NCBI GenBank assembly: GCA_030158185.1
Contig: JAOATP010000186.1
Coordinates: forward strand, 1 to 39,222
Direction: 5' to 3'
DNA length: 39,222 nucleotides
Source of the DNA: Propionicimonas sp.
GTDB lineage: Bacteria > Actinomycetota > Actinomycetes > Propionibacteriales > Propionibacteriaceae
In this document: positions 1 to 39,222 of the stretch, piece after piece
How positions within the stretch are numbered: the stretch's first letter is position 1
Layout: every line of letters begins with the position of its first letter
The notes under the pieces: model-generated
What the model was told of the DNA's origin: nothing
Seen by the model: only the letters and a program-made list of their open reading frames with translations
Database searches by the model: none
Program-made: the position numbers and the translations under genes

Positions 1-93
1 GGGCTTCGGTGGGCGATTCGCCCGCCGGGTCCGCTGCCGGTAAGGTTGCGCCTTGGCTGTTGCATCGGCGACAGCCGTTTGCTACGCCCTCCT

Positions 94-114
94 GCCATGG
101 GATCCGCTCATGGC
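94..114 (+). promoter_or_regulatory. Hairpin in the rpsF leader, possible S6:S18 autoregulatory site
   Basis: GCCATG (94-99) pairs with CATGGC (109-114) around a nine-base loop containing CCG, 31 bases upstream of the rpsF start. rpsF leaders in many bacteria carry a hairpin with a conserved CCG that binds the S6:S18 complex. The position and CCG fit, but I cannot test covariation, and the rest of 1-145 shows no promoter I would defend. Confidence 0.3.
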
Positions 115-145
115 CGCTCTAGACCAGAGGAGGTGGAGTTCGCGT

Positions 146-436
146 ATGCGCAAGTACGAAATCGTGGTGATCGTTGACCCGGAGGTCGACGACCGTCAGG
201 TGAACGCCCTGCTGGAGAAGCCGCTCGCCGGCTTTACCAAGGCCGGTGGCACTGTGGATAGTCAAGATGTGTGGGGCCGGCGTCGCCTGGCTTACGACAT
301 CAACAAGAAGTCCGAAGGCATCTACGTCGTGATCAACGTGACCGCTGAGCCGGCCGTTGTGAAGGAAATGGATCGCCAGTTCACCTTGAATGAGCAGATC
401 ATGCGCACCAAGGTGATCCGCCCCGACCTGCACTGA
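146..436 (+). CDS. rpsF: 30S ribosomal protein bS6
   Basis: bS6 of 96 residues, the small-subunit platform protein that partners S18. It opens [16 protein letters not shown] and contains [19 protein letters not shown], both typical of the family, and its length is normal. The start at 146 follows the strong ribosome-binding site GAGGAGGTGG; an in-frame upstream start would add about 31 residues that do not resemble S6. It is the first gene of the conserved rpsF-ssb-rpsR-rplI cluster, which in actinobacteria often lies not far from the replication origin. The following 83-base gap can form a nested stem-loop. Confidence 0.97.
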
Positions 437-445
437 TTGCACCGA

Positions 446-488
446 ACCCCTCGCGGACTGTCGGTGGCTACTGACAGGCTTGGGGGGT
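446..488 (+). promoter_or_regulatory. Stem-loop between rpsF and ssb
   Basis: CTGTC (458-462) pairs with GACAG (473-477), and an outer arm ACCCC (446-450) can pair with GGGGT (484-488). The structure fills most of the rpsF-ssb gap and could tune readthrough or mRNA processing in the operon. No U-tract follows, so a full terminator is unlikely. Confidence 0.3.
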
Positions 489-519
489 CCTGAGCTAAGT
501 CCGATCGAAAGAACAAAAC

Positions 520-1038
520 ATGGCTGGCGAAACCATCATCACCGTTGTCGGCAATCTCACCGCCGACCCGGAGCTGCGCTTCACCCCGTCCGGTGCGCCG
601 GTGGCGAACTTCACTGTCGCCTCGACGCCCCGCACGTTCGACAAGAACTCGAACGAGTGGAAGGACGGCGACGCCCTGTTCCTCAACTGCGCTGTGTGGC
701 GCCAGGCGGCCGAGAACGTTGCCGAATCCCTCACCAAGGGGATGCGGGTCATCGTTCAGGGCCGGCTACGCCAGCGCAGCTACGAAACCCGTGAAGGCGA
801 GAAGCGCACGGTGTTCGAGTGTGAGGTCGAAGAGATCGGTCCCGCGCTGAAGTACGCGACCGCCAAGGTCACCCGGTCCTCCGGGGGCAGCGGCGGCAAC
901 TACAACAGCGGTCCTTCTGCCGGTGGCGGGGGTTCCTCCTGGAGCAACTCCAACGCGAATTCCGGCGGCGGACAGAACGATCGCAGCGCAGGCGCTGACC
1001 CCTGGGCCTCGGCCCAGAGCGAAGAGCCCCCGTTCTGA
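520..1038 (+). CDS. ssb: Single-stranded DNA-binding protein
   Basis: 172-residue SSB that coats single-stranded DNA in replication, repair and recombination. The OB-fold domain spans residues 1-115, with the usual opening [20 protein letters not shown] and a [20 protein letters not shown] segment. A Gly/Ser/Asn-rich disordered linker (about 117-160) leads to the acidic tail ending EEPPF, which docks partner proteins. It lies between rpsF and rpsR as in most actinobacteria. The ribosome-binding site is weak (GAAAGAA), and the 86-base gap to rpsR contains a small hairpin (CGCCGG/CCGGCG, 1048-1063). Confidence 0.97.
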
Positions 1039-1124
1039 TCGCACCGGCGCCGGAATCCCGGCGTCGCCAGTAGTAGTCATTCCGGCGTGCAGCCGGGCTT
1101 CTCAGAACCTAGGAGAGCACCACA

Positions 1125-1361
1125 ATGGCCTCACAGCGCAAGCCTGTGAAATCGAAGAAGGTCGCGCCGGCGAAGTCCATTCGCATCGGCACGATCGACT
1201 ACAAGGACACCGCCCTGCTGCGGAAGTTCATCTCCGAGCGGGGCAAGATCCGCGCTCGCCGTGTCACCGGTCTGTCGGTGCAGGAGCAGCGGAAGGTCGC
1301 GATCGCGGTCAAGAACGCTCGCGAACTCGCACTGCTGCCCTACGCCTCGACCGCTCGCTGA
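1125..1361 (+). CDS. rpsR: 30S ribosomal protein bS18, cysteine-free form
   Basis: bS18 of 78 residues, partner of S6. The core [18 protein letters not shown] and KIRARRVTG is diagnostic. The zinc-ribbon cysteines seen in many S18 proteins are absent: where a CxxC normally precedes the IDYKD segment the protein reads KVAPAK, and the later Cys after RRVTG is replaced in GLSVQEQ. There is no cysteine at all. Such C-minus forms are zinc-independent; in mycobacteria they are alternative copies made under zinc starvation, whereas here the form sits in the housekeeping operon. The start follows AGGAGAG. Confidence 0.95.
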
Positions 1362-1374
1362 TAAGGGGGCTGAC

Positions 1375-1821
1375 ATGAAGCTGATTCTCACTGCCCCTGT
1401 CGACCACGTCGGCGTCCCCGGCGACATCGTCGAGGTCAAGGACGGCTACGGCCGTAACTACCTGCTGCCCCGCAGCTTTGCGATCAAGTGGACCCGCGGT
1501 GCGGAGAAGCAGATCGATGGCATCAAGCGGGCGCGTGACGCCCGTGAGATCCGTGGCGTCGAGCACGCCGTCCAGGTGCGCGAGCAGCTGGAAGCACTCA
1601 CCGTCACCCTGCCCGCCCGCACGGGTGCCGCAGGCAAGCTGTTCGGCGCAGTCACCGCCGGCGACATCGTCCTTGCGCTGAAGAAGTCCGGTGGCCCTGC
1701 CATCGACAAGCGTTCGGTCGAGATCGGCAAGCCGATCAAGGTCGTCGGCCCGCACACCGTAGGCCTGAAGCTGACCTCCGGTGTCGTTGCTCACATCATT
1801 GTGAACGTCGTCGCCGCCTGA
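1375..1821 (+). CDS. rplI: 50S ribosomal protein bL9
   Basis: bL9 of 148 residues, an elongated large-subunit protein near the L1 stalk. The N-terminal domain carries the signature GVPGDIVEVKDGYGRNYLLP at residues 13-32, followed by the long connecting helix and a C-terminal domain with GKLFGAVTAGDIVLAL. The ATG at 1375 lies 13 bases after the rpsR stop behind AAGGGGG. An in-frame upstream extension overlaps rpsR and looks nothing like L9. It closes the operon; a strong hairpin terminator follows within 20 bases. Confidence 0.97.
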   Translation: MKLILTAPVDHVGVPGDIVEVKDGYGRNYLLPRSFAIKWTRGAEKQIDGIKRARDAREIRGVEHAVQVREQLEALTVTLPARTGAAGKLFGAVTAGDIVLALKKSGGPAIDKRSVEIGKPIKVVGPHTVGLKLTSGVVAHIIVNVVAA

Positions 1822-1838
1822 GTTCCTGCTCAACGGTG

Positions 1839-1871
1839 AAGCGCCGGTCTCCCTCGTGGGGACCGGCGCTT
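1839..1871 (+). terminator. Terminator of the rpsF-rplI operon
   Basis: Perfect 11-bp stem AAGCGCCGGTC (1839-1849) with GACCGGCGCTT (1861-1871), loop of 11, beginning 18 bases after rplI. The trailing T-run is short (TTTCT), as is common in high-GC actinobacteria. Confidence 0.85.
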
Positions 1872-1903
1872 TCTGCATCCCCGACCCGTGGGAGTGCCTC
1901 GGT

Positions 1904-1909
1904 TATGGT
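1904..1909 (+). promoter_or_regulatory. -10 box TATGGT of a probable leaderless start
   Basis: TATGGT ends 7 bases before the GTG at 1916. This matches the TANNNT spacing of leaderless actinobacterial genes and helps choose that start. Confidence 0.45.
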
Positions 1910-1915
1910 GGCGGG

Positions 1916-2740
1916 GTGAGCCAGCAGACGAGCCCCAGGGACGTCCGCGCAGCCCTTTCCGGCGCGCTCTCCCGGGCAAGGGACGGCGCGAGGAGGATGG
2001 GCCCGCGGCTGTGGGCCGTCATCGCGGTCGGTGCCGTCGTCGTCCTTTCCGTCGTCGTCTGGGCGAACTCCATGCTGACGCCGGTGACGCGCGCCGGCCA
2101 TCCCACGAGCACCGTTTCGCCACTGCCGGCCCCCACCACGGCCACCCCGACCGTCTCGGCGACCCCGTCGACCTCGGGCTCGCCCACCCCGTCCGCGAGC
2201 ACCCCACCGCCCAAGGTGCCAACGCTCAAGGCGTCCGGGAAGTTCACCACGTCGAACGTGAACGTCGGCGCCGTCAGCAGCAGCGGCGACCTGCGTCGCT
2301 ACAGCGTCCGGGTGGAGACCACGGCGAAGCTCGACGCCAACAAGGTTGGTCGCCAGCTCGCCGGTGTCCTCAACGACCCCCGCAGCTGGACGGGCAGTGG
2401 CGGCGTCCGGTTCGCCCTCGTCGCCGACCCGGGCAAGGCCGACTTCAGCATCACCCTCGGCGCCCCCGACACCATCGCGAAGCTCTGCAAGGCGGACGCG
2501 GCCGGCACCTGCACCGACAGTGCCGACGTGCTGATCAACGCAGCGCTGTGGCCGGCTGCCCAGGGCGACTTCGCCGGCGACCCCACCGCCTGGCAGTCCT
2601 ACCTCGTGAACCACGGAATGGGCCAGCTCCTCGGCGAGAACCCGGCGGAATGCCAGCGGAAGGGCGGACCGGCGCCGGTGATGATGGCGCAGGCCGGCGA
2701 CCTGGACGGCTGCGTCGCCAACCCCTGGCCCTACCCGTGA
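1916..2740 (+). CDS. Membrane-anchored DUF3152 protein with degenerate metalloprotease motif
   Basis: 274-residue protein, surface-exposed by prediction. A short cytoplasmic head is followed by one membrane helix (about residues 35-56), a Thr/Ser/Pro-rich stalk (about 65-105) and a C-terminal DUF3152 domain ending in the family-typical PVMMAQAGDLDGC...NPWPYP. DUF3152 proteins normally carry a zincin-like NHExxHxxGH motif at the position read here as NHGMGQLLGE (around residue 233). The catalytic Glu and two of three His ligands are gone, so zinc peptidase activity is unlikely. The start at 1916 is preferred over upstream in-frame GTG codons that lie inside the rplI terminator. The role is unknown. 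Confidence 0.8.
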   Translation: MSQQTSPRDVRAALSGALSRARDGARRMGPRLWAVIAVGAVVVLSVVVWANSMLTPVTRAGHPTSTVSPLPAPTTATPTVSATPSTSGSPTPSASTPPPKVPTLKASGKFTTSNVNVGAVSSSGDLRRYSVRVETTAKLDANKVGRQLAGVLNDPRSWTGSGGVRFALVADPGKADFSITLGAPDTIAKLCKADAAGTCTDSADVLINAALWPAAQGDFAGDPTAWQSYLVNHGMGQLLGENPAECQRKGGPAPVMMAQAGDLDGCVANPWPYP

Positions 2741-2785
2741 GCCGGCCACTCGTCCGCCGCGGACGTCGAGCTCGCCGGCTGACGA

Positions 2786-3523
2786 TCAGCTGATCGCCTG
2801 CGGTAGCGCGGAGGACGAACGGAAGGCCTCCGGGCCGGGCTCGCCGCCGAGTTGGCCGGCCAGCAGTTCGCGTGCGCGTGAGAGGTGCTCGTTGAGCAGC
2901 GCCGCAGCGGCGTCGGCATCGCCGTCCTCGATGTGGGTGAGGATCCGGGCGTGCTCGGCGACGATCACCTCGGGGCTGAGTCGCTGGCTCCCCTGCAACT
3001 GGGCCATGCACAGCTTCACCTCGAAGGCGAGGGAGCCGTAGACGTTGCTGGTGCGCGCACTCCCGAGGGAGTCGATCAGAGCGGTGTGGAAGCGCATGTC
3101 GGGTTCGACGATGTCGAAGCTGCCCTGGTGCCAGAGTGCTTCGATCTCTGCGTTCGCGAGGCGGGCCTGCAGCGGCACCTCCCTGCGGTCGGCGAGGCGG
3201 CGCAGCACCTCCGACTCGAGGTAGGCGCGGGTGCGGTAGATGTCGCGCACGTCCGCAGGCCCCAGCTTCACGACGCGGGCCGTCTTGTGGTTCTTGCGCA
3301 CGAGCACCTTGTCGCTGACCAAGCGCTCGATGGCAGCCTTCGCCGTGGCCCGTGCGATGTCGTAACGGGCGGCCACCTCAGCCTCGGTGAGCGCCTGGTT
3401 GGGCTTGAGTTCCCGCGCCAGCACCTGTGCCTTCAGGTCTTCCACGACGGCGTCGATGACCGACGTGACGACGATGTTCCTGACCAAGTCCCCACCTGCT
3501 TCTGAGCGTGCTGATCGCATCAT
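2786..3523 (-). CDS. GntR/FadR-family regulator of lactate utilisation
   Basis: 245-residue FCD-type GntR regulator, cytoplasmic DNA-binding. The winged-helix domain covers about 20-87 (LTEAEVAARYDIARATAKAA, then ERLVSDKVLVRK). The helical FCD effector domain covers about 93-225, with the usual metal/ligand residues in DMRFHTALIDS, EHARILTHIEDGD and LNEHL. The start at 3523 (MMRSARS) follows GGGGGAG; an in-frame ATG 18 codons upstream lacks one. It is divergent from the lactate permease across a 115-base region with an FadR-type operator, so it probably represses that operon and responds to lactate (inference, as for LldR). Confidence 0.85.
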   Translation of the reverse strand: MMRSARSEAGGDLVRNIVVTSVIDAVVEDLKAQVLARELKPNQALTEAEVAARYDIARATAKAAIERLVSDKVLVRKNHKTARVVKLGPADVRDIYRTRAYLESEVLRRLADRREVPLQARLANAEIEALWHQGSFDIVEPDMRFHTALIDSLGSARTSNVYGSLAFEVKLCMAQLQGSQRLSPEVIVAEHARILTHIEDGDADAAAALLNEHLSRARELLAGQLGGEPGPEAFRSSSALPQAIS

Positions 3524-3588
3524 ATTGCCGCTCCCCCAAGGAGATTGGCGGAACGAGTACACCGGAAACACTTGCATGACTGGTCTAC

Positions 3589-3599
3589 TTGTTCGACAA
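3589..3599. promoter_or_regulatory. FadR-type operator
   Basis: TTGTTCGACAA is a palindrome that fits the FadR-subfamily consensus TNGTNNNACNA exactly. It lies between the regulator and the permease, 40 bases before the permease start, where it would overlap that promoter. Confidence 0.6.
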
Positions 3600-3638
3600 T
3601 CCTACCTGTAGGTCAATCTCAGTGAGGAGATCCCCAAG

Positions 3639-5348
3639 GTGTTCACGCAGCCCCTGGCCCCGATCGCGGGCAGTCTTGCCCTCTCGGCGCTTCTAGCCGC
3701 TCTACCGCTCATCCTGCTGTTCGTGCTTCTCGGCGTCTTCAAGATCAAGGCGTGGGTGGCGGCCCTGATTGGAGTGGCCACATCGATCATCGTTGCGATC
3801 GTCGGGTGGGGCATGCCTGCCGCCATGGCTCTCAGCGCCACGGGTGAGGGAATCTTCTACGGCGCCTTCCCGATCATGTGGATCCTGCTGAACGCCATCT
3901 GGGTCTACCAGCTGTCGGTCATCACCGGCTGGTTCGACACCCTGGGGTCCCTGATCCGCTCGGTCTCCAATGACCAGCGCATCCTGGCGATCCTCATCGC
4001 GTTCTGCTTCGGCGCACTGATGGAGGCCCTCGCGGGCTTCGGCGCCCCGGTGGCGATCTCCGCAGCGATGCTGATGGCAGCCGGCATGAAGCCGATCAAG
4101 GCTGCGATCGTCTCCCTGCTGGCCAACACCGCCCCGGTGGCTTTCGGCGCCATGGGCGCTCCCATCATCACCCTCGCGGGAGCCGTCAGTTCGACCCACC
4201 CGGAGATCACCGTCCAGGTGCTGTCCCAGATGGCCGGCCGGCAGACGCCGTTCGTTGCCGCGATCGTCCCGCTGGTCCTGGTCTTCCTTGTCGACGGCTG
4301 GCGAGGCGTCAGGGAGACCTGGCCGATCGCCCTCTCCGCCGGCGTCGTCTTCGGTGTCGCCCAGTTCATCACGTCGAACTTCATCACGGTCGAGATCACC
4401 GACGTGGTCGCTGCGCTGGTCACCATCGGTTTCGTGCTCGTGACGCTTCGTTTCTGGAAGCCCAAGAACTCCATCCCGCTGGAAGAGTCGGCGCTCCACG
4501 AGGCCAACTCTGCAGCGCTGGTCTCCGGGCGCCTCGCGCACTACCCCGAGGTCACCGCCACCGGCGGACGTCGCATCTGGGGCGCGATCGCTCCGTACGC
4601 GATCATCATCATCATCTTCTCGATCAGCCAGATCCCTGCGGTCAAGACCTGGCTGCTGAGCATCGGTCAAGTGAAGTTCCCGTGGCCGGGGCTCAACGCC
4701 CTCGGCGACGACGGGAAGATGGCGTCCACCATCCTGAACAGCTCCGGCAAGCCGGTGTCGACCATCTTCACCTTCGATCACCTCCGCGCCACCGGCACGC
4801 TGCTGCTGCTCTCAGGCATCATCACCTGCTTCGTCTACAAGGTGAAGGCCTCCGACGCCGTCGCGGCCTATGTCGCAACGATCAAGCAGCTGAAGTTCAC
4901 CATCGTCACCGTGCTCTCGGTGCTGGCGCTTGCCTATGTGATGAACCTCTCCGGCCAGACCGCAAGCCTTGGCAGCGCGCTCGCCCTCGGTCTTGTCGGC
5001 GCCTTCGCTTTCGTCTCGCCGTTGATCGGATGGCTCGGGGTGGCAATCACCGGTTCGGACACCTCTTCCAATGCCCTCTTCGGCCTGCTGCAGGTGACCG
5101 CTGCCGAGCAGTCCGGTCTCAGCCCGGTGTTGATGGCCTCGGCCAACTCCTCCGGTGGCGTGATGGGCAAGATGATCTCGCCGCAGAACCTGGCCGTCGC
5201 AGCGGCAGCCGTCGGCATGATCAACAAGGAGGGTGACATCTTCCGCAAGGTCGTCCTGTGGAGTCTCGCCCTGCTGGCCTACTTCACGGTGATCGTCGTG
5301 CTTCAAGCGGGTCCGTGGTCCTGGATGGTCCCGGTGGTGCACCCGTGA
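3639..5348 (+). CDS. lldP: L-lactate permease, LctP family
   Basis: 569-residue polytopic membrane carrier for lactate (and possibly glycolate) with proton. It is nearly all hydrophobic helices, with family-typical segments GALMEALAGFGAPVAISAAM (about 125-145), NTAPVAFGAMGAP (about 163-175) and a C-terminal GSDTSSNALFG/SANSSGGVMGKMISPQN block (about 470-525). The length matches the family (about 550). The GTG start follows GAGGAG. It is the first gene of a two-gene operon whose second gene begins inside its stop codon, coupling import to oxidation. Confidence 0.93.
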   Translation: MFTQPLAPIAGSLALSALLAALPLILLFVLLGVFKIKAWVAALIGVATSIIVAIVGWGMPAAMALSATGEGIFYGAFPIMWILLNAIWVYQLSVITGWFDTLGSLIRSVSNDQRILAILIAFCFGALMEALAGFGAPVAISAAMLMAAGMKPIKAAIVSLLANTAPVAFGAMGAPIITLAGAVSSTHPEITVQVLSQMAGRQTPFVAAIVPLVLVFLVDGWRGVRETWPIALSAGVVFGVAQFITSNFITVEITDVVAALVTIGFVLVTLRFWKPKNSIPLEESALHEANSAALVSGRLAHYPEVTATGGRRIWGAIAPYAIIIIIFSISQIPAVKTWLLSIGQVKFPWPGLNALGDDGKMASTILNSSGKPVSTIFTFDHLRATGTLLLLSGIITCFVYKVKASDAVAAYVATIKQLKFTIVTVLSVLALAYVMNLSGQTASLGSALALGLVGAFAFVSPLIGWLGVAITGSDTSSNALFGLLQVTAAEQSGLSPVLMASANSSGGVMGKMISPQNLAVAAAAVGMINKEGDIFRKVVLWSLALLAYFTVIVVLQAGPWSWMVPVVHP

Positions 5349-8173
5349 CCACGACCTTGACGCCGGAGGCGCTGGCCACGCTGTTGCGTGGCTGCGTCGC
5401 CGACGGCGCGCAGGTGCGCACGTCCGAGCTGGACCGCAGGGCCCTCGGTCACGACGCGTCGCACTTCCTGCTCACCCCCGCAGCCATCGTCGCCCCCAGG
5501 GACGCCGAGGAGGTGGCCCGCCTGCTGCGGGCCACCGCTGCTGCGGGGATCGGGCTCACGTTCCGCTCCGGCGGCACAAGCCTGTCCGGCCAGGCCGGCA
5601 CCGAAGGTGTGCTGGCCGACGTCCGGCGCAACTTCACAGCCGTCGAGATCCTTGACGACGGGGCACGAGTCCGCGTGCAGCCGGGCGTGACGGTGAAGCA
5701 GCTCAACGCACGGCTGGCCCGGTACGGCCGCAAGTTCGGCCCGGACCCCGCCAGCGAGGCCGCCTGCACCATCGGCGGCGTCGTCGCCAACAACTCCTCC
5801 GGCATGGCCTGCGGCACGGTGGAGAACAGCTACCGCACCCTGGAGTCCGTCGTCGTCGTGCTCCCGTCCGGCACGGTCATCGACACCGGCGCCAGCGACG
5901 CGGACGCGAAGCTGCGCGCCCTCGAGCCCGCGCTCTACGAGGGCCTCCTGCGGCTCCGCGAGCGGGTGGTCCGGAACCCGGCGTCCGTCGCGAAGATCAC
6001 CCAGCAGTTCTCGATGAAGAACACCATGGGGTACGGCATCAACGCGCTGCTCGACTTCGCAGGCGTGCCGGAGATCCTCACCCACCTGATTGTCGGCAGC
6101 GAGGGGACGCTGGGCTTCGTGGCCTCTGCCACCTACCGCACCATCCCGCTGCGCAACTTCGTCAACACCGCGCTCGTGGTCTTCGACGACCTCTATGCGG
6201 CCAACCAGGCGCTGCCCGCTCTGGTGGCGACCGGTGCTGCCACCCTCGAACTCATGGACGCGACCTCCCTGCGGGTGGGCCAGTCCTTCCCCGACACCCC
6301 AGCGGTGATCGCAAGTCTTGCCGTCGACCGTCAGGCAGCGCTGCTGTTGGAGTACCAGGCCACCACCCGTGAGGAATTGGAACGCCTCACCCGCGAGGCC
6401 GGGCCCACGCTGGAAACCCTGCCGGTCGGCGGCCCCGTCGTGCTCTCCGAGGACGCGGCCGTCCGCGGCCAGCTGTGGAAGATCCGCAAGGGCCTGTACA
6501 CCTCGGTTGCCGGCGCGCGGCAGAGCGGCACCACCGCCCTGCTCGAGGACGTCGTCGTGCCGGTGGAGAAGCTTGCCGACACCTGCGTCGACCTGACCGT
6601 GCTGTTCGACAAGTACGCCTACGCCAACTCGGTGATCTTCGGACACGCCAAGGACGGCAACATCCACTTCATGCTCACCGACAGGTTCGAGAGCGAGGCT
6701 TCCCTGCGCCGCTACATCGACTTCACCGAAGAGATGGTTGAGCTCGTCATCGCCAACGACGGTTCCCTGAAGGCGGAGCACGGCACTGGCCGGGTGATGG
6801 CCCCGTTCGTCCGGCGGCAGTACGGCGACGAGCTGTACGACGTCATGTGCGAGATCAAGCGGCTCTTCGACCCGTCCGGGCTGCTCAACGCCGGCACGAT
6901 CATCTCCGACGACGCCGAGATCCACCTCAAGCACATCAAGCTCAATCCGAGCGTCGAGGCTGAGGTCGACCGCTGCACGTCCTGCGGCTACTGCGAGCCG
7001 GTCTGCCCGTCCCGCGACCTCACGCTGACCCCGCGGCAGCGGATCGCCGTCCGGCGGGAGATCGAGAACCTCGAGCTTGCCGGTGACCACGCAGCCGTGG
7101 CGCGGCTGGAGAAGGACTTCGACTACCAGGTCGTGCACACGTGCGCCGTGGACGGCATGTGCGGCACGGCCTGTCCGGTGAACATCAACACCGGCCTGCT
7201 GGTGAAGAAGCTGCGGCGGACCACCATCCCGAAGCCGACGGCAGCGGTCTGGACGACCCTTGCCAAGCACTGGAAGGGCACGACGGCCACGTTCTCCACG
7301 GTGATGAGCCTCACCGACGCCCTGCCCGGGCCGCTGGAAGTCGCCCTCACCGGCGTCGACAAGGCTGCCCGCGCCGTGCTCGGCAGCGACTCGATCCCGC
7401 TGTGGTCGGCCGAACTGCCCGGCGGTGGTGCCCCGCGCCGCCGTCCCCGCCCGGACGGCGAGCCGACGGCCGTCTACCTGCCGGCCTGCGTGAACGTCAT
7501 GTTCGGGCCGGCGCAGGGCGTCGGCGTCCAGCTGAGCTTCGAGGCGTTGTGCGCAGAAGCCGGGCTGACGCTGCTGGTGCCCGAGCAGATCGAGTCGATG
7601 TGCTGCGGCACGCCGTGGTCGAGCAAGGGCATCCCCGACGGCTACGCGGCCATGCGTGACAAGGTGCTGCCGGTGATCAGGGAGGCCACAGACAACGGCC
7701 GGCTGCCGGTGGTCTGCGACGCGTCCAGCTGCACGGAGGGCTTCCGGCACATGCTGGAGACCGACCCCGACCTGCACGTCGAGGTGATCGACTCGGTGGC
7801 CTTCGTCGCCACCCACGTCCTGCCCGTGCTGGGGGAGTACACGAAGCTCGAATCCCTCACCATCCATCCCACCTGTTCTTCGACCCAGATGGGCCTCAAC
7901 GCCGACCTGGTGAAGGTGTCACGGGCGGTGGCCGAGCAGGTCAACATCCCGCTCGACTGGGGCTGCTGCGCCTTCGCCGGCGACCGCGGGATGCTGCATC
8001 CCGAACTGACGGCCTCCGCGACCAGGCGAGAGGCCGCGGAGGCGGAGGAGCTGGACGCCGAGGCGCACGCGAGCTGCAACCGCACCTGCGAGCTCGGGCT
8101 CTCCAGGGCCACGGGCAAGGACTACCGGCACGTCCTCGAACTGCTGGCCGAACAGGCCGGCCTTGTGAAGTAG
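5345..8173 (+). CDS. FAD- and Fe-S-binding D-lactate-type dehydrogenase
   Basis: 942-residue fusion flavoprotein. An FAD-binding type 4 domain (about 35-185, with FRSGGTSLSGQ and VVANNSSGMACG) is followed by an FAD-oxidase C-terminal domain (about 270-530, ending HGTGRV...FDPSGLLNAG). Two ferredoxin-type cluster motifs come next, CTSCGYCEPVCP (about 544-555) and CAVDGMCGTACP (about 599-610), then a Cys-rich CCG region with ESMCCGTPWSSKG (about 752) and WGCCAFAGDRG (about 873). E. coli YdiJ, a D-2-hydroxyglutarate dehydrogenase, shares this order, but the coupled lactate permease favours D-lactate as substrate (inference). The GTG at 5345 overlaps the permease stop. Confidence 0.87.
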   Translation: MTTTLTPEALATLLRGCVADGAQVRTSELDRRALGHDASHFLLTPAAIVAPRDAEEVARLLRATAAAGIGLTFRSGGTSLSGQAGTEGVLADVRRNFTAVEILDDGARVRVQPGVTVKQLNARLARYGRKFGPDPASEAACTIGGVVANNSSGMACGTVENSYRTLESVVVVLPSGTVIDTGASDADAKLRALEPALYEGLLRLRERVVRNPASVAKITQQFSMKNTMGYGINALLDFAGVPEILTHLIVGSEGTLGFVASATYRTIPLRNFVNTALVVFDDLYAANQALPALVATGAATLELMDATSLRVGQSFPDTPAVIASLAVDRQAALLLEYQATTREELERLTREAGPTLETLPVGGPVVLSEDAAVRGQLWKIRKGLYTSVAGARQSGTTALLEDVVVPVEKLADTCVDLTVLFDKYAYANSVIFGHAKDGNIHFMLTDRFESEASLRRYIDFTEEMVELVIANDGSLKAEHGTGRVMAPFVRRQYGDELYDVMCEIKRLFDPSGLLNAGTIISDDAEIHLKHIKLNPSVEAEVDRCTSCGYCEPVCPSRDLTLTPRQRIAVRREIENLELAGDHAAVARLEKDFDYQVVHTCAVDGMCGTACPVNINTGLLVKKLRRTTIPKPTAAVWTTLAKHWKGTTATFSTVMSLTDALPGPLEVALTGVDKAARAVLGSDSIPLWSAELPGGGAPRRRPRPDGEPTAVYLPACVNVMFGPAQGVGVQLSFEALCAEAGLTLLVPEQIESMCCGTPWSSKGIPDGYAAMRDKVLPVIREATDNGRLPVVCDASSCTEGFRHMLETDPDLHVEVIDSVAFVATHVLPVLGEYTKLESLTIHPTCSSTQMGLNADLVKVSRAVAEQVNIPLDWGCCAFAGDRGMLHPELTASATRREAAEAEELDAEAHASCNRTCELGLSRATGKDYRHVLELLAEQAGLVK

Positions 8174-8208
8174 GCCCACGGTGCCCCGACGGGTGAGACG
8201 CTGATCCC

Positions 8209-8225
8209 GCCGGCACGATGCCGGC
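8209..8225 (+). terminator. Possible terminator hairpin after the lactate operon
   Basis: GCCGGCA and TGCCGGC form a 7-bp stem with a three-base loop about 35 bases after the dehydrogenase stop. No T-run follows. It is enclosed by a wider inverted repeat (CGGTGCCCC 8179-8187, GGGGCACCG 8241-8249) ending directly at the next start codon. Confidence 0.4.
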
Positions 8226-8249
8226 CAGTGACAGGAAGTTGGGGCACCG

Positions 8250-8888
8250 ATGGATCCGAAAACCACAGCTCTCGTTCTGATCGAGTTCCAGAACGACTTC
8301 ACCTCCGAGGGCGGCACCCTGCACGGGGCGGTCGCAGAGGTGATGGCTGCCACCGACACGGTCGGTCACGGGCAGCAGGCCCTCGCCGCGGCGCACGAGG
8401 CCGGCGCGACGGTCATCCACAGCCCGATCTCGTTCGCACCGGGCTACTACGAGATCAGCTCCCACCCCTACGGCATCCTCAAGGGCGTCGTGGACAGCAC
8501 CTCGTTCGTGAAGGGCACCTGGGGCTGCGAGATCGTCGAGTCGATGGCACCCGCCGATGGCGACATCGTGCTGGAGGGCAAGCGTGGTCTCGATGCCTTC
8601 GGTTCCACCAACCTCGACTTCATCCTCCGGTCGAAGGGCATCACGACCATCGTGCTGGCCGGCTTCCTCACCAACTGCTGTGTCGAGTCCACCATGCGCT
8701 CTGCCTACGAGAAGGGTTTCGAGGTCTACACACTCACCGACGCCGTCGGCGCGACCTCGCTCCCTGAGCATGAGAACGCGATCACCTACGACTACCCGAT
8801 GTTCTCCAAGCCGATCACGACGGCGGAGTTCGTCACCACCATCGCCGGGTCCGGCGCCGTAACAGCTGACACGTCGCGCGGCTACTGA
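8250..8888 (+). CDS. Isochorismatase-fold cysteine hydrolase
   Basis: 212-residue cytoplasmic hydrolase of the isochorismatase-like superfamily, which includes nicotinamidases, biuret hydrolases and N-carbamoyl hydrolases. The catalytic triad is visible: Asp16 in IEFQNDF, Lys111 in LEGKRGLDAF, and Cys144 in GFLTNCCVEST. A cis-peptide region AGFLTNC precedes the nucleophile as in the family. The substrate cannot be assigned from sequence. It follows the lactate operon by 76 bases but sits behind a hairpin, so it may be separately expressed. AGGAAG (8233-8238) is a possible but distant ribosome-binding site. Confidence 0.85.
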   Translation: MDPKTTALVLIEFQNDFTSEGGTLHGAVAEVMAATDTVGHGQQALAAAHEAGATVIHSPISFAPGYYEISSHPYGILKGVVDSTSFVKGTWGCEIVESMAPADGDIVLEGKRGLDAFGSTNLDFILRSKGITTIVLAGFLTNCCVESTMRSAYEKGFEVYTLTDAVGATSLPEHENAITYDYPMFSKPITTAEFVTTIAGSGAVTADTSRGY

Positions 8889-8960
8889 ACTTGCCGCGCG
8901 TTCTCTGACAGAATCACCTTGCCACAGCCGGGTTTGCTCCCGGACTGCTGACCCCGAGTC

Positions 8961-8998
8961 GGCGGTGGCGGCCCCACCCCCTCCGGCCCGCCACCGCC
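8961..8998. terminator. Bidirectional terminator between convergent genes
   Basis: Perfect 11-bp stem GGCGGTGGCGG (8961-8971) with CCGCCACCGCC (8988-8998), loop of 16, midway between the hydrolase stop (8888) and the histidine kinase stop (9021). Confidence 0.65.
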
Positions 8999-9020
8999 CC
9001 TCGTCAGTTTCGGGAGCGGA

Positions 9021-10475
9021 TCAGCTGCTGAGGCGGGGCAGGACGACAGTGCCCTCGCCATCGGTGATCTCGGTGAGCTCCTCCGGCGGAATGCTGCTGC
9101 CGGGCAGCCTGATCGTGAACTCCGCGCCGCCGGCCTCCGAGCGTCCGGCCTTCACCCAGCCGCCGTGGGCCTTGATGGTCTGCGCGACGATGGAGAGCCC
9201 GAGGCCGGAGCCAGGGGTGTTGCGGGCCTGGTCGGACCGGTAGAACCGGTCGAACACGTGCGGCAGGTCGGCCTCGGTGATGCCGGGCCCCTCGTCGGCG
9301 ATCCGCACCCGGTCCCCGATCAGGCGGACGGTGACCGTGCCGCCTGGCGGGGAGAACTTCACGGCGTTGTCGAGCAGGTTGGTGATCGCCCGCTCGAGGC
9401 TGTCGGGCTCGCCGACGAGGAACAGCGGCTCGAGCTCGACGTCGAAGTGCAGCCCCGGCCCGCGGCGACGCGCCCGCGTGAGCGCACTGTTCACCACGTC
9501 GCGCAGGTCGATCGGTTCGGGGTGCGGCTCCACCTTGTCCTCGCGCGACAGGTGCACCAGGTCGCCGATCAGCTGCGTGAACTCGCCCAGCTGGGCTGCG
9601 ATGTCGCGCAGGATCTCGCTGCGGGCACCGGGCGGCAGCATCCCCTGGCGGTCGTCGGCGATCAGCAGTTCGACATTGGTGCGCAGCGACGTCAGCGGCG
9701 TGCGGAGCTCATGCCCGGCGTCGCCGATGAGGCGTCGTTGCCGGTCACGGGACGAGGCGAGGGTGCTCATCATCGTGTTGAAGGAGCGCGTCAGGTCGGT
9801 GAGCTCGTCCATGCCGCCGGGCTCGATGTTCTCCAGCTGGTCGGTCTCCGTGACCCGGATGACGGCTTCGGTGAGGCGCTGGATCGGCTCGAGGCCCGAC
9901 CGCGCGATCACCCAGCCGATGGCGCCGGCAACGAGGACGGCCAGCAGGCCGAAGGTGAGCAGCGAGAACGCGAGGATGCGCAGGATCTCGTCCGTCGCCT
10001 GCAGGGGGCGTCCGAGCACGAGCGCATAGTGGTTGATGCCGTCGGTCAGCGGGACGGCGACGATGCGGTAGGCGTTGCCCTCGGTGTCGACGCCGGTGCG
10101 GGCGGACGACCCGGTCTGGGTGCGTGCCACAGCCATCTCGCGGGCGCTCGGCACCAGCACCGTGGTCGCGCCGGGCGGCGCGATCGTGCGGTTGTCCGAC
10201 CGGATCACCAGCACGGTCACGTTCGCCGTCGCGAGGGCGTCGCTGTTCAGCCCGCCCATGCTCTCGATGTCGCCGGAGATCCAGTTGCTGGTCACCGCTG
10301 CGATATCGACGAGTTCCCGGTCGAGCTGGTCGTACACCGCCACCGTTGTGATCACGTAGGCGGCGATGCCGGTGATCGCCACTGCGCCGGCGACAGCAGC
10401 GGAGATGAGCGCTGTCAGCCGGTCGTGCAGTGGCCGGTTACTGACCGAGAGGACCGAGCGTAACCAGCGGATCAC
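9021..10475 (-). CDS. Sensor histidine kinase, MprB-like
   Basis: 484-residue membrane sensor kinase. One helix at about 22-46, an extracytoplasmic sensor of about 120 residues, a second helix (about 166-190), HAMP (191-240), then the dimerisation box [17 protein letters not shown] with the phosphoacceptor His255. The ATPase domain has the N box ([14 protein letters not shown]), G1 (DEGPGI), the F box region [11 protein letters not shown] and G2 (GSGLGLSI). The architecture resembles mycobacterial MprB, an envelope-stress sensor, but the real signal is unknown. The start overlaps the stop of the response regulator by 4 bases. Confidence 0.92.
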
Positions 10476-11161
10476 GGCGGGGTCTCGCGCAGCACGTAGC
10501 CGATGCCGCGCACAGTGTGGATCAGTCGGGATTCACCCTCACCCTCGGTCTTGCGGCGCAGGTACCCGATGTAGACCTCGAGCGAGTTGGCGGTGGTGGG
10601 GAAGTCGAAGCCCCACACCTCGTTCAGCAGCCAGCTGCGCTCCAGCACCCGGCGCGGGTTCTCCAGGAAGGTCTGCAGCAGTGCGAACTCCGTGCGCGTC
10701 AGGCTGATCTTGCGGCCGTTCCTCGTCACCTCGCGGGTCTGCAGGTCGAGGGTAAGGTCGGCGAAGCCGAGGGCCTCGGCTCCCGGCTCGTCCGTCGCGG
10801 GACGGGCACGGCGGGTCAGCGCGCGCAGGCGTGCCTGCAGCTCCTCGAAGGAGAACGGCTTGGCCATGTAGTCGTCCGCGCCGGCGTCGAGGCCGTCCAC
10901 CCTGTCGCCGACCGCGTCACGCGCGGTGAGGACGAGGATCGGGACGTCGTTGCCGGAGGCGCGCAGCGAGCGGGTCGTCTCGAGCCCGTCGAGCCGCGGC
11001 ATCATCACATCCATGATCACGGCATCGGGACGCATCGCGGAGAGCCGTGCGAGCGCCTCGATCCCGTCGCTGGCCGTCGTGACTTCCCAACCGGAGTAGT
11101 GCAGCGACCGCGCCAGGGAGTCCCTGACCGCCTGGTCGTCATCGACAACGAGGATATGCAT
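10472..11161 (-). CDS. OmpR-family response regulator, MprA-like
   Basis: 229-residue transcription regulator paired with the kinase. The receiver domain (1-115) has the acidic pocket VVDDD, the phosphoacceptor Asp51 ([12 protein letters not shown]) and the signature Lys101 (MAKPF). A winged-helix DNA-binding domain follows (about 135-227, with [20 protein letters not shown] and [11 protein letters not shown]). The start at 11161 ([10 protein letters not shown]) is where response regulators begin; an upstream in-frame extension of 24 codons has no family similarity. It is transcribed first, with the kinase coupled by overlap. Confidence 0.93.
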
Positions 11162-11236
11162 GTCACCAGACTGCCATGAGCGGGGCTGGCTTGGTTCCAG
11201 GCAGGCAGCGTCCCCGCCGGGCAGCTCCTGCACACG

Positions 11237-11710
11237 TCATCCTGCAACGAGCTCCCGCGCACGCTTGAGCACCTCGGGAATGGCCGCCTCGATCTCGGAA
11301 AGGGTGGTCTCGAAGTCGGAGTCGTCGCCGTACCAGGGGTCCTCGATCGGTGTGCCGGGAACGGCGTTGCGGTCGAAGTCGCTGAGCAGGTAGAGGTTGT
11401 GGGCCTCCGGCACGAGGTCGTGCAGCCTGGTCAGGTGCAGCTGTTCCATGCCGATCAGCATCGCCGCCGTCCTCGCCTCTTCTGCAGTGATGCGGTGCGC
11501 GGTGAACGGTCCGGGGTGGTAGCCGGCGGCCGTCAGCGTCGCGGCAGCACGGGGATCGATCGGGTGACCGGCCTCCTCTGCGCTGACGCCGGCGCTGCTG
11601 AAGGTGACCCCGCGCAGCCCTTCGCGCTCTGCGTGCTCGCGGGCAACGACCTCAGCCATCGGCGAGCGACAGATATTGCCCCAACAGACGAATTTGATGT
11701 CTGCGGTCAC
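11237..11710 (-). CDS. Low-molecular-weight protein-tyrosine phosphatase
   Basis: 157-residue cytoplasmic phosphatase. The P-loop CWGNICRS near the N-terminus gives the CX5R motif (Cys9, Arg15), and the general-acid loop is EDPWYGDD near residue 125. Family members act on protein phosphotyrosine, some in capsule or signalling control. The GTG start at 11710 overlaps the stop of the small membrane protein upstream, so the two are co-translated. A much longer in-frame extension would run antisense through the carbamoyltransferase gene and is rejected. Confidence 0.9.
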   Translation of the reverse strand: MTADIKFVCWGNICRSPMAEVVAREHAEREGLRGVTFSSAGVSAEEAGHPIDPRAAATLTAAGYHPGPFTAHRITAEEARTAAMLIGMEQLHLTRLHDLVPEAHNLYLLSDFDRNAVPGTPIEDPWYGDDSDFETTLSEIEAAIPEVLKRARELVAG

Positions 11711-12087
11711 CGATGGTTCTCGCTGCGCTTGTTGAAGAACGCGTTGAGGATGAAGCTGACGACCGAGACGATCAGGCCGCCCCAGATGGCCGAGCCCCAG
11801 TCGGTGACGCTCCAGCCGAGGTTCAGCTGACCGGCGACCCAGGAGACGAGCAACAGCAGCGCTGCGTTGATCACCAGCAGGAACAGCCCGAGGGTGAGCA
11901 GGATCAGCGGAGCACTGACGAACTTGAACAGCGGTTTGACGATGCTGTTGACCACGCCGAAGATCGCGGCGACAACGAGGAGGGTGATGGACCGGCTGCC
12001 GAGGTCGCCATCGGCGAGGACGATGCCGGGAAGCGCCCAGGTCGCGACAGCGAGGGCCGCGGCGCTGGCGAGGAAACGGAGGAGCAT
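11707..12087 (-). CDS. Small four-helix membrane protein, YvlD/'phage holin family' type
   Basis: 126-residue inner-membrane protein with four predicted helices, matching the superfamily annotated as phage holin family IV or YvlD. The signature region reads LVVAAIFGVVNSIVKPLFKF at about 37-56, and the C-terminus is basic (NKRSENHR). Despite the name these are chromosomal proteins of uncertain function, and there are no phage genes nearby. The ATG is probably leaderless: TAGCAT on the minus strand ends 7 bases upstream. It is coupled to the phosphatase. Confidence 0.8.
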   Translation of the reverse strand: MLLRFLASAAALAVATWALPGIVLADGDLGSRSITLLVVAAIFGVVNSIVKPLFKFVSAPLILLTLGLFLLVINAALLLLVSWVAGQLNLGWSVTDWGSAIWGGLIVSVVSFILNAFFNKRSENHR

Positions 12088-12093
12088 GGACCC

Positions 12094-12099
12094 ATGCTA
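12094..12099 (-). promoter_or_regulatory. -10 box TAGCAT of a leaderless start
   Basis: On the minus strand TAGCAT ends exactly 7 bases before the ATG at 12087, with no Shine-Dalgarno sequence between. Confidence 0.5.
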
Positions 12100-12176
12100 C
12101 GCACCCCTGCAGGGGCGGCGAGCCGCCGCTCAGGTATGCCACAGTTCTCCCATCGAGTTGATCAGAAAGGGTGACG

Positions 12177-13172
12177 GTGGCCAGCAGTCTTACCGGCAGG
12201 CACTTCCTCAAGGAGCAGGACCTCACCCCGGCGCAGTGGCGTGAGCTCCTCAGCCTCACCGGGGATCTGAAGGCTGCCCGCAAGGCCGGCACCGAACGCC
12301 AGTTGCTGGGCGGGATGAACATCGCCCTGATCTTCGAGAAGACGTCCACCCGCACCCGCAGCGCCTTCGAGGTGGCAGCCCACCAGCAGGGCGCGCACGT
12401 GACCCAGATGGACGGCAACTCCTCCCAGCTCGGCCACAAGGAGTCGCCCGCCGACACCGCCCGCGTGCTGTCGCGGCTCTTCGACGGCATCGAGTACCGC
12501 GGCACCCACCAGTCGACGGTGGAGACCATCGCGCGGTACTCCTCCGTCCCGGTGTGGAACGGCCTGACCGACGAGTGGCACCCGACGCAGAGCCTCTGCG
12601 ACATGTTCACGATGCGTGAGGCCTCCGGGCTGGACGACCACGACATCGCCTACGCCTACGTCGGGGACGCACGGTTCAACGTCGGCTGCTCCCTGCTGAT
12701 CGGCGGCGCCCTCCTCGGCATGGACGTCCGCCTCGTCGCCCCTGACAAGCTGCTGCCCCCGGCGGACGTCATCGCGACGGCGCGGCAGATCGCCGAGGAG
12801 ACCGGCGCCCGGATCACCCTCACGGAGGACCTGAACGGTGTGAAGGGCTGCCAGTTCATCCACACCGACATCTGGGTGTCGATGGGCGAACCCGAGAGTG
12901 TCTGGACCGAGCGCATCCTGCTGCTGCGCGACTACCAGGTGAACGCAGCGCTGCTGGAGCGCACCGGGGTCGCAGAGGTGAAGTTCATGCACTGCCTCCC
13001 GGCCTACCACAACCGGGACACGACGGTCGGCGAGACGGTCTACCACCGGTTCGGGCTGCCGGAGCTCGAAGTGACGGAGGAGGTGTTCGAGTCCCCGGCC
13101 TCGATCGTCTTCGACCAGGCGGAGAACCGGATGCACTCGATCAAGGCACTGATGGTGGCAACCCTCACCTGA
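12177..13172 (+). CDS. argF: Ornithine carbamoyltransferase
   Basis: 331-residue OTC: carbamoyl phosphate plus ornithine gives citrulline and phosphate, a step of arginine synthesis (or, run backwards, of the deiminase pathway). It has the carbamoyl-phosphate motif STRTR (with [14 protein letters not shown]), [13 protein letters not shown], and the ornithine/Cys loop [13 protein letters not shown]. The C-terminus ends in the usual [20 protein letters not shown] prefer the GTG at 12177 because AAAGG lies 6 bases upstream; a GTG at 12171 would leave the ribosome-binding site touching the start. No other arg or arc gene is adjacent, so anabolic versus catabolic use is open. Confidence 0.93.
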
Positions 13173-14118
13173 GGTCGGTGAGCCCGCCGTCGATGGCCGG
13201 GGTGCCCGCGTCGACCTGCGGCACGCCGCGGGCGCGGAGCGCTGCGACGACGGCGTCCGGGCGGTCGAGGAACCACTGCGTGATCACCTGGTTGCCTGCC
13301 CGCAGCGTGAGGATGTGGAAGGACGGCCCCCGGCGCCGCGGTGGTGGCGACACGGCGAACGAGGTGAGCCGCTCGTAGGGCACCCGGGTGACGAGCGAGC
13401 CGTGGCTGGGGAAGAACTTCGAGCGCATCGGCTCACCGTGGCTGACGAACACCAGCTCAGCGGGCGCGTCCAGCACCAGCACGCCGTTGCCGAGCCGGGG
13501 GCGTCCGCGCTCGTCGATGCACAGGCGGTTGCCGCGCTCGGTGTGGATCGGCACCACCAGCGGCGGGAGCCGGCGGCTCAGCCGGTGGAGGGAACTCGCG
13601 AAGAACGCGTCGTCCACCCCGACGTGGGCGAGCTGCGCCCGCCACCCCGGGGGCGAGGATGCCGTGATGCGGTCCTCCACATAGACCATGGACGGCCGCA
13701 GGCCGCTGGCTGAGGAGCTGTTGTGGTCGAGGTGGATGGCCGTACCGTCATCCAGCAGCAGCGACCACCGCGCTTCCAGGAGTTCCGTGCGGTAGGCGGT
13801 CGCGACGACCTGTCGCCAGGTCGCCACCCGCTGCCGCACGGTGCCGCCGTCCAGCCGCAGCACGCAGAAGGCCTCGTTGTGGACGGCGACGACGGCTGCG
13901 AACAGGTCCATGCCGGGACGCAGGTCAGCACGGTCCTCCTCGCGCGGCACCTTGAGCAGGAAGCGGGCGCCGGCGTGCTCTGCGTAGTGGGGGCGGAACG
14001 CCCGCGGCATGTCGTCGACGGAGAGGATCGGCTCGATCCAGGGTCCGAAAGCGTCGTACTCGCGCAGGTCTGCGGGGTCGGCTGCACGCCGCCAGTCGAC
14101 CTGCTCGAGCTCACTCAC
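13165..14118 (-). CDS. Protein of unknown function, paralogue of the upstream gene
   Basis: 317-residue soluble protein; I do not recognise the family. It is clearly homologous along its length to the upstream gene: both share [11 protein letters not shown] near residue 20, then MPRAFR, FLLK-PR, PG-DLFAAV-AV, TW-QVVA, LL-ARWSLLL and a closing stretch on residues read as [19 protein letters not shown]. No signal peptide or membrane helix is seen. The ATG at 14118 overlaps the upstream stop by 4 bases (ATGA), so the pair is co-translated. The 3' end overlaps the convergent carbamoyltransferase gene by 8 bases. Confidence 0.8.
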
Positions 14119-15059
14119 GCCAGGGCTCCGGCAACCTCGCCCCGAGGCTCGACGGGGAGCACCTCACGCCCGTTGAGGGCCGCGATCACCGCTGCAGGAT
14201 GGTCGAGGCAGTGCTGCTCGATCACCTGGCAGCCCGCACGCAGTTCGAGGCATCGGAAGTCAGGGCCGGCGCTGCCCGGCGTCAGGGCGAAGGAGTCGAG
14301 CCCGCGGTAAGGCACGACCAGCACGTGCGTCGCATAGTTCGCAGCGAAGATCGAGCGGGTCGGCTCGCCGCCGCTCACCAGCACCAGCTCATCGGGGGTG
14401 TCGACCACCATGAGCCCCGTGGACAGGCGCCGGCCGAACCGTCCCGAACGGCAGAGCCGGTTCTTCTGTTCGACATGGATGGCGACGACGGGGGCGCGGA
14501 AGGTGCGCTTCAACTCGGCGAGCTTGCTGGCCGAGTAGTCCTGCGGCACCCCGACGGCCGCCAGTTCCGGCTGGCCGGAGCGCTGCGACGGTGCGGCGAT
14601 GTGGGACCGCACGTAGGCGGTCACCTTGGCCATCAGGTCGGAGCCGACACTGTTGTGGGGCACGTGCAGGGCTGAGCCGTTCGACAGCAGCAGCGACCAC
14701 CTGGCCAGCAGCAGGTTGGTGTAGGTGCCGCAGGCGACCACCTGTTCCCAGGTGGCGTCCTCGCGGGTCACGGTGCCGCCGGCGAGGCGCAACTGGCACA
14801 CCCCGCGTTCACCGACGGCGAGGACGGCGGCGAACAGGTCCTGGCCCGGACGGGCGGAGGCGCGATCGACGTCCCGCGGGATCTTGAGCAGGAAGGCCGA
14901 GTCGGCGAGCTCGGGGTACCAGTGCCGGAAGGCCCGCGGCATGCCGATCTCCGTGCGCACCGGGTCGATCCACGGCCCGAAGGCGTCGTACTCCCTCAGG
15001 TCGTCGGGGGCTGCGTCCGCGCGCCAGTCCGAGATCGGGCCGCGACTGCGCTGGGCCAT
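14115..15059 (-). CDS. Protein of unknown function, paralogue of the downstream gene
   Basis: 314-residue soluble protein, first of a coupled pair of diverged paralogues. Conserved blocks with its partner are [13 protein letters not shown] (about 19-31), MPRAFRHWYPEL, DLFAAVLAV, LLLARWSLLLSNG, and C-terminal CQVIEQHCLDHPAAVIAAL. The start at 15059 (MAQRSRG) follows AGGAGG at ideal spacing; a 51-codon in-frame extension upstream is rejected. The repeated Trp/Arg-rich pattern and absence of recognised catalytic motifs fit a binding domain more than an enzyme, but no function can be claimed. Confidence 0.8.
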   Translation of the reverse strand: MAQRSRGPISDWRADAAPDDLREYDAFGPWIDPVRTEIGMPRAFRHWYPELADSAFLLKIPRDVDRASARPGQDLFAAVLAVGERGVCQLRLAGGTVTREDATWEQVVACGTYTNLLLARWSLLLSNGSALHVPHNSVGSDLMAKVTAYVRSHIAAPSQRSGQPELAAVGVPQDYSASKLAELKRTFRAPVVAIHVEQKNRLCRSGRFGRRLSTGLMVVDTPDELVLVSGGEPTRSIFAANYATHVLVVPYRGLDSFALTPGSAGPDFRCLELRAGCQVIEQHCLDHPAAVIAALNGREVLPVEPRGEVAGALA

Positions 15060-15145
15060 GGTTCCTCCTGTGCCTGATCGAAGGGTAGCCACGTTCTCCC
15101 TACCGATTTGCTGCTGACGGGTTCCGAGACCCCACCCGGTGATCG

Positions 15146-15151
15146 TAGGTT
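15146..15151 (+). promoter_or_regulatory. -10 box TAGGTT of a probable leaderless start
   Basis: TAGGTT ends 7 bases before the ATG at 15158. Confidence 0.45.
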
Positions 15152-15157
15152 GACGGC

Positions 15158-16204
15158 ATGGCCCTTCCCTTGTCACTGCCCACGTCGCGGGTGCCCGATC
15201 CGGTGACCGCACCGCCCCTCAACTGGGGCATCATGGCGCCCGGCTGGATCGCGCACATGTTCGCCTCCGCCCTGCGCGCGTCGACGCGCCAGCGGCTGGT
15301 CGCCGTCGGCTCCCGCTCGCCCGAGCGCGGGCGGGCCTTCGCTGCAGAGTTCGGCATCCCGACCGTCCACGGCTCCTACGCCGACCTGGTCGCCGACCCG
15401 CAGGTGGACGTCATCTACGTCGCGTCCCCGCACAGCGAGCACGCCGAGCAGGCACTGCTGGCGATCGAGGCGGGCAAGCACGTTCTGGTGGAGAAGGCTT
15501 TTGCCCGCAACGCCAAGGAGGCCCGCAAGGTGGTGGCCGCCGGCCGCCGCCGCCAGGTCGCTGTGATGGAGGCGATGTGGACGCGGTTCCTGCCGCGCAC
15601 CGACATCGTCCGCCAGTTGCTGGCGGACGGCGCGCTCGGCACGATCGAGACCGTCATCGTCGACCACGGGCAGCCGCTGCCGGCCGACCAGGTGCCGCGG
15701 CTGCACGACCCGGCCCTCGCCGGGGGCGCGCTGCTCGACCTCGGCATCTACCCGGTCTCGTTCGCAGCGTTCGTGCTCGGCATTCCCGGATCGGTGGTCG
15801 CCACCGGCGAGCTCACGTCCACCGGCGTCGACCGGCAGGTCGCCGCACTGCTGACCAGGTTCGCCAAGAACCCCCACGCCCAGGCCCTTGTGAGCTGCAC
15901 GCTCGCAGCCAAGACGCCGACGGCAGCGTCCATCAGTGGCAGCCTCGGCCGGATCGAGCTGGACGGGGAGTTCTACGCTCCCGGACGGGTGCGCCTGGTT
16001 GCGCCGTCGGGGGAGAGCATCACCAGTGCCCCTGCCGAGCTGAACGCCCACCAGGGGCTCGCCTACGAAGCTGCCCACTTCGCGCAGCTGGTGTCGGACG
16101 GTTTCACCGAGTCGCCGCAGATGCCGCTGGACGAGACGGTCGCGATCATGGAGGTGCTGGACAGCATCCGCTCGCAACTGAAGGTGCGCTTTCCCGGGGA
16201 GTGA
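15158..16204 (+). CDS. Gfo/Idh/MocA-family oxidoreductase
   Basis: 348-residue NAD(P)-dependent dehydrogenase. The Rossmann domain covers about 20-140, with the dinucleotide loop read as GIMAPGWIAHMF, VAVGSRSPERGRAFA and VDVIYVASPHSEHAEQA. The family motif usually written EKP appears as LVEKAFARNAKEA, with Ala for Pro. The C-terminal domain includes GGALLDLGIYPVSFAAFVLG, typical of the dihydrodiol-dehydrogenase/xylose dehydrogenase-like branch. The substrate is probably a sugar or diol derivative and cannot be assigned. It stands alone, divergent from the unknown paralogue pair. Confidence 0.87.
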   Translation: MALPLSLPTSRVPDPVTAPPLNWGIMAPGWIAHMFASALRASTRQRLVAVGSRSPERGRAFAAEFGIPTVHGSYADLVADPQVDVIYVASPHSEHAEQALLAIEAGKHVLVEKAFARNAKEARKVVAAGRRRQVAVMEAMWTRFLPRTDIVRQLLADGALGTIETVIVDHGQPLPADQVPRLHDPALAGGALLDLGIYPVSFAAFVLGIPGSVVATGELTSTGVDRQVAALLTRFAKNPHAQALVSCTLAAKTPTAASISGSLGRIELDGEFYAPGRVRLVAPSGESITSAPAELNAHQGLAYEAAHFAQLVSDGFTESPQMPLDETVAIMEVLDSIRSQLKVRFPGE

Positions 16205-16300
16205 GCCCGGAGTTGTTGGCCCCGACGTATGAGCAGGACCCAACTGCAACATTCCCCGCCGTTGCGGCGTGACAATGAGGTGACGGTCTTCGAGGGGGTG

Positions 16301-16828
16301 ATGGTGGGCGAGGCGGCGGCGGTGGTCGCGGACGCCGGCGCGGGCTCCTTCGACGACTACGTCGCCACTCGTTCTGCCAGCCTGCTGCGCTTCGCCTACC
16401 TGGTCACACGCAACTCCGAGGACGCCCACGACGTGGTGCAGGACGCCCTGATCGGGCTCTTCCCGCGCTGGCAGCAGATCGCCGCCCGCGGCGAGGTGGA
16501 CGCCTACGTGCGTCGCAGCATCGTCAATGCCCACGTCTCCGCCTGGCGAAAGGTGCGCCGCCTTTTCCCCGTGGAGGACACGTCGGTGCTGAGCGCCTCG
16601 CCGGTGGTCCCGGACGCGTCGCAGTCCATCGCCGACGCCGACCAGGCTCTGCGGCTGTGCGGCGAACTACCGCCGATGCAACGCGCGGCGGTCGTCCTGC
16701 GCTTCTACGAGGACCGGTCGTTCGCCGAGATCGCACGGATCCTGGGGTGCCCAGAGGGCACGGCCAGATCCCATGTGCACCGGGCACTGCAGGCGTTGCG
16801 CGCGAAACTGGAAGGAGGCGAGGCATGA
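16301..16828 (+). CDS. ECF sigma factor, SigE family
   Basis: 175-residue extracytoplasmic-function sigma factor that would direct RNA polymerase to stress-type promoters. Region 2 covers about 17-80 (FDDYVATRSASLLRFAYLVT, then DAHDVVQDALIGLF), and region 4 about 115-170 (LPPMQRAAVVLRFYEDRSFA, then EIARILGCPEGTARSHVHRA). The start at 16301 follows GAGGGGGTG and gives a normal family length; an in-frame ATG at 16229 would add 24 unlike residues. Its stop overlaps the start of the next gene, a membrane protein placed where SigE-family genes usually have their regulator. Confidence 0.9.
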   Translation: MVGEAAAVVADAGAGSFDDYVATRSASLLRFAYLVTRNSEDAHDVVQDALIGLFPRWQQIAARGEVDAYVRRSIVNAHVSAWRKVRRLFPVEDTSVLSASPVVPDASQSIADADQALRLCGELPPMQRAAVVLRFYEDRSFAEIARILGCPEGTARSHVHRALQALRAKLEGGEA

Positions 16829-17982
16829 GCGAGGACAGCGAGGACTTCGAACGCGAGGAGCGTGCCTTCGCCGAGGCGCTGCGCGCATCTGTGCCCGTTG
16901 AGACGTTCCGTCCGCTGGATGCGGAGGCGATCAAGGCTGCCGCCCGTCCCGCGAGGTCGGGCCCAACCCGCTGGCTGAAGGGGATGGCAGCGGCAGCCGT
17001 GCTCGTCGTTGCCGTCGGCATCGGGGCTGCTCTCCTGCCGCGGGTCGCTGGTTCGCAGACCGCCGAACCTGCGTCCGGCGGGTACGCAGCAGGCGGGGTC
17101 GCCCCCGAGACTGCGCAGGACCGCGCGTCGGGCGCTGCCGCCCCCGGCGAGGTCACCAGCAAGGTCACCAGCGACGCGGGCTTCCGCTGGGAGTCCTACC
17201 GTGACGTGATGGTCCAGGTGCCGGACGCCTGGGGTTACGCTTCCGCACCGCAGTCGGACTACTGCATCGGCAAGAGGTTCCCCACCGAGCCCTATGTCGA
17301 CCTGACCCGGGGGCCCGGTGCAGCCCGTGCGATCCTGTGCACGAGCGGTCTCGCCGACGACCGGCAGGCCATGCACCTCACGTTCACCCCGATCAAGGGG
17401 TCGCCACCCTTTGCGGCGCCCTCCACGGTGTGGAAGCAGTACTCCACAGAGCTCGGTCGGGCGCGGGTCACGGTCACCGCGCGAGCCGGGGAGTCGGAGC
17501 TTGCGAACCGGATCCTTGCGTCGGTGAGGCTGGTTCCCGACGGCACCGATCCCAACGGTTGCCCGGTGACCCTTCCCACCGTGCCGGCGGTCGAGCTCAC
17601 CGGGCTCGACGGCAGCGACCTGACGGTCTGCCTGTACGAGGCCGAGGACGACCGCGGTGCCTTCCGCAGCTCGGCCAGCCTCACCGGCGCTGCCGCCGAA
17701 CGCGCCTGGCAGGCCGTTCTTGCTGCGCCCGAAGGTGGTGGCCCGGACGGATCGGCGAGCAGTTGTGGCACCTCGCCGGGATGGCCGATGGTGCTGCTCG
17801 TTGGTGCCGATCAGGTTCCGGTGGCCGCCTCGGTAGCCGGGTGTGCCGGCAACGGGGTGACCGACGCCGCCGCAGCCGGCGGGGCTCGCAGGCTTACCGG
17901 CGAACTCTGCCGCGCACTGATCGTTGACCCGGTCAGGATCTCCAGCGGTTCCGGGCCGGCGGCAGAGGCCTGCGTCCGCTGA
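16825..17982 (+). CDS. Single-pass membrane protein coupled to the sigma factor, possible anti-sigma
   Basis: 385-residue protein. An acidic cytoplasmic head (1-50) is followed by a membrane helix (about 53-73), an Ala/Gly/Ser-rich spacer and a large extracytoplasmic domain with several Cys (for example SDYCIGKRF, RAILCTSGL, SASSCGTSPG, GELCRAL) that could form disulfides. There is no HxxxCxxC zinc anti-sigma motif in the head, so it is not a classical ZAS protein. The ATG at 16825 overlaps the sigma stop and has GGAGGCG upstream, so the two are made together. That placement suggests it senses the envelope and controls the sigma factor (inference). Confidence 0.75.
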   Translation: MSEDSEDFEREERAFAEALRASVPVETFRPLDAEAIKAAARPARSGPTRWLKGMAAAAVLVVAVGIGAALLPRVAGSQTAEPASGGYAAGGVAPETAQDRASGAAAPGEVTSKVTSDAGFRWESYRDVMVQVPDAWGYASAPQSDYCIGKRFPTEPYVDLTRGPGAARAILCTSGLADDRQAMHLTFTPIKGSPPFAAPSTVWKQYSTELGRARVTVTARAGESELANRILASVRLVPDGTDPNGCPVTLPTVPAVELTGLDGSDLTVCLYEAEDDRGAFRSSASLTGAAAERAWQAVLAAPEGGGPDGSASSCGTSPGWPMVLLVGADQVPVAASVAGCAGNGVTDAAAAGGARRLTGELCRALIVDPVRISSGSGPAAEACVR

Positions 17983-17986
17983 TCTG

Positions 17987-18583
17987 TCAGTGGCCTGTGA
18001 CGCCGCTCAGCCAGGCGAGGGAGTCCTCGTCGTCCACCCACAGGTGGGCGTTCCAGCCGGCCGCTGCCGCGGCGTCCACGTTCGGCTCACGGTCGTCGAT
18101 GAAGGCGATCTCTGCGGGATCCGCACCGAGCTCTGCGGTCACCATGTCGTAGACCACCGGGTCGGGTTTGGTGACGCCGAGCTCTGCGGAGACGAAGATG
18201 AAGTCGAAGGCCGCTGCCCACGCCGTCCGCCGGATCGCCTTTCCCAGCACGATCGGTGCATTGCTCAGCAGGGCGGTCTGGACGTTCCAGCCCCGCACCA
18301 CCCGCAGCAGGTCGGAAGCGGTCGGACGCAGCTCCGTCCACAGGTCCGCGTCGAGCGTCGCGAGGTTGCTGATCAGCTCACCGGACGGCTGCACGCCAAG
18401 GCGGTCGAGGATGGGTTGCCAGTACTCCACCCGCGAGCCGCCGGTGTCGTAGGCGCGGCGGTGCGACCAGTACAACTCCCGGTACGCCTCCGGATCCACC
18501 CCCAGCAGCTCGGCGGGGGCGTGGTAGATGTCGGGGGGCGACGCCAACACCTGGCCCAGGTCGAGAACAACGAAGCGGATCAT
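17987..18583 (-). CDS. HAD-superfamily hydrolase
   Basis: 198-residue cytoplasmic hydrolase, YihX-like. The motif I Asp is in [13 protein letters not shown], where DLGxVL replaces DxDG as in several subfamily I HADs. Motif II is LLSNAP, motif III Lys is in [12 protein letters not shown], and motif IV is [14 protein letters not shown] helical cap lies between about 16 and 90. It is probably a phosphatase of small sugar phosphates or nucleotides. A minus-strand TACCCT ends 7 bases before the ATG, suggesting a leaderless transcript. It is convergent with the sigma-linked membrane gene (4 bases apart). Confidence 0.87.
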
Positions 18584-18589
18584 CTTTCG

Positions 18590-18595
18590 AGGGTA
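18590..18595 (-). promoter_or_regulatory. -10 box TACCCT of a leaderless start
   Basis: Minus-strand TACCCT ends 7 bases before the HAD gene ATG at 18583. Confidence 0.5.
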
Positions 18596-18636
18596 GCCCT
18601 CCGCCTGGACGCGTCCCGGCGGTTCCAGAAGCGACC

Positions 18637-18642
18637 TACACT
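18637..18642 (+). promoter_or_regulatory. -10 box TACACT of a leaderless start
   Basis: TACACT ends 7 bases before the GTG at 18649. With the opposing TACCCT box it forms a compact 65-base divergent promoter region. Confidence 0.5.
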
Positions 18643-18648
18643 CGCGAC

Positions 18649-19254
18649 GTGACTGATGCCAAGACCCTTGACCTCTGGTTCGACCCGCTCTGCCCGTGGG
18701 CCTGGATGACCTCCCGCTGGGCGCTCGAGGTCGCGAAGGTGCGCGACGTCGATGTGGTGTTCCACGTGATGAGCCTTTCCGTGCTGAACGAGGGCCGCGA
18801 CCTGAGCCCGCACTACCGGGACCTGATGGACAACGCCTGGGGCGGGGCCCGGGTGTGCCTTGCCGTCCAGCAGCAGTACCCGGAAAAGCTCACCGAGCTC
18901 TACACAGCGCTCGGTACCCGCATCCACCTGGGCAAGGAGCCCAACGAGCGCGCCACCCACGAGGCGGCGCTCGCAGAGGTGGGGCTGCCGATGGAGCTGG
19001 CCGATGCCGGCGACACCGACGCCAACGACAAGGCGCTGCGCGAGGAGCAGGCGAAGGTGACCGCCGCCGTCGGCGACGAGGTGGGCACCCCGGTGATCCG
19101 GGTGGGTGACCAGAGCCTCTTCGGCCCTGTCATGTCGCCGGCACCCAAGGGCGAGGAGGCCGGCCGGCTGTGGGACGGCTTCGTCAACGTCCTCGCCTAC
19201 CCGGGCTTCTTCGAGCTCAAGCGGACGCGGACGGTCGACCCGATCTTCGATTGA
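18649..19254 (+). CDS. DsbA-like protein, Rv2466c mycothiol-dependent nitroreductase family
   Basis: 201-residue thioredoxin-fold protein closely resembling Mycobacterium Rv2466c along its length: [32 protein letters not shown], and the C-terminal [15 protein letters not shown]. Rv2466c uses a CPWC pair with mycothiol; here the second Cys is Ala (CPWA, Cys15 only), so a monothiol mechanism with mycothiol is likely. Presence of the family supports a mycothiol-making actinobacterium. The GTG is leaderless by its -10 spacing. Its last 38 bases overlap the 3' end of the convergent MFS gene. Confidence 0.88.
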
Positions 19255-20476
19255 TCCTGGCCCGGCCGGGCACGAGGCGGGGCAGCCACCAGGCGGCCCA
19301 CGCGGCCCCGGCCAGTGACAGCCAGCCGGTGGCGAAGCTGGCGGTGACCACCGTCACGGCGCCCGTCACAGCGATCAGCGCGGGCCCCACAAGGGCTCCG
19401 GCGTTGGTGAAGCTGTTCCACAGCCCGAGCCAGCCGGCGCGGTTCCTGCTGGGGGTCATGTCCGCGCTGAGGGTCTTGTTGATCCCTGCGCCCAACCCGT
19501 TGCCGACGGCGAAGATCAGCGAGATGGCGATGAAGCCCGGCACGGTTGCTGCGATCGGCCCGAGCAGGTAGCCGACCCCCATCAGGGCGAGGCAGGGCAC
19601 CAGCACTGCTGCCCTGCCGAACCGGTCCATCAGGGTGCCGGCCGGCAGGATGAACGCCAGTTCGACAACGGCAGACCCGGCGAACACCAGCGAGATCACT
19701 GCCTCGGGGTGTCCGAACTCGTTACCGAGAAGGGGAAGCAGCAGGTCGCGGTTGGTGCGCACGAGGGTCAGCACGAGGACCGCGCCACCGACAAGGAGCA
19801 GGGGTCGCAGCACCGCGCCTCGGGTCGGGAGGTCCTCGGGTTCGGGGGCATCCGGGTCGATCTCCTGCCTGAGGTGGGGCGGCACGAAGATCGTGATCAG
19901 TACCAGGCCGGCGACAGCGGCGACGAGGTGGACGAAGAAGGCGGACGCCGCCCCGCCGATGGCGATCAGCCCGGCACCGAACAGCGGGCCGAGGATGCGT
20001 CCGACCCGTATCGTGCCACCGAAGAGGCTCATCGCCCGGGCGCGCAGGTGTACCGGCACCTCGTCGGCGATGTAGGTCTGGCGGCCGAGGTCCCAGGTGA
20101 GGTCGCCGAGGCTCATCAGCAGGATCGCTGCGCAGAACAGGGCGGGCGCCCAGACCGGGGCCGGGCCGTTCCCGTCCGACCAGGCGGCGACGAGGCAGCC
20201 GACGACGGCGGCGACGCTCACGAGCCCCCCGAGGATCATCGCGCCGCGCTCACCGATGCGCACCACCAGTTGCCCCGTCGGAAGGGGGCCGACAACGGTG
20301 ATCAGGCCGGCGACCGTGATCAGCAGGGCCACCTGCGGCACGGAGAGACCCAGGTCGAGCCCGACCAGTGGCACGACGGGGACGATGGCAGCAGCGCCGG
20401 TGGCATAGAGGGCCGTGGGCAGGTAGACCGGGAGAACGAGCCTGCGCAACAGCGCCGGCAGTTCCTCAGTGGTCAC
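19217..20476 (-). CDS. Major facilitator superfamily transporter
   Basis: 419-residue membrane transporter with about 12 helices. The loop between helices 2 and 3 reads [18 protein letters not shown], a variant of the MFS A-motif region, and the cytoplasmic central loop is around residues 190-215 ([20 protein letters not shown]). The general shape suggests a drug or metabolite exporter, with no substrate evidence. The GTG at 20476 has GGAGG 5 bases upstream. It is convergent and overlapping with the DsbA-like gene and divergent from the AEC transporter. Confidence 0.87.
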
Positions 20477-20585
20477 AGGGCCTCCAGCTATCTCGACATC
20501 AAGCTATTCCCGGCCGGGGGGGATCGACACCCTGCGTCCACCGGAGCGCATTCGGTCGCTGCAAGGTTGCCCGGCGTGTCACCGG

Positions 20586-20591
20586 TAAGTT
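20586..20591 (+). promoter_or_regulatory. -10 box TAAGTT of a leaderless start
   Basis: TAAGTT ends 7 bases before the ATG at 20598. Confidence 0.5.
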
Positions 20592-20597
20592 GCCGCC

Positions 20598-21515
20598 ATG
20601 CTGGAGATCGCTGCGCGGGCACTGTCGCTGGTGGCGATCGTCGGGATAGGCCTCGGCATCAAGCGCCTGGGCTGGGTGACCCGGCACGACTTCGGGTTGT
20701 TCTCCCGTCTCGTGCTCAATGTGACGCTGCCCTGCGCGTTGATCACCAGCTTCAACGGCTACACGCTCGACCGTTCCCTGCTCTCCCTTACCGCGCTCGG
20801 GCTCGGACTCGGCGTCGCGCAGCAGGCGCTGGCCTATGTGCTGCACCTGCGACGCCCGCGCAGCGAGCAGGCGTTCGCCGTGCTGCACGGGGGCAACTAC
20901 AACATCGGCGCGTTCGCAACGCCGTACCTCGCCGGGTTCGTGGGACCGCAGGCGATGATCTACTCCTCGCTGTTCGACATCGGCGGTGCGTTCGCAGGTG
21001 CGGGCGTGGGCTACGCGTGGGGCATGGGCCTCGCCGGCGAGCCTGGGGGCAACCGCATCCGGGAAGTCTTCGGACGGCTCATCCGCACGCCGATCCTGGT
21101 CACCTACTTCGGGCTGCTGGTGCTGAAGCTGCTCGACTGGCGGCTGCCGGACATCCTGATCACCTTCACGTCGACCGTCGGTGCTGCGAACCCGTTCCTC
21201 GCCATGCTGATGATCGGTATCGGACTGGAACTGCGGCTCCATCCTGGGAAGTACTGGGCCGCCGCCCGCATGCTCGGCATCCGCTACGCCTCGGCCGCGG
21301 TGGCCGCCGTGGCGTTCTGGACCCTGCTCCCGCTCCCGGCTGAAGCGCGCATGGTCCTGGTGATGCTGGTGTTCTCACCGATCGCGGCGATGATCGTCGG
21401 CTTCACCGGCAAGGCCGGGCTGGACGTGGAACTCTCCGCGTTCATGACGTCGGTGAGCCTCCTGGTCGGCATCGTGGCGATGCCGACCCTCTACCTCGCC
21501 CTCAACCCCGCCTGA
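20598..21515 (+). CDS. AEC-family transporter
   Basis: 305-residue membrane protein of the auxin efflux carrier family, ten predicted helices. It has the usual split pattern: an N-terminal half with FSRLVLNVTLPCALITSFNG, a GGNYNIGAFATPYLAGFVG region (about 97-115) and a C-terminal half ending in VGIVAMPTLYLALN. Bacterial members move organic acids such as malate or other anions; the substrate here is unknown. The start is leaderless by spacing. It is convergent with the sigma-like gene, 9 bases apart, with a small CTGAGG/CCTCAG hairpin at 21512-21528. Confidence 0.85.
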   Translation: MLEIAARALSLVAIVGIGLGIKRLGWVTRHDFGLFSRLVLNVTLPCALITSFNGYTLDRSLLSLTALGLGLGVAQQALAYVLHLRRPRSEQAFAVLHGGNYNIGAFATPYLAGFVGPQAMIYSSLFDIGGAFAGAGVGYAWGMGLAGEPGGNRIREVFGRLIRTPILVTYFGLLVLKLLDWRLPDILITFTSTVGAANPFLAMLMIGIGLELRLHPGKYWAAARMLGIRYASAAVAAVAFWTLLPLPAEARMVLVMLVFSPIAAMIVGFTGKAGLDVELSAFMTSVSLLVGIVAMPTLYLALNPA

Positions 21516-21524
21516 GGGTCAACC

Positions 21525-22067
21525 TCAGAGGTTGCCGGTCGTGCCGTAGCGGCGGTAGATGCCGGGCTTGATGCTGGACAGCGTGTCGATGATGTCGCTG
21601 ATCGCGAGGTCGGGATGGCTGCGGGTGAGCTTGGACAGGTAGCGCATGCCGGCCTTCGCGAGATGCTCGCGGGTGGCCTCGATGCTCGTGCCCAGGACTT
21701 CAGCTGCCTCGGCCTCGTCCAGGTCGTCCCAGAAGCGCAGCTGCAGCAGCTGCCGGTCCCTTCCGCGCAGGTTGCTGAGGGCCTTGAGGAACTCGTCGGC
21801 GGGGTTGCGGGGAGTGGGGCCACCGAACACGGCGCCGACGCGCAGGCGATCCAGGATGCTGATCTTGTCGGAGTAGTTCCGGTAGGCGTCCTGCACCACC
21901 TTCTCGATGGCGCGGTACAGGTCGCGGAGGTCGTGGTCACGACGGCTGTCGAGCAGGGCGAAGGCGTCGGCCGCCATCTGGTGGGGGTCGGCGAGGCCCA
22001 TCGCACGCCACTCACAGGCTGTCACCACCAGGTCGTGGTATTTGGCTGCCAGTGCCTCGACGTTCAC
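21525..22067 (-). CDS. Small sigma-70-like protein divergent from the tad locus
   Basis: 180-residue protein with the arrangement of a minimal sigma factor. A helical N-terminal part (about 1-60, HDLVVTACEWRAMG then ADPHQMAADAFALLD) resembles region 2, and a clear region 4 helix-turn-helix lies at about 91-150 (EFLKALSNLRGRDRQLLQL, then AEAAEVLGTSIEATREHLAK). The region 2 match is weak, so it could be a sigma-derived regulator instead. The GTG at 22067 is chosen because minus-strand TAGGGT lies 8 bases upstream. It shares its 194-base upstream region with the SAF-domain gene, so it is a candidate regulator of the tad units (inference). Confidence 0.7.
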   Translation of the reverse strand: MNVEALAAKYHDLVVTACEWRAMGLADPHQMAADAFALLDSRRDHDLRDLYRAIEKVVQDAYRNYSDKISILDRLRVGAVFGGPTPRNPADEFLKALSNLRGRDRQLLQLRFWDDLDEAEAAEVLGTSIEATREHLAKAGMRYLSKLTRSHPDLAISDIIDTLSSIKPGIYRRYGTTGNL

Positions 22068-22074
22068 AGGAAAC

Positions 22075-22080
22075 ACCCTA
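22075..22080 (-). promoter_or_regulatory. -10 box TAGGGT before the sigma-like gene
   Basis: Minus-strand TAGGGT ends 8 bases before the GTG at 22067, consistent with leaderless or nearly leaderless transcription. Confidence 0.4.
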
Positions 22081-22130
22081 GTGGCCAGCCGTATGACTGC
22101 ACAGGCGGGATGGGACAGCCGGGGGCGTGG

Positions 22131-22196
22131 GTGTACGAGTTCTCCACAGATTCGCGGAGCGGTCTAGGAATAGGCCCGTCCGCCCGCCTACGATCC
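22131..22196 (+). promoter_or_regulatory. Shared tad promoter module, copy A (before the SAF gene)
   Basis: Ordered elements are GTGTACGA (22131), the DnaA-box-like TTCTCCACA (22140-22148, one mismatch), GGAAT (22167-22171), a 17-base spacer, and TACGATCC (22189-22196), 66 bases before the SAF start. The same elements in the same order precede cpaF, with the same 24-base step from TCCACA to GGAAT. GGAAT/TACGAT could be the -35/-10 of an alternative sigma factor (inference). Confidence 0.55.
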
Positions 22197-22261
22197 CACC
22201 ACCGCCGGACCGCTGCGCTCGACCCCAGGGCCCCAGCCATCCCGGCTCGAGGGGGTCGGTG

Positions 22262-22882
22262 ATGGCCGAGGAGCGGTTGGGTACGAGTCAGGTGAGGAAC
22301 CGGCGCAACCTGCGCTGGATGGCCGTCGGCGTGCTCGCCGTCTGCCTCGGCGGGCTGGGTGCTGCGCTCCTCTACGGGAACCTCAGCAATGCACACACCG
22401 TCCTCGTCGTGAAGCGGACGGTCTACCGCGACCAGGTGATCACCGCTGCCGACCTCGGGTCGACCTCTGCCGTGCCGGCGCTCGGCGTCGAAACCCTTTC
22501 GTCCGACCAGCTCGACGCCGTCGTCGGCCGGACCGCCCTCAGCGACCTGGTCGAGGGCAGCCTGCTGAGCCCGCGCTCGTTCGGCGAGCCCGCGGTGGAG
22601 GCGGGCAGCGTCCGCATCGGGCTGCGCCTTGCCGCGGGACGGTTGCCGTCGGCCGCGATGCCCCCGGGAACCGAGGTGCTGCTCGTCCCCGTGGGTCGCG
22701 ACGGCGCCGAGCCCCCGGCAGGGGCGAGCGTTGCCGCACGGATCGCGACGGCGGCAGCCGTCCTGCCCGACGGCGCCTCCATCGTCGACGTGAGTGTTCC
22801 CGCGGCGGAGGCGGAGCGGGTGGTGCGGCTGGCTTCGGCCGAACAGCTCGCGCTGGTGCGGCTTCCTGGCAGCCCGCGGTGA
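22262..22882 (+). CDS. SAF-domain protein, CpaB/RcpC-like tad component
   Basis: 206-residue envelope protein. A cytoplasmic head rich in Arg/Asn (1-17) is followed by a membrane helix (about 18-38), then an SAF domain (about 50-115: VVKRTVYRDQVITAADLGS, VVGRTALSDLVEGSLLSPRS) and a CpaB-like C-terminal part with GLRLAAGRLPSAAMPPGTEV. CpaB/RcpC proteins sit in the periplasm or wall and help assemble Flp pili. The start at 22262 follows GAGGGGGT. Its stop overlaps the start of the CpaE-like gene by 4 bases. The opening MAEE is shared with the small ORF before cpaF. Confidence 0.8.
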   Translation: MAEERLGTSQVRNRRNLRWMAVGVLAVCLGGLGAALLYGNLSNAHTVLVVKRTVYRDQVITAADLGSTSAVPALGVETLSSDQLDAVVGRTALSDLVEGSLLSPRSFGEPAVEAGSVRIGLRLAAGRLPSAAMPPGTEVLLVPVGRDGAEPPAGASVAARIATAAAVLPDGASIVDVSVPAAEAERVVRLASAEQLALVRLPGSPR

Positions 22883-23658
22883 GCATGCTGCTGCTGGCGA
22901 GCGCCGGCCACTCGCCGGGCGTCACGGGGCTCGGCGTGGCGCTGGCGCTCACCTGGAAGGAGCCGGTGCTGCTGGTGGACGCCGACCGGGAGCCGGACCA
23001 GACGGTGCTTGCCGGCCACCTGCAGGGCGTCGACCCGGGCGGACGGGGCCTCGGGGGGCTCCTGCAGGCGCACCGGGAGCACCGGTCGCTCGCCGAGTGC
23101 CTGCCCTCGATGACCATCCCCCTGCACGGTGAGGAGGGAAGGGACTTCCTGCCGGGGTTCTCGCATCCGGGCATGGTCGACCTGTTCGGGCCGGTGTGGC
23201 CGGAACTGGCGACCACCCTCGAGGCCGCGGGGCGCACGGTGCTCGTCGATGCGGGACGGATCACGCCAGCCGGCCTGCAGCCTGCCCTCGTTGCTGCGAG
23301 CAGCGGGGTGGCCGTGGTCACCGGCAGCCGGCTGGTCGACCTCGCAGCGCTGCGGCTGTACCTGCCGCTGGTGGTGGCGGCTGCGGGCGCAGAGCGGGTG
23401 GGGCTGGTGGTGGTTGGTCCGGGACGTCCGTACGGTTCCGGCGAGATCGGGCACCGCTTCGGTGTCGACGTGTGGGCGAAGCTCGCCTGGCAGCCGGCGG
23501 AGGCCGCCGTCTTCGCTGCGGGCGAGGCAGCGCCGCGGAGGCTGATGGCCAGCAACTACGTCGAGGACGTGCGGGCGCTCGGCGAGGTGCTCAGTGCCCG
23601 GGCGGCCGGCCGACGGCTGCAGCTCGGGGCGCCCCGGCCGTCCGCAGGGGGCGCCTAG
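22879..23658 (+). CDS. CpaE/MinD-like protein without a Walker A lysine
   Basis: 259-residue P-loop-fold protein related to the CpaE/TadZ localisation factors. The nucleotide loop that would be KGGxGKT reads ASAGHSPGVTGLG: it has no lysine, so ATP hydrolysis is unlikely. VLLVDADREPDQ (about 29-40) and VLVDAGRITPAG retain the fold landmarks, including the Walker A'-like Asp. In tad systems this family places the machinery in the cell. The GTG at 22879 overlaps the SAF stop (GTGA). Its stop codon lies within the -10 box of mutY. Confidence 0.7.
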   Translation: MSMLLLASAGHSPGVTGLGVALALTWKEPVLLVDADREPDQTVLAGHLQGVDPGGRGLGGLLQAHREHRSLAECLPSMTIPLHGEEGRDFLPGFSHPGMVDLFGPVWPELATTLEAAGRTVLVDAGRITPAGLQPALVAASSGVAVVTGSRLVDLAALRLYLPLVVAAAGAERVGLVVVGPGRPYGSGEIGHRFGVDVWAKLAWQPAEAAVFAAGEAAPRRLMASNYVEDVRALGEVLSARAAGRRLQLGAPRPSAGGA

Positions 23659-23661
23659 GCT
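23656..23661 (+). promoter_or_regulatory. -10 box TAGGCT before mutY
   Basis: TAGGCT ends 8 bases before the GTG at 23669 and contains the TAG stop of the preceding gene, suggesting mutY has its own leaderless promoter. Confidence 0.4.
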
Positions 23662-23668
23662 GAGCCGC

Positions 23669-24550
23669 GTGCCCGACCTCGCGACGCCGCTGATCGCCCC
23701 ACCGCTGATCAGCTGGTACGCCGAATTCGCCCGCGACCTGCCGTGGCGACGCCCGGACTTCGGCGCGTGGGGGGTGCTGGTGAGCGAGTTCATGCTGCAG
23801 CAGACCCCGGTGAACCGGGTGATCCCGCACCTGGAGGCGTGGCTGGAGCGCTGGCCGACGCCGGGCGCGCTTGCCGCCGAGCCGCCGGCGGAGGCCGTCC
23901 GGCAGTGGGCGAACCTCGGCTATCCGCGACGCGCGTTGCGGCTGCACCGGGCAGCTGTGGAGATCGGCCAGCGGCACAGCGGCGTCGTGCCCAGCGAGGT
24001 GGAGGACCTGCTCGCGTTGAGCGGCGTCGGGGAGTACACCGCGCGGGCCGTTGCGGTGTTCGCCAACGGGGAGCGCCACCCCGTCGTCGACATCAACACC
24101 CGCCGGGTGCTCGCGCGGGTAGTGACCGGACGCGCCCAGCCAGGGCCGCCCGCTCGCACCGACCTGACGCTGATGGAGTCGATCCTGCCGGCCGGGTTGG
24201 CGGACGCTGCGACCGTCAACGCAGCGACGATGGAGCTCGGCGCGATCGTCTGCACCGCCCGCACGCCTCGTTGCGGGGCGTGCCCGCTGGCCGAAGTGTG
24301 CGCCTGGCGGGCCGCCGGGTATCCCGACACCGGCGACGTCCGCCGCAAGCAGGCGGCGTACGAGGGCAGCGACCGCCAGGCCCGGGGAGCGGTGCTGAAG
24401 ATGTTGCGCGAGGCGGCGCCCCTGCCGGTGGCACTGGACGAGGTCATTCCGGGGTGGCCCGACGTGGTGCAGCGCGACCGTGCGATCGCTTCCCTTGTGG
24501 CCGACGGGCTGGCAGAGGTTCGCGGAGGGGTGCTCCAACTGCCGACGTGA
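23669..24550 (+). CDS. mutY: A/G-specific adenine DNA glycosylase
   Basis: 293-residue base-excision repair enzyme that removes adenine paired with 8-oxoguanine. It has the catalytic Glu in SEFMLQQTPVNRV, the helix-hairpin-helix LLALSGVGEYTARAVAVFAN, the catalytic Asp in VVDINTRRVL, and a 4Fe-4S cluster motif C-x6-C-x2-C-x5-C (CTARTPRCGACPLAEVC, about residues 195-211). The C-terminal NUDIX-like domain of E. coli MutY is missing, as in many actinobacterial forms. It is wedged between the two halves of the tad locus; the link is probably positional only. Confidence 0.93.
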   Translation: MPDLATPLIAPPLISWYAEFARDLPWRRPDFGAWGVLVSEFMLQQTPVNRVIPHLEAWLERWPTPGALAAEPPAEAVRQWANLGYPRRALRLHRAAVEIGQRHSGVVPSEVEDLLALSGVGEYTARAVAVFANGERHPVVDINTRRVLARVVTGRAQPGPPARTDLTLMESILPAGLADAATVNAATMELGAIVCTARTPRCGACPLAEVCAWRAAGYPDTGDVRRKQAAYEGSDRQARGAVLKMLREAAPLPVALDEVIPGWPDVVQRDRAIASLVADGLAEVRGGVLQLPT

Positions 24551-24578
24551 CGGTTGGGGGACCCGGGAGGCGCCGGGT

Positions 24579-24654
24579 GGGAAGAATCTGCACCTCTCGG
24601 GGCCTCTGCGCCGCAACCCGCCTTCTCAGCGCGATCCAGGTGCAGATTTCTCCC
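24579..24654. repeat. 17-bp imperfect inverted repeat, likely mutY terminator
   Basis: Arms 24579-24595 (GGGAAGAATCTGCACCT) and 24638-24654 pair at 15 of 17 positions, with a perfect inner 11 bp (AATCTGCACCT/AGGTGCAGATT). The 42-base loop is GC-rich. It begins 29 bases after the mutY stop. A terminator or a remnant of a small mobile repeat are both possible. Confidence 0.6.
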
Positions 24655-24685
24655 TCGGGGCGACAGCGACCGGAGCGGCGGCCGC

Positions 24686-24694
24686 TTGTCCACA
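24686..24694 (+). promoter_or_regulatory. DnaA box TTGTCCACA
   Basis: Exact match to the actinobacterial DnaA-box consensus, 29 bases upstream of a second box in the same orientation. Confidence 0.55.
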
Positions 24695-24695
24695 G

Positions 24696-24770
24696 GTGTA
24701 CGAACCTGCCGGGGTTATCCACAACTTGTCTCCGGCCTCTGGGAATCGTGCCGGGGCTCGCTTACGATCC
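24696..24770 (+). promoter_or_regulatory. Shared tad promoter module, copy B (before cpaF)
   Basis: GTGTACGA (24696-24703), DnaA-type TTATCCACA (24715-24723), GGAAT (24742-24746), a 16-base spacer, and TACGATCC (24763-24770), 62 bases before a TGATGGCGGAGGAG start region. Copy A before the SAF gene has the same order and nearly the same spacing. Confidence 0.55.
24715..24723 (+). promoter_or_regulatory. DnaA box TTATCCACA
   Basis: Exact match to the classical E. coli DnaA box, between GTGTACGA and GGAAT of promoter copy B. Confidence 0.55.
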
Positions 24771-24832
24771 TCGGATTCGCTAGCTGCGTGCCCACCCCGG
24801 ACGCCGCAGCTCCCGGAGTGAGGGGATCGCTG

Positions 24833-24871
24833 ATGGCGGAGGAGTTCCCGGATCACGGCTGGCGGGCCTGA
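24833..24871 (+). CDS. 12-residue leader ORF before cpaF
   Basis: ATG to TGA encodes MAEEFPDHGWRA, with GAGGGG as ribosome-binding site. Its TGA overlaps the cpaF ATG (TGATG), and cpaF itself has no good ribosome-binding site, so translation of the short ORF could deliver ribosomes to cpaF. The first codons and leader match those of the SAF gene (MAEE). Alternatively it is the true cpaF N-terminus separated by a one-base frameshift. Confidence 0.4.
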   Translation: MAEEFPDHGWRA

Positions 24872-26262
24872 TGCGACGCCTCGCCGAGGTCGACCTGCTC
24901 GCCGGTGATGTGGGCCTGGAGACGACGCACCGCAGGGAGCGGTTGATCGAGGCCCGAGCCGACGACGCGCTGGTCGACTGGCCACTTGTCGTGGTGCTGC
25001 GGCGTCGCGCGTCCGAGCGCATCACAGCGGCGATCGCGAAGAAGCCGGGACACCTGGCCGACGTGGACCGTCTCCTGCTCGGGCGATCGGTGATCATCGC
25101 CGTGGTCCGCGAGCATGTGGAGGCGCTGCGCACCAACGGTGAGGCGTTGTGGTCGATGGTCGTTGAGGAGGCGTACTCCCGGGCCGTCGAGAATGCGATC
25201 TTCGGGTTCGGCAGGCTGCAGCCCCTCTTCGAGATCGCCGAGGCGGAGAACATCGAGATCCACGGCTGCGACTCGGTGGTGGTGCAGTACGGGGACGGGC
25301 GGCGCGAGGAGCGTCCGCCGGTGGCCGACTCCGACGCCGAGCTGGTGGAGGCGATCCGCTTCCTCGGCGAGACCGTCACCCCCGCCCGTCCGTTCGACGA
25401 CACCCACCCGATGATGACGCTCGCCCTCGGCGACAGGTTCCGGTTGCACGCGATCGGTTTCGGGCTGAGCTACCGGCCGTCGATCACCATCCGGCAGCAC
25501 ACGCTCACCGATGTGACCCTGCGGCAGCTGTCCGACGGCGGGATGATGCCGCCCGACGTTGCGAGGTTCCTGCACGCGGCAGTGCTGGCCCGAAAGTCGA
25601 TGGTCATCTCTGGCGACCAGGGGGCCGGCAAGACCACGTTGCTCCGCGCGCTGATCGCAGCGATTCCGGAGAACGAGCGCTTCGGCACCCTGGAAACCGA
25701 CTACGAGTTGCTCACCCACCTGCAACCGCGACGCCGGAACATGCTCGCGCTGCAGGCGCGGGTGGGCATGGGCGAGGTTCAGGACGGGCGCCGCCTCGGC
25801 GAGTTCACGGTTGCCGACCTGATTCCGGAGGCGCTGCGGCAGAACCTGTCCCGCCTGATCGTCGGCGAGGTCCGCGGCGGTGAAGCCGGGGCCATGTTCG
25901 AAGCCATGACGGCCGGCGCGGGCACCCTTTCGACGACGCACTCCCACTCGGCCGCGTCAACGATGGACCGGCTCGCCTCACGCGTCGCACAGGGCGGCGT
26001 ACTGACGGTCGAGGAGGCCTACCGCCAGATCGCCCACCACATCCACCTGCTCATCCATGTAAGGCTGGTGGACGACACCTGGCGTGGTGGCCTCCGCACA
26101 AGGGCCGTCGCAGAGATCCGGCAGCTCACCGGCGGTCTCGAATCGGGTCGCCCCGTGACCCACCTGTGCTTCCGGTCAGGGACGGGCGGCCCCGACCAGT
26201 TCACTCCGGACGCCGGCCTGCTGGACGAGCTGGCGCCTTTCGCCTCGGCCTGGGACGCCTGA
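24871..26262 (+). CDS. cpaF: Tad pilus/secretion ATPase CpaF (TadA)
   Basis: 463-residue cytoplasmic hexameric ATPase that powers pilin assembly. The N-terminal domain begins around VDWPLVVVLRRRASERI (about 35-51), with a sensing region at about 110-150 (FGFGRLQPLFEIAEAENIEI). The ATPase core has Walker A SGDQGAGKTTLLRAL (about 247-261), an Asp box near GTLETDYE, Walker B LIVGEVRGGEA (about 329-339) and a His box TLSTTHSHSA. Length and layout match actinobacterial CpaF relatives. The start at 24871 is coupled to the 12-codon ORF; the gene overlaps tadB by TGATG. It leads a seven-gene run to 31796. Confidence 0.92.
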   Translation: MRRLAEVDLLAGDVGLETTHRRERLIEARADDALVDWPLVVVLRRRASERITAAIAKKPGHLADVDRLLLGRSVIIAVVREHVEALRTNGEALWSMVVEEAYSRAVENAIFGFGRLQPLFEIAEAENIEIHGCDSVVVQYGDGRREERPPVADSDAELVEAIRFLGETVTPARPFDDTHPMMTLALGDRFRLHAIGFGLSYRPSITIRQHTLTDVTLRQLSDGGMMPPDVARFLHAAVLARKSMVISGDQGAGKTTLLRALIAAIPENERFGTLETDYELLTHLQPRRRNMLALQARVGMGEVQDGRRLGEFTVADLIPEALRQNLSRLIVGEVRGGEAGAMFEAMTAGAGTLSTTHSHSAASTMDRLASRVAQGGVLTVEEAYRQIAHHIHLLIHVRLVDDTWRGGLRTRAVAEIRQLTGGLESGRPVTHLCFRSGTGGPDQFTPDAGLLDELAPFASAWDA

Positions 26263-27122
26263 TGGCCACCCTCCTCGCCGGCCTGTGCGGCGTCCTGATC
26301 GCAGGAGGGCTCGTCCTGTTCGCCGCGGGTCTGCGCCGCCGTCCGGCGGAAGTCACCGGGTTGTCCACAGGTCTGTGGAAAAAGGTTGTGGATTCAAGCA
26401 TTGCCCGCACGGTGCGGCGCCGTTGGTGGCAGCTCGCACTTGCCCTCGTCGCGGGCATCGTTGCTGCGGCTGTGGTCGGCTGGCCATTGCTCGCCGTCCT
26501 CGTGCCGGTGGTCGCCTACGGGCTGCCGGTGGTGCTCTCCGCGCCGTCCAACCGTGACCTCGCCGTCCTCGAAGCACTCGACCGCTGGGTACGTTCCCTT
26601 GCCTCCCTGCTGCCCACAGGGCGCTCGATCAGTGACGCGATCAGGGTGTCCGTCGCGCAGGCGCCGGCGCTCCTCGCGCCTCAGTTGAGGCTCCTCACCG
26701 CCCGGCTGGACGACCGCTGGACCACGGCACAGGCCCTGCTCAGCCTCGCAGACGAGCTCGACAGCCCGGACGCGGACGCGGTGCTGGCGGCACTCTCGCT
26801 GGCGGCCGACCGTGGCGGGACGGGCGCGACGGCGACCCTTGCAGCTCTCGCGGACAACATCCAGGACCGGCTGCGCGCTCTTCGCGAGATCGAGACCGAG
26901 CGGGCCAAGCCGCGCATCGTCGTCCGCCAGGTCACCCTGATCACGCTCGTCGTGCTCGGCCTTGCCCTGCTCTTCGGAGGCTCGTTCTTCGCGCCCTACG
27001 GCTCCCCGCTCGGCCAACTCCTGCTGGCTGCCCTTGTGTTCGCCTACCTCGGCGCCCTCCTGTTCCTGCGCCGCCTGACCCTGCCCCGGCCGCGGCAGCG
27101 CATCCTGCGGCGGCTCGCATGA
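26262..27122 (+). CDS. tadB: Tad inner-membrane platform protein TadB
   Basis: 286-residue type II secretion F-domain membrane protein. N-terminal helices lie at about 5-22 and 58-92, then a cytoplasmic T2SSF domain (about 100-225; LEALDRWVRSLASLLPTGRS near 105), then two C-terminal helices (about 228-275). Together with TadC it forms the membrane platform driven by CpaF. The ATG at 26262 overlaps the cpaF stop. The stretch 26361-26380 inside the coding region contains another exact DnaA box and a short TCCACAG/CTGTGGA hairpin. Confidence 0.87.
   Translation: MATLLAGLCGVLIAGGLVLFAAGLRRRPAEVTGLSTGLWKKVVDSSIARTVRRRWWQLALALVAGIVAAAVVGWPLLAVLVPVVAYGLPVVLSAPSNRDLAVLEALDRWVRSLASLLPTGRSISDAIRVSVAQAPALLAPQLRLLTARLDDRWTTAQALLSLADELDSPDADAVLAALSLAADRGGTGATATLAALADNIQDRLRALREIETERAKPRIVVRQVTLITLVVLGLALLFGGSFFAPYGSPLGQLLLAALVFAYLGALLFLRRLTLPRPRQRILRRLA
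26361..26379. promoter_or_regulatory. DnaA box TTGTCCACA with adjoining palindrome inside tadB
   Basis: TTGTCCACA (26361-26369) overlaps the palindrome TCCACAG/CTGTGGA (26364-26379). It is the third exact DnaA-type box in 1.7 kb. In coding sequence the function is doubtful. Confidence 0.35.
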
Positions 27123-27997
27123 ACGCGCAGCTGCTGGCGATCCTTGCCGGTGGCCTTGTCGGCTTCGGGCTCTGGGCACTCGTCGGCGTCCTCGTACCCA
27201 CAGCCCCGCGGCTCGCCGACGCTCTCGACCTGCTGGACGGCCGGCTTGCCTCCGCCCCGGGGACGCGCGGCACCGGTGTCGACCGCATCGGAGGCTGGGT
27301 CCGTTGGCGTCTGCGGCGACCCGTCACCGCAGACACCCTGCGACGCCTCCGGATGGCCGGACGTTCGGTCGACCGGCACTACGCCTACAAGGTGCTGTGC
27401 GCGTTCGCCGGCCTGCTCGTCCCGCCGCTGCTCGGGCTCGGCCTTGTCCTCTCCGGCATCACCGGCTTCGAGGTGCCGGCAGCGATCGGGCTGGTCGCCG
27501 CCCTCGTTGGCTTCTTCCTTCCCGACATCGTCCTGCGTCGCTCGGAACGCGAGGTGAACGCCGACGCGACGGAAGCCCTCCTCACCTATTTCGACCTCGT
27601 CACCCTTGAACGCCTGGCGAATCAGTCCGGCAGCCAGGCGTTGCGCTCGGCGGCAGCAGTCAGCGACGTCACCGTCTTCGCCACCATCAGGGACGCCCTC
27701 GAGCGGGCCCGGCTCGAGCAACGCGCGCCGTACACCGAGCTCCACCGGTTGGGGGTGGAGCTCGAGCTCCCCGCGCTCGTGGACGCCGCCGACGTGATGT
27801 CCCTCGACGAAGCCGGCGCGGCACTGTCGGACGCCTTGCGGGCCCGTGTCCGCGAGCTTCGTGACGCCCATCTCACCGAGGCCAGGATCGCCGCGGCCTC
27901 CGTGTCGGAGCGGATGGCCCTCTTCATGGTGATCCCGAGCCTCGTGTTCGGCTTGTTCTTCCTCGTCCCGCCGATCCTTCGCCTTGTCGGCGGCTGA
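27119..27997 (+). CDS. tadC: Tad inner-membrane platform protein TadC
   Basis: 292-residue partner of TadB with the T2SSF fold. An N-terminal helix (about 4-24) is followed by two helices (about 93-140) ending in FFLPDIVLRRSEREV, the cytoplasmic domain (about 145-255, with LLTYFDLVTLERLANQSGS) and a final helix (about 262-290, VIPSLVFGLFFLVPPILRL). The ATG overlaps the tadB stop (ATGA). The 16-base gap to the next gene is the only untranslated gap in the operon and carries a fresh ribosome-binding site. Confidence 0.87.
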   Translation: MNAQLLAILAGGLVGFGLWALVGVLVPTAPRLADALDLLDGRLASAPGTRGTGVDRIGGWVRWRLRRPVTADTLRRLRMAGRSVDRHYAYKVLCAFAGLLVPPLLGLGLVLSGITGFEVPAAIGLVAALVGFFLPDIVLRRSEREVNADATEALLTYFDLVTLERLANQSGSQALRSAAAVSDVTVFATIRDALERARLEQRAPYTELHRLGVELELPALVDAADVMSLDEAGAALSDALRARVRELRDAHLTEARIAAASVSERMALFMVIPSLVFGLFFLVPPILRLVGG

Positions 27998-28013
27998 CCT
28001 TGTTAGGAGAGCG

Positions 28014-28190
28014 ATGAGAATCCTGCACCTGCTGCTCGGGGCGCTGGTGGCCCCACCACCGCCGCGGGACCAGCGCGGGCTGTCGCAGTCGACGGAGAAC
28101 GCGATCCTCCTCGCCGGGGCCGTCGCGGTGGCGCTGATCGTCATCAGCGCCGTCACCATCTACGTGACAGCGAAGCTGCCGCGGCCGTGA
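28014..28190 (+). CDS. Flp-like prepilin
   Basis: 58-residue candidate major pilin. A short basic/Pro-rich leader (MRILHLLLGALVAPPPPRDQRG) would be cut after Gly22 by a prepilin peptidase, leaving LSQSTENAILLAGAVAVALI and a hydrophobic helix to the C-terminus. The Glu falls at +6, near the +5 usual in type IV-like pilins. The start at 28014 follows TTAGGAGAG; an upstream in-frame GTG overlaps tadC. The leader is unusually hydrophobic for a Flp pilin. It is followed by two TadE-like genes sharing the QRG cleavage motif. Confidence 0.72.
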   Translation: MRILHLLLGALVAPPPPRDQRGLSQSTENAILLAGAVAVALIVISAVTIYVTAKLPRP

Positions 28191-28546
28191 ACCAGCGCGG
28201 GGTGGCCGAGTCGACCCAGTGGGCGATCCTGCTGCCCACCCTGTTGCTGCTCGTCCTCGGCATGGTGCAGCTCGGCGTCTGGCTCTACTCGCGCACGGTC
28301 GCGTCCGAGGCGGCAGCGGTCACAGCCGACCTGCGTGCCACGGGCCCCGCTGCGGAGGCGGCTGCGCGCCTTGCCGGTGAACGGGTCGCCACCCGTGGCG
28401 GCCTGCAGCAGGTCGAGATCGGCGTCGCTGCAGACAACGGTTACCTGGTCGTGACGGTCTCCGGGCGCGCACCGGTCTTCTTCGACGTCGGCCAGGGGCT
28501 CATCGTCGAGCACGCCGTCCTCCCGCTCGAACGGGTCACCCCGTGA
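28187..28546 (+). CDS. TadE-like pseudopilin (first)
   Basis: 119-residue TadE-family protein. NQRG (residues 2-5) precedes the hydrophobic VAESTQWAILLPTLLLLVLG helix, then an exported domain of about 85 residues rich in Ala/Val with no Cys. Such minor pseudopilins are needed for tad pilus assembly. The GTG at 28187 overlaps the prepilin stop (GTGA). The +5/+6 position lacks Glu (Thr-Gln), so processing may be atypical. Confidence 0.8.
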   Translation: MNQRGVAESTQWAILLPTLLLLVLGMVQLGVWLYSRTVASEAAAVTADLRATGPAAEAAARLAGERVATRGGLQQVEIGVAADNGYLVVTVSGRAPVFFDVGQGLIVEHAVLPLERVTP

Positions 28547-28962
28547 ACGGCCAGAGGGGAGCAGCAGCTGTGGAGTTCGCCATGATCGTCCCGATTCTCG
28601 TGCTCCTGGTCGGCCTCGTCGTCGGCGGGGCGCGGACGTGGCTGGCGCGCGGCGTCGTTGAGCAGGCCGCCGGCGCCGCCGTCCGCGGGATGTCGCAGGC
28701 CCGGGGGCCCGGCGAGGCCGTTCGCGCAGCGCAGGAGCTGGCGATCGCCCAGGCGTCGGCCGGCGGCGTGCGCTGCGAACGCCTCTTCGTCGATGTCGAC
28801 GCCTCCGGACTCGCGACGGCTCCCGGCACCCGCGCCACCGTCACCGCGCGCGTGCACTGCGACGTGCCACTCGGCGACGTCCTCGTTCCCGGCTGGCCGG
28901 GGGTGATCGGCGTCGAGGCGAGCGCCGCGGCCGTGCTCGACACCTACAGAGGGAGGAAGTGA
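28543..28962 (+). CDS. TadE-like pseudopilin (second)
   Basis: 139-residue TadE-family protein. GQRG (residues 3-6) precedes AAAVEFAMIVPILVLLVGLV, a textbook TadE start with Glu at +5 and a single helix, then an exported domain with two Cys (VRCERLFVDVD and HCDVPLGDV) that may pair. The GTG overlaps the stop of the first TadE-like gene, and its own stop overlaps the start of the LysM-BTAD gene, continuing the translational chain. Confidence 0.83.
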   Translation: MNGQRGAAAVEFAMIVPILVLLVGLVVGGARTWLARGVVEQAAGAAVRGMSQARGPGEAVRAAQELAIAQASAGGVRCERLFVDVDASGLATAPGTRATVTARVHCDVPLGDVLVPGWPGVIGVEASAAAVLDTYRGRK

Positions 28963-31796
28963 TGCGCTGGCTCCGCGGTATCGGCGCCCTGACGGCCCTG
29001 TGCCTCGTGATCCTCGGCGCCCCGGTCGCGCTCGCCGGCTGGGGCCGGCTGCCGGTCGGCTGGCCGGCTGCCCTCACCAGGCCGGACGACGGTTCGGTGC
29101 TGCTGGTGGTGCTGACGGTGCTGGGCTGGCTGGCGTGGGCGGCGTTCACGCTTTCGACCGCGACGGAAGCTGTGCGCCTTGTCAGCAGCGGACGGGTGCG
29201 ACTCCGGCTTCCGCTCCTCGGGGGTCTCCAGCAGCTCAGCACGGGGCTCCTGCTCGCGGTGCTGGCCCTGGCACCGAGTTCTTCGGGCTCCCAGGCGCCA
29301 CCACCGGAACGGGTGGTGGCACTGGGGGCTGCGACGCTCCCCGAGATCGAACCTGAACCAGATGAGGAGACCGCGGGCGACACCTACCGCGTCGAACCCG
29401 GCGACGACCTGTGGACGGTGAGCGAACGGCTCCTCGGCGACGGTGGCCGCTGGCGCGAGCTCGCAGAAGCGAACCCGGGAAAGCTGACCGACCCGACCCG
29501 TCCGCTGACCCCCGGCACCCGGTTGTCGCTCCCGGCGTCGCGCGCAGCGGCACCGCTGACGGTGCGCGTGCACAAGGGCGACACGTTGAGCGGGATCGCG
29601 CTGGAGCACCTCGGCGCCGCCGGACGCTGGCCACGCATCGCCGCAGCCAACGACGAACTGATCGACGACCCCGACCACATCGAGATCGGCTGGCGCCTCG
29701 TCGTCCCCGGCGCCGAACCGGCTCCCCGCAGCGTGCGGCCAAAAGCGCAACCCCGCTCGCAGGGGGCGGACGACGGCGGCGGCGACGCGGTCCCACCCGT
29801 CGAGCGCGACGACCCGATGCCGAAACCGTCCCCGACGATCGAGGCCCCTTCACCCGCGCAGCCCACTGCCACCGCCTCGGAGGCGTCCACAACCCCGGAG
29901 GCGTCCACAACTCCGGCAGAAGAGCCGGCGGCGCCGCTCGCCCCCCTGCTCGGCTCCCTCGGCACGCTCGCAGCGGCAGCCATCATCGGGGCGTTCGAGA
30001 CCCGACGGTTCCTGCGGCTCAGGGAACGGCCGGTCGGCCGGCGGCTGATCCCGCCGGACGAGCAGGCCGGCCGCCTCCGGGTTGCGATGGGATCGCGGCA
30101 GCAGCCGGACCGGCTCCTTGCCCTCGATGCGGCCCTGCGCGCCGTCGGGCAGCACTGCTATGCAACGCAGGTCCCCCTGCCGGAACTCGAGCGCATCGAG
30201 GTGGACGACGCCGGCATCGTCCTGCACTGGGTCAACCGGCCAGGAACCCCGCCGGACGGCTTCGAAGCAGCCATGGACGGCACCAGCTGGAGGATCTCCC
30301 TCGAAGCAACCGTTCGGGCCGGTGGCGAGCATCCCTGCCCGTACCCGGCCGCCGTCAGCCTCGGCACCAGCCCGGACGGGCGCCTCGTGCTGGTGGACGC
30401 CGAACGGTCACGCGTGCTCGGAATTGCTGCTGGCGAGACGGAGCTGGCCCGCTCCACCATGGCATCCATGGGTGTGGAACTCGGCTGTGCCCCCTGGGCG
30501 CAGGAGCTGCGGCTGGTGGTGTGCGGGGAAGGCGCGGAACTCGTCCGCCTCGCCGGCGGTGACCGCGTACTCACCCAGGCCCGCATCGAGGACACGGTTG
30601 CTCAGGTCCACCTGCTCGTCGCCCGGCGTCGGGCAGCATTGTCGAGCGAGTCCCTTGCTGCCCTGCGCGTCGACCCGGACCGGGCCGATGCCGTCGCGCC
30701 CGTCGTCTTCCTGCTGCTCGACGACGTCCCCGCGGAGGTCGCCGACGAGCTGGACGAGCTGCTGGAGGGGCCGGCGCTGGGTATCGCCGTGATCCTCGCA
30801 ACCCGAGCCGCCGGCCCGGCCCAGTGGACCGTGACCGGAGACCCCTACGCCCCCGTCGGACGGTTGGCCGGCGCTCCGGGGACCCTGCAGGCACATGCCA
30901 TTCCCGAGGCCACCCGCGCCGGCGTGGCGAAGCTCTTCCGGGCAGCAGACGATCCGGCCACGACGCAGGCGCCGTGGTGGAGCGGCGAGGACGCGAACGT
31001 GGTCGCCCTGCCCCACATCCCACGCCGAGGAGAGGAAGCAGTGGACGTCGTCCGACTCGTGCCCGCAGGCCACCCCCGGGTACTGCTGATCGGGCCAACA
31101 GACCTCCTGGGGAACACCGGCCCCGAGCCGGCCAGGTCCCGTCAGCATCTGATCGAGTTCTGCGCCTGGCTGCTGGAGCATCCCGACAGCTCCCCCACAG
31201 CCATGGCCGCCGGGCTCCAGGTGGCCGAGGGCACCCGCCGGTCGAACCTCAGCCGGCTGCGCAACTGGCTGGGCGACGACCCGGGAGGCCGGCCCTACCT
31301 GCCCGACGCCTACTCCGGACGGATCATGCTGCACGACGCGGTCACGTCCGACTGGCACGAGGTGCAGCTCCTGCTCGCTCCCGGCGTCGACCGGGTGGGG
31401 GACGCGACCCTGCTGGCCGCGCTCGAACAGGTGCGCGGAGCCCCGCTCGCCGATGCAGCCCCCGGCCAGTGGCACTGGGCCGAGGAGCTGCGCACCGACA
31501 TCTCCAGCGCGCTGCGGGACGCCGGTGTCGTGCTCTCCGAACGCGCTCTGGCAAGGGGTGACATCGACCTGGCACGGTGGGCGGCCGCTCGCGGACTCGT
31601 GGTTGCCCCGGAGGACGAGCAACTCCTCTGCGCCCGGATCCGCACCGAACATCGCGCGGGCAACCGCGCCGACGTCGAGCGCCTCGTGAGCCACGTCACC
31701 CGGCAGGCCCGCACCCTCGGGGTCGACCTGCTGCCCGAGACCGTCGAGCTCTGCCAGCAGGTGATCGAAGGCCGCCTGCGCGCCCGCGAGGCCTGA
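28962..31796 (+). CDS. LysM-BTAD membrane protein ending the tad operon
   Basis: 944-residue multidomain protein. Three membrane helices in the first 105 residues are followed by two LysM repeats (about 141-191, YRVEPGDDLWTVSERLLGD; about 201-251, VRVHKGDTLSGIALEHLG) and a Pro/Ser/Thr linker with an EASTTP repeat. A further helix lies at about 328-346. A long cytoplasmic region ends in a winged-helix plus BTAD helical-repeat domain (about 740-944). LysM binds peptidoglycan, and BTAD belongs to SARP/AfsR-type regulators. The protein could therefore link wall contact to control of the pilus (inference). The ATG at 28962 has GGAGG at good spacing; a GTG one codon earlier is possible. Confidence 0.85.
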   Translation: MRWLRGIGALTALCLVILGAPVALAGWGRLPVGWPAALTRPDDGSVLLVVLTVLGWLAWAAFTLSTATEAVRLVSSGRVRLRLPLLGGLQQLSTGLLLAVLALAPSSSGSQAPPPERVVALGAATLPEIEPEPDEETAGDTYRVEPGDDLWTVSERLLGDGGRWRELAEANPGKLTDPTRPLTPGTRLSLPASRAAAPLTVRVHKGDTLSGIALEHLGAAGRWPRIAAANDELIDDPDHIEIGWRLVVPGAEPAPRSVRPKAQPRSQGADDGGGDAVPPVERDDPMPKPSPTIEAPSPAQPTATASEASTTPEASTTPAEEPAAPLAPLLGSLGTLAAAAIIGAFETRRFLRLRERPVGRRLIPPDEQAGRLRVAMGSRQQPDRLLALDAALRAVGQHCYATQVPLPELERIEVDDAGIVLHWVNRPGTPPDGFEAAMDGTSWRISLEATVRAGGEHPCPYPAAVSLGTSPDGRLVLVDAERSRVLGIAAGETELARSTMASMGVELGCAPWAQELRLVVCGEGAELVRLAGGDRVLTQARIEDTVAQVHLLVARRRAALSSESLAALRVDPDRADAVAPVVFLLLDDVPAEVADELDELLEGPALGIAVILATRAAGPAQWTVTGDPYAPVGRLAGAPGTLQAHAIPEATRAGVAKLFRAADDPATTQAPWWSGEDANVVALPHIPRRGEEAVDVVRLVPAGHPRVLLIGPTDLLGNTGPEPARSRQHLIEFCAWLLEHPDSSPTAMAAGLQVAEGTRRSNLSRLRNWLGDDPGGRPYLPDAYSGRIMLHDAVTSDWHEVQLLLAPGVDRVGDATLLAALEQVRGAPLADAAPGQWHWAEELRTDISSALRDAGVVLSERALARGDIDLARWAAARGLVVAPEDEQLLCARIRTEHRAGNRADVERLVSHVTRQARTLGVDLLPETVELCQQVIEGRLRAREA
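29880..29915 (+). repeat. 18-bp tandem duplication in the linker of the LysM-BTAD gene
   Basis: 29880-29897 and 29898-29915 are identical at 17 of 18 positions and encode EASTTP twice. This is a recent in-frame duplication in a low-complexity linker. Confidence 0.8.
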
Positions 31797-31858
31797 GCGC
31801 AGGGTATCGGGGCCGAGAAATCCTTCGTTACCCCTGCTGCGCCACCTGCGAGCGTCGA

Positions 31859-31864
31859 TAGTCT
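31859..31864 (+). promoter_or_regulatory. -10 box TAGTCT of a leaderless start
   Basis: TAGTCT ends 7 bases before the GTG at 31871, with no Shine-Dalgarno sequence. It separates this unit from the tad operon. Confidence 0.5.
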
Positions 31865-31870
31865 GCGCGC

Positions 31871-33622
31871 GTGGCGAACCAGCCGGGACAGCGGCGGCCC
31901 TTCGGGCCGGCGCTCTGGGCCGGGCTGGTGGTTGTCGCCCTGCTGGTCTGCACCGCCACCCTCGGACGAGCCGCCACGGTCACAACGACCGGGGGGCCCG
32001 GGTGGCTGCCGGCCGACGGCTATCGGCAACGCTTCGCCGGTCCCGACGGCGTCGAGACCACGGAGTGGGCGGTCGACCAGGCCATCTCGATGATCGGCTC
32101 CGGACCCGCACCCTTCGTCAACTGGCTCGCGCTCACGAAGGTCGACTGGGGGCACACGGTGTTGGCCCGGCTGAGCACCGTCCGGGTCGCCCCCGACGGG
32201 CAGCCGGCCGGCCGCAGTGACGACCTGTTCAGTCTCGGCAGCGACGGTGTCCGTGCAGAAGTGGAGGGCGGCTTCGACGGCACCGCCCGGATCTACGTGC
32301 CCGGACGGCTCGACCTTCCCGACACCCTCGCCGCCGGGCGCAGCTGGAGTTCCGAGGGCACAGTGCTGGTCATTGACGCGGCCGGCAACCGGACCCCGCT
32401 GGGCTACCGGGCGGACTACAGCGCGGTGCCGGCGGACAAGTCGTTGCTTGCCCGCGCGTGCGTCGTTGTCACCATGCGCGAACAGGTCGGGAGCGACCAG
32501 CCGAGCACAACGGAACGCACCTGGTGCCGTCACGCCGGCTTCGCCGGTTGGGCCACGGCCGAGGGACGCTGGCAGGCCACCGAGCCGGCACCGGCAGCTG
32601 TCACCCCTGACGTCCCGTTCGACTGGTCCACGGCCGACCGGCTCGACTTCACCCCGCGCAGGATCAACGTGATCGGCGCCGGGACCACCCTCGTCACCGC
32701 CGTGTCCCCGCCCGGAATCCTTCCCGACGGCACTGCGGTGTTCGCGAACAAGCTGAACGGGGACGTGATCGCCCTGCGCACCTCTGTGGACCCGCCGCCG
32801 TCGGTCTGGCGCAGCCGTCCCGGCGTCCGGAACTCCGCGGCAGCCACCTTCGGCACCACGACGGTGGCTGTCTCGGTGAACCGTCACCTGGTCGCCTACG
32901 GGCCGGACGGTTCCTGGCTGTGGGACGCCCCGCTCGCAGACCTCTCCATCGTGACGCCGGTGCGCCTGGACGACCTGGTGGTCGTCGCAACGCTCGACGG
33001 CACCGTTACTGCCTACGACCTGGCAACGGGAGCACAGCGGTGGCAGCAGAACGTCGGCAGTGAGGTGCGGGTCGCGCCCCGGGTCGCTGGACGGCGCGTG
33101 CTGGTCGTCGACCAGGCCGGCGGCCTTTCGTGCTTCGACGCTGCCGGAGCCCTGGTCTGGGCGAAGAGCGTTGGCCGGGTGGAGGAGTTCGGCGTGACAA
33201 CGGGAGCCGACCCTGTCGTCGTGCTCCCCAACTCCGATGGACCACGCGTCACCGGGTTGTCGCTGGCCGACGGAAGGGAGCTGTGGCGACCCCGCCACGC
33301 GCTGGCGACGAAGGGCGTGATCGCGCTCGGCGACGTGGTCGTGCTGCGCGCAGAGGACGAGTCGATCGGGATCGACCCGGCCACAGGGCAGAGGCTCTGG
33401 AGCTGGCAGGGAGCACGCACCTACGCGGGCATCGGCGGCGGCGAACGCGCCTTGCTGCTCACCTCCCACAGCGTGGTGCTCCTCGACGCGCACGGCGCCC
33501 TTGTCGCCGAGTGGCCCCTCGAGATCGGTGACGCCTCCGACTCCAGCACCTGGCTGACCGCGGCGCAGGGTCGCGTCCTCGTCTACGGACCCAAGGGCGT
33601 CGCGATCGGGGTGGCCGGATGA
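31871..33622 (+). CDS. Membrane-anchored PQQ-like beta-propeller protein
   Basis: 583-residue protein. A short head, one helix (about 15-34), an extracytoplasmic N-terminal domain of about 220 residues starting near WLPADGYRQRFAGPDG, then a PQQ-like repeat propeller with blades such as VVVATLDGTVTAYDLATGAQ (about 375-395) and DGRELWRPRHAL. PQQ-binding residues are not evident, so it is more likely a scaffold or ligand-binding propeller than a quinoprotein dehydrogenase. Its stop overlaps the start of the following polytopic protein (ATGA), so the two probably work as a complex. Confidence 0.78.
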   Translation: MANQPGQRRPFGPALWAGLVVVALLVCTATLGRAATVTTTGGPGWLPADGYRQRFAGPDGVETTEWAVDQAISMIGSGPAPFVNWLALTKVDWGHTVLARLSTVRVAPDGQPAGRSDDLFSLGSDGVRAEVEGGFDGTARIYVPGRLDLPDTLAAGRSWSSEGTVLVIDAAGNRTPLGYRADYSAVPADKSLLARACVVVTMREQVGSDQPSTTERTWCRHAGFAGWATAEGRWQATEPAPAAVTPDVPFDWSTADRLDFTPRRINVIGAGTTLVTAVSPPGILPDGTAVFANKLNGDVIALRTSVDPPPSVWRSRPGVRNSAAATFGTTTVAVSVNRHLVAYGPDGSWLWDAPLADLSIVTPVRLDDLVVVATLDGTVTAYDLATGAQRWQQNVGSEVRVAPRVAGRRVLVVDQAGGLSCFDAAGALVWAKSVGRVEEFGVTTGADPVVVLPNSDGPRVTGLSLADGRELWRPRHALATKGVIALGDVVVLRAEDESIGIDPATGQRLWSWQGARTYAGIGGGERALLLTSHSVVLLDAHGALVAEWPLEIGDASDSSTWLTAAQGRVLVYGPKGVAIGVAG

Positions 33623-35364
33623 ACCCCGTGCTGAGCCAGATCGTCGCAGCCGTCCGCGACGTGCTGCAGATCACGTTCGTCAGCCCGGTGCGGGAAGGCC
33701 GGCCGCACCCGTCGGCCTGGCCCTACGGGCTGCGGCAGCTCGGTGCCGGCGCTACCGCCGTGTTCGCCCTGCTCGCGCTCGCCATCGTGTTCGCCGTGCC
33801 GCTGCGACAGGTCGGCGAGCTGTCGATGAGCTACGCGAGCCCCGACGGTGTGCCCCAGGTCACTGTGCCGCTGTTGCTCACCGGCCTGCTGTTCTCGTTC
33901 GCGATCGCCCTGACCGCTGCCCTGCACACCTCGTGGTGGCTGCGCATCGTGCTGCTGCTGATTGGCGGCTCGGCCATCGCCATCTTCGCCGCGGAGGCGT
34001 GGAAATCGCCGATCCCCCTGCTGACGTCCGTGGGCGCCTTCCTCACCCTCGTCGTCTTCGCGTTCGTCCGCTCGTTCCGAAGCTACGTCTGGTGGGAGTT
34101 TGTGGTCGTCGCCGCGCTCCTGATGGTCGCCACCCTCGGCCCGTGGACGGCGGAGAACCTTGTCAGCCTCGGTCTCGACCGGCGCTCCACCGCGCTGCAG
34201 GGGGCGCTGATCACGCTGCAGCCGCTGATCCTGCCGGCGATGATGGTCGCCGGCTCTGCACCGGCACAGATCGTGGTCACCGGCGCCCAGGCCGCAGCGG
34301 GCCGCCCGGTCAGCAGAGGCATCTTCTGGACCGGCTTCGGTGCAGCGGTGGTCTGGCTCGCCGTCTCGACCTACCTGGCCGCGGGTGGCAGGGAGCTGGG
34401 CGGGTCGGCCTTGCTGGCAAGCTCGGTGCTGCTGGCGGTGGTCGCCGGTGTGATCGCGATCCTGCTGCGGCGGGCCCGCGTCCGCATCCCGCCGCCGCCG
34501 GAGCACTACCCGTCCGTGTGGGGACGCTGGCTGTACCCGCTGGCCACCGCTGTCGCAGGGGTGGTCGCGCTCACCATGCCGGTGATCCTCACTCGGGGCA
34601 TCTTCCAGCTCCTGGGGCAGCAGGCAGCGGTCGACGCGATCAACGTCGCCTGGTTCGCGTTCATGGACAACAACCCGAGCCTGCTGTGGCGGGCGGCGCT
34701 CGCACCGGTCACCGCAGTGATCGCCTGGCGACTCGCTGGTCGGAACCGCCTGGCCGAGGCGGTCGCCCTGGCCACCTTCACCGTCCTGCTGCTCAGTGAC
34801 TCCGTCGGCGCCCTTCCCGGGTTCGGCTTCCTGCAGGACCGCACGACCACGGCGTTCGGACTGCTGGCTGCGGTGGTCGCCCTCATCGCAGCCGCGGTGC
34901 TTGCCGTGCGGGGCCGCTTCGACCGGCTGCGGGCCATCGGGGTGATGACCGTTGTGCTCCTTGCCGTGCTCTACCCGCACCGAAACCTGATCGAGGACCC
35001 GACGAGCGCCCTCGCCGTGATCAGCCCTGCCGTCCTGCTGGTGTTCGGTCTGGGGTGGCGTGCAGCGACCGAAGCCGAGTTCACCTACGTCTCGACCCCG
35101 AAGTATCCGCAGTCCACCAGGGTCATGCTCTTCCTCGCCAACACACTGTTTGCGACCACGAGCGTGGCGTTCCTCGCCCTCGCCCGGGCGGCAGGGACGG
35201 ATCTCGACCCCGCGCCCTGGGGTGAGCTCGGCGACACCATGCTGGGTGACCCGCTGTTCGTCACCGGTCTGGTGACCGGGCTGTGGTTCCTGCTGCACCC
35301 GGCAGCGCGACGCCCCCCGTCCACCCCCGACTTGTCAGAATCTCAGGGCGCTATAGCGACCTGA
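33619..35364 (+). CDS. Polytopic membrane protein of unknown function
   Basis: 581-residue protein with about 13-14 predicted helices; I do not recognise a family. A cytoplasmic head VREGRPHPSAWPYGLRQL (about 24-41) precedes the first helix. Charged loops lie around RRARVRIPPPPEHYP (about 283-297) and FTYVSTPKYPQSTR. No transporter or enzyme motif is visible. It is co-translated with the PQQ-propeller protein, whose exported domain may sit on it. The last nine codons or so lie inside a large palindrome and overlap the convergent gene by 14 bases. Confidence 0.75.
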   Translation: MNPVLSQIVAAVRDVLQITFVSPVREGRPHPSAWPYGLRQLGAGATAVFALLALAIVFAVPLRQVGELSMSYASPDGVPQVTVPLLLTGLLFSFAIALTAALHTSWWLRIVLLLIGGSAIAIFAAEAWKSPIPLLTSVGAFLTLVVFAFVRSFRSYVWWEFVVVAALLMVATLGPWTAENLVSLGLDRRSTALQGALITLQPLILPAMMVAGSAPAQIVVTGAQAAAGRPVSRGIFWTGFGAAVVWLAVSTYLAAGGRELGGSALLASSVLLAVVAGVIAILLRRARVRIPPPPEHYPSVWGRWLYPLATAVAGVVALTMPVILTRGIFQLLGQQAAVDAINVAWFAFMDNNPSLLWRAALAPVTAVIAWRLAGRNRLAEAVALATFTVLLLSDSVGALPGFGFLQDRTTTAFGLLAAVVALIAAAVLAVRGRFDRLRAIGVMTVVLLAVLYPHRNLIEDPTSALAVISPAVLLVFGLGWRAATEAEFTYVSTPKYPQSTRVMLFLANTLFATTSVAFLALARAAGTDLDPAPWGELGDTMLGDPLFVTGLVTGLWFLLHPAARRPPSTPDLSESQGAIAT

Positions 35365-35381
35365 GATTCTGACAAGTCGGG
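35326..35381. terminator. 56-base palindrome spanning two convergent stop codons
   Basis: 22-base arms (35326-35347 and 35360-35381; core CAGAATCTCAGG) are perfectly complementary, and the centre CGCTATAGCG (35349-35358) is itself a palindrome; only one G/A pair mismatches. The stops of the + gene (35362-35364) and of the - gene (35351-35353) lie within it. It is probably a bidirectional terminator embedded in coding sequence. Confidence 0.75.
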
Positions 35382-36244
35382 AGGGGGGTGAGGCGCTTGG
35401 CCCGGTAGTCGCGCACCAGCGCCGGCCAGTCGGTCTGGACAGCGTCCACTCCGAGGTCGAAGACCGGACCGTAGGCAGCATCAGGGCAGTCGCTGATGGC
35501 CAGCTCATCGTCCAGGCCGCCGAACAGCGGGACGCCGGTGTTCAGCGTCACCGTGTTCACGAACACGAAGACACCCTGGCTGTGGCACCTCTCGACGGTT
35601 TCCGGCGAGAACCACGGGTGGTCACGAAAGTTGGTGATCAGCTCGACGCCCACCGTGTTCAGCCGGGGGTCCTGCAGCACGCGCTCCAGGTCCTCGGGGC
35701 TCGCGCAGATCGGCACGAACGGGAACTTCACCCGGAACTGGCGCAGCCGGTCCAGTGCAGCCTCCTCCCAGGCCGGGCACTTCATCAGGATCTGGTGGGC
35801 CATGATCAGCCCGTCCAGCGCCCTGAGCAGGTTGGGCCAGCGCCACCACGAACGGTCGATGTTGAACAGGACGTCCTGGCCCTTGAAACCGTGCAGCATG
35901 GGCAGCAGGTGCTCGACCTTCGCCGGACGGCCCGGCCGGTCGACCCAGATGTAGGACTGCCGGTCGATCTCCTCTGCCGTGAACGTCTGCAGGTTGGGCT
36001 CGATGCCCAGCAGTTCGGCCTCGCAGCCGTCGTGGAAGCAGTAGAACTCGCCGTCACGGCTGGCTGTGACGTCGATCTCGACGATGTCGGCGCCCTGGAG
36101 CACTGCAGCCTTCACCCCGAGCGTCGTGTTCACGGCGATGCTGCCGCCGCCACTGCCGCGATGGGCCGAGATGAGCACCTGTTGCCGCTCGAAAAGGGTG
36201 TTGATGTGCGCGTTCATGTCAGCGAACCGAGGCTGGCCGAACAT
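35351..36244 (-). CDS. Glycerophosphodiester phosphodiesterase family protein
   Basis: 297-residue TIM-barrel hydrolase that splits glycerophosphodiesters into glycerol 3-phosphate and an alcohol. The active-site signatures are present: [10 protein letters not shown] (His-Arg, about 25-35), [19 protein letters not shown] (acidic metal ligands) and FHDGCE (catalytic His-Asp). No signal peptide is seen, so it is probably cytoplasmic. The start at 36244 follows GGAGGTGG; a 34-codon upstream extension is rejected. Its C-terminal residues (TCQNLRSL) are encoded by the palindrome shared with the convergent gene. Confidence 0.85.
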
Positions 36245-36423
36245 TCCACCTCCGAGTGATCGGGCATCGGCAGACAACGTCGTCAGCCAACCTGGATGGT
36301 ACCCACCCGAGCCGCAGGTTACGCCCCCGCGTGCGGTCCGACGCACGCGTTCGGATCCGCCGCTCCGGCAATCAGTGGCGCCTCGGCGTGGGAGGATTGG
36401 CGACGGCTCAACGAAGGAGTGTC

Positions 36424-38088
<1,665 letters not shown>

Positions 38089-38113
38089 GACCCGCAGCCA
38101 GGCCCTTCACCAC

Positions 38114-38163
38114 CACAAGCTGTGACTTTCTCGCCGACATCGGCAAATAAGTCACAGCTTGTG
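38114..38163. terminator. 15-bp inverted repeat between convergent genes
   Basis: Arms CACAAGCTGTGACTT (38114-38128) and AAGTCACAGCTTGTG (38149-38163) are perfect; the 20-base loop holds a small GCCGA/TCGGC hairpin. It lies 26 bases after the fumarase stop and 35 bases from the stop of the convergent secreted-protein gene, so a two-way terminator is likely. Confidence 0.7.
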
Positions 38164-38197
38164 TGGTCTGGGGACGGGTGGGCGAGACTGACGAGGG

Positions 38198-38878
38198 TCA
38201 GGGGCGGGCGATGATCGTCACACCGCTGATGCCGTTGTAGCGCTGGGCCTGGGCCTTGGTGAGCTTGACCTTCTTCGAGCTCACCTTCTTCCACGCCCCG
38301 GACTTCCACACCGACTTCACGATGGTGCCCTTGAAGTACTTGCCGCTGGCGTAGAGCTCGAAGTCGCGGACGTAGCGGTGGCCGTGACCGCTGGCGAAGC
38401 GGTACCCGAACCGCGCGAAGCCCAGATCGGCCAGGTACCAGTCGTAGGAGCCCTTCATCAGGGTCTTCGGTGCGCGCTCGGCGACAAGGGCGCCGTTGCG
38501 CCAGGTGAGGACGCGGAACATCGCGCCGTCGCCGCCGGACGTAAGCACGATCAGTTCATAGCCCTTCGCGCCGTCGAGCTTCGCAGCGCCGTACCAGGGC
38601 TCGATGCCCCAGTCGTCGTCGATCGTCGACGTGAACTGCGCGACGTCGTCCTCGCCGTCGTAGGTGACGACGTTGACGACGAAGGTGTTTGCGCCGTTCT
38701 GCTCGACGGTCACGTCATCGGCATGACCGTCGCCGTCGACGTCGACGTGGACGGTGCGGGTCGCCACCGTTGCGGGCAGCGTGACTGGCCGTGCTGCCGC
38801 GGCGTGGGTCGCTGGCACGAGCAGTGCGCCGCTGAGGGCGAGGGCGCCTACGAGGGCTGCTGTCTTCACGATTCGCAT
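38198..38878 (-). CDS. Secreted protein with a calcium-binding (VCBS/FG-GAP-like) repeat
   Basis: 226-residue exported protein. The signal peptide covers about 1-28 ([17 protein letters not shown], Ala-rich cleavage region), then [20 protein letters not shown], a DxDxDG calcium-binding loop at about 50-60. The rest is a beta-rich domain with [20 protein letters not shown] and a Lys-rich C-terminus ([17 protein letters not shown]). It may be a wall-associated or secreted binding protein; there is no catalytic motif. The ATG has AGGAGG at good spacing. Confidence 0.78.
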
Positions 38879-38948
38879 GGATCCTCCTGTGTCGATGTCG
38901 ACCAGTGGGAGGCGCGCCGGCCCGTCCTGATACGTCGGCTGTTACCGC

Positions 38949-38993
38949 GAAGAGGGGCAAGAAAGGGGACAGTCCCCTTTCTTGCCCCTCTTC
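38949..38993. terminator. 45-base near-perfect palindrome after gltA
   Basis: 22-base arms (38949-38970 and 38972-38993; inner GGGGACAGTCCCC) are perfectly complementary around one central base. It starts 28 bases after the citrate synthase stop on the minus strand, so it can act as its terminator. There is no T-run, and the length exceeds a usual terminator. Confidence 0.65.
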
Positions 38994-39021
38994 CGTGGCT
39001 GTCAGTCGTGGTTGTGGGGCC

Positions 39022-39222
39022 TCATCGCCGGTCGGCAGGCACGAAGTCGCGCGCGACCTCGCCGATGTAGACCTGCCGCGGACGGTTGATCTTGGTTGCC
39101 GGGTCGTCGGCCTGCTCACGGAAGTGGGCGATCCAGCCGGGCAGCCGGCCGAGGGCGAACAGCACGGTGAACATGTTCTGCGGGAAGCCCATCGCCTGGT
39201 AGATCAGGCCGGTGTAGAAGTC
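39022..39222 (-). CDS. gltA: Citrate synthase, C-terminal end (partial)
   Basis: The last 66 residues of a type II citrate synthase; the gene runs off the window. The visible part reads [20 protein letters not shown] (the conserved segment with the active-site Asp), then [14 protein letters not shown] and [10 protein letters not shown], ending DFVPADRR. The conserved Arg after INRP is the usual C-terminal substrate contact. The enzyme condenses acetyl-CoA with oxaloacetate at the entry of the TCA cycle. Confidence 0.93.

Follow-up and report, generated by a model that had tools for sequence, protein, structure and literature searches.

When a pilus locus lies in two separate transcription units, the question arises whether both are still controlled together, and by which protein. 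The tad/flp pilus loci of Actinobacteria have the gene order CpaB-like, TadZ, CpaF, TadB, TadC, TadE. The stretch of DNA analysed here, from an uncultured Propionicimonas sp. (the window, 39,222 nucleotides, from an assembly of 2.84 Mb that is 80.4% complete), keeps this order, but the locus is divided over two units, and the same promoter stands as a copy before each. CpaB-like, CpaF, TadB/C and TadE genes occur together, identifying a Tad/Flp pilus locus in which TadZ and TadC are assigned by position only. The genes concerned are as follows.

21525-22076, reverse strand: divergent gene matching sigma-70 region 4 only (ECF-like C-terminal part; Pfam PF08281/PF04545; NCBIfam ECF matches below cut-off)
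22262-22882, forward: SAF-domain gene (CpaB-like), starting MAEE (PF08666; weak TIGR03177 CpaB match, below cut-off)
22879-23658, forward: TadZ, next gene after SAF in the upstream tad unit (named by position; no Pfam or NCBIfam match)
23669-24550, forward: mutY-like A/G-specific adenine glycosylase gene (TIGR01084, E 1.2e-54, below the equivalog cut-off)
24871-26262, forward: cpaF/tadA ATPase gene from its true start (PF00437; TIGR03819 below cut-off)
26262-27122, forward: tadB (PF00482), its ATG overlapping the cpaF stop

The two upstream regions

The original prediction held that the same elements precede the SAF gene and cpaF in the same order, and all of them were located exactly as claimed.

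22131-22138, forward: GTGTACGA element, SAF copy, outside any fixed register
22140-22148, forward: DnaA-box-like site TTCTCCACA, SAF promoter, 49 bases before TACGAT
22167-22171, forward: GGAAT, -35-like, SAF promoter, at the same place in 7/24 promoters only
22189-22194, forward: TACGAT, -10-like (TAnnnT), SAF promoter
22249-22254, forward: GAGGGG, likely ribosome-binding site of SAF, also seen in the alignment
24686-24694, forward: additional DnaA-box-like TTGTCCACA, preceding the promoter copy of cpaF
24696-24703, forward: GTGTACGA element, cpaF copy
24715-24723, forward: DnaA-box-like site TTATCCACA, cpaF promoter, 48 bases before TACGAT
24742-24746, forward: GGAAT, cpaF copy
24763-24768, forward: TACGAT, -10-like, cpaF copy
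24820-24825, forward: GAGGGG, likely ribosome-binding site of a leader ORF
24833-24871, forward: 12-codon leader ORF, MAEEFPDHGWRA and a stop that overlaps the cpaF start; begins MAEE like SAF

In the SAF and cpaF copies respectively, TCCACA begins at 22143 and 24718, TACGATCC at 22189 and 24763, and ATGGC at 22262 and 24833. The predicted distances proved exact: 24 bases in both from TCCACA to GGAAT, 22 and 21 from GGAAT to TACGAT, and 73 and 70 from TACGAT to ATG. When both copies were aligned over the span from 3 bases ahead of the box to 9 bases past the ATG, 90 of 130 columns were identical, and the global score of 32.5 lay about 9 standard deviations above that of 500 dinucleotide shuffles (mean -13.3, sd 5.1, maximum 2.5). 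This strongly supports a duplicated module, and on such homology, shown by sequence comparison, the two upstream regions are paralogous promoters. Individual short elements are common, and if two mismatches are allowed, 1.6 occurrences of the GGAAT/TACGAT pattern are expected in the window, but against this alignment score and conservation across 19 orthologues a chance resemblance between GC-rich upstream regions has a negligible probability.

Two details of the proposed module had to be given up. The GTGTACGA element is not a fixed part of it, lying 12 bases before TCCACA at SAF and 22 at cpaF, a shift of 10 bases; the further TTGTCCACA at 24686 belongs to the cpaF copy only, with none upstream of the SAF copy. 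Nor is the ATG at 24833 the start of cpaF, for it is out of frame with that gene, whose ORF opens at the ATG at 24871; it begins the leader ORF instead. Leaders starting MAEV are present in genomes G027 and G025, and no leader ORF precedes cpaF in G012 or G016. In some genomes the leader is probably what survives of the first SAF codons, stopping on the cpaF start.

The promoter across genus and family

The genus set comprised 24 promoters, 19 of SAF and five cpaF copies. All 24 have a box ending in TCCACA (TTNTCCACA in 23, ATATCCACA in one), frequently extended to TCCACAGAT, and the distance from the start of this box to TAnnnT is 47-49 bases in 19/19 SAF promoters and 5/5 cpaF copies. TAnnnT occupies the -10-like place in every one, a constant position as for a sigma-70-type -10, while TACGAT itself occurs in 12/24. 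There is no -35 element in common among the 24, GGAAT being found in seven. The predicted conservation in orthologous loci holds for the box and TAnnnT, seen before SAF in 19/19, and fails for GGAAT. As the core of the module, GGAAT-N16-17-TACGAT gives way to the constant pair of DnaA-type box and TAnnnT, whose conservation and fixed spacing are shown by sequence comparison.

A search of the 2.84 Mb assembly for GGAATN{15,18}TACGAT, as had been proposed, returned exactly two matches, both at this locus (the reversed pattern, as control, gave 0). This rarity would suit recognition of GGAAT-N16/17-TACGAT at both promoters by an ECF sigma factor or by the divergently encoded protein with sigma region 4 (21525-22076); the sigma-like gene adjoins the SAF promoter, and GGAAT resembles ECF -35 elements. 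We consider this reading most improbable, since GGAAT is present in just 7/24 promoters and the divergent protein has no region 2 match. Genomes G012, G016, G018 and G027 have the divergent gene and SAF promoters without GGAAT, while G004, G007, G008 and G026 have GGAAT and no divergent gene detectable by tblastn in the stretch beside SAF. The local sigma-like gene was rejected as the common regulator, as its distribution does not track the motif: GGAAT and the gene are not conserved together.

A further reading, which we regard as very unlikely, is that the shared part works as RNA, a C-run in the leader pairing with the G-rich ribosome-binding site to control translation of both units. C-run and G-run are indeed conserved, and single leaders fold at about -20 to -38 kcal/mol, values that carry no shuffle control. 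The consensus fold is weak, however, at -2.16 kcal/mol with 9 pairs (two-sided change in 7/9); no common fold was apparent among 24 single predictions, none of the three Rfam matches reached the gathering score (E above 1 in each), and such a structure would account for neither the box nor its spacing.

Among named loci, forward TTNTCCACA occurs in 46/73 SAF upstream regions (letter shuffles: mean 0.19, maximum 3), with TAnnnT 47-49 bases from it in 37/73 (chance: 1.2% of positions). It is absent in 27/73; the box-to-TAnnnT spacing was not found in 17/21 further family loci, and an array of boxes within tadB, described below, is missing from 43/79 loci, so the link between box and tad is not universal. 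The promoter type would belong to one type of tad (Flp pilus) locus of Propionicimonas and Propionibacteriaceae. Its working part is probably the DnaA-type box starting 47-49 bases before a TAnnnT -10, which on the usual reading of a -10 would centre the box at about -56; after the -10 would come a leader ending in a G-rich ribosome-binding site. Both promoter activity and a role for the leader are what we infer from this arrangement. In a class-wide sample, some CpaF match was obtained in 142/148 genomes, the best outside the family being 47% identical. The tad locus lies near the replication origin in genomes where its position could be seen.

Separation of cpaF from TadZ

Gene orders, shown by sequence comparison, differ within the genus. 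In relatives SAF, TadZ and CpaF follow each other directly behind a single promoter of this kind, which precedes SAF, and in close relatives with the joined order gene ends touch or overlap; the joined relatives have no mutY in this junction. In the window's clade TadZ and cpaF are apart, and cpaF is preceded by its own copy of that promoter. The mutY gene does separate them here, as predicted, but it is not special: in some genomes the gap holds more genes than mutY, and other genes fill the junction in sister genomes. A copy is present upstream of cpaF in G000, G012, G027, G016 and G025, the five genomes with cpaF apart from TadZ and with a readable sequence before cpaF. In a sixth, G018, a truncated copy stands at a contig end and its link to cpaF is presumptive. 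A model search for promoter copies applied stricter filters, of a kind that misses weak matches.

In the SAF+TadZ tree the five split genomes with SAF form one clade (support 91/96). The CpaF tree contradicts this, placing joined G001 beside split G000 (91/94), so that one clean split can be proposed only tentatively; the promoter tree was poorly resolved and did not unite the cpaF copies. The separation of TadZ and cpaF in one clade of the genus probably placed cpaF and the following genes behind a duplicate of the SAF promoter. That one regulator drives both units is a fair inference from these sequences, and the locus would then be a sequence-level record of operon splitting without loss of joint control, by copying the promoter.

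The protein at the box

PMC4285127 gives TT(G/C)TCCACA as the best DnaA box in actinobacteria of high GC content. The genus promoters fit the actinobacterial 9-mer TT(A/G/C)TCCACA (23/24 with TTNTCCACA), and dnaA in these genomes is flanked by the same site, which precedes the likely start of the gene in 8/8 dnaA loci and follows the gene, in the region taken by assumption as oriC, in 7/8, G015 having none in the 1.4 kb available there. We lean, with some reserve, towards a DnaA-box-dependent tad promoter that was duplicated as the operon split, DnaA being the most likely protein at the box. It would act on the two units as a transcription factor whose effect depends on position, its binding being predicted.

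A second group of sites lies within tadB.

26361-26392, no strand assigned: intragenic array TTGTCCACA-N4-TGTGGAAAA, then TGTGGA

Its core, TCCACA-N4-TGTGGA, is a palindrome. At least two cores occur in 300 bases of tadB at 36/79 loci, compared with 2.4% of 2359 control windows. All 33 of 33 encoded ST.[LM]W motifs spell Ser-Thr as TCC ACA, although ACA is rare, making up 3.5% of Thr codons in cpaF; this codon test counts related loci as independent, and its probability should not be read literally. Sequence comparison shows that the array is kept at the DNA level, and it may be an extra DnaA binding site.

The array also bears on another reading of the same duplicated promoter, in which the box is the half-site of a dedicated, probably dimeric, transcription factor and merely resembles a DnaA box. 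The regular inverted repeat would suit a dimer; the additional inverted site TGTGGATAA upstream in the SAF promoters of G009 and G010 and the frequent lengthening of the box to TCCACAGAT also speak for such a factor. We consider such a factor possible but doubtful: most genus promoters have a single half-site, other tadB cores show different spacings and orientations, and an identical 12-mer, TTGTCCACAGAT, precedes dnaA in G000 and G015. The sigma-like gene, the sole regulator-like neighbour examined, does not accompany SAF in all members of the genus.

DnaA acts as a transcription factor in E. coli, B. subtilis and Caulobacter, where boxes near promoters control genes outside replication. The likeness here is of that kind, although the putative target is the Tad pilus locus of actinobacteria. 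Streptomyces reportedly has a DnaA-box cluster (D78; Smulczyk-Krawczyszyn 2006), and boxes clustered outside oriC are a feature in common. Unlike known actinobacterial DnaA boxes, those described here, with predicted binding, keep a fixed spacing within pilus promoters and form a palindromic array within tadB. A search of titles and abstract beginnings of open-licence papers gave, among the matches listed, no report of DnaA boxes at tad genes of Actinobacteria, and the word DnaA occurs 0 times in the main text of PMC8467076.

These comparisons make DnaA, or some protein sharing its site, a candidate for regulating Tad pili in a group with Cutibacterium, Micropruina and Propionicimonas among its members. 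This can be tested directly at three defined sites; one of them lies in coding sequence and is kept there against codon bias. Only tentatively would we go further and propose that a tad locus near the origin is controlled by DnaA and binds it, at the promoters and the tadB array, thereby coupling expression of the pilus to replication initiation, and that selection kept this control through the duplicated DnaA-box promoter. If this is true, the tad locus may in turn titrate DnaA, a putative role that recalls datA-like titration loci, where clustered boxes reduce both free DnaA and initiation; a box cluster is present here too. Five of the 47 TTNTCCACA sites of the assembly fall within 4.3 kb here, against 0.07 expected; the stretch was picked post hoc.

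The tad locus and its two promoter copies

The tad locus of the window contains the following features.
21525-22076, divergent: protein with a match to sigma region 4 only
SAF-domain gene (CpaB-like)
TadZ-positioned gene, with no family match
mutY-like gene, between the TadZ-positioned gene and cpaF
cpaF, followed by tadB, a tadC-positioned gene and TadE genes
26361-26392, inside tadB: palindromic DnaA-box-like array

A small ORF with one hydrophobic stretch (27984-28190) between the tadC-positioned and TadE genes is a possible candidate for the Flp pilin.

The original prediction held that the SAF gene and cpaF share an upstream module containing GGAAT-N16-17-TACGAT. Every named element and distance was located upstream of both genes, and a search of the assembly (2.84 Mb, 236 contigs, 80.4% complete) for GGAATN{15,18}TACGAT returned two sites only, the SAF and cpaF promoters. 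Aligned from the DnaA-box-like site through the start codon, the two upstream regions were identical in 90 of 130 columns, with a score far beyond those of 500 dinucleotide shuffles. It is close to certain that the two regions are a homologous duplication, and they probably function as promoters with an activator-like box.

The comparison with orthologous loci upheld the module in part. Among the 30 genomes of the genus, 19 have a SAF match of at least 50% identity (in two pieces in G005 and G007), and their SAF promoters, together with five fully readable cpaF copies, make up 24 genus promoters. All 24 keep TCCACA and TAnnnT, whereas GGAAT is in place in 7 and TACGAT in 12, the remainder having other forms of TAnnnT. 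The box ending in TCCACA starts 47-49 bases before TAnnnT in 19/19 SAF promoters, as TTNTCCACA in 18 and as ATATCCACA in G028, and the five readable cpaF copies have TTATCCACA at 48-49. Family here means grouping f1, which unites genera that NCBI divides between Nocardioidaceae (Propionicimonas) and Propionibacteriaceae (for instance Auraticoccus and Raineyella); forward TTNTCCACA was found in 9 of 21 further family loci and the spacing in 4, one of which (L064) lies far from SAF.

A CpaF alignment scan of named genomes met 117 relatives, of which the 80 best were retained; the genera represented include Micropruina, Propioniciclava, Tessaracoccus, Microlunatus, Cutibacterium and Propionicimonas. 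The resulting 80 loci overlap with several genomes of the genus and further family sets. The SAF upstream region was readable in 73, with a forward box in 46 and the 47-49 spacing in 37; by chance the spacing is expected at 1.2% of positions, and shuffled regions with a box averaged 0.19. A sequence model of the module, trained on 19 of the 24 genus promoters and run against 60 genomes, yielded 21 hits with E values no higher than 1.3e-12, all at SAF or cpaF promoters and 19 of them training sequences, with no third copy at that threshold in any of the 60. Weaker matches exist, such as a partial one at G005:C333:2435-2529 (E 2.4e-5).

Operon split and leader ORF

In close relatives such as G001, G004 and G008, the SAF, TadZ and CpaF genes are consecutive and their ends touch or overlap. 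A mutY orthologue lies directly 3' of TadZ in the window's own genome (G000), G016, G018 and G027, and mutY is followed directly by cpaF in G000, G012 and G027. The mutY of G012, immediately 5' of cpaF, is 5'-truncated, and other genes fill the roughly 4.4 kb between it and TadZ (L071 3000-7300), where one ORF resembles a transposase remnant. Reading of the ORFs places a sugar-transport-like cluster after mutY in G016, with cpaF on a different contig, and a two-component-like gene pair in G018, followed by a promoter copy that ends at the contig end; the G018 cpaF is a fragment on a different contig. The remaining nine genus members that carry a mutY orthologue have it far off or on a separate contig. 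No SAF orthologue was found in G025 (72% complete), which does have cpaF with a promoter copy.

The divergent sigma region 4 gene adjoins SAF in the five split genomes having SAF, and also in G001. These five form one group in the SAF+TadZ tree (91/96) with G001 outside, while the CpaF tree places G001 beside G000 (91/94). G001, read from a 5.7 kb contig with partial cpaF, may either have kept the ancestral order or been rejoined.

The ATG first taken as the cpaF start instead opens a 12-codon ORF, beginning MAEE like SAF, whose stop falls on the actual cpaF ATG. Leaders beginning MAEV and likewise stopping on the cpaF start have 28 codons in G027 and 20 in G025; in G012 and G016 there is no leader, and the ribosome-binding site is directly followed by cpaF. 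These leaders would fit the first SAF codons having been carried along with the promoter copy, and we infer that leader and cpaF are translationally coupled.

The box and the array inside tadB

In both M. tuberculosis and S. coelicolor the best DnaA box is described as TT(G/C)TCCACA (PMC4285127), and boxes published there are matched by TTATCCACA, TTGTCCACA and TTCTCCACA of the present loci. We compared dnaA neighbourhoods in eight genomes, the window's own and seven chosen, mostly of few contigs. TTNTCCACA lies upstream of the likely dnaA start in all eight and downstream of dnaA, in the expected place of oriC, in seven. The distance from dnaA to the tad locus is 34-146 kb in the six genomes where they share a contig (G008, G015, G026, G046, G048 and G050); G000 and G028 have the two on separate contigs. 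The assembly contains 47 copies of TTNTCCACA, against 16 of a reversed control, and 5 of the 47 fall inside 4.3 kb at the tad locus.

Within tadB, about 100-140 bases past cpaF, is TCCACA-N4-TGTGGA, frequently with extra cores. Of the 79 named loci with enough downstream sequence (one was left out for lacking it), 36 contain at least two cores within 300 bases downstream of cpaF and 43 do not; among control windows the share is 2.4%. It encodes ST.[LM]W, and since TCC ACA is used in 33/33 such motifs, ACA being a rare Thr codon, the DNA itself appears to be constrained. A dimeric regulator is possible given the palindromic tadB core; DnaA is the best single guess for the protein that would recognise the box.

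In G048, 7 of 64 genomic copies of TTNTCCACA are within 5 kb of the tad locus (G048:C1:2171389-2176346), and three copies are clustered about 1.8 kb downstream of cpaF.
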